Origin: a gamma proteobacterium L18
Lineage (GTDB): Bacteria > Pseudomonadota > Gammaproteobacteria > Pseudomonadales > Pseudomonadaceae
DNA: 64,000 nt
Assembly (NCBI GenBank): GCA_000497835.1
Contig: KI547165.1
Location: forward strand, 439,806-503,805
Reading direction: 5' to 3'
The position numbers were made by a program, and so were the translations under genes. A model generated the notes under the pieces. That model was given only the letters and a program-made list of their open reading frames with translations. It was not told where the DNA came from and ran no database searches. Below, piece by piece: positions 1 through 64,000 of this stretch; the stretch's first letter is position 1, and each line of letters opens with the position of its first letter.

Positions 1-24
1 GCGCGGGCGGCGCTCGATCTCAAG
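1..24. repeat. Left-truncated copy of the long REP-type palindrome
   Basis: The first 24 bases are identical to 41885-41908, inside the left arm of the long palindromic element at 41828-42116. The window therefore seems to begin inside a third copy of that element. The rest of the gap to the first gene (25-250) is C-rich and shows no clear promoter or gene. Confidence 0.7.
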
Positions 25-250
25 CACAAAGAAATCCTCAAGACGAACCCCTCCAAGCCACACCCCCCAGCACCACAATTAATGAATCCCCCTCACAACC
101 CCATCCCACCCCCCGTCATAGTCGCACCCCACCCCCTGCGCTACCGTGCCGTACAGCGCTTTTCCGCAAACCCGGCTGAACCGTCACCCAACCCTGCTAT
201 CCACTCTAGGTACTGCCTTTTACCGTGCCCCCAGCAAAAGGTGCCTCCTG

Positions 251-907
251 ATGAGCGACCCCAAAAACCGCCTGCCCATGCCGCAGGACGAAACAGCCGT
301 CGCCCCGCGACGCAATTTCCTCAAGTTCGGTGCTTCCGGCATCGCCGCGGTGACCCTGTCGCACTGGATTCCACCGTCCGCCGCCGAGGCCGCCAGCCAG
401 GCGCCCGAGCCGGCCACGCCCGCCACCGGCCACCAGCGCATCCGCCTGGAGGTCAATGGCCAATCACACGCCCTGGACGTTCCCAACAACGCCGTACTGC
501 TCGACGTGCTTCGCGATCGCCTGCAACTCACCGGCAGCAAAAAAGGCTGCGACCACGGCCAATGCGGCGCCTGCACGGTGCTGGTCAATGGCGTGGCGAT
601 CAATGCCTGCCTGTCCATCGCGGTGCAGCACGACGGCGACACCATCACCACCATCGAGGGCCTGGCCGAGAACGGCCAGTTGCACCCGGTACAGCAGGCC
701 TTCTGGGACCATGACGCCTACCAGTGCGGCTACTGCACCTCCGGGCAGATCATGAGCGCGGTGGCCATCCTCAACGACCCCAACATCCCGGCCGACGACG
801 CCAGTGTGCGCGAAGCGATGAGCGGCAATATCTGCCGCTGCGGCGCCTACAAGAACATCCTCGCCGCCGTGCAGTCGGCACGGGGCAAGGTGGGGAGGGC
901 CAGCTGA
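251..907 (+). CDS. paoA: PaoA-like [2Fe-2S] subunit of periplasmic aldehyde oxidoreductase
   Basis: Small iron-sulfur subunit of a xanthine-oxidase-family molybdoenzyme, expected to pass electrons from the molybdenum site to the FAD subunit. The 218-residue protein opens with a twin-arginine signal (RRNFLKFG at residues 20-27) and a hydrophobic stretch, so export as a folded protein is expected. Both [2Fe-2S] motifs are present: a plant-type CDHGQCGAC and the second-domain CGYC/CRC cysteines. I chose the ATG at 251, which begins the Tat signal; an upstream in-frame ATG at 146 would add 35 residues that look untranslated. The ATG of the FAD subunit overlaps its stop. Tat signal, size and gene order fit E. 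coli PaoA (YagT). The substrate, probably aromatic aldehydes, is inferred. Confidence 0.88.
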   Translation: MSDPKNRLPMPQDETAVAPRRNFLKFGASGIAAVTLSHWIPPSAAEAASQAPEPATPATGHQRIRLEVNGQSHALDVPNNAVLLDVLRDRLQLTGSKKGCDHGQCGACTVLVNGVAINACLSIAVQHDGDTITTIEGLAENGQLHPVQQAFWDHDAYQCGYCTSGQIMSAVAILNDPNIPADDASVREAMSGNICRCGAYKNILAAVQSARGKVGRAS

Positions 908-1887
908 TGCGCACCTTCGATTATGCCCGCGCCGACACCCCGGGCAACGCCATCAAGGCCGCCGCCAACGGCCAGGCCATGTACCTGGCGGGCGGCACCA
1001 CGCTGCTGGACCTGGTGAAACTGGACGTGATGCAACCCGATCAGGTGGTGGACATCAACCGCCTGCCGCTCAAGCAGATCGAGACACTGCCCGACGGCCG
1101 CCTGCGGGTAGGCGCGCTGGTGAGCAACACCGACCTGGCCCGCCACGCCTGGGTGCGCGAGCACTACCCGGTGCTGTCCCAGGCACTGCTGGCCGGCGCC
1201 TCGACCCAGTTGCGCAACAAAGCCACCACTGGCGGCAACATCATGCAGCGGGTGCGCTGCAACTACTTTCGAGACGGCATTTCGCCCTGCAACAAGCGCC
1301 AGCCCGGCTCGGGCTGCGCGGCCATCGACGGCCTGAACCGCAGTGTGCACGCCGTGCTGGGCACCAGCGAACACTGCATCGCCAGCCATCCCTCGGACAT
1401 GTGCGTGGCCGTGGCCGCCATCGGTGCCAAGGTGACGGTGCAGGGCGGCACAGGCAGCCGTGACATCGATTTTGCCGACTTCCACCTGTTGCCCGGCGAC
1501 ACCCCCTGGCAGGAGCACGCCCTGCAACCCCATGAGCTGATCACCCACCTGACCCTGGACGCGCCGTTGCCTGGCAGTCGCTCGGCCTATCTCAAACTGC
1601 GCGACCGTACCTCGTACCAGTTCGCCCTGGCCTCCAGCGCCGTGATCCTGGTGCTGGACGGTGCGCGCATCGCCCAGGCACGCATCGCCCTGGGCGGGGT
1701 GGGCACCAAGCCGTGGCGTGCACGCCAGGCCGAGCAGTCGCTGGTGGGGCAAACCGCCAGTGCGCAGGCGTTCGAGAAGGCAGCGGAACTGGCCCTGCAG
1801 GGCGCCCACGCCTACGCGCACAACGCGTTCAAAATTCCCCTCGGGCAGCAGGCGGTGATCCGCAACCTGCGCGACCTCACGGCCTAG
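907..1887 (+). CDS. paoB: PaoB-like FAD subunit of aldehyde oxidoreductase
   Basis: FAD-binding subunit (326 residues) of the same molybdoenzyme. The N-terminal half has the glycine-rich FAD loop (AGGTTLLDL) of the CO-dehydrogenase/xanthine-dehydrogenase flavoprotein family, and TTGGNIMQ lies before a cysteine cluster. Three cysteines near residues 118, 128 and 137 (RCNYFRDGISPC, then GSGC) sit where PaoB carries an extra [4Fe-4S] cluster, which is unusual among these flavoproteins and supports a Pao-type assignment over xanthine dehydrogenase. Its ATG overlaps the previous TGA by one base (TGATG), so translation is probably coupled. No signal peptide: it is presumably exported with PaoA. Confidence 0.87.
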   Translation: MRTFDYARADTPGNAIKAAANGQAMYLAGGTTLLDLVKLDVMQPDQVVDINRLPLKQIETLPDGRLRVGALVSNTDLARHAWVREHYPVLSQALLAGASTQLRNKATTGGNIMQRVRCNYFRDGISPCNKRQPGSGCAAIDGLNRSVHAVLGTSEHCIASHPSDMCVAVAAIGAKVTVQGGTGSRDIDFADFHLLPGDTPWQEHALQPHELITHLTLDAPLPGSRSAYLKLRDRTSYQFALASSAVILVLDGARIAQARIALGGVGTKPWRARQAEQSLVGQTASAQAFEKAAELALQGAHAYAHNAFKIPLGQQAVIRNLRDLTA

Positions 1888-1896
1888 GAGCTTGTG

Positions 1897-4101
1897 ATGA
1901 GCGATCCCATCATCGGTACCCCGACCCGTCGCGTCGACGGTCGGCAAAAAGTCAGCGGCGCCGCCCGTTACGCCGCCGACCACCCCATGCCCGGCCTGCT
2001 GTACGCCTACGGGGTGTACAGCACGGTGGCCAGCGGCCGCATCCGCCAGCTGGACGACAGCCAGGCGCGGCAGATGCCCGGCGTGATCACCGTGCTGCAC
2101 CACGGCAACATGCAGGCCCTGCACCGCACGCCCAACGCGCCGCTCAAGGACGTGCTCACCGCCAGCAAGGCCGACGAGCATCGCCTGCCATTCGAGGACG
2201 ACGTGGTCTATTACCCCGGCCAGTTCGTGGCGCTGGTGGTGGCCGAGAGTTTCGAGCAGGCGAGGGCGGCGGCCTACCGCGTCAAGGTCGACTATGAAAC
2301 CCGCGAACCCACCAAGGACCTCGAACAGGCCCTGCGCCTGCACGGTTCCAAGGACGGCGGCAAGGGCCACCACCGCGGCGACCCACCCACGGCGTTTGAC
2401 GGCGCGCCGCATCAGCTGGACCAGACCTACACCACCCCGGTGGAAGTGCATAACCCCATGGAAATGCATGCCACCACCGCCTGGTGGCAGGACGGCCGCC
2501 TGTACCTGTACGAAAGCACCCAGGGCGTGGTCAACCACCGCAACATGCTGGCCAACGTCTTCGACCTGCCGCCCGAGCGGGTTGAGGTGCGCGCGCCCTT
2601 CATCGGCTCGGGCTTCGGCGGCAAGCTATGGCCCTGGCCGCACTCGGTGGCCACCTGCGCGGCCGCCAAGGCCACGGGCCGGCCGGTGCAACTGATGCTG
2701 CCGCGCGCGCAGATGTTCACAACCGTCGGCCACCGCCCCGAAACCCGCCAACGCCTGCGCCTGGCCACCGATGCCCAGGGCAAGCTAGTATCGATCCGGC
2801 ACGAGTCGTACAACAGCACCTCGACCCTGGACAGCTACACCGAAACCTGCGGCTCGGTAACCCAGAGCCTGTACAGCTGCCCCAACGTGCTGGTGTCCCA
2901 CAACAACAGCCCGGTCAACCGTGGCACGCCGACCTCCATGCGTGCCCCGGGCGCGGCGCCAGGGTTATTCGCCCTTGAGTCGGCGATCGACGAAATGGCC
3001 CTGGCCGTGGGCATGGACCCGTTGAAATTTCGCCAGCTCAACCTGGCCACCCAGGACGAAAGCCAGGGCCTGCCCTGGTCCAGCAATCACTTGCCCGAAG
3101 CGCTGGAGCAAGCAGCGCAACGCTTTGGCTGGCACAACCGCAACCCGGCCATTGGGTCGATGCGTGACGGCGATCAGATCATCGGTTACGGCCTGGGCGC
3201 CTGTAACTGGGAGGCCTTCCAGATGCCCACCGAGGCGCGGGTGATCCTGCGGGCCGACGGCAGCGCGCTGGTGCAGTCGGCAGTGCAGGACATCGGCACC
3301 GGCACCTACACCATCGTCGCCCAGACCGTGAGCCAGCTGACCGGGTTGCCGTTGGAGCGCATCCAGGTGGAGCTGGGCAGCTCGGCCCTGCCACCGGGCA
3401 CCTTGTCCGGCGGCAGTTGGTTGACCGCCAGCGTCATGCCGGCGGTGGCCGGCGCCACCCGCAAGGCGTTGGCGCAGTTGCAGGAATTGGCCGTGGCAGC
3501 GGGCGGGGTATTCGCAGGCGCCAAGGCAGAAGAGGTGACGGTCAAGGACGGGCACCTTGAGCACGGCGGCCAGCAGGCCAGCTTCGGCCAGGTCCTGGAC
3601 ACGCAGCGCCTGGCCCGCGCCGAAGGCTTCTTCCACAACGACGCCGCCAAGAACGACAAATACTCGTTCCGCTCCTTCGGCGCGCATTTCGTCGAAGTGC
3701 GCTGGGACCCGGGCATCTCGCGGCTGCACGTGGCGCGGGTGGTCAGCGCCATCGACGTGGGCAAGGTGGTCAACCCCCTGGCGGCGCGCAACCAGGTGGA
3801 AGGCGCGATTGTCATGGCCATCGGCATGGCCCTGTTCGAAGCCGGCGAGCACGACCCGCGCACCGGGTTGCCGGCCAACAACAACTACGCCGAGTATGTG
3901 GTGCCGGTGCATGCCGACCAGCCGGAGATCGACGTGATATTGCTTGATTACCCCGACCTGAACATGAGCGAGTTCGGCGCGCGGGGCATTGGCGAGATCG
4001 GCATCACCGGGCTTGCGGCGGCGGTGGCCAATGCGGTGTACCATGCCACCGGCAAGCGGGTGCGTGATTTGCCCATTACCAAAGAGAAGCTGATGGGCTA
4101 A
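1897..4101 (+). CDS. paoC: PaoC-like molybdenum-cofactor catalytic subunit
   Basis: Large catalytic subunit (734 residues) of the aldehyde oxidoreductase, which holds the molybdenum cofactor and hydroxylates the aldehyde. Family features are the GSGFGGK loop near residue 230, RAPGAAPG in the middle, and a C-terminal GARGIGEIG segment carrying the catalytic glutamate. A GGAG at 1887-1890 lies 6 bases before the ATG at 1897; a GTG at 1894 directly in front is the only alternative. No signal peptide is visible, consistent with export of the assembled enzyme through the Tat signal of PaoA. The gene completes a tightly packed A-B-C operon. Confidence 0.88.
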   Translation: MSDPIIGTPTRRVDGRQKVSGAARYAADHPMPGLLYAYGVYSTVASGRIRQLDDSQARQMPGVITVLHHGNMQALHRTPNAPLKDVLTASKADEHRLPFEDDVVYYPGQFVALVVAESFEQARAAAYRVKVDYETREPTKDLEQALRLHGSKDGGKGHHRGDPPTAFDGAPHQLDQTYTTPVEVHNPMEMHATTAWWQDGRLYLYESTQGVVNHRNMLANVFDLPPERVEVRAPFIGSGFGGKLWPWPHSVATCAAAKATGRPVQLMLPRAQMFTTVGHRPETRQRLRLATDAQGKLVSIRHESYNSTSTLDSYTETCGSVTQSLYSCPNVLVSHNNSPVNRGTPTSMRAPGAAPGLFALESAIDEMALAVGMDPLKFRQLNLATQDESQGLPWSSNHLPEALEQAAQRFGWHNRNPAIGSMRDGDQIIGYGLGACNWEAFQMPTEARVILRADGSALVQSAVQDIGTGTYTIVAQTVSQLTGLPLERIQVELGSSALPPGTLSGGSWLTASVMPAVAGATRKALAQLQELAVAAGGVFAGAKAEEVTVKDGHLEHGGQQASFGQVLDTQRLARAEGFFHNDAAKNDKYSFRSFGAHFVEVRWDPGISRLHVARVVSAIDVGKVVNPLAARNQVEGAIVMAIGMALFEAGEHDPRTGLPANNNYAEYVVPVHADQPEIDVILLDYPDLNMSEFGARGIGEIGITGLAAAVANAVYHATGKRVRDLPITKEKLMG

Positions 4102-4121
4102 GGTTTTTGGTCTGTCTTCAG

Positions 4122-4210
4122 GGCCTCATCGCGAGCAAGCTTTGCTCCCACAGGTGTACTGCTCGGGTACGGCGAACACTGTGGGAGCAAAGCTTGCTCG
4201 CGATGAGGCC
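4122..4210. repeat. REP doublet, family A (GCGAGCAAGCTTTGCTCCCACA)
   Basis: Two inverted copies of a roughly 30-base REP sequence face each other around a short variable centre and can fold into one long stem. The same unit recurs at 15105-15199, 29072-29222, 36142-36233 and 48314-48402. Placed after paoC, it probably also acts as a transcript-end or mRNA-stability hairpin. Confidence 0.9.
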
Positions 4211-4260
4211 GGCAGCAACACCCGGGAAGATCAGGGAACAGCCCGTATTTGGAGTGCAGA

Positions 4261-4818
4261 TTGGCCAATCCTCAGCCGAGCGTCATCATCCTCGCCGCCG
4301 GCCGCGGCGAGCGCTACCGGGCGTCCGGCGGCAGCACCCACAAGCTCGATGCCCTGCTGGGCGGCATTCCCGTGTTGCAGCGGGTGCTGGCGGCCGTCGC
4401 CGAAACCGGCCTGGAGGCCCACGTGGTGCGTCCATTGGGTGACAACAGCGGCATGGGCGACTCCATCGCCCGTGGCGTAAAGGCCACCCCCGATGCCGAT
4501 GGCTGGCTGATTCTGCCGGGCGACCTGGGGCTGATCACTGCCGATTCGATTCGCCAGGTGGCCGCCGCGGTGCAGGGCGACACCGTGGTGGTGCCCCAGT
4601 ATCATAGCCGCCGCGGCCACCCGGTTGCCTTCCCGGCCGAGTGCTTCGCAGCGCTCAGCGCACTGACCGGGGACAGCGGCGCGGCGGCCATCGTCCGCGC
4701 TTATCGGGAGGCGGGCAGGGTATTAGACCTATCGGTCGACGATATCGGTGTGGTTCTGGACATCGACTCGCTGGACGACCTCAACACCGCCGAGCAGACC
4801 CTGGCGACACCCCCGTAG
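4261..4818 (+). CDS. MocA-like molybdenum cofactor nucleotidyltransferase
   Basis: NTP-transferase-fold protein of 185 residues with the N-terminal nucleotide-binding signature LAAGRGERYRASGG and an aspartate-rich motif later (LPGDLG). This family includes MocA, which attaches CMP to molybdopterin to give the cytosine-dinucleotide cofactor used by xanthine-oxidase-family enzymes. Position just after paoABC supports service to that enzyme, although E. coli uses the XdhC-like PaoD in this slot and none is seen here. I place the start at a TTG at 4261, six bases after GGAG; another TTG at 4249 is possible. The TAG stop lies inside a REP repeat. Confidence 0.75.
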   Translation: MANPQPSVIILAAGRGERYRASGGSTHKLDALLGGIPVLQRVLAAVAETGLEAHVVRPLGDNSGMGDSIARGVKATPDADGWLILPGDLGLITADSIRQVAAAVQGDTVVVPQYHSRRGHPVAFPAECFAALSALTGDSGAAAIVRAYREAGRVLDLSVDDIGVVLDIDSLDDLNTAEQTLATPP

Positions 4819-4904
4819 CAGCTGCCGAAGGCTGCGTCACAGGCGACGCGGTGGGTCAGCCTCTGCGCGGTGCCCGTGACGCGGCCTGGCGGCCGCTGCT
4901 ACAG
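4815..4904. repeat. REP doublet, family B (GTAGCAGC...GCCGCTGCTAC)
   Basis: Inverted repeat whose arms read GTAGCAGCTGCCGAAGGC and GGCCGCTGCTAC. Related units occur at 7979-8066, 30815-30905, 57813-58004 and 61867-61956. It sits between convergent genes and supplies the TAG stop codon of the upstream one, so it could serve as a two-way terminator. Confidence 0.85.
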
Positions 4905-4915
4905 GGGGCGGGGCG

Positions 4916-7036
4916 TCAGCGCAGGCTCCAGGACACCCCCAGGTAAACCCCCAACCCTTCACCCGGGGTGGAGCGCGCCGCGTCCACGCCCTTGTCGTCA
5001 TACCCCGGCGTCACCGTGGCCGCGTAGTGCTGGTTGGTCAGGTTGCGCACGTCCACCCAGGTCTGCCAGTCGCCCTTGGGCGCGTTGTAGCCCATGCTGG
5101 CGCCGAACAGCGCGTAAGCATCGGCGTAGTAGCTGTTGGCGTAATCCACCGCCACCTTGGACACCAGTTGCGTATTGCCCGCCACGAAGAACCCTTGGGG
5201 CCAGTCATAGCGCAACTCGCCCTGATAGTAGTGCATCGGCAACCCCGGCAGGCGGTTGCTGCCGAACTGGTCGTCGTTGCGGTAATGGAAGTCGCTTAAG
5301 GTGTAGGCCTGGCGCAGGCTCAAGGCGCCCACGCCTTCGCGCGACCACAGGGTGCTGGTCAGGCTGGCTTCCACGCCCTGGTGCACGGTGGGGCTGGCGT
5401 TGAGTTCGTACGGGGTGACGGCGCTGGCGTCGGGCAGTACCGACAACAGTTCGTGGCGCACCTGGGCGTAGTACCAGGCCAGGCTCCATTGGCCCAGGCT
5501 GCTGTCGCCACGGCCGCCGATTTCCAGGGTGGTGGCGGTCTGGTTGCGCAGGGCCACGGGGACACTTTGGGCGCCTTTGGCCACGCCACTGGTAAATTTT
5601 TGATTAGAGCTGTAGATCATCGACCAAGGGTGCGGTGCCTCAACCGATCGGCTCAGGTTGCCGAACAGTTGCACATTCGGCGTCAACTGATAGCGCAGGC
5701 CCAGGCGCGGTGCATAGTCCCAGTCATGAAGGCTGGTCTTGCCGCCGCCCTCGGGGTAGGTCACGGCGCTTTCGCGGCGGGTGTAGATAGCGGCGATGCC
5801 GGTGGTCAGCCACAGGTTGTCGGCCACCTCCAGGTCGTTGCTGAAATGCAGAACCGTGTCGGAGCCCTGATAAGTGAAGTTGCGAATGCGCGTACCCGGT
5901 GCCAAGTCGACTGTGTTATTGACCGGGATGCGGACAAACTCGCTGGCACCGTCATTGGGCAGGTGCTTGGTCACGCGCAGCCCTAGGGTACTGTTGCTGT
6001 CCAGCCCCCACAGCGTGTCATGACGCTTGTAGTCGAAGGTGCCGCTGACGTCGGTATAGGCCACTTTCAACCGGTTGGGGCCTTCGCGCAGGTCCATCGG
6101 GTAGTCGTGGTACACCAAACCCGTCTGGATGCTCGAGTCATCGTCAATGTAATAAGTGGTCTTGTTGCCGATGAAGGTGCTGCCTGGTTCATCGCGCTGA
6201 TAGTCGCCCTTCACGTAAGCAGGGTTCGCCGCCTGTGCATGATGCTCGATTGAATCCTTGGTCACCCGGCCAGCCAGTTCGTTGTCGGTCTCCCGGTGAC
6301 GGATGTAGAAGCGCGTCTCCAGGTTGGGGTTGAAGCGATAGCCGAAATTGGCGATCACGCCCTGGCTGGTGCTGGCGGTGTGGTCCTGATAGCCGTCCGA
6401 GCGGGCGTCGGTCACGGCGAGGTAATAATCGAAGTCCCCCAGCACCTGCCCGGAACTGATCTGCCGCTGGCGATAATCGTGGCTGCCCATGGCGTAGCGC
6501 ACTTGCAGCAGCGGCGAGTCGTAGCCGGTGTGGCTGATGTAGTCGATGGCACCGCCCAGGGCCAGGCCGCCCCGGTCGAAGGCGTTGGCGCCGCGCATGA
6601 TGTCCACGCGCTCAAGCCACAATGGCTCCAACAGCTCGTAGGGGGTACCGCCCGGGCCGGTCAGCGGCAGGCCGTCGAGCATGGCGTAAAGGCCCGAGGC
6701 ATGGGCGCCGGGCGCGCGGTTGATGCCCGAGCCACGGATGGAGATTTTCACGCCCTCATTGCCGGCCGACTGCGCGTAAACACCGGGCTGGTAGGCCAGC
6801 ACGTCCTGGTTGCTGGCCACGCGGCCCTGCAACGGGCGGCGCATGTCCACCAGGTTTGTGCCGCCGGGCACCTTGGCCAACTGCGCGGCCGCGTCCTCGA
6901 TGGACTGGCCTTCACCGCTCTGATCCTGATCGCGGATCAGCACCTCCCCCAGTTCCATGTCCTGGGCATCGGCCACCAGCGGGCAGGCCAGGGCCAGGCC
7001 CAGCAGGGCGGTGGGCAGGGTTTTCGGCGACGGCAT
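4916..7036 (-). CDS. TonB-dependent outer-membrane receptor
   Basis: Outer-membrane receptor of 706 residues expected to import an iron chelate or other scarce ligand using TonB energy. A signal peptide (residues 1 to about 24) precedes a plug domain with typical elements: QPGVYAQSAGNEGVKISIRGSG near residues 82-103 and VDIMRGANAFDRGGLALGGAID. The remaining 550 residues are rich in alternating aromatic positions and end in the short strands of a 22-strand barrel, with a late NLTNQHYA motif. A GGAG lies about 10 bases before the start. It is convergent with the MocA-like gene across a REP repeat. The ligand cannot be read from sequence; no FecI/FecR pair is adjacent. Confidence 0.85.
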   Translation of the reverse strand: MPSPKTLPTALLGLALACPLVADAQDMELGEVLIRDQDQSGEGQSIEDAAAQLAKVPGGTNLVDMRRPLQGRVASNQDVLAYQPGVYAQSAGNEGVKISIRGSGINRAPGAHASGLYAMLDGLPLTGPGGTPYELLEPLWLERVDIMRGANAFDRGGLALGGAIDYISHTGYDSPLLQVRYAMGSHDYRQRQISSGQVLGDFDYYLAVTDARSDGYQDHTASTSQGVIANFGYRFNPNLETRFYIRHRETDNELAGRVTKDSIEHHAQAANPAYVKGDYQRDEPGSTFIGNKTTYYIDDDSSIQTGLVYHDYPMDLREGPNRLKVAYTDVSGTFDYKRHDTLWGLDSNSTLGLRVTKHLPNDGASEFVRIPVNNTVDLAPGTRIRNFTYQGSDTVLHFSNDLEVADNLWLTTGIAAIYTRRESAVTYPEGGGKTSLHDWDYAPRLGLRYQLTPNVQLFGNLSRSVEAPHPWSMIYSSNQKFTSGVAKGAQSVPVALRNQTATTLEIGGRGDSSLGQWSLAWYYAQVRHELLSVLPDASAVTPYELNASPTVHQGVEASLTSTLWSREGVGALSLRQAYTLSDFHYRNDDQFGSNRLPGLPMHYYQGELRYDWPQGFFVAGNTQLVSKVAVDYANSYYADAYALFGASMGYNAPKGDWQTWVDVRNLTNQHYAATVTPGYDDKGVDAARSTPGEGLGVYLGVSWSLR

Positions 7037-7071
7037 GAGGGGGCAACTCCAAGGTGATGATCCCTACGACG

Positions 7072-7086
7072 TGCGAATCGTTCGCA
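7072..7086. promoter_or_regulatory. Small palindrome between the receptor and Nudix genes (possible Fur-like site)
   Basis: TGCGAA-TCG-TTCGCA is a perfect inverted repeat 36 bases upstream of the receptor start codon. It resembles the spaced GCGAAT/ATTCGC halves found in some Pseudomonas Fur sites, but it is shorter than a full 19-bp box. Regulation by Fur is a guess from position and receptor type. Confidence 0.3.
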
Positions 7087-7183
7087 AAAGCACATGCCCT
7101 GCTGGCTTTGGTCATCATATCGACACGTTGGCGGGGCACTATCGTCGCAACGTCTATGGTCCGCGAGACAGGAGGGAATCATT

Positions 7184-7591
7184 ATGGGGGCAATGGAAGC
7201 CACTGAAGTCGCCAGCAAAGGCATAAAACGCCGCGCCACGGTGATCTACCGTCGCGACAATCAGATCCTGTTCGTGCGCAAGCGCAAGGCCAAATGGAAC
7301 CTGCCGGGCGGGCGCGTGGAGCGCGACGAAACCCCGTTGCAGGCGGCCTTGCGTGAAATGGTGGAGGAAACCGGGCTGGCCTTCGAGCAGTTGGCCTACG
7401 TGTCCGAATACCAGCAGGACAAGGTCATCCACTTCCTGTTCGAAGCCACCCTGACGCTGCCGCAGAAGCCGCGCCCCGGCAACGAGATCGAAGACTGCCG
7501 CTGGTTCAAGGTCAAGCACGTGCACAAACGCAAGGTGCGCGGGGCCATCCGCACCTTGCTCAAACGCTGCGCCGCCGACGTGGCGGCCTGA
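7184..7591 (+). CDS. Nudix hydrolase
   Basis: Small (135 residues) hydrolase of nucleoside-diphosphate-linked compounds. A complete Nudix box begins at Gly43 (G-x5-E-x7-REMVEETGL), carrying the metal-binding glutamates at 58, 61 and 62. The surrounding sequence is strongly basic (RKRKAKW before the box, KHVHKRKVR near the end), which may hint at a polyanionic substrate. The start at 7184 follows a strong AGGAGGG; an upstream ATG at 7094 has no such signal. It is divergent from the receptor gene and nothing ties it to a pathway. Confidence 0.85.
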   Translation: MGAMEATEVASKGIKRRATVIYRRDNQILFVRKRKAKWNLPGGRVERDETPLQAALREMVEETGLAFEQLAYVSEYQQDKVIHFLFEATLTLPQKPRPGNEIEDCRWFKVKHVHKRKVRGAIRTLLKRCAADVAA

Positions 7592-7594
7592 GGC

Positions 7595-7873
7595 TTACGC
7601 TGCGCGACGTTTCTTGGTGGCGTCGTTGACCCGTGCCTGGATGCCGTCCAGGTATTGGGTCTCAAGCTCGCGGGCCAAGGGGCCGAGGATGGGGTTGGCG
7701 GCAAAGCCGGCCAGCAGCGTGTCGATCAGATGGCAGACCGTGGCGTTGGCCGCCGCGACGCTGGCGGGCACCAGCGGGTCGAACTCCAGGCTTTCCATTT
7801 CCACGTCCAGGCGCTTGAGAATGGGTTCTGCACGCTGAATCTGCTGGCGAAGCTCATCAAGAGACGATTGCAT
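7595..7873 (-). CDS. Small protein of unknown function
   Basis: A 92-residue predicted soluble, largely helical protein. The first half has spaced leucines and charged residues suggesting a short coiled coil; the end is basic (ATKKRRAA). No signal peptide, cysteine pair or known motif was recognised. The ATG at 7873 has GGGAG six bases upstream, which favours a real gene; a GTG one codon earlier is the alternative. It is convergent with the Nudix gene, with only three bases between the two ends. Confidence 0.6.
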   Translation of the reverse strand: MQSSLDELRQQIQRAEPILKRLDVEMESLEFDPLVPASVAAANATVCHLIDTLLAGFAANPILGPLARELETQYLDGIQARVNDATKKRRAA

Positions 7874-7978
7874 CACTTACTCCCTGTGTCGTCGGCGTTG
7901 TCTTGAAACTGCAATATAGCGGTCATCCAGCAGATGGTAGGTGGGAAATATTTCAGTCATATGACAGTGGCTCACAAC

Positions 7979-8066
7979 CTGTAGCAGCGGCCGCAAGGCC
8001 GCGTCACAGGCCGCGCGCAGTGTCTGGCACACCGTGTTGGCCGGGACGCAGCCTTCGGCAGCTACA
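7979..8066. repeat. REP doublet, family B
   Basis: Begins TGTAGCAGCGGCCGCAAGGC and ends GCAGCCTTCGGCAGCTAC, the same arms as the unit at 4815. It abuts a family D doublet, so most of the 347-base gap 7874-8220 is repeat. Apart from these repeats no gene or promoter was recognised in the gap. Confidence 0.85.
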
Positions 8067-8070
8067 CCCC

Positions 8071-8160
8071 CTGTGGGAGCGGGTTCTACCCGCGAAGAAG
8101 GTAACGCGGACTTCCTGGCAGACCGCGGTGTGCTTTTCGCGGGTAGAACCCGCTCCCACA
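8071..8160. repeat. REP doublet, family D (GTGGGAGCGGGTTCTACCCGCGAA)
   Basis: Two inverted copies of GTGGGAGCGGGTTCTACCCG face each other. A further half copy (CCCGCTCCCACA) follows at about 8185-8196. The repeats lie just beyond the 3' end of the transketolase operon and may stabilise or terminate its transcript. A related doublet lies at 21130-21218. Confidence 0.88.
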
Positions 8161-8220
8161 TAGACAGTTGCTGCTACACCACACCCGCTCCCACAAAGAC
8201 AGTTATTGCCACGGGTTTTG

Positions 8221-9225
8221 CTACAGCCAGGCTTTGACCTGGGCGCACACGGCGTTGGTCGATATGCCATAGCGATCATGCAGGGTCGGCAACGCTCCCG
8301 CGTCCAGGAACGCGTCCGGCAAGGCGATCTGGCGGAAGGTGGGCGTCACGCCGCTGCGCATCAGCAGGCCCGCCACGGCTTCGCCCAGCCCGCCGACGAT
8401 GGAATGGTTCTCTGCGGTCACCACCAGCCGCCCCGGCTTGCGCGCCTCGGCCAGAAGGGTGGCCGCATCCAGCGGCTTGATGGTGGGCACGTGCAATACG
8501 GCCACATCAATGCCGTCGGCGCGCAGCTGCTCGGCCGCCTCCAGGGTGCGCATGGTCATCAGCCCTGTGCTGATCATCAGCACGTCATTGCCGGTGCGCA
8601 GGGTCTTGGCCTTGCCTATTTCAAACTGGTAGCCGTACTCGTCCAGCACCAACGGCACGTTGCCCCGCAACAGGCGCATGTACACCGGGCCCTGGTGGGC
8701 GGCGATGGCGGGCACGGCCTGTTCGATTTCCAGGGCGTCGCAAGGGTCGATGACCATCAGGTTGGGCATGGCGCGGAAGATCGCCAGGTCGTCCGTGGCC
8801 TGGTGGCTGGGGCCATAGCCGGTGGTCAGGCCGGGCAGGGCGCTGACGATCTTGACGTTGAGGTGCTCCTCGGCAATCGCCATGCAGATGAAGTCATAGG
8901 CCCGACGCGAGGCAAACACCGCATAGGTGGTGGCAAACGGCACGAAGCCTTCGCGGGCCATGCCGGCGGCGGCGCTCATCAGCAACTGTTCGGCCATGCC
9001 CATCTGGTAGAAGCGCTCGGGGTGGGCCTTGGCGAAGACGTGCAGGTCGGTGTACTTGGACAGGTCGGCCGACAAGCCGACGATGTCCGCGCGCTGCTCG
9101 GCCAGCGCCGCCAGCGCATGGCCGAACGGGGCCGGGCGGGTGGCCTGGCCCTCGGCGGCAATCGAGGCGATCATCGCCGAGGTGGTCAGGCGCTTGGCGC
9201 CGGTGGAGGTGTTCGCCGTGCTCAT
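8221..9225 (-). CDS. Transketolase C-terminal subunit (pyrimidine-binding and C-terminal domains)
   Basis: Half-size transketolase subunit of 334 residues carrying the pyrimidine-binding domain (FGHALAALAEQRADIVGLSADLSK; GMAEQLLMSAAAGMAREGFVPF with the catalytic glutamate) and the C-terminal transketolase domain. It pairs with the product of the preceding gene to build one active site with thiamine diphosphate. The ATG at 9225 overlaps the TGA of that gene (ATGA), so synthesis is probably coupled. With an MFS carrier and an SDR in the same operon, a role in breaking down an imported ketose or hydroxyaldehyde is inferred. The substrate is unknown and no sugar kinase is present. Confidence 0.85.
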   Translation of the reverse strand: MSTANTSTGAKRLTTSAMIASIAAEGQATRPAPFGHALAALAEQRADIVGLSADLSKYTDLHVFAKAHPERFYQMGMAEQLLMSAAAGMAREGFVPFATTYAVFASRRAYDFICMAIAEEHLNVKIVSALPGLTTGYGPSHQATDDLAIFRAMPNLMVIDPCDALEIEQAVPAIAAHQGPVYMRLLRGNVPLVLDEYGYQFEIGKAKTLRTGNDVLMISTGLMTMRTLEAAEQLRADGIDVAVLHVPTIKPLDAATLLAEARKPGRLVVTAENHSIVGGLGEAVAGLLMRSGVTPTFRQIALPDAFLDAGALPTLHDRYGISTNAVCAQVKAWL

Positions 9226-10070
9226 TGGTTGCTCCCCATCTGCAGGTTGTCCAGCGCCACTTGCCATTCGTGTTCGTCGACGCGGATAAAGTGGGTTTTC
9301 TCGCGGTTTTCCAGGAAGTCCACGCCCTTGCCCATGCGCGTGTCGCAGATGATCACCCGCGGTTGCGCGTCACTGTGGTTGCGGGCGGCGTCGAAGGCCT
9401 TGACCAGGGCATCGATGTCATTGCCATCGACCCGCTGGGTGAACCAGCCAAAGGCTTGCCAACGGTCGACGATGGGCTCGAACGCCAAAATCTGGCTGCT
9501 GTGGCCGTCGGCCTGCTGATTGTTAACGTCGATGACCGCGATCAGGTTGTCCAGCTTCCAGTGCGACGCCGACATCGCGGCTTCCCAGGTCGAGCCTTCG
9601 TTCAATTCGCCGTCCGACAGCAGGTTGTAGACGAAGGACGCCGACTGTTTGCGCTTCAGGCCCAGGCAGGCGCCTACCGCAATGCCCAGGCCGTGGCCCA
9701 GGGAACCGCCGGTGATCTCCATGCCCGGGGTGTAGGCGGCCATGCCCGACATGGGCAGGCGGCTGTCGTCGCAGCCGTAGCTTTCCAGTTCATCGAGCGG
9801 GATGACCTGGGCTTCGATCAACGCCGCGTACAGGGCAATGGCGTAATGGCCGATGGACAGGTAGAAGCGGTCCCGGGCTTCCCACGCCGGGTCGTGGGGC
9901 TGGTAATTCAGGGCGTGGAAATAGGCCACGGCCAGCAGGTCGGCGGCGCCCAGGGCCTGGCCCACGTAACCTTGCCCCTGCACCTGGCCCATGCGCAGGG
10001 CGTTGCGGCGGATATTGAAGGCGCGTTGCGCCAGCGACGGGGATGATGCGGGTGAGGCGGTGACTGTCAT
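9222..10070 (-). CDS. Transketolase N-terminal subunit (thiamine-diphosphate-binding)
   Basis: N-terminal transketolase subunit, 282 residues, binding the pyrophosphate of thiamine diphosphate through GDG-type motif SDGELNEGSTWEAAMSASHW followed by DVNNQQADG. The signatures YLSIGHYAIALYAAL and GSLGHGLGIAVGACLG are characteristic. The ATG at 10070 has GGAG eight bases upstream; a GTG three codons earlier is less likely. Split transketolases of this kind are widespread in catabolic operons and differ from the single-chain pentose-phosphate enzyme. It sits between the MFS gene (18 bases away) and the C-terminal subunit gene, which it overlaps. Confidence 0.87.
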   Translation of the reverse strand: MTVTASPASSPSLAQRAFNIRRNALRMGQVQGQGYVGQALGAADLLAVAYFHALNYQPHDPAWEARDRFYLSIGHYAIALYAALIEAQVIPLDELESYGCDDSRLPMSGMAAYTPGMEITGGSLGHGLGIAVGACLGLKRKQSASFVYNLLSDGELNEGSTWEAAMSASHWKLDNLIAVIDVNNQQADGHSSQILAFEPIVDRWQAFGWFTQRVDGNDIDALVKAFDAARNHSDAQPRVIICDTRMGKGVDFLENREKTHFIRVDEHEWQVALDNLQMGSNQ

Positions 10071-10088
10071 GGTGAACACTCCAGTGAT

Positions 10089-11387
10089 TCAACGGTTGAC
10101 CGAGGCGGCCGGGATGCGCAGCACCAGCCACGCCCCCAGGCACAGCACGGCGGTGATCAGGTACATGCCGATGGCGCTGGAGCCGGTGGTGGTGGCGACC
10201 CAGCCGATCAGGTACGGCGAGCAGAACCCCGCCAGGTTGGCGAAACTGTTGATGCCGGCGATGCCCGCCGCCGCCGACACACCGCCCAGCAGGGTGGTGG
10301 GCAGCATCCAGAACAGCGACGAGGCCGACAGCACCCCGGCGGCAGCCAGGCACAGGCTCAGGGTGGAAAACAGCAAGCTGCTGCTCATCAGCGCGGCCAG
10401 GGTCAGGCCCAGGGCGCCGGCGAGCATGGGTATGATCAGGTGCCAGCGGCGCTCGCGGTGTTTGTCGCCGCTGCGGCCCATCAGCAGCATGGCGGCGATG
10501 GCGCACAGGTACGGCAGGCTGGTGACCAGGCCGATGTGCAGCGGGTCCGAAACCCCGGCGTTGCGGATCAGCGTGGGCAACCAGAAGGTCAGGGCGTACT
10601 GGCCCATCACCACGCAGAAGTAGATGGCCGCCAGCAGCCACAGGCGTCGGTCGCGGATGAACGCGGCCACCGAGGCATGGGTGACCTTGCGGCTGTCATC
10701 CTCGGCCAGCTCGGCCTTGATCATCTGCTTCTCGTCGTCGCGCAGCCAGGTGGCCTGGTCGACGCCGTCCTTCAGGTAGCCCAGCACCAGCAGGCCCACC
10801 AGCACCGTAGGGATAGCCTCGATGACGAACATCCATTGCCAGCCGCTCCAGCCATGAAGCCCTGCGAACTTGGCCATGATCAGGCCCGACAGCGGCCCGC
10901 CGATCATCCCCGACAGCGGGATGGCGATGAACCACAGCACGGTCATGCGTGCGCGGCGGTACGAAGGGAACCAATAGGTCAGGTACAGCAGCAGCCCCGG
11001 CGCCAGCCCGGCCTCGGCGATGCCTAGCAGAAAGCGCAGGCCGTAGAACTGCCAGGCGGTTTCGACGAAGGCGAACAGCGCCGATATTACGCCCCAGGAG
11101 ATCATGATGCGGGCTATCCAGCGTCGCGCGCCGACGCGGTGCAGGATCAGGTTGCTGGGCACTTCGCAGAGAAAATAGCCGATGAAGAACATCCCGGCGC
11201 CCAGGCCGTACACCGCTTCGCTCAGGGCCAGGTCGTTCATCATCTGCAGCTTGGCGAAGCCGACGTTGACGCGGTCCAGGTAGGCGCACAGGTAGCACAG
11301 CATCAGGAACGGCATCAGTCGCCACGCCGTCTTGCGGTAGGCGTTGGAACGCGCGGTCACGACCGCTTCCAGCGATAGAGTTGTCAT
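10089..11387 (-). CDS. MFS transporter, anion:cation symporter (sugar-acid/aromatic acid type)
   Basis: Inner-membrane carrier of 432 residues with twelve predicted helices in two groups of six and a charged cytoplasmic loop in the middle (residues about 195-245). CAYLDRVNVGFAK in the first helix and GIAEAGLAPGLLLYLTYWF in the fourth are typical of the ACS family, which takes up glucarate, tartrate, phthalate and related acids by proton symport. It presumably imports the compound handled by the neighbouring SDR and transketolase. The leader contains AACAACAA just before the start, a possible Hfq/Crc site. The ATG at 11387 was chosen over one 28 codons upstream that lies in the intergenic REP hairpin. 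Confidence 0.85.
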   Translation of the reverse strand: MTTLSLEAVVTARSNAYRKTAWRLMPFLMLCYLCAYLDRVNVGFAKLQMMNDLALSEAVYGLGAGMFFIGYFLCEVPSNLILHRVGARRWIARIMISWGVISALFAFVETAWQFYGLRFLLGIAEAGLAPGLLLYLTYWFPSYRRARMTVLWFIAIPLSGMIGGPLSGLIMAKFAGLHGWSGWQWMFVIEAIPTVLVGLLVLGYLKDGVDQATWLRDDEKQMIKAELAEDDSRKVTHASVAAFIRDRRLWLLAAIYFCVVMGQYALTFWLPTLIRNAGVSDPLHIGLVTSLPYLCAIAAMLLMGRSGDKHRERRWHLIIPMLAGALGLTLAALMSSSLLFSTLSLCLAAAGVLSASSLFWMLPTTLLGGVSAAAGIAGINSFANLAGFCSPYLIGWVATTTGSSAIGMYLITAVLCLGAWLVLRIPAASVNR

Positions 11388-11401
11388 GATGGTCTGATCT
11401 C

Positions 11402-11409
11402 TTGTTGTT
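11402..11409 (-). promoter_or_regulatory. AANAANAA (Hfq/Crc catabolite-repression) motif before the MFS gene
   Basis: On the minus strand this reads AACAACAA, 14 bases upstream of the MFS start codon and overlapping the ribosome-binding region. AANAANAA is the known recognition motif of Hfq/Crc in Pseudomonas. The wider CCCATAACAACAA is shared with the SDR leader. Confidence 0.55.
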
Positions 11410-11427
11410 ATGGGTACTGCGGCTGCT

Positions 11428-11453
11428 GTGGGAGCTGGCAAGCCAGCTCCCAC
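11428..11453. repeat. Single REP hairpin (GTGGGAGCTGGC)
   Basis: GTGGGAGCTGGC-AA-GCCAGCTCCCAC forms a perfect 12-base stem with a two-base loop, in the gap between the SDR and MFS genes. It is a lone REP-type unit and may partly terminate or protect the upstream SDR message. Confidence 0.85.
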
Positions 11454-11467
11454 CCTGCAGAGGTGCC

Positions 11468-12217
11468 TCAATGGATCAACATGCCGCCGTTGACGTCCAG
11501 GGTGATGCCGGTCAAATAGCTGGACAGGTCGCTGGCCAGGAACAGCGCGGCGTTGGCCACGTCCTGGGCGCTGCCCAGGCGGCCCAGGGGGATGCCTTCG
11601 ATGATGGCGTGGCGGCGTTCGTCCTGCAGCAGGCCGCCGGTGATGTCGGTGTGGATCAAGCCAGGTGCGATGGAGTTGACCCGCACCTGGTCCGGCCCCA
11701 GTTCGCGCGCCATGGCCTTGGCCAGGCCCAGCACGCCGGCCTTGGCCGCGCTGTAGTGGGGGCCGCCGAAAATGCCGCCGCCGCGCTGGGCCGACACCGA
11801 GGACATGCAGACGATGCTGCCGCTTTTCTGCTCGCGCATGTGCGGGATCGCGGCCTGGGACATCAGCAAGGTGCCGCGCAGGCTCACGTCCAGCACCTTG
11901 TCGTAGTCGCCGCCGCGAATGTCCAGGGTCTTGAGCGGTTGGGTGATGCCGGCGTTGTTGACCAGCACGTCCAGGCGGCCGAAGTGCTCGATCACCCGCG
12001 CCACGGCCTGTTGGGCCTGGCCTTCATCGGCGACGTTGGCGGCCAGGCCCAGGTGACCGTCGCCCAGGCTGGCAGCGGCATCGCGGGCGGCGGATTCGTC
12101 CAGATCGAGGATGATCACCCTGGCGCCCTGGGCGGCGAAGGTGGCGGCGGTGGCGCGGCCGATACCGCGGGCCGAGGCGGCGCCAGTGATGAGTGCGACT
12201 TTCCCTTGTAGCAGCAT
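11468..12217 (-). CDS. Short-chain dehydrogenase/reductase (catabolic operon)
   Basis: NAD(P)-dependent oxidoreductase of 249 residues, the first gene of the operon continuing to the MFS and transketolase genes. Classical SDR motifs are visible: the coenzyme loop GAASARGIG near residues 12-20, LDLD after the second strand suggesting NAD preference, NNAG, catalytic Ser in MSSVSAQ and YSAAK. The C-terminal LTGITLDVNGGM is typical. It probably oxidises a hydroxyl of the imported substrate to give the ketose for transketolase; this is inference from context. Its leader has the AACAACAA motif. Confidence 0.87.
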   Translation of the reverse strand: MLLQGKVALITGAASARGIGRATAATFAAQGARVIILDLDESAARDAAASLGDGHLGLAANVADEGQAQQAVARVIEHFGRLDVLVNNAGITQPLKTLDIRGGDYDKVLDVSLRGTLLMSQAAIPHMREQKSGSIVCMSSVSAQRGGGIFGGPHYSAAKAGVLGLAKAMARELGPDQVRVNSIAPGLIHTDITGGLLQDERRHAIIEGIPLGRLGSAQDVANAALFLASDLSSYLTGITLDVNGGMLIH

Positions 12218-12232
12218 GAGCGATACCCCTGA

Positions 12233-12240
12233 TTGTTGTT
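12233..12240 (-). promoter_or_regulatory. AANAANAA (Hfq/Crc) motif before the SDR gene
   Basis: Reads AACAACAA on the minus strand, 16 bases before the SDR start, within the same CCCATAACAACAA string seen before the MFS gene. A CAGGGG follows as a weak Shine-Dalgarno. Expected to bind Hfq/Crc and reduce translation when preferred carbon sources are present. Confidence 0.55.
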
Positions 12241-12376
12241 ATGGGCTCGATTGTGCCAATCGATGCCTCAGCTTGGACTGGGGTAGGGGGGTGAGCAATG
12301 CGCGAAAAATCATTCGCTGCTGAAAAAAATTCAGCACTCGCGAGGTGGCGCTTCCGGTGCTTGAATAAACCCACAT

Positions 12377-12384
12377 AACAACAA
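12377..12384 (+). promoter_or_regulatory. AANAANAA (Hfq/Crc) motif before the LysR gene
   Basis: AACAACAA directly followed by the Shine-Dalgarno GAGG, 13 bases before the LysR start codon. The longer CCCACATAACAACAAC is nearly the same string as in the SDR and MFS leaders, so the regulator and the operon may share one post-transcriptional control. Confidence 0.55.
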
Positions 12385-12397
12385 CGAGGTGTTGACC

Positions 12398-13315
12398 ATG
12401 CAGCCAGGCAGCCCCGCGCTCCCGGTATTGCCACCGCTGAAAGCCATTCAGGCCTTCGAACAGACCGCCCGTTTCGGCAATGTCGCCCGCGCCGCCGAAA
12501 TGCTCGACCTGACGCCCTCGGCAGTCAGTCACCAATTGGCCAAGCTGGAAGCCATGATCGGCCGCCAACTGTTCACCCGCGCCGCGCGCGGCGTCAGCCT
12601 GACGCCGGTGGGCGAGCAGTACCTCAAGGAGGTCTCCGGCATTCTGCAGACCCTGGCCGTGGCCACCGAACGGGCCGCCAGCGACGTCAGCCTCGATTGC
12701 CTGCGCCTGCACTCGTCACCCAGTTTCGGCCTGCTGTGGCTAATGCCGCGCCTGGAGGCGTTCCGCAGCAGCCATCCGGATATCCAGATCAGCCTGTCGT
12801 GCTCCTATGAAGCGCTGCATTTCAGCCGCGACAAGATCGACGTGGACGTGCGCCACGGTCGGCCCAACTGGCCCAGCTACGAGGTGCGCTCTGTGCGCAA
12901 CGAAGCGCTGGCGGTGTTGGCGGCACCGTCATTGCTCGCGCAACGGCCCATCGGCCGGGCGGCCGACCTGCTTGACTGCGCGCTGATCCTGTCGGAAACC
13001 ACCCTGCTCAAATGGCCCGAATGGTTTGCCCAGCAGGGACTGGCGTTGCCGGAGCAGCCTTACACCCTGAGCTTCGACCGCTCGTACATGACCCTGGAAG
13101 CTGCCAGCCTGGGCCTGGGTTTTGCCCTGGAAAGCACCTTGCTGGCGCGCAAGTACCTGGCCAGCGGCGCGCTGGTGGAGGTAGAACCGCAGGCATTCAG
13201 CGCGCCGGTGGCGGCCCATCACCTGGTGTTCCCCAAGGCCCATTCAAGCTTCCCTCGGGTACGGCGGTTTCTGGCGTGGATGGAGAGCGAGCTGGGGCAT
13301 GACTTTGTCTATTGA
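12398..13315 (+). CDS. LysR-family transcriptional regulator (GcvA-like)
   Basis: DNA-binding regulator of 305 residues, divergent from the SDR-MFS-transketolase operon and probably its activator. The N-terminal winged helix (LKAIQAFEQTARFGNVARAAEMLDLTPSAVSHQLAKLE, residues about 17-50, with a GcvA-type start PPLKAIQAFE) is followed by a linker helix and a periplasmic-binding-fold effector domain. The ATG at 12398 has GAGG eight bases before it; an in-frame GTG nine bases upstream is possible. It ends seven bases inside the convergent LysR gene. The effector is unknown. Confidence 0.88.
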   Translation: MQPGSPALPVLPPLKAIQAFEQTARFGNVARAAEMLDLTPSAVSHQLAKLEAMIGRQLFTRAARGVSLTPVGEQYLKEVSGILQTLAVATERAASDVSLDCLRLHSSPSFGLLWLMPRLEAFRSSHPDIQISLSCSYEALHFSRDKIDVDVRHGRPNWPSYEVRSVRNEALAVLAAPSLLAQRPIGRAADLLDCALILSETTLLKWPEWFAQQGLALPEQPYTLSFDRSYMTLEAASLGLGFALESTLLARKYLASGALVEVEPQAFSAPVAAHHLVFPKAHSSFPRVRRFLAWMESELGHDFVY

Positions 13316-14220
13316 TGTGGGAACATGGCCGGGTCCGACAGGCAGGCCAGCAAATGGTCATACACCAGGCGCACCCGTGGCGGCACCGGCCCCACCTGTG
13401 GACGGTACAGAATCAGCTCCATCGGCGCCGGCGCCCCGTGGGGCAATACCTCCACCAGTAGGCCCTGGGACAGGTAAGGCTGCGCCAGGTAACTGGGCAT
13501 CTGCGCCAGGGCCAAACCTGCCAGCACCATCTCGCGCTCGGTCTCCGGGTCATCGCAGGTAAAGGCCGGCGAGGCAGGCAGGTGGGCCTCGCCATCGGCA
13601 AATACCCACGGCCAGGGCCTGCCATTGTTGCGGTCGATCAGTACCGACAGCGGCAGTTGCTTGAGCGCCTCGACACTGCCGGGCACACCCCGTGCCGCCA
13701 ACAGCTCAGGCGCGGCAACGATCAGCAACGGCACATGCCCCAGGGTACGTGCGGTGTAGCGCCGGTCGCGCACGGCGCCAATGCGCACGCCAATGTCGAT
13801 CTGGCTGGCCACCGCGTCGGTGAGCTGATCATCCAGGCTCAGCTCGATGCGCAGGCCGGGGTTGTCGCGCATCAGCGGCTTGAGGAAATCGGCCAGGTAC
13901 AGGCGGCCGATGGCGTGGGGTGCGGTGATGCCCACGCGGCCGGTGATCGCGTCGTCATGGCGGTCGGCGTGGGTCATGAACAGCCGGTCCACCTGGTCCA
14001 GCGCCTCGCGCGCCTGCTGGGCCAACGCTGCGCCAAAGGCAGTGACGTGCACCTGGCGGGTGCTGCGGTGGAACAGCATCTCGCCCAGGCTGCGCTCCAG
14101 CTCCTTGATGGCCCGGGTCACGGTTTGTGGCGAGGTGCCCAGGCGCGTGGCGGCGTCGCGGAAGGTGGGCGACTCCACGGCCACGCAGAAGATGCGCATC
14201 AATTCGAGGCGGTTGAGCAT
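13309..14220 (-). CDS. LysR-family transcriptional regulator (CrgA/DmlR-like)
   Basis: Regulator of 303 residues. The N-terminal helix-turn-helix spans residues about 3-60 (LNRLELMRIFCVAVESPTF, then TSPQTVTRAIKELERSLGEMLFHRSTRQV), followed by the two-lobed effector domain. It is transcribed divergently from a short-chain dehydrogenase gene, the usual arrangement for a LysR regulator and its target, and two operator-like repeats lie in the gap. Its 3' end overlaps that of the preceding LysR gene by seven bases in convergent orientation. Confidence 0.87.
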   Translation of the reverse strand: MLNRLELMRIFCVAVESPTFRDAATRLGTSPQTVTRAIKELERSLGEMLFHRSTRQVHVTAFGAALAQQAREALDQVDRLFMTHADRHDDAITGRVGITAPHAIGRLYLADFLKPLMRDNPGLRIELSLDDQLTDAVASQIDIGVRIGAVRDRRYTARTLGHVPLLIVAAPELLAARGVPGSVEALKQLPLSVLIDRNNGRPWPWVFADGEAHLPASPAFTCDDPETEREMVLAGLALAQMPSYLAQPYLSQGLLVEVLPHGAPAPMELILYRPQVGPVPPRVRLVYDHLLACLSDPAMFPHQ

Positions 14221-14233
14221 GGCAATCCTTTAG

Positions 14234-14280
14234 TTCCATAAAGTGGAATTCTCAAATCCTAACTCTTCCATTTTCTGGAG
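14234..14280. promoter_or_regulatory. Two spaced LysR-type operator repeats
   Basis: TTCCA-N5-TGGAA at 14234-14248 fits the LysR T-N11-A rule. A second copy with the same spacing, TTCCA-N5-TGGAG, lies at 14266-14280. The centres are 32 bases apart, about three helical turns, so a bound tetramer could contact both. The second copy overlaps the TGGAGG stretch further upstream of the SDR gene. Confidence 0.55.
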
Positions 14281-14334
14281 GGAAGAACGGGCGCACACTC
14301 GCTTCCATCAACTCCCCCTGAAAGGAAGACCGAC

Positions 14335-15078
14335 ATGAGCAACAATATTCAAGGCAAGGTCGTGGTCATTACCGGCGCCAGCAGCGGCCTGGGCGAAGCC
14401 ACCGCACGGCACCTGGCGGCGCTGGGTGCAAAAGTGGTATTGGGCGCCCGTCGCCTGGAGCGTCTGCAAACCATCGCCCAGGACATCATGACCGCAGGCG
14501 GTGAAGCGGCGGCCTTTGCGGTGGACGTGACCCGTCAGCAAGACCTGGAGGCCTTGGTTCAAGGCGCACTGGATGCCTTTGGCCGCGTCGACGTGATGAT
14601 CAACAACGCCGGCTTGATGGCCATCTCGCCGATCCGCGAACGCCGCATCGACGAGTGGGACCGCATGATCGACATCAACGTCAAGGGCGTGCTCTACGGT
14701 ATTGCCGCCGCGTTGCCGGTGTTCGAACAGCAGAACAGCGGGCACTTCATCAACATCTCGTCGGTGGCGGGCATCAAGGTGTTCAGCCCGGGTGGTTCGG
14801 TGTACAGCGGCACCAAGTATGCCGTGCGGGCGATTTCCGATGGTTTGCGCCATGAAGTGGGTGGCAGCATTCGCACCACCACCATCGAGCCGGGTGCCGT
14901 GGATTCGGAACTGAAACTGGGCAGCGGGCATCAGCCGAGTGCCGAGGTGGTGATGGAGTTCTACAAGCAGGCGATTCCGGCAGAGTCCGTAGCGCGGGCG
15001 ATTGCCTATGCCATCGAACAACCGGCGGATGTGGACATCAACGAAATCGTACTGCGGCCCACTGCCCAGGATTTCTGA
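14335..15078 (+). CDS. Short-chain dehydrogenase/reductase
   Basis: NAD(P)-dependent oxidoreductase of 247 residues. Motifs: TGASSGLGEATARHL (coenzyme loop, residues about 13-27), GARRLERL after the second strand, whose arginines suggest NADPH, NNAG, ISSVAG and YSGTKYAV (catalytic Tyr and Lys). The C-terminal VLRPTAQ is typical of the clavaldehyde-dehydrogenase-like SDRs often induced beside LysR genes. The start follows GGAAG and is divergent from the LysR regulator. Its substrate cannot be told from sequence. Confidence 0.87.
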   Translation: MSNNIQGKVVVITGASSGLGEATARHLAALGAKVVLGARRLERLQTIAQDIMTAGGEAAAFAVDVTRQQDLEALVQGALDAFGRVDVMINNAGLMAISPIRERRIDEWDRMIDINVKGVLYGIAAALPVFEQQNSGHFINISSVAGIKVFSPGGSVYSGTKYAVRAISDGLRHEVGGSIRTTTIEPGAVDSELKLGSGHQPSAEVVMEFYKQAIPAESVARAIAYAIEQPADVDINEIVLRPTAQDF

Positions 15079-15104
15079 TCGCGGCGCATCCGCAGCACCG
15101 CGTC

Positions 15105-15199
15105 GCCTTCATCGCGAGCAAGCTTTGCTCCCACAGTGTCAAGCGAACACTTTTGTCAGGCCTGACACTGTGGGAGCAAAGCTTGCTCGCGATGAGGCC
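15105..15199. repeat. REP doublet, family A
   Basis: ATCGCGAGCAAGCTTTGCTC and its inverse face each other around TGTCAGGCCTGACA, which is itself palindromic, giving one very long stem. It lies between the convergent SDR and cupin genes and may act as a two-way terminator. Confidence 0.9.
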
Positions 15200-15206
15200 G
15201 GTACTG

Positions 15207-15908
15207 TCACGACACCGCGTAAAACTTGCGTACGTACTGGGTGCTCACCCACGCGCAGCCCACGCCCTTGGGCACAAACACCGTATCCCCGGCGTTCACC
15301 TGCAACTCGCCACCGTCCAGACGCAAGGTCACGCTCCCCTCGATCACCTGCATCAACTCATGACACAGATGCCCACGGCCATGCCGCTCATAGGGCGTCG
15401 AATCCCACACCCCAATGCGCAATGCACCCGCCTCGAACAGGTTGTTCGCACGGCACTGCGGCGCCGGGCCGATCAGGATTTGGTCATCGGGCGGCGAAGA
15501 CGGATTCAGGTGTGCGCGGCGGTCCAGCAAGGTCAAACCCGGCAGGGTATCGCCTTCTGGTTGAATATCGGCGAACCAGGCCCACAGCGTGTCGCCACTG
15601 GCTTGCACGCTGAACGCCGTGCCCGCTGCAATCACCAGGCTGTCACCGCGACTCACCTGCACGGTCTCACCGGCAACCGTGAAGGCCAACTCCCCCCGAT
15701 GCACCACCAGCATCTCACTGACCGGATACCCGGCCACTTCAAGCGTGCCCTGCAACGTGGTAACCCCCGCCGCAAAACGCTCATCGGCATAGCCAATACG
15801 TCGACTGGCAGTAAAAGGATCATTGGCCACCAGCGCATCGGCGCTCGCCGCAAGAAGGTCAGCGTGGCCGCTGGCATCGGCCAGCAATACAGCAGTAGGT
15901 TGCGACAT
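15207..15908 (-). CDS. Bicupin domain protein (DUF861-like)
   Basis: Protein of 233 residues with two consecutive cupin barrels. The first includes LVVHRGELAFTVAGETVQVSRGDSLVI (residues about 66-92); the second includes LMQVIEGSVTLRLDGGELQVNAGDTVFVPKG (about 187-217). Both match the small DUF861/Cupin_3 type, whose members bind or epimerise polar small molecules. No signal peptide is seen. The ATG at 15908 was chosen because the upstream extension is unlike the family. It lies 22 bases after the GNAT gene in the same direction, so they may be co-transcribed. Confidence 0.75.
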   Translation of the reverse strand: MSQPTAVLLADASGHADLLAASADALVANDPFTASRRIGYADERFAAGVTTLQGTLEVAGYPVSEMLVVHRGELAFTVAGETVQVSRGDSLVIAAGTAFSVQASGDTLWAWFADIQPEGDTLPGLTLLDRRAHLNPSSPPDDQILIGPAPQCRANNLFEAGALRIGVWDSTPYERHGRGHLCHELMQVIEGSVTLRLDGGELQVNAGDTVFVPKGVGCAWVSTQYVRKFYAVS

Positions 15909-15930
15909 GCTCAAACGTCTCCGATTCAAT

Positions 15931-16758
15931 TCAACCAATGGCCTGGGTGACCAGCGCAAATGTCTGTACACCGCCCGACGCCCGGGGGATTTCGCCACGG
16001 CTCATGCATGCCACCGTGTCGACGCCCTTGAGCCCCACACTGTCCAGCCACGCTTCCAGGCCGCAGCCCACGGGGATGTCGATGCGTACGAAGGCATCGT
16101 TCAGCGGCGCCAGCAGCTGCGCAATCAACTGCTGCGCCTGCTCGACGTTCTGCGCCACCACCGGCCCGATGCAGCGGCCGCGACCAAACGGTCTAATGGC
16201 GGCGAAGGCTTGCAGCTTGCCGTCGATATCGATGCCCACCGCCTGCTCGATGTCCGCGAACACGGCCTTCATGACCTCGCCGCGATCCAGCCCGGTGGCG
16301 GCATTGGCCAACTCAAGCAGGCGCGGTTGATCGACAGCGCTCAGCACGCGGCCAGCCTGCGCAACGGCAGGGGCGATCACCGTGCCCTGGCGCTGCTCGA
16401 TCTGCCCGAACTCCACGAAGCCCATCTTGCGATACAACGGTGCCCCCGCCAGCGTGGCGTTGAGCAAGGCAGTACGTGGCCCGATGCTCTCCAACGCCAA
16501 GTCCATCAACCGGCGGCCGATGCCGTGGCCCTGATACTCATCGCTGACAATCACCAGGCCAATGGTCGACCAGGGGCCTTGATGGCAGGCAAAGGCCGAC
16601 CCGATGACACGGTCCTGGTCCAGGGCCACGAACCCGTCGGCCACGCTGTGCAACATGGCCCAGTCCTGGGCGCGGTGCGGCCACTTGAGGGCCACCGACA
16701 AGGCATGGGCGGCCGGCACGTCGGCGGCGGTCATGGGGCGGTACTGATAAGTAGACAT
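15931..16758 (-). CDS. GNAT-family N-acetyltransferase
   Basis: Acyl-CoA-dependent N-acetyltransferase of 275 residues. The N-terminal domain (about 1-140) has the acetyl-CoA loop VSDEYQGHGIGRRLMDLAL and the later APLYRKMGFVEFG strand-helix. The C-terminal part (about 150-275) is a second, degenerate GNAT-like domain, as in the YitH-type proteins. The start at 16758 is the ATG that opens the GNAT fold; an upstream ATG at 16968 would add 70 unrelated residues. The substrate amine is unknown. It is divergent from the nitrogen-compound island across a 602-base gap. Confidence 0.8.
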   Translation of the reverse strand: MSTYQYRPMTAADVPAAHALSVALKWPHRAQDWAMLHSVADGFVALDQDRVIGSAFACHQGPWSTIGLVIVSDEYQGHGIGRRLMDLALESIGPRTALLNATLAGAPLYRKMGFVEFGQIEQRQGTVIAPAVAQAGRVLSAVDQPRLLELANAATGLDRGEVMKAVFADIEQAVGIDIDGKLQAFAAIRPFGRGRCIGPVVAQNVEQAQQLIAQLLAPLNDAFVRIDIPVGCGLEAWLDSVGLKGVDTVACMSRGEIPRASGGVQTFALVTQAIG

Positions 16759-16986
16759 GGCGGGCTCCGATATGAACGCGAATGGCGCCTTGTATCGCAC
16801 CTGCGCTGAAGGGTGACAAGAGGGCGGCCACGATTCGGCAGATTGTGCAGCGTGCAGGCAGGCCCGCCACAGGAACTGCTTCGCCAACGCCTGTGGTCGG
16901 CAGCAAATGCCAGGGCCGTCGCGCGGTAACCCCGTCGTGCAGGGCGCCAGCAGATTATGCCAACGCATCGGCTGTTTTCAGCGTTT

Positions 16987-17014
16987 TTGACGTGTGCTGT
17001 ATTTCGCCTATAAA
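16987..17014 (+). promoter_or_regulatory. Sigma70-like promoter
   Basis: TTGACG and TATAAA are separated by 16 bases, close to consensus. Transcription would begin near 17021 and run toward the island at 17361, giving a leader of about 340 bases. Judged by eye only. Confidence 0.5.
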
Positions 17015-17030
17015 GCAGAAGGCTTGAATC

Positions 17031-17045
17031 CCTTGTTGTACAAGG
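17031..17045. promoter_or_regulatory. Palindromic operator candidate CCTTGT-TGT-ACAAGG
   Basis: A perfect inverted repeat with six-base arms and a three-base centre, about 10 bases after the predicted transcription start. It contains TTGT-N3-ACAA, the spacing used by many GntR-family repressors; the same core occurs at 52655-52665. Confidence 0.45.
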
Positions 17046-17360
17046 TGCTTACGCACTCTGGCGCCCGTCTTGCATTGGCAGGGTGGGGCGCAGATTCTGC
17101 TGCTGTTGGCCGTCAACCGCTGTATTTGGGGGCCAAAACAGCGCACTTTTTCGCCCTTTGCCCGCGTGTGGAGCAGAAAGCACGCTCTGCTGCGGCAACG
17201 CGTCAAAACGGTTTTTTGTGTTTTCCAGCCTGCGCTTTAAACGCCATCTGCTGATTTCACAGTGTTGTAATGAAGTTGCTGCGCTACGGAGGGCATGACC
17301 TCCACGGGATAGCTGCACGGCCCTTGCGCCAACACTTTCACGAACTCTCAGGACGGCACC

Positions 17361-18032
17361 ATGAGCTTTCTACGCCCCAAATTCATTACCTTCGACTGCT
17401 ACGGCACCCTGACCAACTTCCACATGGGCACCATGACCCGCGAGCTGTTCGCCGACCGCGTGCCGGCCGAGCGCATGGACGCCTTCGTCAAGATGTTCTC
17501 CGCCTACCGCCTGGATGAAGTGATGGGCGACTGGCAGCCTTACGACGTGATCCTCAAGAATGCCCTGGAGCGCACCTGCAAGCGCTGGAACGTCGAGTTC
17601 AAGGAAGCCGAAGCGCGCCTGTACTACGACGCCGTGCCGACCTGGGGCCCACACCCTGACGTGACCGCGGGCCTGGCCAAGATCGCCGACAAGATCCCCC
17701 TGGTGATTTTCTCCAACGCCAGCGATTCGCAGATCATGTCCAACGTCGACAAGCTGGGCGTGCCGTTCCACAAGGTGTTCACCGCCGACCAGGCCAAGGT
17801 CTACAAGCCGCGCCTGGCCGCTTTCGAATTCATGCTCGACAACCTGGGTTGCGGCCCCGAAGACGTGCTGCACGTGTCCTCCAGCTTCCGCTACGACCTT
17901 TTCTCGGCCCACGACATGGGCATCAAGAACAAGGCCTTCGTCGCCCGTGGCCACGAGCCGGCCGCCAACGCCAGCTACGAGTACAACCAGATCGCCGACA
18001 TCGGCGGCCTGCCAGGCCTGGTCGGTCTCTGA
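17361..18032 (+). CDS. HAD hydrolase, type II haloacid-dehalogenase-like
   Basis: HAD-superfamily hydrolase of 223 residues. All catalytic motifs are present: nucleophile Asp12 in FDCYGTL, VIFSNASDS (motif II serine), AKVYKP (lysine) and SSSFRYDLFSAHDMG (acidic motif). This layout matches L-2-haloacid dehalogenases, though many members act on other substrates, and its place before an amine-type oxidase and a peptide/opine importer argues for a metabolic intermediate rather than a haloacid. AGGA precedes the ATG. It is the first gene of the island operon. Confidence 0.82.
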   Translation: MSFLRPKFITFDCYGTLTNFHMGTMTRELFADRVPAERMDAFVKMFSAYRLDEVMGDWQPYDVILKNALERTCKRWNVEFKEAEARLYYDAVPTWGPHPDVTAGLAKIADKIPLVIFSNASDSQIMSNVDKLGVPFHKVFTADQAKVYKPRLAAFEFMLDNLGCGPEDVLHVSSSFRYDLFSAHDMGIKNKAFVARGHEPAANASYEYNQIADIGGLPGLVGL

Positions 18033-18098
18033 TCGATCGCCCAGGGGCTGTCGCCGCCGTGGCAGCCCTCCATCACCCGTGGCCCGCAGGAGCAAGAC

Positions 18099-19373
18099 AT
18101 GAGCAGTGAATCCTACTGGTTGGACACCGCACCGGCCTTTGGCCTTGGTCAGGCAGCCCCCGTGGAAGGGCAGGTCGACGTGGCCATCGTCGGTGGCGGC
18201 TTTACCGGCCTGGCCGCCGCCCGCGCCTTGGCCATGAAAGGCGCGAGCGTGGCGGTACTGGAAGCGGGCCGGGTGATCGGCGAGGCCTCTGGGCGCAACG
18301 GCGGCCAGTGCAACACCGGCGTGGCCCAGGATTACGCGGCGCTGTCGGCCAAGTTGGGGCCTGCCCAGGCACGGGCGTTTTACCAGGCTTACGAAAGTGC
18401 GGTAGCCAGCGTGGATGGCATCGTGCGCAGCGAAGGCATCGACTGCCAGCTGCAGCGCAACGGCAAACTCAAGCTGGCGGCCAAGCCGCAGCATTACGAA
18501 GGCCTGGCCAAGACCTATGAATTGATCCGCCGCGACGTGGACCCCGACGTCGAGCTGCTGACGGCGGCCCAGGTGCGCGACGAGGTGGATTCGGACCAGT
18601 TTCACGGCGGCCTGCTGCAACGCAACGGCGTACAGATGCATGTCGGCCGTTTCGGCGTGGGCCTGGCCGAGGCGGCGGTGCGCAAGGGCGCAATGATTTA
18701 CGAAAACGCCGCCGTCAGCCAATGGCACGCCAAGGCGGGCGGCTACCAGGTGCACACCGCGCGCGGTACCGTGCAGGCCAAGCAGCTGTTGCTGGCCTCG
18801 GGTGCGTCGCAAGTGGGCGACCTGAACTGGTACCGCCGGCGCATGGCGCCGGTGGGCAGCTTCATCATCGTTACCGAGGTTTTGCCCAAGGAGCTGCTGG
18901 CGCGATTGGTGCCGGCGCAACGTTCGTACGTCACCAGCCGCATCATCGGCAACTACTTTCGCGTCACCCCCGACAACCGCCTGCTGTTCGGCGGCCGGGC
19001 GCGCTTCGCCATGTCCAGCCCGCGCTCCGACGCCAAGAGCGGTGAGATATTGCGCGCAGCCCTGGCGCAGATGTTCCCGCAGCTGGCCAGCGTGCGCATC
19101 GACTATTGCTGGGGCGGCCTGGTGGACATGACCGCCGACCGCCTGCCCCGCGCCGGCCAGCACGACGGCGTCTACCACGCCATGGGCTACAGCGGCCATG
19201 GCGTACAGATGTCGGTGCACATGGGCGGGGTGATGGCCGATGTCATGGGCGGCAACGCGGCGGCCAACCCCTGGCGCGAGCTGGAATGGCCGGCCATCCC
19301 CGGGCATTTCGGCAAGCCCTGGTTTTTGCCCCTGGTAGGCGCCTGGTACCGGCTTCAGGACCATTTGCACTGA
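18099..19373 (+). CDS. FAD-dependent amine/amino-acid oxidoreductase (DAO/PuuB-like)
   Basis: Flavoprotein of 424 residues of the D-amino-acid-oxidase fold. The dinucleotide-binding loop VAIVGGGFTGLAAARALAMKG is at residues about 28-48, followed by GEASGRNGGQCNTG, which resembles the flavin-contact segment of gamma-glutamylputrescine oxidase PuuB. The C-terminal YSGHGVQMSVHMGG is the second flavin motif. It likely oxidises a C-N bond of the imported compound. It follows the HAD gene by 66 bases and precedes the binding-protein gene by 81 bases. Confidence 0.83.
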   Translation: MSSESYWLDTAPAFGLGQAAPVEGQVDVAIVGGGFTGLAAARALAMKGASVAVLEAGRVIGEASGRNGGQCNTGVAQDYAALSAKLGPAQARAFYQAYESAVASVDGIVRSEGIDCQLQRNGKLKLAAKPQHYEGLAKTYELIRRDVDPDVELLTAAQVRDEVDSDQFHGGLLQRNGVQMHVGRFGVGLAEAAVRKGAMIYENAAVSQWHAKAGGYQVHTARGTVQAKQLLLASGASQVGDLNWYRRRMAPVGSFIIVTEVLPKELLARLVPAQRSYVTSRIIGNYFRVTPDNRLLFGGRARFAMSSPRSDAKSGEILRAALAQMFPQLASVRIDYCWGGLVDMTADRLPRAGQHDGVYHAMGYSGHGVQMSVHMGGVMADVMGGNAAANPWRELEWPAIPGHFGKPWFLPLVGAWYRLQDHLH

Positions 19374-19454
19374 TAAACCTGCTTTCGCTTCAAGCACGTT
19401 CGCGGCCATCCGCGAGCCCTTCGTGTAACCCGATTTTCGACAGGTAGAACAGAC

Positions 19455-21098
19455 ATGACAGACAAAAAGGTCGACTCGCCGCTCATCACCGGCCAGGACA
19501 GCGTGCGTATCTTCGAGGGTTTGAACCGTGGCATGTCGCGCCGTGAAGCGCTGCGCATGCTGGGTGTGGCCGGGATCATGGCCAGCAGCGTGGGCGGCTT
19601 GCTGGGCGGTGCCGGTTCAGTGTTTGCCGCCGAAGCCGACGCCGGCCCGGCCACCGTGGGCAAGAAGGGCGGCAGCATCCGCGTGGCGGGCATGTCCTCG
19701 TCCACCGCCGACACCCTGGACCCGGCCAAGGGCGCACTGTCCACCGACTACGCTCGCCAGTACATGTTCTACAACGGCCTGACCCGTTTCGACTCCCACC
19801 TGGTGCCGCAACTGGAGCTGGCCGAGAAAATCGACCACACCGACGCCAGCCTGTGGATCATCACCCTGCGCAGCGGCGTGACCTTCCACAACGGCAAGTC
19901 GCTGACCGCCGATGACGTGGTGTTCTCCCTGACCCGTCACAAAGACCCGGCCACCGGCTCCAAAGTGATGCCGCTGATGGAGCAGTTCGCCGAGATCAAG
20001 GCCACCGGCCCGCTGGAAGTGCAGATCAAACTGACCGCGCCCAACGCCGAGCTGCCGTCGATCCTGGCCGTGTCGCACCTGTTGATCGTGCCGGCCGGCA
20101 CCACCGACTTCAACCTGGGCATCGGCACCGGCCCGTTCACCGTCAAGGAATTCCGCCCCGGCGTGCGTTCGGTGGCCGTGCGCAACGCCAACTACTGGAA
20201 GCCGGGCCTGCCGTACCTGGATCAGATCGAATTCATCGCCATCTCCGACGAGCCGTCGCGGGTCAACGCGCTGCTGTCGGGCGACGTGCACATGATCAAC
20301 GAGGTCAACCCGCGTTCCACCAGCCGCATCAGCGCCAGTGCCGGGCACAAAGTGGTGGACGCGCCATCGGGCAACTACACCGACATGATCATGCGTCAGG
20401 ACCAGATGCCTACCCAAAACGCGGACTTCAGCCAGGCCATGAAATACCTGCTGGACCGCGAACAGGTGAAATCGGCGGTGTTCCGTGGCTACGCGGTGGT
20501 GGGCAACGACCACCCCATCGCCCCCGGTTCGCGCTACTACAACGCCGACCTGCCGCAAACCCCGTACGACCCGGACAAGGCGCGCTTCCTGCTGAAGAAA
20601 GCCGGCATGTCCAGTGTCAAGATGCCGTTGGTGGCGTCGCCTGCGGCCACCGGTTCCGTGGACATGGCGGTGCTGCTGCAGCAGTCGGCCAAACAGGCCG
20701 GCCTTGACCTGACCGTCAACCGCCTGCCACCTGATGGCTACTGGTCCAACCACTGGATGAAGCACCCGATCAGCTTCGGCAACATCAACCCGCGCCCCAA
20801 TGCCGACATCATCTTCTCGCAATTCTTCCAGTCCTCGGCGCCGTGGAACGAGTCGGGCTGGAAAAACGAGCAGTTCGATCAGTTGCTGATGCTGGCCCGT
20901 GGCGAGACCGACGACGCCAAGCGCAGCCAGATGTACAAGGACATGCAGACCCTGGTGCACGACCACTGCGGCATCGGCATCCCGGTGTTCATCAGCAACA
21001 TCGACGGCGTGGATGCGCGCATCAAGGGCTACGGCAGCAACCCGCTGGGCGGCTTCATGGGCTACATGTTCGCCGAGCAGGTGTGGCTGGACGCGTGA
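19455..21098 (+). CDS. ABC importer substrate-binding protein, peptide/opine type
   Basis: Periplasmic binding protein (547 residues) of the family-5 type used for oligopeptides, nickel, opines and glutathione. A twin-arginine-like signal, SRREALRMLGVAGIMASSVGG (here residues 28-48), ends near VFAAEA, suggesting Tat export. The mature part has the typical TLDPAKGALSTDYA start and EFRPGVRSVAVRNANYWK core. It delivers substrate to the two permeases and ATPase encoded downstream. A REP doublet separates it from the first permease, which often leaves the binding-protein message more abundant. Confidence 0.87.
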   Translation: MTDKKVDSPLITGQDSVRIFEGLNRGMSRREALRMLGVAGIMASSVGGLLGGAGSVFAAEADAGPATVGKKGGSIRVAGMSSSTADTLDPAKGALSTDYARQYMFYNGLTRFDSHLVPQLELAEKIDHTDASLWIITLRSGVTFHNGKSLTADDVVFSLTRHKDPATGSKVMPLMEQFAEIKATGPLEVQIKLTAPNAELPSILAVSHLLIVPAGTTDFNLGIGTGPFTVKEFRPGVRSVAVRNANYWKPGLPYLDQIEFIAISDEPSRVNALLSGDVHMINEVNPRSTSRISASAGHKVVDAPSGNYTDMIMRQDQMPTQNADFSQAMKYLLDREQVKSAVFRGYAVVGNDHPIAPGSRYYNADLPQTPYDPDKARFLLKKAGMSSVKMPLVASPAATGSVDMAVLLQQSAKQAGLDLTVNRLPPDGYWSNHWMKHPISFGNINPRPNADIIFSQFFQSSAPWNESGWKNEQFDQLLMLARGETDDAKRSQMYKDMQTLVHDHCGIGIPVFISNIDGVDARIKGYGSNPLGGFMGYMFAEQVWLDA

Positions 21099-21129
21099 CC
21101 TTTTAATGGGAACGATTGTGTTGAGGGAC

Positions 21130-21218
21130 TGTGGGAGCGGGCTCTGCCCGCGAAAAGGGCGCTGCGCAATGACAGATACAGCGCGGTGTCTGCTTCGCGG
21201 GTAGAACCCGCTCCCACA
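21130..21218. repeat. REP doublet, family D, inside the ABC operon
   Basis: GTGGGAGCGGGCTCTGCCCG and the inverted GGGTAGAACCCGCTCCCAC fold against each other. It fills the gap between the binding-protein gene and the first permease gene, an intra-operon position. Confidence 0.88.
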
Positions 21219-21267
21219 ACCCGGCTCACAGGGTTGTAAAGGTCTAACGAAGTGCAGGAGACGTACC

Positions 21268-22224
21268 ATGCACAACACTCTGTATTGGCTGATCGCACGC
21301 CGCCTGGGCCTGGTGGCCCTGACGCTGCTGATCGTGTCGATGGTGGTGTTCGCCATCACCGCCGTGCTGCCGGGCGATGCCGCGCAGCAGGCCCTGGGCC
21401 AGTTCGCCACCCCTGAACAGGTGGCGGCGCTGCGCACCCAGCTGGGCCTGGACCAGCCCGGCATCGTGCGTTACCTGCACTGGCTGACGGGCCTGGTCAC
21501 CGGCCACCTGGGCGAATCGGTGTCCAACGCCATGCCGGTCAGCGAGCTGATGGCCGGCCGCCTGCCCAACACCCTGATGCTGGCGGCCGTCACCGCCCTG
21601 GTGTCGGTGCCGGTGGCGCTGACCCTGGGCATCGTCTCGGCCATGCGCCGCGGCGGGCGCCTGGACAGTGTGCTGAGCTTCTGCACCCTGACCCTGGTGG
21701 CCGTGCCGGAATTCCTGGTGGCCACCCTGGCAGTGCTGATCTTTGCGGTGAAGCTGCGCTGGCTGTCGGCGCTGTCGTTTGCCGCCGAGGTGCACACCCC
21801 CCTCGAATTCCTGCGGGCCTACGCCTTGCCGGTGATGACCCTGTGCTGCGTGATCGTGGCGCAAATGGCGCGCATGACCCGCGCCGCCGTCATCGACCAG
21901 CTCGACAGCCCCTACGTGGAAATGGCCCGGCTCAAGGGCGCAAGCCCGGTGCGCATCGTGCTGCGCCACGCGCTGCCCAACGCCATCGGCCCCATCGTCA
22001 ACGCCGTGGCCCTGAGCCTGTCGTACCTGCTGGGCGGGGTGGTGATTGTCGAAACCATCTTCAACTACCCCGGCATCGCCAGCCTGATGGTGGACGCGGT
22101 GACCAACCGCGACATGGCCCTGGTGCAGGCCTGCACCATGCTGTTCTGCGCTGCTTACCTGGCGTTGGTGCTGGTGGCTGACGTGTGCGCGATTCTTTCC
22201 AACCCGAGGCTGAGACAACGATGA
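21268..22224 (+). CDS. ABC importer permease 1 (DppB/OppB type)
   Basis: Inner-membrane permease, 318 residues. The N-terminal helix and the long periplasmic stretch with LGLDQPGIVRYLHWLTGLVTG are typical of DppB/OppB proteins. The ATPase-contact loop appears near the end (MARLKGASPVRIVLRHALPNA), followed by two helices. The ATG follows GGAG with good spacing. Its TGA overlaps the ATG of the second permease (ATGA). Confidence 0.9.
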   Translation: MHNTLYWLIARRLGLVALTLLIVSMVVFAITAVLPGDAAQQALGQFATPEQVAALRTQLGLDQPGIVRYLHWLTGLVTGHLGESVSNAMPVSELMAGRLPNTLMLAAVTALVSVPVALTLGIVSAMRRGGRLDSVLSFCTLTLVAVPEFLVATLAVLIFAVKLRWLSALSFAAEVHTPLEFLRAYALPVMTLCCVIVAQMARMTRAAVIDQLDSPYVEMARLKGASPVRIVLRHALPNAIGPIVNAVALSLSYLLGGVVIVETIFNYPGIASLMVDAVTNRDMALVQACTMLFCAAYLALVLVADVCAILSNPRLRQR

Positions 22225-23081
22225 ACAACGTCATTGACAAGCCTGTAGCCCTCAAAGCCTTCAAGCCGCTGCGCACCCCGGTGCTGGGCGTGCTCGGCGC
22301 CGCCGTGTGCGTGTTCTGGTTGCTGGTGGCCGTGTTCGGCGGCTGGCTGGCACCCCATGGCGTGGGCGATGTGATTTCCAACAACGTGTTTGACGACATC
22401 GGCCGCGGGTTCCCGCTGGGCACCGACTACCTGGGCCGCGACATGCTCAGCCGGGTGCTGGTGGGCGCACGCTTCACCGTGGGCCTGGCCTTGATTTCCG
22501 CGGTGCTGGCCAGCGGCGTCGGCACGGCCTTGGCGCTGCTGTCGGTGGTGTCGTCGCGCTGGCTGGACGGCTGCGTCAGCCGCCTGATGGACGCGCTGAT
22601 CTCCATCCCCAGCAAAATGCTCGCGTTGGTGGTGGTCTCGGCCTTCGGCGCCTCGGTGCCGCTGCTGATCGCCACCGCGGTGCTCAGCTACGCGCCCGGT
22701 TCCTACCGCATCGCCCGCAGCCTGGCCACCAACATCGAAGCGCTGGAGTACGTGCAAGTGGCGCGTACCCGTGGCGAGCCGCGCTGGTACGTGGCTTGCG
22801 TGGAAATCCTGCCCAACATGCTCAACCCGGTGCTCACCGACCTGGGCCTGCGCTTCGGCTTTATCGTGCTGCTGCTCAGCGGCATGAGCTTCCTGGGCCT
22901 GGGCGTACAGCCACCGGACGCCGACCTGGGGTCGCTGGTGCGCGAAAACATCGGCGGCCTCAGCCAGGGCGCCCCGGCGCTGGTGATTCCGGCGCTGGCC
23001 ATCGGCTCCATGACCGTGGGCATCAACCTGCTGATCGACAGCATTTCCAGCCGTCGTCAGCGCAGCAAGGGAGGGCACTGA
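22221..23081 (+). CDS. ABC importer permease 2 (DppC/OppC type)
   Basis: Second permease of the importer, 286 residues. The early LGTDYLGRDMLSRVLVGARF is the DppC/OppC hallmark. The coupling loop is VARTRGEPRWYVACVEILPN and the end is GLGVQPPDADLG then a last helix. The start at 22221 overlaps the stop of permease 1, so an apparent upstream ATG is ignored. Confidence 0.9.
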   Translation: MNNVIDKPVALKAFKPLRTPVLGVLGAAVCVFWLLVAVFGGWLAPHGVGDVISNNVFDDIGRGFPLGTDYLGRDMLSRVLVGARFTVGLALISAVLASGVGTALALLSVVSSRWLDGCVSRLMDALISIPSKMLALVVVSAFGASVPLLIATAVLSYAPGSYRIARSLATNIEALEYVQVARTRGEPRWYVACVEILPNMLNPVLTDLGLRFGFIVLLLSGMSFLGLGVQPPDADLGSLVRENIGGLSQGAPALVIPALAIGSMTVGINLLIDSISSRRQRSKGGH

Positions 23082-23083
23082 CC

Positions 23084-24925
23084 ATGAGCCATCTCATTCA
23101 GGTCAAAGACCTACGGGTCAATGCCTGTGGCGATCACGGCGAAGTCGAGATCGTCAAGGGCGTGAGTTTCAATCTGGAGCGTGGTGAAGTACTGGCGCTG
23201 ATCGGCGAGTCCGGGTCGGGCAAGACCACCATCGCCCTGTCGCTGCTGGGCTATGCCCGACGCGGATGCCGAATTGCGGGCGGCCAGGTGCGGGTCGGCG
23301 ATGACGACCTGCTGACCCTCGACGAACCGGCCCTGCAAAAGCTGCGCGGCAACCGCGTCTCCTACATCGCCCAGAGCGCGGCAGCGGCCTTCAACCCGGC
23401 CCATCGGCTGATGGACCAGGTGCTGGAAGGCGCGCTGATCCACGGCGTGGGCAACCGCGAGCAACTGCGCGAGAAAGCCATCGGCCTGTTCCGCGACCTG
23501 GCGCTGCCGGACCCGGAGCACATCGGTGATCGCTACCCGCACCAGGTCTCCGGTGGCCAGTTGCAACGCATCATGGCCGCCATGGCGCTGATCAGCGACC
23601 CGCTGCTGGTGGTGCTCGACGAGCCCACCACGGCGCTGGACGTGACCACTCAGATCGAAGTGCTGCGCGCCTTCAAGCGCGTGGTGCGCGAGCGCGGCGC
23701 CACGGCGGTGTACGTCAGCCACGACCTGGCGGTGGTGGCGCAGATGGCCGACCAGATTATCGTGCTCAACGGCGGCCAGATCCTGGAACACAACCCGACG
23801 CCGGCGCTGCTCAAGGCGCCGGACCATGCCTATACCCGCAGCCTGCTGGACGCGGCGCGCCCGGCTGAACGCATCCGCGTCGACGCCGTGGCACCCACCG
23901 CCACGCCGCTGCTGACTATTCGCGGCATGACCGCCGGCTACGGCCCGCGAGACCTGCAGGGCATGCCCTATATCCGCGTGCTGGAAGACATCGACCTGAC
24001 CCTGCACCGTGGCCAGGCCATGGGCATCATCGGCGAGTCCGGCTCGGGCAAGTCGACCCTGGCGCGGGTGGTGGCCGGCCTGCTGCAACCGGCACGGGGC
24101 GAGGTGCTGTTCGACGGCCAGCCGCTGTCCGGCGACCTCAAGGGCCGCAGCGCCGACCAGTTCCGCCGCATCCAGATGGTGTTCCAGAACGCCGACACGG
24201 CGCTCAACCCCATGCACAGCATCGCCAACATCCTCGGCCGTCCGCTGCGCGCTTATCACGGCCTCAAGGGCGCCGCCCAGCAACGGCGCATCGATGAACT
24301 GCTGGACCTGGTGAAGCTGCCGCGCAGCATCGCCGAACGCCGTCCCGGCGCACTGTCGGGCGGGCAGAAGCAACGCATCAACCTGGCCCGCGCCCTGGCC
24401 GCCGAGCCGGACCTGATTCTCTGCGATGAGGTGACCTCGGCGCTGGACACCGTGGTCGGCGCGGCCATCCTCGAACTGCTGGCCGAACTGCGCCGCGAGC
24501 TGGGCGTGTCGTACCTGTTCATCAGTCACGACATTTCCACCGTGCGCGCCCTGTGCGACGAGGTGGCGGTGATGTACAGCGGCCATATCGTCGAAAGCGG
24601 CAGCCGCGATGCCCTGGCCCAGGCGCCGTTCCACCCGTACACCAACCTGTTGATCAATTCGGTGCCCGAGCTGCGCCAGGGCTGGCTGGAAAGCACCGCC
24701 GTGGCCGGCAAGCTGCCACCGATCAGCGCGCCGGTGGCCAACCAGCGCGAGCTGTGCACCTTTCTCAACCGCTGCCCGTTGCGCGTGGAAGGGTTGTGCA
24801 ACCATACCGCGCCCAGCCGCCGTGCCATTGTTGGCGGCAGTGAAATCCTCTGTCACCTGGACAGCCCGCAACTGGCGGCTGGCCAACCTTCAATCATTGT
24901 GCCTGCTCAGGGAGCCTACGCATGA
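23084..24925 (+). CDS. ABC importer ATPase, two fused nucleotide-binding domains
   Basis: A 613-residue fusion of two ATPases, equivalent to OppD plus OppF or DppD plus DppF. Domain 1 (about 1-265) has Walker A GESGSGKTT, signature VSGGQLQR and Walker B LVVLDEPTTALD. Domain 2 (about 275-550) has GESGSGKST, LSGGQKQR and LILCDEVTSALD. After it comes the peptide-transporter C-terminal region with the cysteine-containing FLNRCPLRVEGLCNHTAPS. It probably powers uptake as one chain. The gene starts two bases after the permease stop and overlaps the next gene by four bases. Confidence 0.9.
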   Translation: MSHLIQVKDLRVNACGDHGEVEIVKGVSFNLERGEVLALIGESGSGKTTIALSLLGYARRGCRIAGGQVRVGDDDLLTLDEPALQKLRGNRVSYIAQSAAAAFNPAHRLMDQVLEGALIHGVGNREQLREKAIGLFRDLALPDPEHIGDRYPHQVSGGQLQRIMAAMALISDPLLVVLDEPTTALDVTTQIEVLRAFKRVVRERGATAVYVSHDLAVVAQMADQIIVLNGGQILEHNPTPALLKAPDHAYTRSLLDAARPAERIRVDAVAPTATPLLTIRGMTAGYGPRDLQGMPYIRVLEDIDLTLHRGQAMGIIGESGSGKSTLARVVAGLLQPARGEVLFDGQPLSGDLKGRSADQFRRIQMVFQNADTALNPMHSIANILGRPLRAYHGLKGAAQQRRIDELLDLVKLPRSIAERRPGALSGGQKQRINLARALAAEPDLILCDEVTSALDTVVGAAILELLAELRRELGVSYLFISHDISTVRALCDEVAVMYSGHIVESGSRDALAQAPFHPYTNLLINSVPELRQGWLESTAVAGKLPPISAPVANQRELCTFLNRCPLRVEGLCNHTAPSRRAIVGGSEILCHLDSPQLAAGQPSIIVPAQGAYA

Positions 24926-25230
24926 GTGCCCGTTTTGTCCGCCTGGCCGAGCAGCAACGCCCGGTCGTGCAGTTGCAGGTCAATGGCCAGCCGGTGCAGG
25001 CGCTGGAAGGCGACACGCTGATGGTGGCCTTGCTCACCTGCGGCGACAGCCTGCGCGGTTCGGAATTCGATAACGGCCGGCGCGCCGGTTTCTGCCTGAT
25101 GGGCGCCTGCCAGGACTGCTGGGTATGGACCCGCAGCGGCGAGCGCCTGCGTGCCTGTTCCCAGGACGTGCGCGACGGCCTGGACATCCTCACCACACAA
25201 CCGGAGGCGCTATGGCCACTGCGCGGGTAA
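24922..25230 (+). CDS. [2Fe-2S] small subunit of HcnABC/opine-oxidase-type dehydrogenase
   Basis: A 102-residue ferredoxin-like protein with the cysteine pattern GFCLMGACQDCWVWT followed by RACSQD, as in the small subunits of opine oxidase, D-hydroxyproline dehydrogenase and hydrogen cyanide synthase (HcnA is about 104 residues). It transfers electrons between the two flavoprotein subunits encoded next. It overlaps the ATPase gene by ATGA and the next gene by 19 bases, showing tight coupling of import and oxidation. Confidence 0.83.
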   Translation: MSARFVRLAEQQRPVVQLQVNGQPVQALEGDTLMVALLTCGDSLRGSEFDNGRRAGFCLMGACQDCWVWTRSGERLRACSQDVRDGLDILTTQPEALWPLRG

Positions 25231-26588
25231 CCATTGTCGGCGCCGGGCCTGCGGGCATCCGTTGCGCCGAAACCCTGCTGGCGGCGGGCATTCGCCCCAC
25301 GCTGGTGGATGAAGCGCGGCGCGCGGGCGGGCAGATCTACCGCCGCCAGCCCGAGGGCTTCAAGCGTAATTACACCCAGCTGTACGGCACCGAGGCCGGC
25401 AAGGCGCGGGCGCTGCACGAGCGTTTCGACCAGCTGCGCGAGCAGCTCGATTACCGCCCCGAGACCCTGGTGTGGAACCTGGCCGACCAGCAACTGTGCT
25501 GCGCCACCCAAGGCCGCTACTCGGCCATCGATTACGACGCGCTGGTACTGTGCACCGGCGCCACCGACCGGCTGCTACCGGTGCAGGGCTGGCAACTGGC
25601 GGGCACCTACAGCCTGGGCGGCGCGCAGATCGCGCTCAAGGCCCAGGCCGTGTCCATCGGTGCCAACGTGGTGTTCATGGGTACCGGGCCGCTGCTGTAC
25701 CTGGTGGCCAGCCAGTACCACAAGGCCGGTGCCAAGGTGGCGGCGGTGCTCGACACCTCGCCGCTGTACCAGCGTCTGCGCGCCACGCCCAAGCTGCTGG
25801 CGCGCCCAGGCGTGCTGGCCGCCGGCATGAGCCTGTTGGCCGGTCTGTACCGCGCGGGCATTCCGGTGCATTTGGGCGTCACGCCACTGCAAATCCACGG
25901 TGACGAACGCACCGGTGTCGAGGGCGTCACCGTACGCACCGGTAAAGGCGCCACCCTGCGGGTGGACTGCGACGCGGTCGCGCTGGGCTATCACCTGCGC
26001 CCCGAAACCCAACTGGCCGACCTGGCCGGTTGCGCCTTTGCCTTCGACGAGGCCTCGGGGCAGTGGCTGCTGGAAACCGATGACGACGGCCGCACCTCGC
26101 TGCCCGGCGTATACGCCGCCGGTGACGGTGCGCGCATTCGCGGCGCCGACGCGGCCGAAGCGGCGGGGCGCCTGGCGGCCATGGCGCTGCTGCAGGACAT
26201 GGGCCTGGCGGTGGACGCCGGCCAGCAACAACAGGCGCGTCAGACCCTGGCGCAAATGGACCGCTTCCGCCTCGGCCTGGCCCAGGCCTTCCCCTGGCCG
26301 GCCGCCCAGGTCACACACCTGCCCGATGACGCCATCGTCTGCCGCTGCGAGATGATCAGCGCCGGCGAGCTGCGCGGCGTGGTGCGCGAAAAGGGCGCCT
26401 GCGAAGTCAACCGCGCCAAGGCCTTCAGCCGCGTGGGCATGGGCCGCTGCCAAGGGCGTTATTGCTCCCAGGCCGGCGCTGAAATCATTGCCGCCGAGGC
26501 CGGCGTGCCGGTGCGCGAAGTCGGCCGCCAGCGCGGCCAGGCGCCGGTCAAACCCTTGACCCTGAGTTTGCAGGAGGTAGCACCATGA
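25212..26588 (+). CDS. FAD/NAD(P) subunit of opine-oxidase-type dehydrogenase
   Basis: Flavoprotein of 458 residues related to opine oxidase subunit A and HcnB. FAD-binding loop VTIVGAGPAGIRCAETLLAAG at residues 5-25, a second nucleotide-binding region near VVFMGTGPLLYLVA, and GVYAAGDGARIRGADAA toward the end. The C-terminus carries a BFD-like iron-sulfur motif (CRCE, then GMGRCQGRYC). It presumably passes electrons from the catalytic FAD subunit to the membrane chain. I chose the ATG at 25212 because an upstream ATG lies inside the small subunit gene. Confidence 0.85.
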   Translation: MATARVTIVGAGPAGIRCAETLLAAGIRPTLVDEARRAGGQIYRRQPEGFKRNYTQLYGTEAGKARALHERFDQLREQLDYRPETLVWNLADQQLCCATQGRYSAIDYDALVLCTGATDRLLPVQGWQLAGTYSLGGAQIALKAQAVSIGANVVFMGTGPLLYLVASQYHKAGAKVAAVLDTSPLYQRLRATPKLLARPGVLAAGMSLLAGLYRAGIPVHLGVTPLQIHGDERTGVEGVTVRTGKGATLRVDCDAVALGYHLRPETQLADLAGCAFAFDEASGQWLLETDDDGRTSLPGVYAAGDGARIRGADAAEAAGRLAAMALLQDMGLAVDAGQQQQARQTLAQMDRFRLGLAQAFPWPAAQVTHLPDDAIVCRCEMISAGELRGVVREKGACEVNRAKAFSRVGMGRCQGRYCSQAGAEIIAAEAGVPVREVGRQRGQAPVKPLTLSLQEVAP

Positions 26589-27727
26589 CCGTGCAACAGG
26601 CAGACGTGGTCATTGTCGGAGGCGGTTTCATGGGCGCGGCGGCGGCGTTTTTCCTGCGTCAGCATGGCCGTTCGGTGATCTTGCTGGAACGCGACCAGAT
26701 TGGTCAGTACGCCAGCGGCGTCAACTTCGGCAACGTGCGGCGCCAAGGGCGTTACCTGTGCCAGCTGGAGCTGTCGAATCGCTCGTTTCATCTGTGGAAG
26801 CGCTTGCCGGCGCTGATCGGCGAAGACCTGGAGTTTCTGCCCAGCGGGCACATGCGTGTGTGCTACGACGCCGCCCACGTCGCCGACCTTGAGGCCTACG
26901 CCCAGGCGCCGGAAGCCCGCGAGCTGGATTTGCAGATCTTCACCGGCAAGGCGCTGCACGAACGCTTTCCGTTCCTGGGGCCGCAAGTGCAGGGCGGCTC
27001 CTACGCGCCCCACGACGGCCACGCCAACCCGCGCCTGGCCGCGCCAGCCTTTGCCCGTGCCGCTATCCGCGCCGGGGCCACGGTGCATGAACGCACCGAA
27101 GTGCGCGAGGTACAGAAGGTGGGCGGCGACTTCCAGGTCGACACCACCGACGGCCGCCGCTTTACCGCGCCCAACCTGCTGGTGACTGCCGGGGCCTGGG
27201 GTGACAAGCTCTCGGCGCAGTTCGGCGAACCCGTGCCGCTGGACACCAACGGCCCGCAGATGGCGGTCACCGAGCCGGTGCCATACGCGCTGAAAACCGT
27301 GATCGGCGTGTACACCAAGATTCCGGAAGAAGTGATCTACTTCCGCCAGATCGCCCGCGGCAACATCGTTATCGGTGGCGGCTACCGCAGCAAGCCGGAC
27401 ATGGTCAAGCGCCGCGCCCACGTGGAGCCGCGCAGCATCCTCAACCAGATCAGTCAGATGCGCCGGCTGGTGCCGGGCATTGCGCCGTTGAACATCATTC
27501 GGGTGTGGAGCGGGATTGAAAGCTACACGCCTGATTCGTTGCCGATCATGGGCCCCAGCGGGCAGGTGGATGGGTTGTATTACGCGTTCGGTTTTTGTGG
27601 CGCAGGCTTCCAGTTGGGGCCGGGGGTGGGGGCGGTGATGGCGGAGTTGATTGCCACGGGTAGCACCACGACACGCATCCATGATTTCCATATCAACCGG
27701 TTTGCTCGCCAACTGGCGATCGCCTAG
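26585..27727 (+). CDS. Catalytic FAD subunit (opine oxidase B / HcnC-like)
   Basis: DAO-family flavoprotein of 380 residues, related to SoxB, HcnC and opine oxidase subunit B. The FAD loop ADVVIVGGGFMGAAAAFFLRQ is at residues 6-26; GVNFGNVRRQG follows where the flavin is contacted, and the end has PIMGPSGQVDGLYYAFGFCGAGFQ. It is the likely site of amine oxidation. Its ATG overlaps the TGA of the previous subunit. The operon with a peptide/opine importer favours an opine, imino acid or modified amino acid over glycine, the HcnABC substrate. Confidence 0.83.
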   Translation: MTVQQADVVIVGGGFMGAAAAFFLRQHGRSVILLERDQIGQYASGVNFGNVRRQGRYLCQLELSNRSFHLWKRLPALIGEDLEFLPSGHMRVCYDAAHVADLEAYAQAPEARELDLQIFTGKALHERFPFLGPQVQGGSYAPHDGHANPRLAAPAFARAAIRAGATVHERTEVREVQKVGGDFQVDTTDGRRFTAPNLLVTAGAWGDKLSAQFGEPVPLDTNGPQMAVTEPVPYALKTVIGVYTKIPEEVIYFRQIARGNIVIGGGYRSKPDMVKRRAHVEPRSILNQISQMRRLVPGIAPLNIIRVWSGIESYTPDSLPIMGPSGQVDGLYYAFGFCGAGFQLGPGVGAVMAELIATGSTTTRIHDFHINRFARQLAIA

Positions 27728-27742
27728 GCGCCACCTTCCTGG

Positions 27743-27830
27743 TGTGGGACGGGCGGAGCTCGGGAAACAGGCGCTGCGGTCTTTCAGATAGATTAAGGCG
27801 TCCTTTTCCCGAGCTTCGCCCGGTCCCACA
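27743..27830. repeat. REP doublet, family F (GTGGGACCGGGCGAAGCTCGGGAA)
   Basis: GTGTGGGACGGGCGGAGCTCGGG and TTCCCGAGCTTCGCCCGGTC are inverted copies. A second example is at 56521-56602. It ends the ABC/oxidase operon before the deacylase gene. Confidence 0.88.
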
Positions 27831-27864
27831 GGGGGAGGGTTGCTTCATATATTAGCGGTGACTC

Positions 27865-29019
27865 ATGAACCCACGCATCCTCGACATCCTCACCCAACTG
27901 ATCAGCTTCGACACCACCTCCAGCCTGTCCAACCTGGCGCTGATCCAGTACGTGCAGCAGCTGCTGCACAGCAAGGGCATCGACAGTACCCTGGTGCACG
28001 ACGAGGCCGGCGGCAAGGCCAACCTGTTTGCCAGCGTCGGTCCCAAGCATGTGCCCGGCGTGCTGCTGTCCGGCCACACCGACGTGGTGCCCGTGGCCGG
28101 CCAAGCCTGGACCCGCACGCCGTTCCAGGCCACCCTCGACGACGGCAAGCTGTACGGCCGTGGCACTTGCGACATGAAAGGCTTTATCGCCGTTGCCATC
28201 GACGCGCTGCTCACCGCTGCCGACCAGCCGCTCAAGCGTCCGCTGCAACTGGCCCTGTCCTACGACGAGGAAATCGGCTGCGTGGGCGTGCGGCGTTTGC
28301 TGGACGTGCTGCACTTGGCGCCGCAACGGCCGTTCCTGTGCATCGTCGGCGAGCCCACGCAGATGCAGTTCGCCCTGGGCCACAAGGGCAAGGCCTCGTA
28401 CCGGGTGCATTGCCATGGCCAGGAGGCCCATTCCTCGCTGGCGCCGCTGGCGGCCAACGCCATTCACCTGGCCAGTGATTTCATCGCCAGCTTGCGCCAG
28501 ACCCAGCAGCGCTTGCAGGAACAGGGGGCACATGACGATGCCTATGACATCGCCTACAGCACCTTGCATGTGGGGCGCATCGACGGCGGCAAGGCGCTGA
28601 ATATCGTGCCCAACCTGTGCACCCTGGACTTCGAAATCCGGCATTTGCCGGCGGATGACCCCGAGGCGATGCTGGCGCACCTGGCCGAGCAGGCCGAGGT
28701 GATTGTGCGTCAGGCCAAGCAGGTGTCGGGCGTGGCGGACATCCAGATACAGACGCTCAATGCCTACCCGGGGCTGGATACATCGCCAACGGTGGAAGCG
28801 GTTCGTTGGCTGAAAACCTTCGCCGCGCCTGATACCGCCCAGATCAAGGTCGCGTTCGGCACCGAAGGCGGGCTGTTTGCCCAGCGCCTGAACGTGCCGG
28901 TGGTGGTATGCGGGCCGGGCTCCATCGAACAGGCGCACAAGCCCGATGAGTATGTGGAGGTGAGCCAGTTGCAGGCGTGCGAGCAGTTGCTGCGCAGCCT
29001 GCTGGCTGCCTTGCTCTGA
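27865..29019 (+). CDS. M20 deacylase, acetylornithine-deacetylase (ArgE)-like
   Basis: Zinc-dependent amidohydrolase of the M20 peptidase family, 384 residues. Metal-ligand and catalytic motifs: GHTDVV, YGRGTCDMKG, YDEEIGC and, near the end, AFGTEGGLF and PGSIEQAHKPDEYV. A dimerisation domain occupies about 175-285. It resembles ArgE and may remove an acyl group from an N-acylated amino acid; next to the opine-type importer and oxidase it could unmask an imported conjugate. Central arginine synthesis in Pseudomonas mainly uses ArgJ, so a catabolic role is plausible but inferred. Confidence 0.82.
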   Translation: MNPRILDILTQLISFDTTSSLSNLALIQYVQQLLHSKGIDSTLVHDEAGGKANLFASVGPKHVPGVLLSGHTDVVPVAGQAWTRTPFQATLDDGKLYGRGTCDMKGFIAVAIDALLTAADQPLKRPLQLALSYDEEIGCVGVRRLLDVLHLAPQRPFLCIVGEPTQMQFALGHKGKASYRVHCHGQEAHSSLAPLAANAIHLASDFIASLRQTQQRLQEQGAHDDAYDIAYSTLHVGRIDGGKALNIVPNLCTLDFEIRHLPADDPEAMLAHLAEQAEVIVRQAKQVSGVADIQIQTLNAYPGLDTSPTVEAVRWLKTFAAPDTAQIKVAFGTEGGLFAQRLNVPVVVCGPGSIEQAHKPDEYVEVSQLQACEQLLRSLLAALL

Positions 29020-29071
29020 AACCTGTAGGTATACACTGTGGAAGATTCCAGGGTTGTGGGCAACCTTCACC

Positions 29072-29222
29072 GGCCCCTCGCGAGCAAGCTTTGCTCCCAC
29101 AGTGTTGAGCCTACCACGGCGGATGGCACGCCACTGTGGGAGCAAAGCTTGCTCGCGATGGCATCGACGCGGTAGGCCGGAAAATCCGCATCGTCTGCAT
29201 CGCGAGCAAGCTGTGCTCCCTC
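29072..29222. repeat. REP cluster, family A, three units
   Basis: An inverted pair (29072-29160) with GCGAGCAAGCTTTGCTCCCAC is followed by a third, degenerate direct copy near 29197-29222 (GCGAGCAAGCTGTGCTCCC). The whole 326-base gap 29020-29345 otherwise shows no gene. Confidence 0.88.
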
Positions 29223-29345
29223 ATAGCAGGTCCTGCTGCGCACCGGCTGATTTCGGCATTCACCACCGTCGCCACCGCACATTCGGCATCCCCCACCCGC
29301 ACATCTTTTTAGACTGATCCCATAGCCCCTCACAGGATCAGCCCC

Positions 29346-30803
29346 ATGCACGACTACACGCTCAAAGACCCGTCGCTGCTCGCCGAACGCGCCTACATCA
29401 ACGGCCATTGGCTGGCCGCCGACGACGGTGCCACCCTGGACATCATCAACCCGGCCACCGGCGCCTGCGTGGCCAAGGTGCCGGCGCTGCAGGGCGGCGA
29501 AACCCGCCGCGCCATCGACGCTGCCGACGCCGCCTTACCGGCCTGGCGCGAACTGCCTGCCGCCCAGCGCGCCTTGCTGCTGGAGGCCTGGCACCAGGCA
29601 ATCCTCGACAACGTCGACGACCTGGCACTGATCATGACCCTGGAGCAGGGCAAGCCCCTGGCCGAAGCCAAGGGCGAGATCCGCTACGCCGCCACCTTCG
29701 TCAAATGGTTCGCCGAAGAAGCCCGGCGCATCTACGGCGACACCATCCCCGCGCCCAGCGGCGACCGCCGCCTGCTGACCCTCAAGCAACCGGTGGGCGT
29801 GTGCGCGGCCATCACCCCGTGGAACTTCCCCACCGCCATGATCACCCGCAAATGCGCGCCGGCGCTGGCGGCGGGCTGCACCATCGTGGTCAAACCCTCG
29901 GACCTGACGCCGCTGTCGGCCCTGGCCCTGGCGGTGCTGGCCGAGCGCGTGGGCATCCCGGCCGGGGTGTTCAACGTGGTCACCGGCCTGCCGCAAGGCA
30001 TTGGCGCCGAGCTGACCGACAACCCGGTGGTGCGCAAGATCTCTTTCACCGGTTCCACCGCCGTGGGCCGCTTGCTGATGCGCCAGAGCGCCGAGCACAT
30101 CAAGCGCCTGAGCCTGGAGTTGGGCGGCAATGCGCCGTTCATTGTTTTCGACGATGCCGACCTGGAACAGGCCGTGGCGGGTTTGATGCAAAGCAAATTC
30201 CGCAACGCCGGGCAGACCTGCGTGTGCGCCAATCGCATCCTGGTGCAGGCCGGTATTTACGATCGTTTCGCCGCGCGCTTGTTGGAAGAAGTGGCCACGC
30301 TCAAGGTCGGCAATGGCCTGGACAGCGGCGTCACCCTGGGCCCGTTGATCAACCAGGCGGCGGTGGAGAAAGTGGCGCGGCATATCGACGATGCGCTGGG
30401 GCAGGGCGCGCGGTTGCTGTGTGGCGAAGTGCCGGGCCGGGAAGGGCAGTTCGTCAGCCCGGCGGTGCTGGCCGATGCCAATACCGACATGTTGTGCACC
30501 CGTGAAGAAACCTTCGGGCCGCTGGTGCCGTTGATTCGCTTTACCGATGAGGCCCAGGCCATCGCCATTGCCAATGACACGCCGTATGGGCTGGCGGCGT
30601 ATTACTTCACGCAGAACCTGCAGCGCTCGTGGCGGGTGGGCGAGGCCCTGGAGTTTGGCATGGTGGGATTGAACACCGGGGCCATCTCCATGGAGGTGGC
30701 GCCGTTTGGCGGGGTGAAACAGTCGGGGCTGGGGCGTGAAGGGTCGCGCTATGGCCTCGACGAATACCTGGAGATCAAGGCCTTCCACATCGGCGGGTTG
30801 TAG
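29346..30803 (+). CDS. Aldehyde dehydrogenase, succinate-semialdehyde type (GabD-like)
   Basis: NAD(P)-dependent aldehyde dehydrogenase of 485 residues, oxidising an aldehyde to the acid. Motifs of the GabD group are clear: ITPWNFPTAMITRK, FTGSTAVGR, LELGGNAPFIVFDDADL with the general-base glutamate, and NAGQTCVCANRILVQ with the catalytic cysteine. The C-terminal FGGVKQSGLGREGSRYG is typical. Together with the GABA-type aminotransferase at 32025 it would convert an omega-amino acid to a dicarboxylate. A Shine-Dalgarno AGGA precedes the ATG. Confidence 0.87.
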   Translation: MHDYTLKDPSLLAERAYINGHWLAADDGATLDIINPATGACVAKVPALQGGETRRAIDAADAALPAWRELPAAQRALLLEAWHQAILDNVDDLALIMTLEQGKPLAEAKGEIRYAATFVKWFAEEARRIYGDTIPAPSGDRRLLTLKQPVGVCAAITPWNFPTAMITRKCAPALAAGCTIVVKPSDLTPLSALALAVLAERVGIPAGVFNVVTGLPQGIGAELTDNPVVRKISFTGSTAVGRLLMRQSAEHIKRLSLELGGNAPFIVFDDADLEQAVAGLMQSKFRNAGQTCVCANRILVQAGIYDRFAARLLEEVATLKVGNGLDSGVTLGPLINQAAVEKVARHIDDALGQGARLLCGEVPGREGQFVSPAVLADANTDMLCTREETFGPLVPLIRFTDEAQAIAIANDTPYGLAAYYFTQNLQRSWRVGEALEFGMVGLNTGAISMEVAPFGGVKQSGLGREGSRYGLDEYLEIKAFHIGGL

Positions 30804-30814
30804 AGCCAGTGAAC

Positions 30815-30905
30815 TGTAGCAGCGGCCGTCAGGCCGCGTCGAAGGCGCCGCGCGATGTCTGGCCTGTCGCGGGGGCCCTGACGCCGCCTTCGGCAGCTGC
30901 TACAG
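30815..30905. repeat. REP doublet, family B
   Basis: Starts TGTAGCAGCGGCCGTCAGGC and ends CGCCTTCGGCAGCTGCTAC. It separates the convergent aldehyde dehydrogenase and GhrA-like genes. Confidence 0.85.
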
Positions 30906-30921
30906 GGGAAGTGTTCGGGCT

Positions 30922-31848
30922 TCAATATCCGGTATGACGATCGATCTGCCCGGTCAGCGGCTCGCCGCGCTGGTGGCGGCGGATGTTGTCCAGCAGCACG
31001 GCGAAGGCGCTGTCGGGGTGGGTCATGGCGGCGATGTGCGGGGTCATGGCGATGCGCGGGTGGTGCCAGAATGGGTGCTCGGCAACAGGCGGCTCCTGCT
31101 GCATCACATCCAGAATCGCCCCCGCCAGGTGGCCGCTGTCCAGCGCGGCCAGCAGGTCGGCTTCCACCAGATGCCCACCGCGGCCCATGTTGATCAGGCT
31201 GGCGCCTTGAGGCAATTGTTCGAAGAGCCGGCCATCCAGAATCCCTCGCGTCTGCGCGGTCAGCGGCAACAGGCAGATCAGAATATCGCAGCCCTGAAGA
31301 AACGCCGGCAACTGCTGGGCACCGGCAAAACACTCAACGCCTTCAATCTGATGCGCGCTGCGCGCCCACCCCGACAGCGCAAAACCCAGCCCCTGCAACT
31401 GACGAGCAATCGCCTGACCCTGCTGCCCCAGCCCCATGATGCCCACACGCCGCTGACCGGCAGGCACCAAGGTGTGCTCATCCCACCGCATGGCCTGCTG
31501 TTGATTGCGATACAGCAGCATGTCCCGGTGCAGGCTCAGCACCGCCCAGGTCGCGTACTCGCACATCCCTGCCGTGATGCTGGGGTCCAGCATGCGCGCC
31601 ACCGGTAGCTCAGGGGGCAGGGTATGGAGGTTCAACTGATCGACGCCGGCAGAAATCGCCAGCAGCGCCTTCAGGTTGGGCAGCAGGGTGGCCAGATCAT
31701 CCGGCGCTTGCCAGGCAGCCAGGTAGTGGATGTCGGCGGGGTCGCCAGTGTCCGGCCACTGCCGGAATTCGATGTCGGGGGCGTGTTCGGCGAACAGTTG
31801 TCGCCAGCGCGCGCCGCGTTGCGGGTCGGCTTTGTAGAGCAGGGCCAT
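30922..31848 (-). CDS. D-isomer 2-hydroxyacid dehydrogenase, GhrA-like
   Basis: NAD(P)H-dependent reductase of 308 residues similar to glyoxylate/hydroxypyruvate reductase A. The coenzyme loop VGIMGLGQQGQAIARQLQGLG is in the middle and GASLINMGRGGHLVEADLLAALDSGHLAGAILDV carries the catalytic arginine region; the C-terminal histidine lies in MTPHIAAMT. The ATG at 31848 was chosen because a more upstream one overlaps the divergent promoter region. It points away from the aminotransferase gene, 176 bases apart, so the two may share a control region. Confidence 0.82.
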   Translation of the reverse strand: MALLYKADPQRGARWRQLFAEHAPDIEFRQWPDTGDPADIHYLAAWQAPDDLATLLPNLKALLAISAGVDQLNLHTLPPELPVARMLDPSITAGMCEYATWAVLSLHRDMLLYRNQQQAMRWDEHTLVPAGQRRVGIMGLGQQGQAIARQLQGLGFALSGWARSAHQIEGVECFAGAQQLPAFLQGCDILICLLPLTAQTRGILDGRLFEQLPQGASLINMGRGGHLVEADLLAALDSGHLAGAILDVMQQEPPVAEHPFWHHPRIAMTPHIAAMTHPDSAFAVLLDNIRRHQRGEPLTGQIDRHTGY

Positions 31849-32024
31849 GGTGGTCTCGCAGGCAAATGGAGTGGTGCCTATTGTGCTGTAAGGGCGCCAA
31901 GCGATTCTGCCGTTTGTGCGCGGCAAAACAGTCGATCTGCCTGAGGCGGCGGGCAAGTTCGGCCAAGTCGGCTTTGCGCAACCCGTACTCTGGAGTGACT
32001 GCAAACCACTACCGGATCGGCCCC

Positions 32025-33320
32025 ATGAACAGCAAACTCAACGACACCCCCCGCCTGCTGCAGCAACGCGAACAGAGCGTGCCCCGTGGCGTGCTCACCG
32101 CCCACCCGCTGGTGATCGACCGCGCCCAGGGCTCGCAACTGTGGGACGTGGACGGCAAGCGCTACTTGGACTTCGTCGGTGGCATCGGCGTGCTCAATAT
32201 CGGGCACAACCACCCCAAAGTGGTCGAAGCGGTGCAGGCGCAACTGCAGAAAGTCTCCCATGCCTGCTTCCAGGTGGTGGCCTACACGCCGTATATCGAG
32301 CTGGCCCAACGTTTGAGCCAACTGGTAGGCGGCGACGTGCCGCACAAGGCCGCGCTGTTTACTTCGGGGGCAGAGGCGGTGGAAAACGCCATCAAGATTG
32401 CCCGTGGCCACACCAATCGTCCCGGCGTGATCGCCTTCCGTGGTGGCTTCCATGGCCGCACCTTGCTGGGCTGCAGCCTGACCGGCATGAGCCAGCCGTA
32501 CAAACAGAACTTCGGCCCGTTCGCCCCGGAGATTTTCCATACCCCGTACCCGAACCCCTATCGCGGCGTGACCACCGAGGACGCCCTGGCCGCGCTGCAG
32601 GAAGTGTTCGCCACCCAGATCGCCCCGGATCGGGTCGCCGCCATCATCGTTGAACCGGTGCAGGGCGACGGTGGTTTTCTCACCGCGCCGCCCGAGTTCC
32701 TGCAGGCCCTGCGCACCCTGACCCAGCAGCACGGCATTGTGCTGATCCTCGACGAAATCCAGGCAGGCTTCGGCCGTACGGGCCGCTGGTTCGGCTTCGA
32801 GCACGCCGGCATCCAGCCCGATCTGGTCACCGTGGCCAAGAGCCTGGCCGGTGGCCTGCCGCTGTCGGCCGTCGTCGGCCGCAGCGAAATCATGGACGCC
32901 CCGACCCCTGGCGGCCTGGGCGGCACCTACGGCGGCAACGCCTTGGCCTGCGCCGCGGCACTGGCGGTCATTGACGCCTTCGAGCAGGAACAATTGCTGG
33001 AGCGCAGTGAGCAACTGGGCGAGCGCCTGCGCCAGGGCCTGCTGGCCTTGCAGAAGCGCCATGCGCGCATCGGCGATGTGCGCGGCCAAGGCTTCATGCT
33101 GGCCATGGAAATGGTCAGCGCCGACGCCAGCGCCACGCCCGATGCGGCCCTGGCCCAACAGGTGATCGACGCCGCCCGGGACGGCGGCCTGCTGGTGATC
33201 AAGTGCGGCGTACACCGCAACGTGGTGCGTTTCCTGGCGCCGCTGACCACCACCGACGCCGAACTCGACGAAGCCCTGGCCATTCTCGACGCCGCCTTGG
33301 CACGGGTCTTGATTGCCTGA
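32025..33320 (+). CDS. Class III aminotransferase, 4-aminobutyrate (GabT)-like
   Basis: PLP-dependent aminotransferase, 431 residues, close to the usual length of GabT. Motifs: LFTSGAEAVENAIKIAR, FRGGFHGRTLLGCSLTG, the conserved IILDE-type segment VLILDEIQAGFGRTG, and VTVAKSLAGGLPLSAVVG with the PLP lysine. It should move an amino group from an omega-amino acid such as GABA or 5-aminovalerate to 2-oxoglutarate. It heads a same-direction run with the HAD-like, Lrp and aldehyde dehydrogenase genes. Confidence 0.85.
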   Translation: MNSKLNDTPRLLQQREQSVPRGVLTAHPLVIDRAQGSQLWDVDGKRYLDFVGGIGVLNIGHNHPKVVEAVQAQLQKVSHACFQVVAYTPYIELAQRLSQLVGGDVPHKAALFTSGAEAVENAIKIARGHTNRPGVIAFRGGFHGRTLLGCSLTGMSQPYKQNFGPFAPEIFHTPYPNPYRGVTTEDALAALQEVFATQIAPDRVAAIIVEPVQGDGGFLTAPPEFLQALRTLTQQHGIVLILDEIQAGFGRTGRWFGFEHAGIQPDLVTVAKSLAGGLPLSAVVGRSEIMDAPTPGGLGGTYGGNALACAAALAVIDAFEQEQLLERSEQLGERLRQGLLALQKRHARIGDVRGQGFMLAMEMVSADASATPDAALAQQVIDAARDGGLLVIKCGVHRNVVRFLAPLTTTDAELDEALAILDAALARVLIA

Positions 33321-33384
33321 ACCCCACGACAGGCCCGGGCTTCGTGCCTGGGCCGCCGTTGTCCATCATGGAGATGAAGTTGGC

Positions 33385-34026
33385 ATGCGCCTGACTGACT
33401 ATCGTGTATTGCTGCTCGACTGCGACGCTGTGCTGGTGGACCGTGACAGCGGCGTCTGGACGGCGCTGCAGGGCCTGTTCGCCGGCCTTGAAAAGGCCCC
33501 GGACAAGGCCGCCGTGCTGGCACGGTTCGCGCAGTCGCTGGAAGGGCTGTACCCGCGTTTCGACGAGCTGGGTTTCACCGGCCTGTTGTGCTTTGCCCAT
33601 CGCCAGTTGGCCGAGGGCCTGGGCCTGCGCGCCAATTGGGAGGAGAGCCTGAGCTTCGCCCGCACCGCCAGCACCTGGCCCTTGTTCGAGGACGCGCCCG
33701 GGGCCTTGCTGTACCTGCGCAAGTTCTACCGCCTGGTGATACTGTGTGACCGCGACGCTCAGGACCGTGAAGCATTATCCGAGCGTCTGGGTGTGCACAG
33801 CGAGGAACTGCTGGCACCTGCCCAGTCCCAGGCCTGGCTGGATCAGCAGCAGATACCGTTCGAGCAGGCGCTGTCGGTGCGTGCCGGCTTGCCACCCGGC
33901 GCACAGCAGGGCGCCATCTGCCTGTTGCGCCGTGGCCGCCGTGTGCCAGGCGAGTGTCCGGTGGACGTGTGCATCAACAGCCTGGCCGACCTTGTGGCCC
34001 AACATCAGCTATCGTTACGCCGTTGA
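33385..34026 (+). CDS. HAD-like protein with degenerate catalytic motifs
   Basis: A 213-residue protein with a HAD fold outline. Motif I is kept (VLLLDCDAVLVD, Asp12 and Asp14), but where type II HAD enzymes have S/T-N (motif II) it reads VILCDRDAQ, and the motif III lysine region reads AGLPPGAQ without lysine. It may be inactive as a hydrolase or a binding/regulatory relative. The ATG at 33385 is preferred; a longer frame starts inside the aminotransferase gene. It lies 64 bases after the aminotransferase and 47 before the Lrp gene, suggesting one transcript. Confidence 0.65.
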   Translation: MRLTDYRVLLLDCDAVLVDRDSGVWTALQGLFAGLEKAPDKAAVLARFAQSLEGLYPRFDELGFTGLLCFAHRQLAEGLGLRANWEESLSFARTASTWPLFEDAPGALLYLRKFYRLVILCDRDAQDREALSERLGVHSEELLAPAQSQAWLDQQQIPFEQALSVRAGLPPGAQQGAICLLRRGRRVPGECPVDVCINSLADLVAQHQLSLRR

Positions 34027-34073
34027 ATTGATTGAAGAACCTCAGGGACATTAAAGCATTCGAGGGTAAGTGA

Positions 34074-34562
34074 ATGGAAGGCATGGTCAAACTGGACCGC
34101 ATCGATATCAACATTCTGGTGGAGCTGCAGAAGGACGGGCGCATGACCAACGTCAGCCTCGCCGACGCCGTGGGCCTGTCGGCCAGCCCGTGCCTGCAAC
34201 GGGTCAAGCGCCTGGAGGCGGCCGGCTATATCTCCAGCTACAAGGCGCACATCAACCTGGCGAAGATCACCGACTCGGTGACCATCTTCACCGAGATGAC
34301 CCTGGGCGATCACAAGCGCGAAGACTTCGCCAAGTTCGAGGCCAACATCCGCCAGGTCGACGAGGTGCTCGAATGCCACCTCATCAGCGGCGGCTACGAC
34401 TACCTGGTGCGCTTCATGACCCGCAGCATCCAGCACTACCAGGAAGTGATCGAGAGCATCATCGACAAGAACATCGGCATCGCCAAATACTTCAGCTACA
34501 TCGTCATCAAGTCCCCGGTGATGAAGGAAGTGGTGCCGCTGCGCAAGCTGATTCGCCACTGA
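34074..34562 (+). CDS. Lrp/AsnC-family transcriptional regulator
   Basis: Regulator of 162 residues. N-terminal helix-turn-helix (LDRIDINILVELQKDGRMTNVSLADAVGLSASPCLQRVKRLE, about 7-48) and a C-terminal RAM/ligand domain with the family signature LECHLISGGYDYLVRF. It probably senses an amino acid and controls the surrounding aminotransferase and aldehyde dehydrogenase genes. GAGG lies about nine bases before the ATG at 34074; an ATG at 34083 is an alternative start. Confidence 0.87.
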   Translation: MEGMVKLDRIDINILVELQKDGRMTNVSLADAVGLSASPCLQRVKRLEAAGYISSYKAHINLAKITDSVTIFTEMTLGDHKREDFAKFEANIRQVDEVLECHLISGGYDYLVRFMTRSIQHYQEVIESIIDKNIGIAKYFSYIVIKSPVMKEVVPLRKLIRH

Positions 34563-34566
34563 CGCA

Positions 34567-34589
34567 GCAACCGGCGAAAAGCCGGCTGC
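34567..34589 (+). terminator. Hairpin after the Lrp gene
   Basis: GCAACCGGC-GAAAA-GCCGGCTGC folds into a nine-pair stem with one mismatch and a five-base loop, five bases after the stop. No T-run follows, so it may be a weak terminator or a stability hairpin. Confidence 0.4.
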
Positions 34590-34690
34590 ATTCAGCACAA
34601 CCTTCCATGCACGGCCCAACAACAGCACGTTCGCCCAGGGCGACTTTGTTAGCGTAACAGGCATGGACCCCTTTGCCTGAGAGCCTTCCC

Positions 34691-36130
34691 ATGACCGCCC
34701 TGATCGACCCGCAGCTGTGCAAGCGTTTCTACATCGATGGCCAGTGGTGCCTGCCCGCCGTGGCGGCGAGCCTGCCGGTGGTCAACCCGGCCACCGAGAC
34801 CGTGATTGCCGAGGTGGCCAAGGGTTCGGCGGCCGACGTGGACCGCGCCGTGGCCGCAGCGCGCGCGGCGTTCGCGCAGTGGTCGGTGTCGCCCGTGGCG
34901 ACGCGCGTGCAGGTGCTGACCCGCCTGCATGAACTGATGCTGGAGCGCACCGAAGCCTTCGCCCAGGTACTGTCGCAGGAGATGGGCGCCGCCATCTCGT
35001 TTGCCCGCACGATGCAGGTGCCATTGGCGGCCGAGCATATCCGCGTGGTGCGTGACCTGCTGCCTGATTACCCCTTTGAAAAGCTCGAAGGCGGCACGGC
35101 CATCGTCCGCGAGGCCATTGGCGTGTGCGCGCTGATCACGCCGTGGAACTGGCCGCTGTACCAGATCACGGCCAAGGCTGCCGCGGCCATTGCCGCCGGT
35201 TGCACCGTGGTGCTCAAGCCCAGCGAACTGTCGCCGCTGAGTGCGTTGCTGTTTGCGCAACTGATGCACGACGCCGGGGTGCCGGCGGGGGTGTTCAACC
35301 TGGTCAACGGCAGCGGCGCCGAGGTGGGCGAAGCGATGGCGGCGCACCCGGATGTGGACATGATTTCCATCACCGGCTCCAACCGCGCCGGCGCCCTGGT
35401 GGCCCAGGCGGCTGCGCCGACGGTGAAGCGCGTCACCCAGGAACTGGGCGGCAAGTCGCCGAATATTCTGCTGCCCGATGCCGACTTCGAGACGGTGGTA
35501 CCCAAGGGCGTGATGACCGCGTTTCGCAATGTCGGGCAATCGTGCAGCGCGCCCACGCGCATGATCGTGCCCCGTGCGCGACTGGCGGACATCGAAGCGC
35601 TGGCGGCGGCGACGGCCAATGCCATCGTGGTGGGCGATCCGGCCTCAACCGAGACGGTGCTGGGGCCGATCGCCAATGAAGCGCAGTTCAACCGCGTGCA
35701 GGCAATGATTGATTCGGGGTTGAGCAGTGACGCCAAGCTGATCTGCGGCGGGCCTGGGCGGGTAGAGGGGTTGGAGGCGGGATTCTATGCCCGGCCGACG
35801 ATTTTCTCGGAAGTCACTAGCGACATGCCCATCGCCCAGGAAGAAATCTTCGGGCCGGTGCTGTGCATCATCCCCTACGACACGGTGGAACAGGCCGTGG
35901 CGATTGCCAATGACACCGTGTATGGCTTGAGTGCCCATGTGCAGGGCCAGGATCTGGTGCAAGTGCGCGCAGTGGCGTCGCGGATCAGGGCGGGGCAGGT
36001 GTTGCTCAACTATCCGGCGTGGAACCCGTATGCGCCGTTTGGTGGCTACAAGCGTTCAGGCAATGGCCGGGAGTTTGGGGTGCATGGGTTCGAGGAGTAC
36101 CTGGAAACCAAGGCAATGATCGGGGTGTAG
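34691..36130 (+). CDS. Aldehyde dehydrogenase
   Basis: NAD(P)-dependent aldehyde dehydrogenase of 479 residues. Motifs: ITPWNWPLYQITAKAAAAI, ITGSNRAGALV, QELGGKSPNILLPDADFE (general base) and NVGQSCSAPTRMIVP (catalytic Cys). The ending FGGYKRSGNGREFGVHGFEEYLETKAM is typical. It is less GabD-like than the enzyme at 29346 and its substrate is open; the neighbouring aminotransferase suggests an amine- or amino-acid-derived aldehyde. An in-frame TTG upstream at 34673 is ignored. Confidence 0.85.
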   Translation: MTALIDPQLCKRFYIDGQWCLPAVAASLPVVNPATETVIAEVAKGSAADVDRAVAAARAAFAQWSVSPVATRVQVLTRLHELMLERTEAFAQVLSQEMGAAISFARTMQVPLAAEHIRVVRDLLPDYPFEKLEGGTAIVREAIGVCALITPWNWPLYQITAKAAAAIAAGCTVVLKPSELSPLSALLFAQLMHDAGVPAGVFNLVNGSGAEVGEAMAAHPDVDMISITGSNRAGALVAQAAAPTVKRVTQELGGKSPNILLPDADFETVVPKGVMTAFRNVGQSCSAPTRMIVPRARLADIEALAAATANAIVVGDPASTETVLGPIANEAQFNRVQAMIDSGLSSDAKLICGGPGRVEGLEAGFYARPTIFSEVTSDMPIAQEEIFGPVLCIIPYDTVEQAVAIANDTVYGLSAHVQGQDLVQVRAVASRIRAGQVLLNYPAWNPYAPFGGYKRSGNGREFGVHGFEEYLETKAMIGV

Positions 36131-36141
36131 CGGGGGCGGTA

Positions 36142-36233
36142 CCGGCCTCATCGCGAGCAAGCTTTGCTCCCACAGTGTACACATCAGGCGAAGTAGACAC
36201 TGTGGGAGCAAAGCTTGCTCGCGATGAGGCCGG
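36142..36233. repeat. REP doublet, family A
   Basis: CCGGCCTCATCGCGAGCAAG and its exact inverse around a short variable centre. It separates the aldehyde dehydrogenase from the convergent small gene. Confidence 0.9.
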
Positions 36234-36257
36234 TGAAGTCGGCCCAAAAATCAGCGC

Positions 36258-36497
36258 CTACAGCGCCAGCCACGTCCCCACCACCCGCCGATCCAGCTCC
36301 TCCCAATCCGCCATCCCCAGCACCCGCGTGGTGTTCAACCCGCGCAGGTACCCGCGCAACTGGTTCGCCGTGGCCTGCAACGTCGCGGCATCGGCAGTGC
36401 CCTGGCCCAGCACGGTTTCGTACTCGACCAGGTAATCGGCCACCCGCTCACGGAACTCGGGCAACACGGCGTCGCGAATCAGGTCAAAGGTTCGCAT
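36258..36497 (-). CDS. Small protein of unknown function
   Basis: A 79-residue, acidic, probably helical soluble protein with no recognised motif, cysteine or signal peptide. A strong Shine-Dalgarno (AGGAAGG) before the ATG supports translation. It lies 63 bases downstream of the MFS pump gene, in the same direction, so it could be its last cistron; no function is proposed. Confidence 0.6.
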   Translation of the reverse strand: MRTFDLIRDAVLPEFRERVADYLVEYETVLGQGTADAATLQATANQLRGYLRGLNTTRVLGMADWEELDRRVVGTWLAL

Positions 36498-36560
36498 GGG
36501 GCCTTCCTGTTTAATTAATTGTTGTCAGGCCGGTAGTCTGCACGCGTGGGGTTGATTGCT

Positions 36561-37976
36561 TCAAGCCATTGAGCGACGAATCCGGCTGATGCTCACGCAG
36601 GTGGCCAAGGCCGAGGCCAGGGCCGCAGCGCCCAGGGCCACATACATCGCATCGGCTTCCAGTTCTGCCACTGTATGCTCGCCCACTGCATTGGCCAGGT
36701 ACAACGACAACACCACGGCCACCAGGGCCGCGCCTAGGCATTGGCCAAAGGTGCGTGCGATGGCCAGCACGCCCGAGGCGCTGCCACTGCGCTCGCGACT
36801 GACGTTGGCCAGCATCTCGCGGTTGTTGGGGCTCTGGAAAAAACCGAAGCCGATGCCGCACAGGCATTCGCGCCACAGAATGTCGACGGTGCTGGCGTGG
36901 TGGCCCATGAAGGTCAGCAGGGCCAGGCCCAGGGTCAGCAAGCTCAGACCTATTGTGGACAGTACGGCAGGCGGGTGCCGATCGGCCAGGCGCCCGGCTT
37001 GCGGCGCGGCCAGGATGATGCCCACTGGCCAGGCGGTGAACATCAGTGCCGAGGCAAACACGCTATAGCCATAGGCGTTCTGGAACAGGAACGGCAGCGA
37101 CAGGATGGCGATGCCTTGGCTGACGAAGGCGGTGAACGAGGTCAGTGCAGCCAGTGAGAAGCGCGATGAGCGGAAGATTGCCAGCGGCAGCAGCGGCACG
37201 GGCGCGCGGCGTTGACGCCAGATGAACGCAGCGCCAGCGGCGAGCATGACCAGCGCAAACAGACCTGCGTCGTTCGAGCTCTGCACACTGGACAGCGCCT
37301 CGGTCGCCAGAATGGCGGCGCCCATCGTCACTGCCGACAACACCGCGCCTGCCACGTCAAACGACGTGCTGCTGCGCGAACGCTGCTTGGGCACGGCGCG
37401 CTGGCCAAGCACGCAGGCAGTGATGCCCAACGGAATGTTGATCGCGAACAGCCACGGCCAACTGGCCAGCGACAGCACAGTACCGCCGAACGCCGGGCCG
37501 ATCGCGGTGCTGGTGGCCACCAGCAAGGCGTTCAGGCCCAGGATTCGACCGAGCAGTCGGGTGGGGAATACCGTGCGGTAAATGGCCGGGCCGATGCTCA
37601 GGGTGGCGGCGCCGCCGATGCCTTGCAGCACGCGCATCGCAATCAGCACGTCCAGCGACGGCGCCAGGGCGCAGCCCAGCGACGCCAGGGTGAACAGGCC
37701 CATGCCACCGACGAACAGCGCGCGAAAGCCGATGCGCGTGGCCAGGGCAGAGAACATCATCAGGGTCATGGCGGCGGCCAGCAGGTAGCCGTTGGCAACC
37801 CATACTGTCGTCGCAGCCGGAACGTTAAAGGCGGTGGCCATGGACGGTAGGGCGATATTCACCACCGTCCCGTCGATGACGGCCATGGCCGTCGCCGTCA
37901 TCACCGCTACCATCGCCTGGCGCCGTTGCGCGCCGGGCAGTCCATCGTCGTCGGGTTGATCGAGAAACAGCGACAT
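36561..37976 (-). CDS. MFS drug efflux pump, DHA2 (EmrB/QacA) family
   Basis: Inner-membrane exporter of 471 residues with about fourteen predicted helices. Family cues are VIDGTVVNIALPSMATAF in the first helix (motif D), the GRIGFRALF-like loop 2-3, RVLQGIGGAATLSIGP in the fourth helix and ATSTAIGPAFGGTVLSLASWPWLFAINIPLG, motif C followed by the WRW-like FxINxP. No EmrA or regulator is adjacent. Substrates are probably hydrophobic toxins. Confidence 0.85.
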   Translation of the reverse strand: MSLFLDQPDDDGLPGAQRRQAMVAVMTATAMAVIDGTVVNIALPSMATAFNVPAATTVWVANGYLLAAAMTLMMFSALATRIGFRALFVGGMGLFTLASLGCALAPSLDVLIAMRVLQGIGGAATLSIGPAIYRTVFPTRLLGRILGLNALLVATSTAIGPAFGGTVLSLASWPWLFAINIPLGITACVLGQRAVPKQRSRSSTSFDVAGAVLSAVTMGAAILATEALSSVQSSNDAGLFALVMLAAGAAFIWRQRRAPVPLLPLAIFRSSRFSLAALTSFTAFVSQGIAILSLPFLFQNAYGYSVFASALMFTAWPVGIILAAPQAGRLADRHPPAVLSTIGLSLLTLGLALLTFMGHHASTVDILWRECLCGIGFGFFQSPNNREMLANVSRERSGSASGVLAIARTFGQCLGAALVAVVLSLYLANAVGEHTVAELEADAMYVALGAAALASALATCVSISRIRRSMA

Positions 37977-38089
37977 TCAGATCCTTTGAGGGGAGGGCAG
38001 GGATCGGGATTGTGCCATGGTCAGGCCGCACCTGTCTGAAGCCAGGCGTACAAGGCGGACCAGGGGATGCCACAGACAAAACTGGCCCG

Positions 38090-38344
38090 AAACAAATGTG
38101 GGACCGGGCTCTGCCCGGGAAGCGCCGCGCGGGCGGCGCACGGTCTCATGAACGCTGCACCCCTAAAGGCATGCACCTTTACGCCCCACCGCGATTCGTA
38201 GCCGCTACCGCCAAGCTACGACCGAGGTGTGGCGTAAAGGTGCATGCCGGTGTTGTGGTGGTGTTCATCAGACCGCGCGCCGCCCGCGCGGCGCTTCCCG
38301 GGCAGAGCCCGGTCCCACATTTGTTGCAACGTACCATGGCCTGA
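38090..38344. repeat. Long nested palindrome with REP-type outer arms
   Basis: The outer arms (about 38094-38139 and 38277-38322) are perfect inverted copies of 46 bases beginning AAATGTGGGACCGGGCTCTG. The symmetry continues inward through GGTCTCATGAAC/GTTCATCAGACC to an 18-base perfect inner pair, GGCATGCACCTTTACGCC and its inverse. The right flank TTGTTGCAACGTACCATGGC is shared with the element at 41828-42116. It occupies most of the 418-base gap 37977-38394, which holds no gene. Confidence 0.85.
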
Positions 38345-38394
38345 CACTCCGAGGTTTTAGCCTTGTGTGTTCGGCACCAGGTCGGTGTCAGGCG

Positions 38395-39486
38395 TTAGCG
38401 GTAGCGTTCCAGCCAATGCGCATAAGGCGCCGGCAAGGTCCACGAGGCCTTGTCCACACCCAGCTCCTTGGCGGCAAAGTACGGCCAGTGTGGGTCTGCC
38501 AGGTGTGCACGGCCTACCGACACCAGGTCCAGGTGCCCGGCCTCGACGGCTTCATGGGCCAGCTGCGGGGTGCCAAAGCCCCACGCCGAGGTCACCGGCA
38601 GGTCCGCTTCACGGCGCACGCGCTCGGCAATCGGCCCCATGAAGGCCGGGCCCCACGGGATGTTGGTGTCAGGAATGGTGAAGCCGACGCTGACGCTCAG
38701 CAAATCCAGACCGCCCGCCTTGAAGCGACGCGCCAGTTCGATGGATTCGGTCAGGGTTTGCTCATCGCGACCGTCATACTCCAGTACACCGAAGCGGGCG
38801 GTCAGCGGCAGGTGCTCAGGCCACACTTCGCGCACGGCCGCCAGGGTTTCCAGCAGGAAGCGGCTGCGGTTGTCGAAGCTGCCGCCGTAGGCGTCGGTGC
38901 GCTGGTTGGAGTGCTCGGAGAAGAAGCTCTGGCCCAGGTAGCCGTGGGCGAAGTGCAGTTCGATCCACTCGAAACCGGCGTCACGGGCGCGGCGGGCGGC
39001 GTCGACGAAGTTCTGGCGCACCCGGGCGATGTCGTCCAGGGTCATGGCGCGCGGCACTTTCGGCAGGTTGGCGCCAAAGGCGATGGCCGACGGGGCGATG
39101 GTCTGCCAGCCTTCGGGGTTGCCTTCGGCGATATGGTCGTCACCTTCCCACGGGCGATTGGCGCTGGCCTTGCGGCCGGCGTGGGCGATCTGGATGCCTG
39201 GCACCGAGCCGGCCGCCTTGATGGCCTGTACCACGGGCACGAAGGCCTGGGCCTGTTCGTCGGTCCAGATGCCTGCGCAACCGGGGGTGATACGGCCTTC
39301 AGGGGCGACCGCGGTGGCTTCCACCACGACCAGACCGGCGCCGCCACGGGCCAGACCGGCCAAGTGCACGTGGTGCCAATCGTTGATCAGGCCGTCTTTG
39401 GCCATGTACTGGCACATCGGCGGAATGGCGATGCGGTTGCGCAAGGTGACGTCTTTGAGGGTGAAGGGTTGGAACAACGCGGACAT
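38395..39486 (-). CDS. xenA: Xenobiotic reductase A, old yellow enzyme family
   Basis: FMN-dependent ene-reductase of 363 residues, the exact length of Pseudomonas putida XenA and near-identical to it in the stretches I can recall. It reduces activated C=C bonds and nitro-esters with NAD(P)H. Cys25 in IPPMCQYM tunes the flavin; the substrate-binding HFAHGYLGQSFFSEHSN and the C-terminal phosphate-binding SVGRAHLADP are present. GGAG precedes the ATG at 39486; an ATG five codons upstream is less likely. It is divergent from an ArsR-type regulator with a perfect palindrome in between. Confidence 0.92.
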   Translation of the reverse strand: MSALFQPFTLKDVTLRNRIAIPPMCQYMAKDGLINDWHHVHLAGLARGGAGLVVVEATAVAPEGRITPGCAGIWTDEQAQAFVPVVQAIKAAGSVPGIQIAHAGRKASANRPWEGDDHIAEGNPEGWQTIAPSAIAFGANLPKVPRAMTLDDIARVRQNFVDAARRARDAGFEWIELHFAHGYLGQSFFSEHSNQRTDAYGGSFDNRSRFLLETLAAVREVWPEHLPLTARFGVLEYDGRDEQTLTESIELARRFKAGGLDLLSVSVGFTIPDTNIPWGPAFMGPIAERVRREADLPVTSAWGFGTPQLAHEAVEAGHLDLVSVGRAHLADPHWPYFAAKELGVDKASWTLPAPYAHWLERYR

Positions 39487-39515
39487 GTGCAACTCCGGCA
39501 ATGGGTAATTTTCGG

Positions 39516-39537
39516 TAGTTCGATCATAATCGAACTA
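39516..39537. promoter_or_regulatory. Operator palindrome between xenA and arsR-type gene
   Basis: TAGTTCGAT-CATA-ATCGAACTA: nine-base arms with no mismatch around a four-base centre, 30 bases upstream of xenA. It is a likely binding site for the adjacent ArsR-family repressor, blocking both divergent promoters. Confidence 0.7.
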
Positions 39538-39563
39538 TGGCAATTTATGGAAGCCTCGATATC

Positions 39564-39872
39564 ATGTGCGCCATGCGAGCCTATACCCATCCCAATCCTG
39601 AAGACCTGACCCTCGAGCGCCTGTTGTACGCCTTGAGTGATCCGGTGCGTCTTGAGATCGTGCGCTGCCTGGCCGGCGTGGCCGAGGCCACCTGTGGCGA
39701 GCTGGACGGCGGGCGACCGAAATCCAGCATGTCCCATCATTTCCGCGTGCTGCGCGAGGCGGGGCTGGTGCAGACCCGCAACGTGGGTACTACGCACATG
39801 AATTCGTTGCGCCATGAGGTGCTGGAGAGTCGTTTTCCTGGGTTGCTGGGCAACGTCCTGTCGCAGCGTTGA
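39564..39872 (+). CDS. ArsR-family transcriptional regulator
   Basis: Winged-helix repressor of 102 residues, with LERLLYALSDPVRLEIVRCL, TCGELDGGRPKSSMSHHFRVLREAGLV (recognition helix) and a short wing. The metal-binding ELCVCDL motif of arsenic sensors is absent, so a different signal, perhaps a xenA substrate or thiol reactive compound, is likely. I prefer the ATG at 39564 (GGAAG ten bases upstream) because the ATG at 39537 lies inside the operator palindrome. Confidence 0.8.
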   Translation: MCAMRAYTHPNPEDLTLERLLYALSDPVRLEIVRCLAGVAEATCGELDGGRPKSSMSHHFRVLREAGLVQTRNVGTTHMNSLRHEVLESRFPGLLGNVLSQR

Positions 39873-39905
39873 TGTAGCCGCTGCCGTCAGGGTTGAGATC
39901 AGGTT

Positions 39906-40013
39906 GCCTGCATCGCGGCCAAGGTCGGCTCCTACCACGGTCGGTGCGCGCATCGCGGCCAAGGCCGGTCCTGCCACGGTCGGCGTAGGAGCCGACCTTG
40001 GTCGCGATGCAGG
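39906..40013. repeat. REP cluster, family C (CATCGCGGCCAAGGTCGGCTCCTAC)
   Basis: Two direct copies of CATCGCGGCCAAGGTCGG/CATCGCGGCCAAGGCCGG followed by an inverted copy ending ACCTTGGTCGCGATGC. A second example is at 61778-61860. It lies between the convergent arsR-type and poxB genes. Confidence 0.85.
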
Positions 40014-40019
40014 CGCCGC

Positions 40020-41738
40020 CTATTTCAGGAAATTGTTCACCAGCAAATCCTTCACATCCCCCGCACGCCCACCCAGCACGGCCTTGGCCGAATACAGCGC
40101 CATGCCCGCCACCTGGGCGAACTCGACCTTGGCCGGCATCACCAGCTCTTCGGGGTTGACCTTCACGTCCAGCAGCGCCGGCCCGGGTTGCGCCAGAAAC
40201 GCCTGCACCGCCTCCTCAAGCTCGGCCCCCTCACTGACCTGCCGGCCCCACAACCCCATGGCCTTGGCCACCTCGGCAAAGTCCGGGTTATGCAAGTCGG
40301 TGTAGTTGTCCAGCAAGCCCTCGACCTTCTGCTCGATCTGCACGAAATTGAGCGAGGCGTTGTTGTACACCACCACCTTGATCGGCAGTTTCTCTTGCAC
40401 CGCGGTCAGCAGATCGCCCAACAGCATGGCCAGGCCGCCATCACCCGACAGCGAGATCACCTGTCGGTCCGGATACGCTTTTTGCAAACCCAGCGCCTGG
40501 GGCATGGCGTTGGCCATGGTGCCGTGGCGCAGGCTGGTCAGCGTGCGGCGGGCGCCGTTGACGTTGATATGGCGCAGCACCCAGACCATCGGCGAGCCGC
40601 CGTCGGCGGTGAACAGTGCGTCGCTGCTGGCGTGCTGGTCCAGCAGGTGGGTCAGGTACTGCGGGTGGATCAGCTCGCCCTCGGTGTGACGCTGGTCGTG
40701 TGCCATCACCTTGAGGGTGTGCTGGCGGTGCTTGAGGCATTCCTCCAGCCAGCCCACGGTGGTTTTCTCCTCCACCAGCGGCAGCAGCGCCCGCAGGGTA
40801 GGCAGCACATCGCCCACCACGCCCAGGTCCACCGGGTGGCGGCGGCCCAGGTGCGTGCCCTTGCGATCGATTTGGATGACCTTGGCCTTGGCGGGGTAGA
40901 ACTGCTTCCAGGCGAAATCGGCGCCCAACAGCAGCAGGGTGTCGCACTCCATCATCGCGTGGTAGCCGGACTCGACGCCGAACACCCCGGTCATGCCCAT
41001 GTTGTAGGGGTTGTCGTATTCGACGAAATCCTTGGCCCGCGAGGTGTGGGCGATGGGCGCCTTGAGCAGGCGGGCCAGTTCCACCAGTTCGTCATGGGCG
41101 CCGGCGCAGCCGAAGCCTGCGTAGATCGACACTTTTTTGCCCGCAGCCAGCAGGGCCGCGATCTGCGCCAGTTCCTCGGGGTGGGGCTGGGTGACGGGGC
41201 GCGGGTGGTGGGCGGCGAAGGGCGCATCGTCCTTGACCTCGGCCAGGCTGATGTCCGACGGCAGGATGATCACCGCCACGCCGCCTTCATTCAGCGCGGT
41301 CTGGGCGGCCAGTGCAGTGACCCGGCGCGCCTGTTCGGGGGTGTACACCTGTTCGCAGAACACTGTGCAGGGGCCATAGATGGCTTTGAAATCCACTTCC
41401 TGAGGGAAATCCATGCCTAGCTCGCTGGTGATCACTTGGCTGGCGATCAGCACCATGGGCGCGCCGTTGCGCTGGGCCTCGAACACACCGTTGATGAAAT
41501 GAAGCCCGCCCGGGCCACAAGAGCCCGCGCAGGCCGTCAGCCGCCCACTGATGAACGACTCGGCGCCAGCGGCGAAGGCGGCGACTTCCTCGTGGCGCAC
41601 ATGCACCCACTGGATATCGCTGCGGCGGATGGCGTCGGTGACGTGGTTGAGGGTGTCGCCGACGATGCCGTAGCAATTGCGGACCCCGGCGGCCTGAAGG
41701 GTTTCGATGACGATTTCAGCGACTTTCTTGCTGGGCAT
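40020..41738 (-). CDS. poxB: Pyruvate dehydrogenase (quinone), PoxB-like
   Basis: Thiamine-diphosphate and FAD enzyme of 572 residues, the same length as E. coli PoxB, which oxidises pyruvate to acetate and CO2 and passes electrons to membrane ubiquinone. The ThDP motif GDGGLAMLLGDLLTAVQ...VVVYNN is at about 430-460; the catalytic glutamate lies in HVRHEEVAAFAA; GSCGPGGLHFINGVF is typical. The C-terminus, which in PoxB forms the lipid-triggered helix, is present. AGGAAG precedes the ATG at 41738. No regulator is adjacent. Confidence 0.88.
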   Translation of the reverse strand: MPSKKVAEIVIETLQAAGVRNCYGIVGDTLNHVTDAIRRSDIQWVHVRHEEVAAFAAGAESFISGRLTACAGSCGPGGLHFINGVFEAQRNGAPMVLIASQVITSELGMDFPQEVDFKAIYGPCTVFCEQVYTPEQARRVTALAAQTALNEGGVAVIILPSDISLAEVKDDAPFAAHHPRPVTQPHPEELAQIAALLAAGKKVSIYAGFGCAGAHDELVELARLLKAPIAHTSRAKDFVEYDNPYNMGMTGVFGVESGYHAMMECDTLLLLGADFAWKQFYPAKAKVIQIDRKGTHLGRRHPVDLGVVGDVLPTLRALLPLVEEKTTVGWLEECLKHRQHTLKVMAHDQRHTEGELIHPQYLTHLLDQHASSDALFTADGGSPMVWVLRHINVNGARRTLTSLRHGTMANAMPQALGLQKAYPDRQVISLSGDGGLAMLLGDLLTAVQEKLPIKVVVYNNASLNFVQIEQKVEGLLDNYTDLHNPDFAEVAKAMGLWGRQVSEGAELEEAVQAFLAQPGPALLDVKVNPEELVMPAKVEFAQVAGMALYSAKAVLGGRAGDVKDLLVNNFLK

Positions 41739-41827
41739 TGGACTTCCTCGGGAGAGCGTGCGTAGAGGATTAGTCACCCTGCATTGCCGAGGAGTTCAGA
41801 TGCTGCCGAAGGACAACGCCGCTCTCA

Positions 41828-42116
41828 CAGGCCATGGTACGTTGCAACAAACGTGGGAGCGGGCTCTGCCCGCGAAGCGCCGCGCGGGCGGCGCTCGATC
41901 TCAAGGGCGCTAAAACAACATCGACTAGCACCTGGTGGCCGTGACGCAACCTCCCGCCGAAACCTTCGAAGAAAACCTGAAATGCCTGCCATGAAACCGT
42001 GTCACGGCCCCTAGGTGCATGCCTTGATTTCTCTGGCGCCCTTGAGATCGAGCGCCGCCCGCGCGGCGCTTCCCGAGGTTCCCTCGGTCCCACATTTGTT
42101 GCAACGTACCATGGCC
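41828..42116. repeat. Long palindromic element with REP-type arms
   Basis: A 289-base imperfect palindrome. Outermost arms AGGCCATGGTACGTTGCAAC and its inverse enclose GTGGGAGCGGGCTCTGCCCG-like REP sequence, then GCGCCGCGCGGGCGGCGCTC and its inverse, CTCAAGGGCGC/GCGCCCTTGAG and GGTGGCCGTGAC/GTCACGGCCCC. It fills the 410-base gap between poxB and the AraC gene, which shows no gene. Related to 38090-38344 and to bases 1-24. Confidence 0.85.
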
Positions 42117-42148
42117 TGAGGGATAGGCGTTGCCAGCCTTCTTCGGCG

Positions 42149-43162
42149 TTATCCGCGGTAGCGCAGCGTCGCCGAGGGCAGTTCGCCGTAGCGCTTGCGG
42201 TATTCCTGGGAAAACCGCCCCAGATGGGAAAAACCCCATTTCAGCGCAATGTCAGTCACCGATTCGTGCCCTGGGCTGCGCAGCGCCTGATGCACGCGCT
42301 CCATGCGCACGTCACGCAAAAAGGCCATGGGGCTGGTGCCACGATATTCCCTGAAACCTGCGAACAGGGTGCGCACACTGACCCCGGCATGCTCGGCCAG
42401 TTGCTCGATGGCCAGCGGCTCATGGGCATGGGCCAGGATGAACTCTTCGGTGCGCTTGACAAAAAATGGCGAGATCTTGCGCGGCGGCGCCGGGGTGTTC
42501 AGGCCGTCCTGCAGGTTGTTCGGCTGCCCGTACAGCAAGGCATTGATCAGCGTGGATTCGAACTGCTTGAGCACCAGCGGGTGATGAATCGGGTGCTGCG
42601 GGGCGGCGAGGGCGTCGGCCAGGGTGCCGAGCAGTTGCAGGAAATAGTCGGCGGCAGGCGTGGTCAGGTCAAACCTTGGCTCGAAGCGCAAGGGCTGCTG
42701 CAACGGGTGCCCCAGGTGCTGGGCGCAGTGGCGCTGCACTTCCTCGCGGTCCAGGCGCAGGGTCAGTTGCGGCGAATCAGCGGCCCAGCGCATGGACACC
42801 GGGGCTTGCGGTGAAATAATCGAGGCGCAAACGGGGCTGGAGGTGAACTGCATTCCATCGCATTGGATCTCGGCGCTGCCGCGCGTGGGGATCTGCACCA
42901 GAAAGAAGTCTTCCAGGCGGCCGGGGTCGATGGTCACCGGCGCGCCGTATTCGAGCAGGTTCAGCGACAGCCGGCCCAGGCGCACATGGTGCATCGAGGC
43001 ACTGACTTCGCGGGTGGGCGCCGCCACCTTCAGGTCATGAGGCTTGAACACATCGCCCACCCGCTCGCGAATACGTTCGCGGTCGTGCAGCAGGAACAGA
43101 CGGTTCTGCGCCGTGAACAGCGGCGTGTGTTCAAAACGGGCACCACCAGCTTGCGGGTTCAT
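42149..43162 (-). CDS. AraC-family regulator, probable activator of the indole operon (IifR-like)
   Basis: Regulator of 337 residues. An N-terminal AraC-binding-like domain (to about 210) resembles the XylS/BenR/AntR group (LEYGAPVTIDPGRLEDFFLVQIPTRGSAEI). The C-terminal double helix-turn-helix shows IEQLAEHAGVSVRTLFAGFREYRGTSPMAFLR and GFSHLGRFSQEYRKRYGELPS. It is divergent from the five-gene oxidation operon, and a TGCA-N6-GGATA site lies between them. I infer that it activates that operon in response to indole or a product. GAGG precedes the ATG at 43162. Confidence 0.83.
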   Translation of the reverse strand: MNPQAGGARFEHTPLFTAQNRLFLLHDRERIRERVGDVFKPHDLKVAAPTREVSASMHHVRLGRLSLNLLEYGAPVTIDPGRLEDFFLVQIPTRGSAEIQCDGMQFTSSPVCASIISPQAPVSMRWAADSPQLTLRLDREEVQRHCAQHLGHPLQQPLRFEPRFDLTTPAADYFLQLLGTLADALAAPQHPIHHPLVLKQFESTLINALLYGQPNNLQDGLNTPAPPRKISPFFVKRTEEFILAHAHEPLAIEQLAEHAGVSVRTLFAGFREYRGTSPMAFLRDVRMERVHQALRSPGHESVTDIALKWGFSHLGRFSQEYRKRYGELPSATLRYRG

Positions 43163-43230
43163 GTCTACCTCACTCGTGCACGGTTTCAAGGCAGTGTGGG
43201 CCATAACGTTACGCGGCGTTTTCGCTGGGC

Positions 43231-43259
43231 GGATAACGTCTGCAGTATCTGGATACTGC
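43231..43259 (+). promoter_or_regulatory. XylS/BenR-type activator site in the iif-like promoter
   Basis: TGCA-GTATCT-GGATA at 43241-43255 matches the known XylS/BenR half-site TGCA-N6-GGNTA exactly. Another GGATA lies 20 bases upstream at 43231-43235, with a weak TTCG in the TGCA position, like a tandem site. The same stretch is also a perfect palindrome, GCAGTATC-TG-GATACTGC (43242-43259). Confidence 0.6.
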
Positions 43260-43291
43260 GGCCTCTGCGCTGTTTCTTTTTGGCCACTTTA

Positions 43292-43326
43292 GCGCGGCCT
43301 TTTACCGGTGATAGCAAAGGCCGCGC
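43292..43326. promoter_or_regulatory. Hairpin in the iif-like leader
   Basis: GCGCGGCCTTT and AAAGGCCGCGC form an 11-pair perfect stem around a 13-base loop, about 130 bases before the first structural gene. It could be an operator or an attenuator-like structure. Confidence 0.45.
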
Positions 43327-43424
43327 CAGTTTTCGCCGAACGGCACGCCGGAAAACTTTCCGCAGCCTGAGGACAGACCCTGCAGCCAGCGGATAGTGAG
43401 CACCGAGCGCCGGCCCCAGGATGG

Positions 43425-43448
43425 CTCCAACTTCACCCGATGTTGGAG
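43425..43448 (+). promoter_or_regulatory. Hairpin pairing the Shine-Dalgarno of the iifA-like gene
   Basis: CTCCAAC and GTTGGAG form a seven-pair stem with a ten-base loop. The second arm contains the GGAG ribosome-binding site, eight bases before the ATG at 43457, so the folded RNA would hide it. Confidence 0.5.
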
Positions 43449-43456
43449 ACTCACCC

Positions 43457-44704
43457 ATGAACGGTCGCTATATCAGCGTCACGGCAGCTGACGGACAACA
43501 GTTTCAGGCGTACCTGGCTCCCGCCATTGGCGGCAGTGGCCCGGGCGTGGTGCTGTGCCAGGAAATATTCGGCGTCAACCAGGCCATGCGCGAGGTGGCC
43601 GACTTCCTCGCCGAGGAAGGCTACAGCGTGCTGGTGCCTGACCTGTACTGGCGGCAGGCACCGGGCGTGGAACTGGGTTACGGCGAGGCGGATTTCGCCC
43701 AGGCCTACGCCTTGTACCAAGCCTTCGACGAGGACGCCGGTGTCGAGGATATCCGCACCAGCCTGAGTGCCTTGCGCCAGCTGCCCGAGTGCACCGGCGC
43801 CGCCCAGGGCGTGGTCGGCTATTGCCTGGGCGGCAAGTTGGCGTATCTGGCGGCCTGCCGCTTGCCGGAAGTGGCCTGCGCCGTGGGCTATTACGGCGTG
43901 GGCATCGAACATTCCCTGCCCGAACTGGAAGGCCTGCAGGGCCGCCGACTTATCTTGCACATGGCAGGCCTCGATCAGTTCTGCCCCGGCGAAGCCCGCG
44001 CCGCCATATTTGCCGCCGCCCAGCCGCTGCCGGGCGTGGAAACTTACCTGTACCCCGGCGTCGATCACGCCTTCGCCCGCCCCAACGGCCACCACTACGA
44101 CAAGCCCGCTGCGCTGATGGCCCATCAACGCACCGTGGCCGCGCTGCGCCGTACCTTGGGGCCGGACTACGACCTCTCGGCCCTATGGGAAGAACATATC
44201 CGTCACGAGTTCGATACCCGCGACGTGCCCGCCACCATGGCAACCATGGTCGCCCAGCCCTACGTCAACCATATCCCGACCATGACCGGCGGGGTGGGTT
44301 ATGCGCAGCTCAGCCGCTTCTATCAACACCATTTCGTCCACGGCAACCCCCAGGACATGGCCCTCACGCCTATCTCCCGCACGGTGGGCGCCACGCAGAT
44401 CGTCGACGAATTCATCATGAGCTTCACCCACGACAGCGAGATCGACTGGCTGCTGCCCGGCATCGCGCCCACCGGCCGCGCCGTGCAAATCCCCATGCTG
44501 GGGGTGGTCAAGTTCCGCGGCCCCAAGCTGTGCCATGAACACATCTACTGGGACCAGGCCAGCGTGCTGGTGCAGATCGGCCGCCTGGACCCCACCGGCC
44601 TGCCCATCGCCGGCGTCGAGACCGCGCACAAGCTGCTCGATGAAAGCCTGCCGTCCAACACCCTGATGCCCAACTGGCCCACCAGCGCCGGCAAGCGCGC
44701 CTGA
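43457..44704 (+). CDS. Dienelactone hydrolase-NTF2 fusion, IifA-like
   Basis: A 415-residue two-domain protein. Residues about 1-235 are a dienelactone-hydrolase fold with CQEIFGVNQAMREVADFLAEEGY, nucleophile Cys in VGYCLGGK and His in YPGVDHAFARP. Residues about 245-400 are an NTF2/SnoaL-like cone (FYQHHFVHGNPQDMALTPISRTVG, DEFIMSFTHDSEIDWLLPG). From what I recall of the Acinetobacter iif operon, the first gene encodes a cofactor-independent oxygenase that turns 3-hydroxyindolin-2-one into anthranilate; gene position and neighbours here fit that role. Which domain would be catalytic is unknown. It is followed by the SDR after nine bases. Confidence 0.68.
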   Translation: MNGRYISVTAADGQQFQAYLAPAIGGSGPGVVLCQEIFGVNQAMREVADFLAEEGYSVLVPDLYWRQAPGVELGYGEADFAQAYALYQAFDEDAGVEDIRTSLSALRQLPECTGAAQGVVGYCLGGKLAYLAACRLPEVACAVGYYGVGIEHSLPELEGLQGRRLILHMAGLDQFCPGEARAAIFAAAQPLPGVETYLYPGVDHAFARPNGHHYDKPAALMAHQRTVAALRRTLGPDYDLSALWEEHIRHEFDTRDVPATMATMVAQPYVNHIPTMTGGVGYAQLSRFYQHHFVHGNPQDMALTPISRTVGATQIVDEFIMSFTHDSEIDWLLPGIAPTGRAVQIPMLGVVKFRGPKLCHEHIYWDQASVLVQIGRLDPTGLPIAGVETAHKLLDESLPSNTLMPNWPTSAGKRA

Positions 44705-44713
44705 GGAGGTGAT

Positions 44714-45517
44714 ATGCCCACATTTCTGAACCCCGATGCCTTGCAAGGCAAGGTGGCACTGATCAGCGGTGGCGCCACCCTGATCGGCATGGCCGTGGCC
44801 CGTGGCCTGATCGCCGCCGGTGCCCGGGTGGTGCTGTTCGACATCGATGCCCAGGCAGGCCAGCAGGCGGCCGAGCAGTTGGGCCGCCGGGCGCAGTTCT
44901 TTGCCGTGGATATCACCCAGGACGCGCAGATCAGCAAGGCCCTGGCCACGGTGCACCAGACGCTGGGCCCGGTCAGCCTGTTGATCAACCTGGCCTGCAC
45001 CTACCTGGATGACGGCCTGGCCTCCAGCCGCCAGGACTGGTTGCAGGCGCTCAACGTCAACCTGGTGTCGGCGGTAGCGCTGACCCAGGCCCTGCACCCG
45101 GACCTGGCGGCCAATCGCGGCGCCATCGTCAACTTCTCGTCCATCTCGGCCGGCTGCGCCCAGACCGGCCGCTGGCTGTACCCGGTGTCCAAGGCTGCGC
45201 TCCAGCAATTGACCCGGAGCATGGCCATGGACCTGGCGCCGGACGGCATCCGCGTGAACTCGGTGTCGCCGGGCTGGACCTGGTCGCGGGTGATCGAGCA
45301 GGCCAGTGGCGGCAACCGCAGCAAGGCCGACCAGGTGGCCGCCAGCTACCACCTGCTGGGCCGCCTGGGCGAGCCCGACGAGGTGGCCAACGTGGTGACC
45401 TTCCTCTGTTCGCCCGCCGCCAGCTTTGTCACCGGCGCCGACTACGCGGTGGACGGCGGCTACTCGGCCATGGGCCCGGAACAGAACCTGCCGGCCATTG
45501 CCCGCCTGGCGCACTGA
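44714..45517 (+). CDS. Short-chain dehydrogenase, IifB-like
   Basis: SDR of 267 residues, expected to oxidise indole-2,3-dihydrodiol to 3-hydroxyindolin-2-one with NAD(P). The coenzyme loop is a variant (LISGGATLIGMAVARGL) and the usual NNAG reads NLACTYLDDG. The catalytic residues are visible: Ser in NFSSISAG and YPVSK. The end RLGEPDEVANVVTFLCSPAASFVTGADYAVDGGYSAM is classical. GAGG precedes the ATG. Function is inferred from the operon. Confidence 0.77.
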   Translation: MPTFLNPDALQGKVALISGGATLIGMAVARGLIAAGARVVLFDIDAQAGQQAAEQLGRRAQFFAVDITQDAQISKALATVHQTLGPVSLLINLACTYLDDGLASSRQDWLQALNVNLVSAVALTQALHPDLAANRGAIVNFSSISAGCAQTGRWLYPVSKAALQQLTRSMAMDLAPDGIRVNSVSPGWTWSRVIEQASGGNRSKADQVAASYHLLGRLGEPDEVANVVTFLCSPAASFVTGADYAVDGGYSAMGPEQNLPAIARLAH

Positions 45518-45555
45518 ACGACCACCCACTTCTTCACCCCAACAGGAACACCATC

Positions 45556-46797
45556 ATGCGTCGTATCGCTATCGTTGGCGCCGGCCAGGCCGGCCTGCAA
45601 CTTGGCCTGGGGCTACTCGCCCAGGGCTACCACGTGACCTTGACCACCAACCGCACGGGCGAGCAGGTTCGCACCGGCAAGGTCATGTCCAGTCAATGCA
45701 TGTTCAACACCGCGCTGCAGACCGAGCGCGACCTGGGCTTGAACTTCTGGGAGCAGCACTGCCCGGCCGTGGAAGGCATCAGCCTGACCGTGCCGCACCC
45801 ACAGCAGCCCGGCGAGCGCCTGTTCAGCTGGGGCTCGCGGCTGGAGCGTTACGCCCAGTCAGTGGACCAGCGCCTGAAAATGCCGGCCTGGATGGATGAG
45901 TTCGTCAAGCGCGGCGGCGAACTGGTGATCGCCGACGTGGGCATCGCCGAGCTGGAAACCCTGACCCAGTCCCACGACCTGGTGCTGCTGGCGGCGGGCA
46001 AGGGCGAGGTGGTCAACCAATTCGAAAAAGACCCCCAGCGCAGCGCCTTCAGCCAGCCGCAGCGGGCCCTGGCCCTGACCTATGTGAAAGGCATGACCCC
46101 GGCGTCGCCGTTCTCGCGGGTAGCCTTCAACCTGATCCCGGGGGTGGGCGAGTACTTCGTGTTCCCGGCGCTGACCACCAGCGGCCCTTGCGAAATCATG
46201 GTGTTCGAAGGCATCCCCGGCGGGCCGATGGACTGCTGGCACGACATCAAGACCCCCGAAGCGCACCTGGCCAAAAGCCTTGAAATCGTGCGCCAGTACC
46301 TGCCATGGGAAGCCGAGCGCTGCCAGCACCTGACCCTGACCGATGACAACGGCTTTCTCTCGGGCCGCTTCACACCCATGGTCCGCAAGCCGGTGCTGAC
46401 CCTGCCGTCCGGGCGCACGGTGCTGGGCATGGCCGATGCGCTGGTGGTCAACGACCCCATCACCGGCCAGGGCGCCAACAACGCCGCCAAGTGCAGCAAG
46501 GTCTACCTGCAGGCGATCCTCGACCAGGGCGCACGCACCTTTGATGCGCAGTGGATGGCGCAGACCTTCGAGCAGTACTGGAGCTACGCCCGCCACGTGG
46601 TGCAGTGGACCAACACCTTGCTGACGCCGCCGCCCGAGTACCTGCTGGGCCTGCTGGGCGCTGCCAGCCAATCGCAGCCCCTGGCTGCGGCCATCGTCAA
46701 CGGCTTCGACGACCCTCGCACCTTCGCCCCCTGGTGGTTCGACGCCGAACAGTGCCAGGTCTTCATCGATAAAAACACCCGGCACGTGGCTGCCTGA
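45556..46797 (+). CDS. StyA-like flavoprotein monooxygenase, IifC-like indole oxygenase
   Basis: FAD-binding oxygenase of 413 residues, the size of styrene monooxygenase StyA. FAD loop RIAIVGAGQAGLQLGLGLLAQGY at residues 3-25 and the late ADALVVNDPITGQGANNAAKCSKVY that contacts the flavin. StyA-type enzymes use reduced FAD from a partner reductase, encoded next. In the indole operons this enzyme epoxidises the indole C2-C3 bond, giving the dihydrodiol. Styrene itself is less likely because no StyC/StyD genes are present. Confidence 0.82.
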   Translation: MRRIAIVGAGQAGLQLGLGLLAQGYHVTLTTNRTGEQVRTGKVMSSQCMFNTALQTERDLGLNFWEQHCPAVEGISLTVPHPQQPGERLFSWGSRLERYAQSVDQRLKMPAWMDEFVKRGGELVIADVGIAELETLTQSHDLVLLAAGKGEVVNQFEKDPQRSAFSQPQRALALTYVKGMTPASPFSRVAFNLIPGVGEYFVFPALTTSGPCEIMVFEGIPGGPMDCWHDIKTPEAHLAKSLEIVRQYLPWEAERCQHLTLTDDNGFLSGRFTPMVRKPVLTLPSGRTVLGMADALVVNDPITGQGANNAAKCSKVYLQAILDQGARTFDAQWMAQTFEQYWSYARHVVQWTNTLLTPPPEYLLGLLGAASQSQPLAAAIVNGFDDPRTFAPWWFDAEQCQVFIDKNTRHVAA

Positions 46798-46808
46798 AGG
46801 AGCGTCCC

Positions 46809-47333
46809 ATGAGTCTCGATCTTTCTTTGCGTACCGCCCAAGGCTGCGACCCTCGTGACCTGCGCGGCGTGCTGGGCCAGTTCGCCACCGGCGTCACGGT
46901 GATCACCACCTGCACCGCCGACGGTCGCAAGGTGGGCATGACCGCCAACTCGTTTTCCTCGGTGTCACTGGAGCCGGCGCTGGTGCTGTGGAGCCTGGCG
47001 CGCTCGGCGCCCAGCCTGGCCGATTTCAGCGCCGCCAGCCACTTTGCGATCAATGTGTTGGGGGCCGGCCAGCACGGCCTGTCGCGACATTTTTCCCGGC
47101 CGGCCAGCGACAAGTTCGCCGGCGTTGCCCACGCCAGCGGTACCGCCGGCGTGCCGCTGCTGGACGATGTGGTCGCCACCCTGGTGTGCCGCAATGTCAC
47201 CCAGTACGAGGGCGGTGACCACCTGATCTTCATTGGCGAAATCGAACACTACCGATACAGCGGCGCAGAACCGCTGGTCTTCCATGCCGGCCAATACCGG
47301 ATCGCCGCCGCGCATCCTGAGCTGGCCCAATAA
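46809..47333 (+). CDS. Flavin reductase, IifD/StyB-like
   Basis: Flavin:NAD(P)H oxidoreductase of 174 residues of the HpaC/StyB type. Typical segments are LRGVLGQFATGVTVITTCTADGRKVGMTANSFSSVSLEPALVLWSL (residues about 18-63) and the late GDHLIFIGEIEHYRYSGAEPLVFHAGQYRI with the conserved GDH. It supplies reduced FAD to the StyA-like oxygenase. It follows that gene by 11 bases and shares its AGGAG-type ribosome-binding site region. Confidence 0.85.
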   Translation: MSLDLSLRTAQGCDPRDLRGVLGQFATGVTVITTCTADGRKVGMTANSFSSVSLEPALVLWSLARSAPSLADFSAASHFAINVLGAGQHGLSRHFSRPASDKFAGVAHASGTAGVPLLDDVVATLVCRNVTQYEGGDHLIFIGEIEHYRYSGAEPLVFHAGQYRIAAAHPELAQ

Positions 47334-47359
47334 CGCTGCCGCCTGACGGGGAAATACCC

Positions 47360-48295
47360 ATGAAATCGCGAATGATGTCTGTGTGCGGGGCCGGGCTGCT
47401 GATGGCCCAGGGGGCAGGGGCCTACGACTTGCCGGTGGTCAACCTGGGGCTGACCAGCTTTCTGGACGGTGGCCTGCCCGCAGGGCCGGGGTGGTATTTG
47501 CAGGAGTATTTCCAGAACTACAGCGCCGACAAACTGCGCGACAAGGACGGCAAGGCCCTGGCGTTGCCCAAGCAGGACCTGGACTATCAGGTGGCCGTGA
47601 CCCAGCTCAGCTACCTGTCCACCCTGCGCCTGGGCAACGGTAGCCTGGGCTTGAACGCAGTGCTGCCGGTGGTCACGCGCATGCGCGTCGACGACGGCCT
47701 GAACAACGCCGCCTTGCGCGGGCAGAGCGGGGTGGGGGACCTGCTGATCGGGCCGTTCATTCAGTTCGACCCGGTGATGGGGCCGGACGGGCCGAAGTTC
47801 GTGCACCGCATCGAGTTGCAGGTCAACCTGCCCACCGGCGAGTACGACGACCGCCACGCGGTGAATCCGGGCAACAACGCCTGGTCATTCGACCCGTACT
47901 GGGCAGCGACTTACTGGTTCACGCCAAAATGGACCGCGTCGATTCGCGCCCATTACCTGTACAACGGCAAGAACGATGACCCGGCGTTGTCATTGGGGGC
48001 GGTTGACAGCATCCAGGCGGGGCAGGCGTTGCATGCCAACTTTGCCACCGAGTATGCGGTCACCGAGCATTTGCGGTTGGGGCTTAACGGTTACTGGCTC
48101 AAGCAGATCACCGATACCCAGATCGATGGGCATGACGTGGCGGGGCGGCGCGAGAAAGTCTGGGCCATTGGGCCGGGGGGCATGTACAGCTTTTCGGCCA
48201 ATGATCATGTGTTCGTGAACGCGTACTTCGAGCAGGATGTGCAGAACCGTCCTGACGGGAGTCGGGTGCAGGTGCGGTACGTGCATCACTTCTAA
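47360..48295 (+). CDS. Outer-membrane channel, SphA/phenol-degradation MetA type
   Basis: Predicted outer-membrane beta-barrel of 311 residues with a signal peptide (cleavage likely after AQGAGA, residue about 21). The many alternating aromatic/glycine strands (WYLQEYFQNYSADKL, GVGDLLIGPFIQF, YDDRHAVNPGNNAWSFDPYWAATYWFTP) and the aromatic end VRYVHHF match the SphA/MetA_deg family found in aromatic degradation operons. It probably helps entry of the aromatic substrate. It is the last gene of the five-gene operon, ended by a REP doublet. Confidence 0.8.
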   Translation: MKSRMMSVCGAGLLMAQGAGAYDLPVVNLGLTSFLDGGLPAGPGWYLQEYFQNYSADKLRDKDGKALALPKQDLDYQVAVTQLSYLSTLRLGNGSLGLNAVLPVVTRMRVDDGLNNAALRGQSGVGDLLIGPFIQFDPVMGPDGPKFVHRIELQVNLPTGEYDDRHAVNPGNNAWSFDPYWAATYWFTPKWTASIRAHYLYNGKNDDPALSLGAVDSIQAGQALHANFATEYAVTEHLRLGLNGYWLKQITDTQIDGHDVAGRREKVWAIGPGGMYSFSANDHVFVNAYFEQDVQNRPDGSRVQVRYVHHF

Positions 48296-48313
48296 GGCGT
48301 CTTCGTCTGTTCG

Positions 48314-48402
48314 GGCCTCTCGCGAGCAAGCTTTGCTCCCACAGTGTGAACTCGATTTGAGCGTTTCACCTGTGGGAGCAAAGCTTGCTCGCGATGAGGC
48401 CG
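48314..48402. repeat. REP doublet, family A
   Basis: GCGAGCAAGCTTTGCTCCCACAG and the inverse GTGGGAGCAAAGCTTGCTCG. It lies between the operon end and the convergent antR gene. Confidence 0.9.
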
Positions 48403-48454
48403 GTGCAGATTGCTCACAACCATCTCGCGATACAGGCAACAGGGTACTACTGAC

Positions 48455-49453
48455 TCAATGCCGCCGCCGACGCTCCAGCGTCTGCGACGGCAGCTCGCCG
48501 AACAGCCGATTGTAATCCTGGGCAAAGCGCCCCAAATGGTTGAACCCCCACTGCGAAGCAATCCCGGCAATGTTGTAGCCGCCGTGCTCCTGCAACAAAC
48601 TGCGCCGCGCCGACTGCAGGCGATAGCGCTTGAGGTAGGCCACCGGCGACACTCCCAGGTACACCTTGAACGCATCATGCAGCTTCTGCGCGCCAATGCC
48701 CGCCGCCCGCTCAATGTCGGCCAGGCGGATGTCCTCGCCGCAGTTGTCCTCGATAAACTGCCGCGCCCGGGTGACAAACACCGGGCAACGGCGCTGTGCC
48801 TGGTCACTCAAGGCGCTGGAGTAGTTGTTGGGCTGCGACAGAATCAAGCCCTTGATCAGGCTGCGTTCCAGGTCCCGTGCCATGGGTAGGTGGCCGAAGT
48901 ACTCGCTGCTGCCGTCCATCTCGTCCACCAGGTAGCGCACCATGCGCCACCACGACGCCGTGGCGCCCAGTTCGGCGTTGATGCACGGGTCAAACTCCAG
49001 CGGCGTCGCTGCCGGCTGTTCCAGCAATTCTTCCAGCACCCGCTGCATGGAGGTGCAGTCGATGGCCACCTGCAGCTTGCGGCAGTTGCCACTGATGCTC
49101 AGTTGCTGCGGGTCGAACGGCGAGACGATCAGCCCCGTGCCCACGTCCGATTTCAGCCGGCGCTTGCCGCAGTCCAGTTCCTGCTCGCCATCCAGCGGCA
49201 GGCTGATGCTGTAGCGCTTCAGCGAGCTGTCCGGGTCCACGCCGATCACCACGTCGGTGCCGTACTGGATACGCCCCAGCACCGTGGACAGGCCACTGAG
49301 CACACTGGCCGAATGCTCGAATTCGATGCGTTGCGGCGCGCTTGCCTCAAGGCTGTGCGGCCCGCAGATGGTCGACATCCAGGCGCGGGCGCCGTCCAGA
49401 TCGTGGTGGGTGGCGCGAATGCCGCGCGGTTGCGGCTCGGAAGGTAACTTCAT
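48455..49453 (-). CDS. antR: AraC-family activator of anthranilate dioxygenase, AntR
   Basis: XylS/AraC-type regulator, 332 residues, close to AntR of P. aeruginosa. The N-terminal effector domain is followed by IRLADIERAAGIGAQKLHDAFKVYLGVSPVAYLKRYRL and GFNHLGRFAQDYNRLFGELPSQTL, the two helix-turn-helix units. It is divergent from antABC, the standard arrangement, and should activate that operon with anthranilate. It is related to the AraC protein at 42149, sharing GELPS at the end, which suggests a duplicated pair for the two steps. Confidence 0.87.
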   Translation of the reverse strand: MKLPSEPQPRGIRATHHDLDGARAWMSTICGPHSLEASAPQRIEFEHSASVLSGLSTVLGRIQYGTDVVIGVDPDSSLKRYSISLPLDGEQELDCGKRRLKSDVGTGLIVSPFDPQQLSISGNCRKLQVAIDCTSMQRVLEELLEQPAATPLEFDPCINAELGATASWWRMVRYLVDEMDGSSEYFGHLPMARDLERSLIKGLILSQPNNYSSALSDQAQRRCPVFVTRARQFIEDNCGEDIRLADIERAAGIGAQKLHDAFKVYLGVSPVAYLKRYRLQSARRSLLQEHGGYNIAGIASQWGFNHLGRFAQDYNRLFGELPSQTLERRRRH

Positions 49454-49506
49454 GACGACACTCTATCGGTGTGTTGATCAGGCAAGGCTCACGTTACTGC
49501 ACCCTG

Positions 49507-49573
49507 TGTGCCAGCTCTATCCAGTTCCTGCAAATAAGCGGAAAACGGACAGGTTGTGCCGGGAAAGTGGATA
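49507..49573. promoter_or_regulatory. Candidate AntR sites upstream of antA
   Basis: TGTGCC occurs at 49507-49512 and again at 49555-49560, 48 bases apart. The first is followed by TATCC and the second by GTGGATA. Widely spaced half-sites are known for AntR, but this match is by eye only. Confidence 0.35.
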
Positions 49574-49636
49574 GAAGGGCCCAGGCGCCAGCGGTTCAAT
49601 CAGCCCAAGGCGGATAACCGCAGAAGGAGCCCCCTG

Positions 49637-51040
49637 ATGAGCAGCGCAAAAACCGTAAGCCAATGGCAGCACTTCGTTGAAGGCTGCCTGGATTTTCGCC
49701 CCGTGGAAGGGGTGTACCGCATCGCCCGGGAGATGTTCACCGAGCCCGAGCTGTTTGACCTGGAGATGGAGCTGATCTTCGAGAAGAACTGGATCTACGC
49801 CTGCCACGAAAGCGAAATCGCCAACAACCACGACTTCGTCACCCTGCGCGCCGGTCGCCAGCCGATGATCATCACCCGCGACGGCAACGGCCAGCTCAAT
49901 GCCCTGATCAACGCCTGCCAGCACCGGGGCACCACGCTGACCCGGGTGGGCAAGGGCAACCAGTCCACGTTTACCTGCCCGTTCCATGCCTGGTGCTACA
50001 AAAGCGACGGCCGCCTGGTGAAGGTCAAGGCGCCGGGTGAGTACCCCGAAGGCTTCGACAAGGCCACCCGTGGCCTGAAAAAGGCGCGCATCGAAAGCTA
50101 CAAGGGCTTTGTGTTCGTCAGCCTCGACGTGCACGGCAGCGACAGCCTGGCCGACTACCTGGGCGACGCCAAGGTGTTCTTCGACATGATGGTGGCCCAG
50201 TCGCCCACTGGCGAACTGGAGGTGCTGCCCGGCAAATCGGCCTACACCTACGAAGGCAATTGGAAGCTGCAGAACGAGAACGGCCTGGACGGCTACCACG
50301 TCAGCACCGTGCACTATAACTACGTGGCCACCGTGCAGCACCGCCAGCAGGTCAATGCCCAAAAAGGCGAGGCGGCCAGCGGCACCCTGGACTACAGCAA
50401 GCTGGGCGCCGGCGACGCTGAGACCGATGACGGCTGGTTCTCGTTCCACAACGGCCACAGCCTGCTGTTCAGCGACATGCCCAACCCCAGCGTGCGCCCC
50501 GGCTACGCCAGCATCATGCCGCGCCTGGTGCAAGAGTACGGTCAAGGCCGCGCCGAGTGGATGATGCACCGCCTGCGCAACCTCAACATTTATCCCAGCA
50601 TGTTCTTCCTCGACCAGATCAGTTCGCAGCTGCGCATCATCCGTCCCATCGCCTGGAACAAGACCGAGATCAACAGCTTCTGCCTGGGGGTCAAGGGCGA
50701 GTCGGACGCTGACCGGGAAAACCGCATTCGTCAGTTCGAGGATTTCTTCAACGTGTCCGGCCTGGGCACGCCGGATGATCTGGTGGAATTCCGCGAAGCC
50801 CAGCGCGGCTTCCAGGCACGGCTGGAACGCTGGAGCGACATCTCCCGTGGCCACGACAAATGGGTCGAGGGCGCCACGCCCAACAGCCAGGCCATCGGCA
50901 TCAACCCGGTGCTGACCGGCACCGAATTCACCCACGAGGGGCTGTACGTCAATCAGCACGGCAACTGGCAGCGCTTCCTGCTCGAAGGCCTGGCGCGCAA
51001 AGCCGCTGAAGAAACCGCCCTGAAACTGCGTGAGGTGTAA
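49637..51040 (+). CDS. antA: Anthranilate 1,2-dioxygenase large subunit AntA
   Basis: Rieske non-heme iron oxygenase alpha subunit, 467 residues (AntA is about 464). The Rieske cluster ligands are in CQHRGTTL and CPFHAWCY; the mononuclear iron histidines are in NENGLDGYHVSTVHYNY. It dihydroxylates anthranilate to an unstable diol that yields catechol, CO2 and ammonia. AAGGAG lies eight bases before the ATG at 49637. It starts the antABC operon, divergent from antR. Confidence 0.93.
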   Translation: MSSAKTVSQWQHFVEGCLDFRPVEGVYRIAREMFTEPELFDLEMELIFEKNWIYACHESEIANNHDFVTLRAGRQPMIITRDGNGQLNALINACQHRGTTLTRVGKGNQSTFTCPFHAWCYKSDGRLVKVKAPGEYPEGFDKATRGLKKARIESYKGFVFVSLDVHGSDSLADYLGDAKVFFDMMVAQSPTGELEVLPGKSAYTYEGNWKLQNENGLDGYHVSTVHYNYVATVQHRQQVNAQKGEAASGTLDYSKLGAGDAETDDGWFSFHNGHSLLFSDMPNPSVRPGYASIMPRLVQEYGQGRAEWMMHRLRNLNIYPSMFFLDQISSQLRIIRPIAWNKTEINSFCLGVKGESDADRENRIRQFEDFFNVSGLGTPDDLVEFREAQRGFQARLERWSDISRGHDKWVEGATPNSQAIGINPVLTGTEFTHEGLYVNQHGNWQRFLLEGLARKAAEETALKLREV

Positions 51041-51042
51041 CC

Positions 51043-51534
51043 ATGAATGCCCAGCTTCACTTCCAAGTCGAACAATTCCTGTACCACATGGCGGCGGCCT
51101 GCGACGCCCAGGACTGGGATCAGTACCTGGACTGCTTCAGCGAGGACAGCGAATTCCATTTGCCCCAGTGGGATTCGGAACACGTCTACACCCAAGACCC
51201 GAAAAAGGGCATGTCGCTGATCTACTACCCCAACCGCGGCGGCCTGGAAGACCGGGTGTACCGCATCCGCACCGGCAAGGCCGCATCCACCATCCCCATG
51301 CCGCGCACGGTGCACCTGATCAGCAACGTGCGCATCGCCCAGGGCCAGGCGGACGAGCTGGAGGTGCAGGTCAATTGGCACACCCTGTACTACCGGCTGC
51401 AAGTGGCAGAGCAGTTCTTCGGCCGCGCCAGTTACCGCCTGCGCCCCCACGGCGACAGCTGGAAGATCGCCCGCAAGCACGTGGTGCTGCTCAACGACAC
51501 GATCAATTCGGTCCTTGATTTCTATCACCTCTGA
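51043..51534 (+). CDS. antB: Anthranilate 1,2-dioxygenase small subunit AntB
   Basis: Beta subunit of 163 residues, the exact family length. It has the NTF2-like fold of aromatic-ring dioxygenase small subunits (VEQFLYHMAAACDAQDWDQYLDCFSEDSEFHLPQWD at the N-terminus, SYRLRPHGDSWKIARKHVVLLND at the C-terminus). It is structural, holding the alpha3beta3 hexamer. It begins two bases after the antA stop. Confidence 0.93.
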   Translation: MNAQLHFQVEQFLYHMAAACDAQDWDQYLDCFSEDSEFHLPQWDSEHVYTQDPKKGMSLIYYPNRGGLEDRVYRIRTGKAASTIPMPRTVHLISNVRIAQGQADELEVQVNWHTLYYRLQVAEQFFGRASYRLRPHGDSWKIARKHVVLLNDTINSVLDFYHL

Positions 51535-51551
51535 TGCCGCGAGTAGCCACC

Positions 51552-52574
51552 ATGACGTACAAAGTCGCTTTCAGTTTTGCCGACGGCAAGACCCTGTTCT
51601 GCAACGTGAACAACAACGAACTGCTGCTGGACGCCGCCCTGCGCAGCGGCATCACCTTGCCCATGGATTGCCGGGAGGGGGTGTGCGCCACCTGCCAGGG
51701 GCAGTGCGAGTCGGGGCAGTACACCCAGGATTACGTCGACGACGAGGCGCTGTCGGCCGCGGACCTGGCGCAGCGCAAGATGCTCAGTTGCCAGACGCGG
51801 GTGAAGTCGGACGCGGCGTTCTATTTCGATTTTGATTCCAGCCTGTGTGACAACACCGGCCCTAAGGTTTTCCAGGGCACGGTCAGCCATGTGGAGCGCG
51901 TGTCGGAAGGCACCGCCATTGTGCGCCTGGCGCTGGATGAGGCGGCCGGTGCGCTGGATTACCTGCCGGGGCAGTACGCGCGTCTGCAGATACCGGGGAC
52001 AGGCGTCAGCCGCTCGTACTCGTTCGCCAATGCGCCGGGGGGCCATAGCCTGGAGTTTCTGATCCGCTTGCTGCCCAGCGGGGCGATGAGCGATTACGTG
52101 CGTGATCGCTGCCAGGTGGGCGATGTCATCCCGTTCGAGGCGCCGCTGGGCACGTTCTACCTGCGCCATGTCGACCGGCCGCTGACCTTGGTGGCTGGGG
52201 GCACCGGGTTGTCGGCGTTTTTGGGCATGCTTGAGCAGATGGCCGCCCAGGGCGGGTGCGGGCAGCCGGTGCACCTGTATTACGGCGTGCGCACGCCGCA
52301 GGATTTATGTGAGGTGGCGCGCATTGAAGCCTTTTCCGGGCAGATCCCCGGTTTCCAGTTTATTCCGGTGATCAGTGAACGCGAGGCGGTGTGGGAGGGG
52401 CATCGCGGCTATATCGTCGACCACCTCGACGCGCGGGCGTTGAGCGAGGTGCCCAGCGATGTGTACGTCTGCGGGCCGCCGCCGATGGTGGAGTCGATCA
52501 AGGACTGGCTGCAGGCGCAGGCGCTGCCGGCGGTGCGGTTGTATTTCGAGAAATTCGCCGATAGCGGCGCGTGA
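51552..52574 (+). CDS. antC: Anthranilate 1,2-dioxygenase reductase AntC
   Basis: Electron-transfer component of 340 residues, the family length. A chloroplast-type [2Fe-2S] domain (DCREGVCATCQGQCESG, then C in LSCQTR) comes first, then an FAD domain (RSYSFAN at about 153) and an NAD domain (LVAGGTGLSAFLGMLE, VYVCGPPPMVESI). It passes electrons from NADH to AntA. The ATG at 51552 was chosen over an upstream ATG at 51534 overlapping antB. Confidence 0.93.
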   Translation: MTYKVAFSFADGKTLFCNVNNNELLLDAALRSGITLPMDCREGVCATCQGQCESGQYTQDYVDDEALSAADLAQRKMLSCQTRVKSDAAFYFDFDSSLCDNTGPKVFQGTVSHVERVSEGTAIVRLALDEAAGALDYLPGQYARLQIPGTGVSRSYSFANAPGGHSLEFLIRLLPSGAMSDYVRDRCQVGDVIPFEAPLGTFYLRHVDRPLTLVAGGTGLSAFLGMLEQMAAQGGCGQPVHLYYGVRTPQDLCEVARIEAFSGQIPGFQFIPVISEREAVWEGHRGYIVDHLDARALSEVPSDVYVCGPPPMVESIKDWLQAQALPAVRLYFEKFADSGA

Positions 52575-52654
52575 TCCGTTCCCCGACCGCGATAGCCACA
52601 ACGCCAATCCCAAGCCTTGCGGTGGTTGACAGTCACCCATCAATTATCCTTAAC

Positions 52655-52665
52655 TTGTACGACAA
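52655..52665. promoter_or_regulatory. GntR-type operator candidate TTGT-ACG-ACAA
   Basis: An inverted repeat with the TTGT-N3-ACAA core common for GntR-family regulators of sugar-acid operons, about 160 bases upstream of the MFS carrier. No regulator gene is adjacent. Confidence 0.4.
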
Positions 52666-52797
52666 CTACAGTCATCAAGCCAAGGATGTGTACATGACTC
52701 TCTCGCCTTTCTCTTAGCCACAGGGCTCGTTCCTGCAAGCCAGCTTCAACGGCTTGTATGATGTCCATAGGATGGCACTTCCCAGCGCCATCAACCC

Positions 52798-52808
52798 AAC
52801 AAGAACAA
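52798..52808 (+). promoter_or_regulatory. AANAANAA (Hfq/Crc) motif before the MFS-GH31 operon
   Basis: AACAAGAACAA contains AACAAGAA, fitting AANAANAA, 20 bases before the likely start codon. It suggests catabolite repression of the operon. Confidence 0.45.
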
Positions 52809-52828
52809 TTCGGGTAATGGGTCAGCAC

Positions 52829-54154
52829 ATGGCAATCAAACACAACGGCGCACGCGCGTCCGTCCGGCACCTGCGCTGGTGGATGCTGGGCCTGTTTCTG
52901 CTAGGCGTCACCGTCAACTACATCACGCGCAATTCCCTGGGCATTCTGGCGCCCGAGCTCAAGACCGAGCTGAACATGAGCACCCAGCAATACGCCTACG
53001 TGGTGGGCGCGTTCCAGCTGGCGTACACGTTTTTCCAGCCGCTGTGCGGCTGGCTGATCGATGTGGTGGGGCTCAAGGCCGGCTTCATGATCTGCGCCAG
53101 TGTGTGGGCGGTGGTGTGCATGATGCACGCCGGCGTCGGCAGCTGGTTGCAGTTGGCGGTGCTGCGTTTCTTCATGGGCGGCGCCGAGGCAGCTGCCACG
53201 CCAGCCACGGCCAAGACCCTGGGCGAATGGTTTCCGCGCAAGGAACGTCCCGTCGCCGCCGGCTGGGCCGGGGTGGGGTTTTCGGTGGGGGCCATGCTGG
53301 CGCCGCCGATCATCGTCGGGGCCCATGTGTACTTTGGCTGGCGCGGGGCGTTCATGTTCTCCGGGGTGCTGGCGGCAGTCTGGGTGGCGCTGTGGTGGTT
53401 TCTGTACGAGGCACCGCAGCGCCATACACGGCTCAGCGAGGGCGAGCGGGCGATGATCCTTGAGGATCAGGAACCGGAGCTGCCCAAGCAATCGCTGCCC
53501 AGCACCTTGCGCTCGGTGCTGCGCAACCGCCGCTTCTATGGCATCGCCATCCCGGCCTTCATGGCCGAGCCGGCCTGGGCCGTGCTCAGCTTCTGGGTGC
53601 CGTTGTACCTGGCCAACGAGCGTGGCATGGACCTCAAGCAAATCGCCCTGTTCGCCTGGGTGCCGTTTCTGGCGGCCGACCTGGGCAGCATCACCAGTGG
53701 CTACCTGACCCGGCTTTACACCCGCGTATTCGGTTGTTCACGGGTCAATTCGGTGGTGGCCAGTTCCGCCAGCGGCGCGGTGCTGATGGTCTCCCTGGCC
53801 TGCGTGGCGCTGACCCGCGACCCGTACGTGGCCATCGCGCTGATCTCCATCGGCGGTTTCGGCCACCAGATCATTTCCTGCATGCTCAGCGCCCTGGTGG
53901 TGGAGTCGTTCGACAAAAGCCAGATGGCCACGGTCAACGGCCTGCGCGGCTCCAGCGCCTGGATCGCCAGTTTCCTGTTCTCGCTGGTGATCGGCATGAC
54001 CACCGACACCTTCGGCTTCAACCCGATCTTTATCGCCATGGGCTTCTTCGACCTGTTGGGTTGCCTGTTCATGGTGCTGTTCATCGCCGAGCGCCGCAGC
54101 GCCCGGCCAAGCCCCTTGCCACTGCCCACCGATAACCCCGGAACTGCCTTATGA
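52829..54154 (+). CDS. MFS transporter, hexuronate (ExuT)-like
   Basis: Inner-membrane carrier of 441 residues with twelve predicted helices in the ACS family. NYITRNSLGILAPELKTELNMSTQQYAYVVGAFQLAYTF at the start and AKTLGEWFPRKERPVAAGWAGVGFSVGAML in the fourth helix match hexuronate/galactonate carriers. It should import the sugar or oligosaccharide for the GH31 enzyme, whose ATG overlaps its stop. The start is uncertain: ATG at 52829 or at 52817, neither with a strong ribosome-binding site. Confidence 0.82.
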   Translation: MAIKHNGARASVRHLRWWMLGLFLLGVTVNYITRNSLGILAPELKTELNMSTQQYAYVVGAFQLAYTFFQPLCGWLIDVVGLKAGFMICASVWAVVCMMHAGVGSWLQLAVLRFFMGGAEAAATPATAKTLGEWFPRKERPVAAGWAGVGFSVGAMLAPPIIVGAHVYFGWRGAFMFSGVLAAVWVALWWFLYEAPQRHTRLSEGERAMILEDQEPELPKQSLPSTLRSVLRNRRFYGIAIPAFMAEPAWAVLSFWVPLYLANERGMDLKQIALFAWVPFLAADLGSITSGYLTRLYTRVFGCSRVNSVVASSASGAVLMVSLACVALTRDPYVAIALISIGGFGHQIISCMLSALVVESFDKSQMATVNGLRGSSAWIASFLFSLVIGMTTDTFGFNPIFIAMGFFDLLGCLFMVLFIAERRSARPSPLPLPTDNPGTAL

Positions 54155-56517
54155 AAACCTTGAAGCATTGGACGCTGGAACACCGTGGCCCCCATCACGT
54201 GGCCCTCAAGGTCGATGACCGCCACCTGTTCTGCCTGTACGTGCTGGAGCCTGCGATGTTCCGCGTGCTGGTCAAGCGCCAGGGCGAACTGGCCCTGGAC
54301 CGCACCTGGTCGATCGCCCCTACCCAGGATGTGCCATGGGAAGGTCGCCCGCGCGAGAGCCTGGAAGGGTTCAGCCTGCCGGACTTCACCCTGGATGAAC
54401 ACGAGCACGGCCTGACCCTGGCTACTGACCGCCTGCGCGTCACCGTGCACCAGCCCTTGTGGCTGCAATGGGAGTATCGGGACGGGCAGGGCGCCTGGCA
54501 GCCCCTGGCCGACGACCGCCCCACCAGCGCCTACCTGCTGGGTGCCCAGGGCGAAGGCGTGGCGCATTATCAGCGTCGCCACGCCGATGATCGCTACTAC
54601 GGGCTGGGGGAGAAGAGCGGCGACCTGGAACGCAGCGGCCGTCGTTTCGAGATGCGCAACCTCGACGCCATGGGCTACAACGCCGCCGCCACCGACCCGC
54701 TGTACAAGCACATCCCGTTCACCATCACCCGCCGCGCCGGCGTCAGTTTCGGCCTGTTCTACGACAACCTCAGCAGCACCTGGCTGGACCTGGGCAACGA
54801 GCTGGACAACTATCATGCGCTGTACCGTCGTTATCAGGCCGAGGCCGGCGACCTGGATTACTACCTGTTCCTGGGCCCACAGGTGCTGGACGTGACCAAG
54901 GCCTTCGTGCGCCTGACCGGCAAGACTCTGTTCGGGCCCAAGTGGAGCCTGGGCTACAGCGGCTCCACCATGCATTACACCGACGCCCCGGACGCCCAAC
55001 AGCAACTGCTCAGCTTCATCGAGCTGTGCCGTCAGCACGACATCGCCTGCGATTCATTCCAGCTGTCCTCGGGCTACACCTCCATCGGCGACAAGCGCTA
55101 CGTGTTCCACTGGAACCACGACAAGGTGCCGCAACCGCGTGAACTGTCCCAGGCCTTCCACGCCGCCGGGCTGAAGCTGGCGGCCAACATCAAGCCGTGC
55201 CTGTTGCAGGACCATCCGCTGTATAACCAGGTGGCCGAGCAGGGCCTGTTCATCCGCGACTCGGAACACGACGCCCCCGAGCGCTCGGTGTTCTGGGACG
55301 ACGAAGGCTCACACCTGGACTTCACCCACCCGCAGACCATCGCCTGGTGGCAGGCCAACGTCACCACCCAGTTGCTGGAAATGGGCATCGACTCCACCTG
55401 GAACGACAACAACGAATACGAGGTGTGGGACAGCAACGCCCGCTGCCACGGCTTCGGTCGTCCCATCGCCATCAAGCACATCCGCCCGGTGATGCCGCTG
55501 CTGATGATGCGCGCCTCGCTGGAAGCCCAGCAGCGTTTCGCCCCCGACAAGCGCCCGTACCTGATCTCGCGTTCCGGCTGCGCCGGCATGCAGCGCTATG
55601 TGCAAACCTGGAGCGGCGACAACCGCACCAGCTGGCAAACCTTGCGCTACAACACGCGCATGGGCCTGGGCATGAGCCTGTCGGGGCTGTACAACGTCGG
55701 CCACGACGTGGGTGGTTTCAGCGGTGCCAAGCCGGACGCCGAGCTGTTCGTGCGCTGGGTGCAGAACGGCGTGATGCACCCGCGCTTTACCATTCATTCC
55801 TGGAATGACGACCACACCGTCAACTAGCCCTGGATGCACCCGGCCGTGACGCCGATGATTCGCGAGGCGATCAACCTGCGCTATCGCTGGCTGCCGTATT
55901 TCTACACGCTGTTCTGGCAGAGCTGCGTGGAGGACGAGCCGATGCTGCGGCCGACATTCCTGGACCATGAGGATGACCCGCTTACGTTCCAGGAGACCGA
56001 TGACTTCATGCTCGGTCGCGATGTGCTGGTGGCCAGTGTGGTGAGTCAGGGCGAGCGGAGCCGCAGCGTCTATCTGCCGAAAAATCGGCATGGCTGGTAT
56101 GACTACCACAGCGGCCAGTGGCATGCAGGCGGGCAGACCATCGTGCTGGACGCGCCGCTGGAGCGCTTGCCGTTGCTGGTGCGGGCCGGTGCGGCGCTGC
56201 CGATGTCGGGGCGTTGCGCCCATGTCGATGTGGCGCGTGATGATCAGCGCGAGCTGTTGGTGTTCGCGGTGCCGGGGCAGGGCGAGAGCAGCGGGGTGCT
56301 GTTCGAAGATGATGGGGAAAGCCGTGGTTGGGAGCAGGGCAATGCGCTGTGGATCGAGTGGACGCTGCGCAGCGATGCCCAGCGTATTGACCTGCAGATC
56401 ACCCAGCGTGGCGATTTCCGCCCGGCGTGGGCGGAGCTTGCGGTGAAGCTGAGCCAAGGTGAAACGCGGTCGCTGTTTATCAATGGCACGCCGACCGACC
56501 GGTACCACTTGCGCTAA
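54151..56517 (+). pseudogene. GH31 alpha-glycosidase interrupted by an in-frame amber codon
   Basis: Reading through one TAG at 55825-55827 gives a single 788-codon GH31 frame, the normal length for the family. The N-terminal beta domain and (beta/alpha)8 barrel are intact: nucleophile Asp419 in STWNDNNE and acid/base Asp490 in WSGDN lie before the stop; the barrel end and C-terminal beta domain (WMHPAVTPMIREAINLRYRWLPYF onward) lie after it. The flanking TVN-stop-PWMHP fits a conserved glutamate or glutamine turned to amber by one base change. A second start ATG at 55834 would give only the C-terminal 227 residues. Substrate probably an alpha-glucoside or alpha-xyloside. Confidence 0.85.
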
Positions 56518-56520
56518 CCA

Positions 56521-56602
56521 CTGTGGGACCGGGCGAAGCTCGGGAAGGGGGTGTCAGGTCATCCGCGTTGCCTGCTTCCCGAGCTTACGCCCGGTCCCAC
56601 AG
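56521..56602. repeat. REP doublet, family F
   Basis: CTGTGGGACCGGGCGAAGCT and its inverse. It separates the convergent GH31 and lldD genes by only a few bases on each side. Confidence 0.88.
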
Positions 56603-56610
56603 TACTCGGC

Positions 56611-57756
56611 TCATTCAGGGGGATCTGCCACCAACGATTCACGGGTGATTTCGCGGATGGACTTGGCACCTGTCAACACCATCGCCACACGCATTTCCTT
56701 CTCGATCAGGTCCAGCAAATTGCTCACCCCGGCGCCGCCGGCCGCCGCCAGCGCGTACATGAAGGCGCGGCCCAGCAACACCGCATCGGCGCCCAAGGCA
56801 ATCATCCGCACGATGTCCAGCCCGCTGCGAATGCCCGAGTCCGTCAGGATCGACAACTGCCCCTTGACCGCATCGGCAATGGCCGGCAAGGCGCGGGCGC
56901 TGGACAGCACGCCGTCCAATTGCCGGCCGCCGTGGTTGGACACCACGATGCCATCCGCGCCGAAGCTCACCGCATCACGGGCGTCCTGCGGGTCGAGGAT
57001 GCCCTTGATCACCATCGGCCCTTGCCAGAAGTCGCGTATCCACTCCAGGTCTTTCCAGGAAATGGACGGGTCGAAGTTGTTGCCCAGCCAGCCGATGTAA
57101 TCGGCCAGCCCCGTAGGGTTGCCACGGTAAGTTGAAATATTGCCCAGGTCATGGGGCCGCCCCAGCAAGCCCACGTCCCAGGCCCAGGCCGGGTGGGTGA
57201 CGGCTTGCAGCATGCGTCGCATCGGCGCGTTGGGGCCGCTCATGCCCGAATGCGCGTCGCGATAGCGGGCGCCGGGCACCGGCATGTCGACGGTGAAGAT
57301 CAGCGTGGTCACGCCGGCGGCCTTGGCCCGCTCCAAGGCATTCTTCATGAAGCCGCGGTCCTTGAGCACGTACAGCTGGAACCACATGGGCCGGTTGATG
57401 GCCGGCGCCACTTCTTCGATGGGGCACACCGAAACGGTGGACAGGGTGAACGGGATGCCCTTGGCGTCCGCCGCCTTGGCTGCCTGCACCTCGCCACGGC
57501 GGGCGAACATGCCGGCCAGGCCAATGGGCGCCAGGGCGGCGGGCATCGACAGGGTTTCGCCGAACAGCTGGGTTTCCAGGCTCAGCTCGGACATGTTGCG
57601 CAGCACGCGCTGGCGCAGGGCGATGTCGGCCAGGTCATCGACGTTGCGCCGCAGGGTGCGCTCGGCGTAGGCGCCGCCGTCGAGGTAGTGGAATAGGAAG
57701 GGGGGCAGTGTGCGTTGCGCCGCGGCGCGGTAGTCGGTTGAAGCCGAGATGATCAT
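56611..57756 (-). CDS. lldD: L-lactate dehydrogenase (quinone), FMN-dependent
   Basis: FMN enzyme of 381 residues, the usual LldD length, oxidising L-lactate to pyruvate and feeding electrons to the quinone pool. Features: [57 protein letters not shown], and [12 protein letters not shown] with catalytic His and Arg followed by [30 protein letters not shown]. No lactate permease or LldR regulator is adjacent, so it stands outside the usual lld operon. Related 2-hydroxyacid oxidases cannot be fully excluded. Confidence 0.88.
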
Positions 57757-57812
57757 GGGTGCGGAGTTCCCTCAACTGCTTGTGACGCTCAGGTTAGCCT
57801 AACTTCGCCACC

Positions 57813-58004
57813 TCTGTAGCAGCGGCCGCAGGTCGCGTCACAGGCGCTGCGATTCTGCAGGTCTGACGCCGACGCCGCCTTCGGCAGCTGCTACAGGTCA
57901 GCATGGGCCACTGACATCTGTAGCAGCGGCCGCAGGTCGCGTCACAGGCGCTGCGATTCTGCAGGCTTGACGCCGACGCCGCCTTCGGCAGCTGCTACAG
58001 GTCA
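57813..58004. repeat. REP doublet, family B, tandemly duplicated
   Basis: Two 88-base copies (57813-57900 and 57917-58004), each starting TCTGTAGCAGCGGCCGCAGG and ending CTGCTACAGGTCA, are identical apart from two adjacent bases and are separated by 16 bases. They make up most of the 310-base gap before the antiporter gene; no gene is seen there. Confidence 0.9.
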
Positions 58005-58066
58005 ATACCGGGCCATGATTATTCTGCTATCCCTACTGGGTCACCTAATCCAGCGAGGAAAGCGAG

Positions 58067-59467
58067 ATGACAGGTGCAAAGAAAATGAGCGTTGTACAAC
58101 TCACGATGTTGACCGCCGTCAATATGCTCGGCTCAGGCATTGTGCTACTACCCACTAAACTGGCCGAAGTAGGCGGCATATCGATTCTATCCTGGCTGAT
58201 CACGGCTACCGGCTCACTGGCCCTGGCCTACGCCTTCGCGCGCTGCGGCATGCTGAGCCGCAAAACCGGGGGCATGGGCGGTTATGCGGAATATACGTTC
58301 GGTAAAGCCGGTAATTACATCACCAACTACACCTATGGCCTTTCGTTGTTGATCGCCAATGTGGCGATTAGTATTACAGCGGTCGGTTATATCCAGACGC
58401 TGTTTGATATAAAGCTGGACTCGTTGCAAGTTGGCCTGGCCACGATCGGCTTGTTATGGCTGACCACTTTCGCCAACTTCGGCGGTGCCAGTATTACCGG
58501 CAGGATTGGCGCGGTAACGGTGTGGGGCGTGATCGCCCCGGTGGTGCTGGTGTCCACCGTGGGCTGGTTCTGGTTTGACAGCCACACCTACGCCGCTGGC
58601 TGGAACCCCCACGACAAAACCTGGTACGACGCGGCCGGCGCCTCGGTGGCGATCACCCTGTGGGCCTTCCTGGGGCTGGAATCGGCGTGCGCCAACGGCG
58701 ACGCCGTGGAAAACCCCGAGAAGAACGTGCCCATCGCCGTGCTGGGCGGCACCCTGGGCGCGGCGGTGATCTACATCGTGTCCACCAACGTGATCGCCGG
58801 TATTGTCGACAACGCCGAGCTGGTGTCCTCCACCGCGCCATTCGGCCTGGTGTTCGCGAAGATGTTCAACCCCGCCATCGGCGACCTGGTCATGGGCCTG
58901 ATGGTGCTGGCGTGCATCGGTTCGCTGCTGGGCTGGCAGTTCACCGTGGCGCAGGTGTTCAAGAGCTCGGCGGACACCGGCTACTTCCTGCCCATCTTCG
59001 CCAAGGCCAATCAGCACGGTGTGCCGATCATCAGCATGCTGATTCTGCTGGCCATCCAGACGGCCATGGCGTTCCTGACCATCAGCCCGGACCTGGCCAA
59101 GCAGTTCGACACGCTGGTCAATCTGGCAGTGGTCACCAACCTGGTGCCGTACATCCTGTCCATGGCCACGCTGACCACGCTGCAGAAAATCTCCAACGTG
59201 CCGGCGCGACAGGCGCTGATCACCAACATCGTCGCCGGCATCGCCGCGGCCTACAGCTACCTGGCGCTGTACAGCTCCGGCGCCCAGGCGCTGATGCTGG
59301 GCGGCGTGGCCACCATCGTCGGTTACACGCTGTTCGGCTTCGTCAACACCCGACTGATCCGCCTGGAAGCGCTGAACAACAGCGTGCCCACCCAGACCGT
59401 CGCCGCCCGGCATATAGAGGGCCAGGCCATCCCGGTCAATGACCTGAACAACGAGGTAAACCCATGA
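58067..59467 (+). CDS. Amino acid/diamine antiporter (PotE/CadB type)
   Basis: Inner-membrane antiporter of 466 residues with twelve predicted helices in the APC superfamily. LTAVNMLGSGIVLLPTKLAEVGGISILSW in the first helix and GYAEYTFGKAGNYITNYTYGLSLLIANVAI match PotE and CadB, which exchange a diamine product for its precursor amino acid. The following decarboxylase gene, overlapping by ATGA, makes an exchange pair consuming a proton. In P. aeruginosa an equivalent pair surrounds ldcA (lysine to cadaverine). The exact diamine is not clear. A GAGGA lies about nine bases before the ATG. Confidence 0.83.
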   Translation: MTGAKKMSVVQLTMLTAVNMLGSGIVLLPTKLAEVGGISILSWLITATGSLALAYAFARCGMLSRKTGGMGGYAEYTFGKAGNYITNYTYGLSLLIANVAISITAVGYIQTLFDIKLDSLQVGLATIGLLWLTTFANFGGASITGRIGAVTVWGVIAPVVLVSTVGWFWFDSHTYAAGWNPHDKTWYDAAGASVAITLWAFLGLESACANGDAVENPEKNVPIAVLGGTLGAAVIYIVSTNVIAGIVDNAELVSSTAPFGLVFAKMFNPAIGDLVMGLMVLACIGSLLGWQFTVAQVFKSSADTGYFLPIFAKANQHGVPIISMLILLAIQTAMAFLTISPDLAKQFDTLVNLAVVTNLVPYILSMATLTTLQKISNVPARQALITNIVAGIAAAYSYLALYSSGAQALMLGGVATIVGYTLFGFVNTRLIRLEALNNSVPTQTVAARHIEGQAIPVNDLNNEVNP

Positions 59468-61758
59468 GCGAATTTCGACAATTGCTGGGCATGCTGGCGC
59501 TGCTGGTCAGCCCGCCGCCCGATAAACGCAGCGTGTTCGGCCGCGCCCTGAACCAGTTGATCAGCGACGTGGAGGAGCGCGCCATCAGCGTGCTGGTGTC
59601 GGAAAACCTCAACGACGCCACCTCGATCCTGCGCACCGACCCGGCCATCCAGTGCGTGCTGCTGAGCTGGGAGATGGACACCAGCGAAGGCCATCAGGCC
59701 TGCATCGACCTGCTGACCGCCCTGCGTCAGCGCAACACGCGGGTGCCGGTGTTCCTGATCAGTGATCGCAGCACGGCCTCCAGCGTGCCGCTGATCGTGA
59801 TGCAGCACGCCGATGACTTCATCTGGCTGCCGGAGGACACCAGTCGTTTCCTCAGTGGGCGCATCCTGGCAGCCATTGAGCGTTACCGCCAGGCAGTGCT
59901 GCCGCCGATGTTCGGGGCGCTGCTGCGCTTTGCCAGGTCCTATGAGTATTCCTGGCATACGCCGGGCCATGCGGGCGGCACCGCGTTTCTGAAGAGTACG
60001 GCGGGGCGGGCGTTTTACGAGTTCTTCGGAGAAAACCTGCTGCGTTCGGACCTGTCGATTTCAGTGGGCGAACTGGGCTCGCTACTCGATCACAGCGGGC
60101 CGATCGGGCAGGGCGAACGTTATGCGGCCAAGGTGTTTGGTGCGCATCGTACGTATTACGTAACCAATGGTTCTTCGATGTCCAACCGGGTGATTCTGAT
60201 GGCCAGCGTCACCCGCGACCAGATCGCCCTGTGTGACCGCAATTGCCACAAGTCCGCCGAGCACGCCATGACCCTGTCCGGCGCAATCCCCACTTATCTA
60301 GTGCCCACCCGCAACCGCTACGGGATCATCGGCCCGATCCTGCCGCAAACACTGAGCGCCGAGGGCGTGAAGCAGGCCATCGCCAACAACCCATTGGTGC
60401 ACAGCGGCATCGACCCGACGCCGGTGCACGCCATCATCACCAACTCCACCTACGACGGCCTGACCTACAACGTCACCCGTGTCGAGGGCCTGCTGGGGCA
60501 GAGCGTCGACCGCCTGCATTTCGATGAGGCCTGGTACGGCTACGCGCGCTTCAACCCGCTGTACCGTGACCGCTTCGCCATGCACGGCAGCCCGGCCGAC
60601 CACGACCCGTCCGGGCCTACGGTGTTCGCCACCCAGTCCACCCACAAACTGTTGGCGGCGTTGTCCCAGGCGTCGATGATCCATGTGCGCGACGGGCGCA
60701 ACCCGATTCCCCATGGGCGCTTCAACGAATCGTTCATGATGCATGCGTCGACCTCGCCCAACTACGCGATCATGGCCTCGTGCGATGTCAGTTCGGCGAT
60801 GATGGAGGCGCCCACCGGCGAGATCCTGACCACCGAATCCATCGAAGAGGCCATCGCCTTTCGCCAGGTGATTTCGCGCATGCACAGCGACCTGCTCAGC
60901 CACGATGACTGGTTCTTCTCGTGCTGGCAGCCGCCCAGCGTCAAGGTCGGCGGCCTGGACGTGGCGTTCCATGAAGTGGACCCGGTGCTGCTCAAAACCG
61001 AGCCGCAGTGCTGGGTGCTGCACCCCAACGCCGTGTGGCATGGCTTTGGCGACATCGAAGACGGCTACTGCATGCTCGACCCCATCAAGGTGTCGGTGCT
61101 GAGCCCCGGCATGGGTGAGGATGGCAACCTACTGGACACCGGCATTCCCGCCTGCGTGTTGACGGCTTACCTGGGCCGCCAGGGCATCGTGGTGGAGAAG
61201 ACCACCGACTTCACCATCCTGTTCCTGTTCTCCATCGGCATCACCAAGGGCAAGTGGGGCACGTTGGTGAACGCCTTGCTCGACTTCAAGCGCGATTACG
61301 ACAGCAACCTGGAGCTGGAACTGTGCCTGCCCGACCTGTTGGCGGCCCATCGGCAGCGCTATGCCGGCATGGGCCTCAAGGATTTGGCCGATGAGATATT
61401 TGCCGCCATGAAGCAGCACAAGACCACGGCCGCCATGGCGCAGGCGTTCGGGACCTTGCCCGAGGCGGTGTTCAGCCCGGTGCAGGCTTACGAGAAGCTG
61501 GTGCGCAATCAGGTGGAGCGGGTGAGCCTGGCGCACGCGGCGGGGCGGATTGCGGCCACCGGGATTGTGCCGTACCCGCCGGGTATTCCGCTGCTGATGC
61601 CGGGGGAGAAGGCGGGCGAGCTGCAAGGGCCGGTGCTGACGTACCTGCGGGCGCTGGAGGCGTTTGACCGCTCGTTCCCCGGGTTTACCCATGATACCCA
61701 CGGCATTGAGAGCGAGGAGGGTGATTATTATTTGCTGGTGCTGACCGAGCCTGCGTAG
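59464..61758 (+). CDS. Orn/Lys/Arg decarboxylase (LdcA-like)
   Basis: PLP-dependent amino acid decarboxylase of 764 residues of the fold-type I large family. An N-terminal response-regulator-like wing domain (about 1-140) precedes the PLP core, with SWHTPGHAGGTAF near 160, TNGSSMSNRVILMASVTRDQ, HFDEAWYGYARF, and TQSTHKLLAALSQ with the PLP lysine at 395. Near the C-terminus is the usual ornithine decarboxylase C domain. Length and partner antiporter are like P. aeruginosa LdcA, a lysine decarboxylase, but ornithine or arginine cannot be ruled out. Confidence 0.83.
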   Translation: MSEFRQLLGMLALLVSPPPDKRSVFGRALNQLISDVEERAISVLVSENLNDATSILRTDPAIQCVLLSWEMDTSEGHQACIDLLTALRQRNTRVPVFLISDRSTASSVPLIVMQHADDFIWLPEDTSRFLSGRILAAIERYRQAVLPPMFGALLRFARSYEYSWHTPGHAGGTAFLKSTAGRAFYEFFGENLLRSDLSISVGELGSLLDHSGPIGQGERYAAKVFGAHRTYYVTNGSSMSNRVILMASVTRDQIALCDRNCHKSAEHAMTLSGAIPTYLVPTRNRYGIIGPILPQTLSAEGVKQAIANNPLVHSGIDPTPVHAIITNSTYDGLTYNVTRVEGLLGQSVDRLHFDEAWYGYARFNPLYRDRFAMHGSPADHDPSGPTVFATQSTHKLLAALSQASMIHVRDGRNPIPHGRFNESFMMHASTSPNYAIMASCDVSSAMMEAPTGEILTTESIEEAIAFRQVISRMHSDLLSHDDWFFSCWQPPSVKVGGLDVAFHEVDPVLLKTEPQCWVLHPNAVWHGFGDIEDGYCMLDPIKVSVLSPGMGEDGNLLDTGIPACVLTAYLGRQGIVVEKTTDFTILFLFSIGITKGKWGTLVNALLDFKRDYDSNLELELCLPDLLAAHRQRYAGMGLKDLADEIFAAMKQHKTTAAMAQAFGTLPEAVFSPVQAYEKLVRNQVERVSLAHAAGRIAATGIVPYPPGIPLLMPGEKAGELQGPVLTYLRALEAFDRSFPGFTHDTHGIESEEGDYYLLVLTEPA

Positions 61759-61777
61759 CCGGCAATTGTCTTGAAAC

Positions 61778-61860
61778 CGCGTCGTCTGCATCGCGACCAA
61801 GGTCGGCTCCTACGCCATAGGTGGTAGGAGCCGACCTTGGCCGCGATGCAGACGACGCGG
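61778..61860. repeat. REP doublet, family C, with extended stem
   Basis: CCGCGTCGTCTGCATCGCGACCAAGGTCGG and its inverse around a 19-base centre. The stem extends well beyond the usual REP unit. Confidence 0.85.
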
Positions 61861-61866
61861 TGCCTT

Positions 61867-61956
61867 TGTAGCAGCGGCCGCCAGGCCGCGTCACGGGCAC
61901 TGCGGTTCGTCAGGAACACCGTGTTTGGCCCGACGCAGCCTTGGGCAGCTGCTACA
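61867..61956. repeat. REP doublet, family B
   Basis: Starts TGTAGCAGCGGCCGCCAGGC and ends AGCCTTGGGCAGCTGCTAC. Together with the family C doublet directly before it, it fills the 250-base gap upstream of gspE. Confidence 0.85.
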
Positions 61957-62008
61957 TTGAGTATCCAGTCACAGCACCCGCAAAAGCCCACGACAGCGGC
62001 AAACCAAC

Positions 62009-63760
<1,752 letters not shown>

Positions 63761-63762
63761 CC

Positions 63763-64000
63763 ATGGCCAGTTTTCGCTACCGCATCCTCGACAGCGATGG
63801 CACCCCCCAGCAGGGCGTGCAGGAGGCCCGCGACCGCGAGGCGCTGGCCGCCCACCTGCAACGCCAGGGCGCCCTGGTGCTGCACATCGAACCGGCGGGC
63901 GGGCGCTGGCTGGCCTGGCAGCCGCGCCGCGGTTTGAACGGCGCGGCCCTGGTCGCCTTTACCCAACAGCTGGCGATTCTGCTGCATGCCGGCCTGGCGC
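63763..64000 (+). CDS. gspF: Type II secretion inner-membrane protein GspF, truncated by window edge
   Basis: The first 79 codons of a GspF protein, starting two bases after the gspE stop. The N-terminal pattern MASFRYRILDSDGTPQQGVQ, then REALAAHLQRQGALVLHIEP, and VAFTQQLAILLHAGLA at the first cytoplasmic helical domain are typical of GspF/PilC proteins. GspF forms the inner-membrane platform contacted by GspE. The rest of the secretion operon presumably lies downstream. Confidence 0.85.
   Translation, partial: MASFRYRILDSDGTPQQGVQEARDREALAAHLQRQGALVLHIEPAGGRWLAWQPRRGLNGAALVAFTQQLAILLHAGLA

Follow-up and report, generated by a model that had tools for sequence, protein, structure and literature searches.

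The window, by which is meant the whole 64,000-nucleotide stretch of DNA analysed here, carries a complete iifR-iifABCDE-antR-antABC cluster around the gene at 43457-44704. A first-pass annotation had described that gene as a fusion of a dienelactone hydrolase (DLH) domain with a SnoaL/NTF2-like domain and had compared it with IifA; the fusion is borne out by Pfam (PF01738 and PF12680), the gene is the first of the iif operon, and the comparison is borne out by the presence of the whole iif/ant cluster. The features, in window coordinates, are as follows.

42149..43204, minus strand: iifR-like regulator of the AraC family, divergent from iifA (Pfam AraC_binding_2 and HTH_18)
43457..44704, plus strand: iifA, a 415-aa DLH-SnoaL/NTF2 fusion (Pfam, PDB alignment, AlphaFold2 model)
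43463..44164, plus strand: DLH domain, residues 3-236, alpha/beta-hydrolase fold (PF01738; Z 36 with 1din/1zi9)
43562..43564, plus strand: Glu36 of the DLH catalytic set (E in 107/108 fusions; gone in the dead-DLH lineages)
43823..43825, plus strand: Cys123, DLH nucleophile in GYCLGGK (C in 107/108 fusions, S in L210; G in 17 dead-DLH proteins)
43973..43975, plus strand: Asp173 of the DLH triad (108/108 fusions; gone in 14/15 Caballeronia-like dead rows, retained in L156/L130)
44066..44068, plus strand: His204 of the DLH triad (108/108 fusions; R, S, A or P in the dead lineages)
44171..44671, plus strand: SnoaL/NTF2-like domain, residues 239-405, the favoured (predicted) O2 site (PF12680; NTF2 fold model; conservation)
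44195..44197, plus strand: His247, candidate active-site residue (invariant in 145/145 sequences)
44207..44209, plus strand: Glu251, candidate active-site residue (invariant in 145/145; Thr in the odd paralogues L284/L285)
44429..44431, plus strand: His325, candidate base (invariant in 145/145)
44537..44542, plus strand: Glu361-His362, candidate active-site pair (invariant in 145/145; Leu-Gln in L284/L285)
44549..44557, plus strand: Trp365-Asp366-Gln367 (invariant in 145/145)
44714..45517, plus strand: iifB, short-chain dehydrogenase (SDR) by Pfam, which adjoins iifA conservedly in relatives
45556..46797, plus strand: iifC, styrene-monooxygenase-like indole oxygenase (Smoa_sbd; StyA model under its cut-off)
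46809..47333, plus strand: iifD, flavin reductase (profile match)
47360..48295, plus strand: iifE, outer-membrane channel of the MetA-pathway type (PF13557)
48455..49453, minus strand: antR-like regulator of the AraC family (profile; best NCBIfam match AndR, under its cut-off)
49637..51040, plus strand: antA, anthranilate 1,2-dioxygenase large subunit (TIGR03228 over cut-off, searched from 49640)
51043..51534, plus strand: antB, small subunit (TIGR03231 over cut-off)
51534..52574, plus strand: antC, electron transfer component (NF008822 over cut-off)

The iifA reading frame is intact and encodes 415 aa plus a stop. The longest open frame begins 12 codons upstream, at 43421, and would give 427 aa; the start at 43457 is favoured because GGAG lies 9 nt before its ATG and because in 23 of 81 loci an in-frame stop occurs at most 12 codons ahead of the aligned start. 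The gaps within the operon are 9 bp (A-B), 38 bp (B-C), 11 bp (C-D) and 26 bp (D-E). Pfam places DLH at residues 16-232 (E 4.8e-37; 128.1 bits, cut-off 21) and SnoaL_2 at residues 248-358, the latter match being weak yet over its curated cut-off (E 6.1e-7; 30.4 bits against 27). The AlphaFold2 model of the full-length protein has a mean pLDDT of 88.9, with residues 270-272 and 274-277 below 50. The source genome holds one such fusion together with three weaker DLH-type matches (29-34% identity). A genome scan yielded 184 relatives, of which 80 were retained as the orthologue set; in most of these the iifA homologue heads iifBCD or iifBCDE, and the window protein is 66-88% identical to 40 aligned orthologues.

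The window gene is thus of the IifA/DhoA type, the last enzyme of the degradation of indole to anthranilate and an ordinary member of a known family, and the cluster is an indole degradation cluster of the Pseudomonas type ending in anthranilate dioxygenase, so that the biology of the window itself is ordinary. IifA is described as a cofactor-independent oxygenase converting 3-hydroxyindolin-2-one to anthranilate (PMC6221969; PMC10934121, the latter with the word "putative"), and a two-domain IifA with a C-terminal SnoaL fold is already in print (PMC7225977). The Acinetobacter orthologues (67-74% identity to the window protein) share its domain order, its length (416 aa in A. baumannii), the iifABCDE order and the nearby ant genes, whereas iifR, upstream of iifA and divergent in the window, lies beyond iifE in most Acinetobacter loci. 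DhoA of the WHOP island in the Pseudomonas syringae complex is also an orthologue; the P. amygdali protein (L027) is 87% identical, iifBCDE and antA are present, and the gene names are the sole difference, the operon being split there into dho and ipo and DhoA termed a cofactor-independent oxygenase (PMC12538310). In auxin degradation the SnoaL protein IacI, together with IacB, is reported to have given no conversion of a related substrate in E. coli (PMC7225977). Literature searches did not find SnoaL-like or NTF2-like proteins paired with cofactor-free or cofactor-independent oxygenases, and the accessible portions of the literature naming both "dienelactone hydrolase" and "SnoaL" yielded nothing on this fusion.

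The question left by the first-pass annotation is which half of the protein is active, a point that it held not to be evident from the sequence. Residues 6-229 align with the solved Pseudomonas dienelactone hydrolase 1din (E 8.2e-43), and E36, C123, D171 and H202 of that enzyme correspond to E36, C123, D173 and H204 of IifA, so that the catalytic Cys/His set is complete, as had been noted. Structure prediction, which had been proposed as a check, gave the expected folds, the DLH half superposing on 1zi9 and 1din with Z 36 and 1.4 A over 229-230 residues. IifA differs from 1din in its added NTF2 half and in the residue aligned with Arg81, which is Phe80 and is invariant in 81 of 81 sequences; Arg206 aligns with Arg208, which varies in 16 of 108 fusions. 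In dienelactone hydrolase Arg81 and Arg206 grip the substrate carboxylate. Since the triad is retained and Arg81 is replaced by Phe80, the DLH half looks like a live hydrolase acting on some other, less acidic substrate. The 108 fusions comprise 107 distinct sequences (L080 and L103 being one gene), and L061 has a locally garbled stretch at QEIF, where residues 35-38 differ, possibly through a sequencing error. The catalytic residues are kept in 107-108 of the 108 fusions and a live triad is found in 50 of 70 places examined in family f19, which argues that the DLH domain matters where it is live; the retention of the triad in nearly every fusion outside the dead lineages described below suggests that it is probably an auxiliary hydrolase. 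In the live fusion L210 the serine in place of Cys123 suits hydrolysis better than it would thiol chemistry.

When the full-length model was used for structural searching the best 50 matches listed all had the DLH fold, and the NTF2 half was hence folded and searched alone; that other families are missing among the matches listed in these searches says nothing against them. This separate model (pLDDT 81.1, pTM 0.74) has an NTF2 fold, its best structural match being 3f7x, a putative polyketide cyclase (Z 14.0, 131 residues, 2.2 A), with SnoaL2 at Z 12.6 and AclR at Z 12.5. Folds of the SnoaL/ketosteroid-isomerase kind are pocket proteins, and AclR and SnoaL2, which bear the PDB titles "putative hydroxylase", are aromatic polyketide tailoring enzymes. 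They have the fold in common with the NTF2 half, at 16-18% identity, but not the HEHIYWDQ motif as a whole. A narrow profile of the NTF2 half found nothing under E 0.26 among PDB sequences, and a wider one gave three matches at E 0.0013-0.0031, including a weak one to AclR (0.0013 over 95 positions) and one to the polyketide cyclase IdmH (0.0031), an Asp of which aligns with D366. Foldseek placed TsrD of the thiostrepton pathway first (E 1.7e-7; 15% identity) and AclR next; no sequence-level match to TsrD appeared in the NTF2-half profile searches of the PDB. In PMC5682303 TsrD is one of the genes predicted to be required for the quinaldic acid moiety, which derives from tryptophan.

The NTF2 half is the better conserved of the two. 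Across 81 aligned sequences 81 of its 170 positions are invariant, compared with 31 of 235 in the DLH half, and its identity to the window exceeds that of the DLH half in 105 of 105 fusions (L136 was left out because its "DLH" part is an over-extended open reading frame). The median identities to the window are 83% and 61% respectively, one non-fusion row being included. In all 145 sequences 22 NTF2 positions are invariant, among them H247, E251, H325, E361, H362, W365, D366, Q367 and Q373.

It is also found on its own. Profile searches with the NTF2 half gave matches in 11 of 299 genomes of a phylum sample and 27 of 289 of a sample of one alphaproteobacterial class; by family, the figures were 49 of 75 genomes in the alphaproteobacterial family f57 and 112 of 249 in family f19. 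Of the 56 places listed for f57, 32 were read, and 29 of these encode an NTF2-like protein alone, beginning at the domain boundary, the other three being fusions. No IifA-type DLH (E up to 1e-8) was present in the stretches fetched around the 29 stand-alone genes, and a full search of one such genome gave other DLH matches at no more than 36% identity. The 29 proteins are 62-73% identical to the window's NTF2 half, and 44 of the 51 positions invariant in the 108 fusions are invariant in them as well; most of the seven differing positions are single exceptions, R354 differing in 29 of 29 and G355 in 11 of 29. Looser stand-alone forms occur in six more genomes (42-53% identity) and on plasmids of Sphingomonas, Oscillatoria, Trichormus and Streptomyces. 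The Sphingomonas plasmid form retains all 23 tabulated NTF2 positions, and the cyanobacterial and Streptomyces forms are without some signature residues; the SDR adjoining the cyanobacterial ones shares only some 33% identity with IifB, a level ordinary for SDRs.

In two further lineages the DLH domain persists without its catalytic residues. Of three genomes sampled from one alphaproteobacterial family, L156 and L130 make up the first; in both the nucleophile elbow GYCLGG has become GFGRG (C123G) and His204 is arginine, with E36G seen in L156. Taking these two proteins together with the 29 stand-alone forms, 40 of the 51 fusion-invariant NTF2 positions remain invariant. The second comprises 15 Caballeronia-like genomes with an elbow of the form GxGxGG (C123G), E36D, Ser, Ala or Pro at position 204 and, in 14 of the 15, no D173; every one of these genomes retains all ten of the NTF2 residues that were checked. 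A sixteenth case lies on a plasmid of Caballeronia sp. Sq4a, and the Caballeronia plasmid genes L219, L222, L226 and L227, which match L259, L266, L260 and L263 over the last 300 residues, were counted once. The 40 f19 loci from which the second lineage comes were picked partly by open-frame length so as to catch dead-DLH copies, and 15 of 40 is accordingly not a frequency; the 70 places examined of 132 in this family are those 40 (20 live) plus the 30 best-scoring (all live), and L276, whose gene is cut by a contig edge, was left out. Pfam still calls three dead-DLH proteins DLH at 85-88 bits, and those that bear a name in the NCBI annotation are called "dienelactone hydrolase family protein".

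Selection has acted differently on the two halves. Seven of the 15 dead sequences give 21 pairs, and in the first 14 of these omega is 0.04-0.15 for the NTF2 half, indicating strong purifying selection, and 0.15-0.37 for the DLH half, where selection is weaker; ten live pairs from family f19 gave 0.03-0.08 and 0.08-0.20 respectively. As the reading frame has been retained, the dead DLH domain probably still serves as a scaffold.

The order of fusion and loss was approached with two trees. In the first the stand-alone pair L096/L135 falls outside all fusions (fusions 96/82), and AU tests rejected neither its placement with the alphaproteobacterial fusions (p 0.315) nor that with the other fusions (p 0.455). 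The larger tree, for which the root was chosen by the author, the bootstrap is unsettled and several branches are long, needs one change between stand-alone and fused states (92/89) and two between live and dead DLH. A single origin of the DLH-NTF2 fusion is likely on these trees, and the stand-alone forms of f57 may represent losses of the DLH domain.

Gene neighbourhoods indicate one module with several partners. The 144 loci searched include 58 with an IifC homologue, 12 with a Rieske cluster, 20 with a molybdenum hydroxylase and 54 with none of the query genes, one of the last (L097) holding no family gene. In the 12 Rieske loci a Rieske dioxygenase-isochorismatase-SDR set precedes the homologue, with antA near in L065 and L084, and the homologue on pCAR1, a carbazole plasmid, has the same set, antABC lying close to it; no literature was found on these pCAR1 genes. 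A P450/oxidoreductase adjoins the homologue in 12 of 15 dead-DLH loci, and a Caballeronia plasmid homologue adjoins a 3-hydroxyanthranilate 3,4-dioxygenase, an amidohydrolase and an SDR. A molybdenum hydroxylase lies near 20 of the 29 stand-alone genes, several kb away in many, and this may be mere synteny. None of the query genes was found alongside the alphaproteobacterial fusions. As context rather than proof, these settings fit an enzyme forming anthranilates from hydroxy-oxindoles that arise by different routes.

From the comparison of sequences across the family we consider it fairly probable that the C-terminal SnoaL/NTF2-like half, not the DLH half, carries out the O2-dependent ring opening without a cofactor, since it is the better conserved half, is found without DLH and is intact where the DLH catalytic residues have gone. 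By the same token the suggestion of the first-pass annotation that a hydrolase scaffold performs the oxygenation is not favoured, the DLH domain being absent from 29 of 32 f57 loci and its catalytic residues lost in two lineages that keep the NTF2 half; the remark that the active domain is not evident is right for a single sequence, but is much less so once the family is compared.

A mechanism can be proposed in which the invariant NTF2 set H247, E251, H325, E361-H362 and D366 would deprotonate 3-hydroxyindolin-2-one to an electron-rich enolate, the base among these residues being one that we infer from conservation. The enolate would react directly with O2 at C3, the peroxide would close on the C2 carbonyl and the C2-C3 bond would break, giving N-carboxyanthranilate either directly or via its cyclic anhydride, isatoic anhydride. 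N-carboxyanthranilate would then give anthranilate and CO2, and the formulae balance (C8H7NO2 + O2 = C8H7NO4, that of N-carboxyanthranilate). For the Cys123/His204/Asp173 triad of the DLH half the proposed task is to open this anhydride, or else a misformed lactone, and because anhydride opening can run slowly without an enzyme this would explain how the DLH domain can die or be absent. A literature search found no report of isatoic anhydride as an intermediate in the indole pathway. Work on Providencia assigns N-formylanthranilate to the GS-A gene product (PMC9871250), a result at odds with this mechanism. The 3-hydroxyanthranilate 3,4-dioxygenase beside one homologue and antABC near others are consistent with an anthranilate as product.

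The alternative that survives best, which we nevertheless think unlikely, is that the relatives have changed reaction, having become isomerases or cyclases with other substrates, and that IifA itself needs both halves, for example through a shared active site or channelling. The differing contexts speak for it, with a molybdenum hydroxylase at 20 of 29 stand-alone loci, a P450 at 12 of 15 dead-DLH loci and no iifBCD, as does R354, which differs in every f57 stand-alone form and not in the dead fusions, as expected of an interface residue. It is harder to reconcile with the 44 of 51 fusion-invariant positions that hold in the stand-alone forms and the 40 that hold also in the two dead-DLH proteins, and the neighbouring oxygenases could make the same hydroxy-oxindole type of substrate.

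Hod and Qdo, which act on 3-hydroxy-4-quinolones and release CO, suggest another possibility. They are described as alpha/beta-hydrolase-fold dioxygenases in which a His/Asp dyad is needed and the Ser nucleophile is not, with chemistry of the same type as that proposed for IifA, namely deprotonation, direct attack by O2 and C-C cleavage to an anthranilate derivative (PMC3961685). By analogy His204/Asp173 of the DLH half would deprotonate the substrate, O2 would add, Cys123 would position the substrate and the NTF2 half would bind it or aid folding. All 108 fusions have D173 and H204, the window protein included, and the change of Arg81 to an invariant Phe80 implies a pocket that is not that of dienelactone hydrolase. 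Against this, His204, or His204 and Asp173, have gone from two natural lineages with an intact NTF2 half, 29 close homologues have no DLH domain at all and the DLH half evolves faster in all 105 fusions compared, and we regard an oxygenase in the DLH half as quite improbable. Hod appears neither in the 27 PDB sequences found with E no higher than 0.1 nor in the best 50 structural matches listed, which excludes nothing. The analogy is of use in another way, in showing that a base and an electron-rich substrate are enough for chemistry of this kind (PMC3961685); the difference is that Hod and Qdo use the alpha/beta-hydrolase site, whose catalytic residues have gone from some relatives of IifA. 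That IifA is a hydrolase only, the DLH half opening the lactam and later oxidation being spontaneous or due to other enzymes, is very improbable, for although the DLH triad is complete and hydrolases are reported to serve fungal lactam and lactone catabolism (PMC10512309), IifA has been reported to convert 3-hydroxyindolin-2-one directly to anthranilate (PMC6221969; PMC10934121), a carbon cannot be removed by hydrolysis alone and the triad appears dispensable in nature, to judge by the dead-DLH genomes.

If the NTF2-like half is the oxygenase a wider proposal follows, which we offer tentatively and hold with rather more doubt than the assignment itself. The C-terminal half of IifA would define a family of small dioxygenases, widespread and built on an NTF2/SnoaL fold, that open lactam rings with O2 and without a cofactor. 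Its members would stand alone in Alphaproteobacteria, Cyanobacteria and Streptomyces and be placed behind oxygenases of the flavin, Rieske, P450 and possibly molybdenum types; the DLH domain would have been added once in Proteobacteria for cyclic anhydride hydrolysis and have died at least twice. In annotations the members would go by the names dienelactone hydrolase, ester cyclase or NTF2 protein. Activation of O2 without a metal or flavin has so far been studied in few folds, and an NTF2-like half of about 180 residues that is naturally found alone would be a small and tractable model. Many genes named dienelactone hydrolase or NTF2 family protein would then be misnamed. With the dead-DLH and stand-alone relatives, the question of the active domain becomes open to a direct test on natural proteins. 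Likely changes of function also occur in family f19, in whose paralogues L284 and L285 (about 51% identical) both halves have lost residues.

One setting for IifA-like fusions of a dienelactone hydrolase (DLH) domain with an NTF2-like domain is a Rieske-type cluster, found in 12 Pseudomonas-type loci and also on the carbazole plasmid pCAR1, where it lies near the anthranilate dioxygenase genes antABC.

L064:2594-8233, reductase, Rieske alpha and beta subunits, isochorismatase-like hydrolase, SDR and IifA-like fusion
L218, NC_004444.1 13117-18647, the Rieske cluster of pCAR1

The substrate of this cluster may be an indole-type compound, reached via a Rieske rather than a flavin oxygenase. Pseudomonas viridiflava p2.C9 carries two IifA-like genes (L015 and L064) on one contig (NZ_UUIS01000075.1), one in an iif operon and the other in this Rieske cluster.

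Upstream of the iif cluster in the window itself there is an ORF that, judged by eye from its sequence, has the look of a thiamine-diphosphate enzyme. A search of the 81 iifA loci (E up to 1e-10) turned up no homologue of this ORF.

40020-41777, minus strand, 585-aa ORF

Caballeronia plasmids provide further contexts, and three with annotation (L219, L226 and L302) carry a fusion whose DLH catalytic residues are lost.

L219:5639-10521, L226:3639-8525 and L302:2946-7820, dead-DLH IifA-like gene with a metal transporter gene of the Nramp type on one side and a cytochrome P450/oxidoreductase fusion gene on the other
L223:3652-7239 (Caballeronia sp. Sq4a plasmid p1), IifA-like gene adjoining SDR, 3-hydroxyanthranilate 3,4-dioxygenase, amidohydrolase and RidA genes

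The neighbours of the L223 gene suggest that its product forms 3-hydroxyanthranilate from a hydroxylated substrate. Two divergent DLH-NTF2 paralogues, L284 and L285 (about 51% identical), are altered in both halves, with C123S and H204R in the DLH half and E251T, E361L and H362Q in the NTF2 half (window IifA numbering), and have possibly acquired a new function.

The NTF2-like gene also occurs without a DLH domain.

L299:4857-6371 and L300:4857-6356 (cyanobacterial plasmids), stand-alone IifA-type NTF2 gene followed directly by an SDR gene
L096:12886-15775, CoxL/XdhA-type molybdenum hydroxylase large subunit immediately 5' of a stand-alone NTF2 gene

The cyanobacterial SDRs are ~33% identical to IifB, the SDR of the iif cluster. 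A molybdenum hydroxylase homologue was present, within the stretch read, in 20 of the 29 stand-alone loci, at a distance from the NTF2 gene ranging from a few bases up to several kb.
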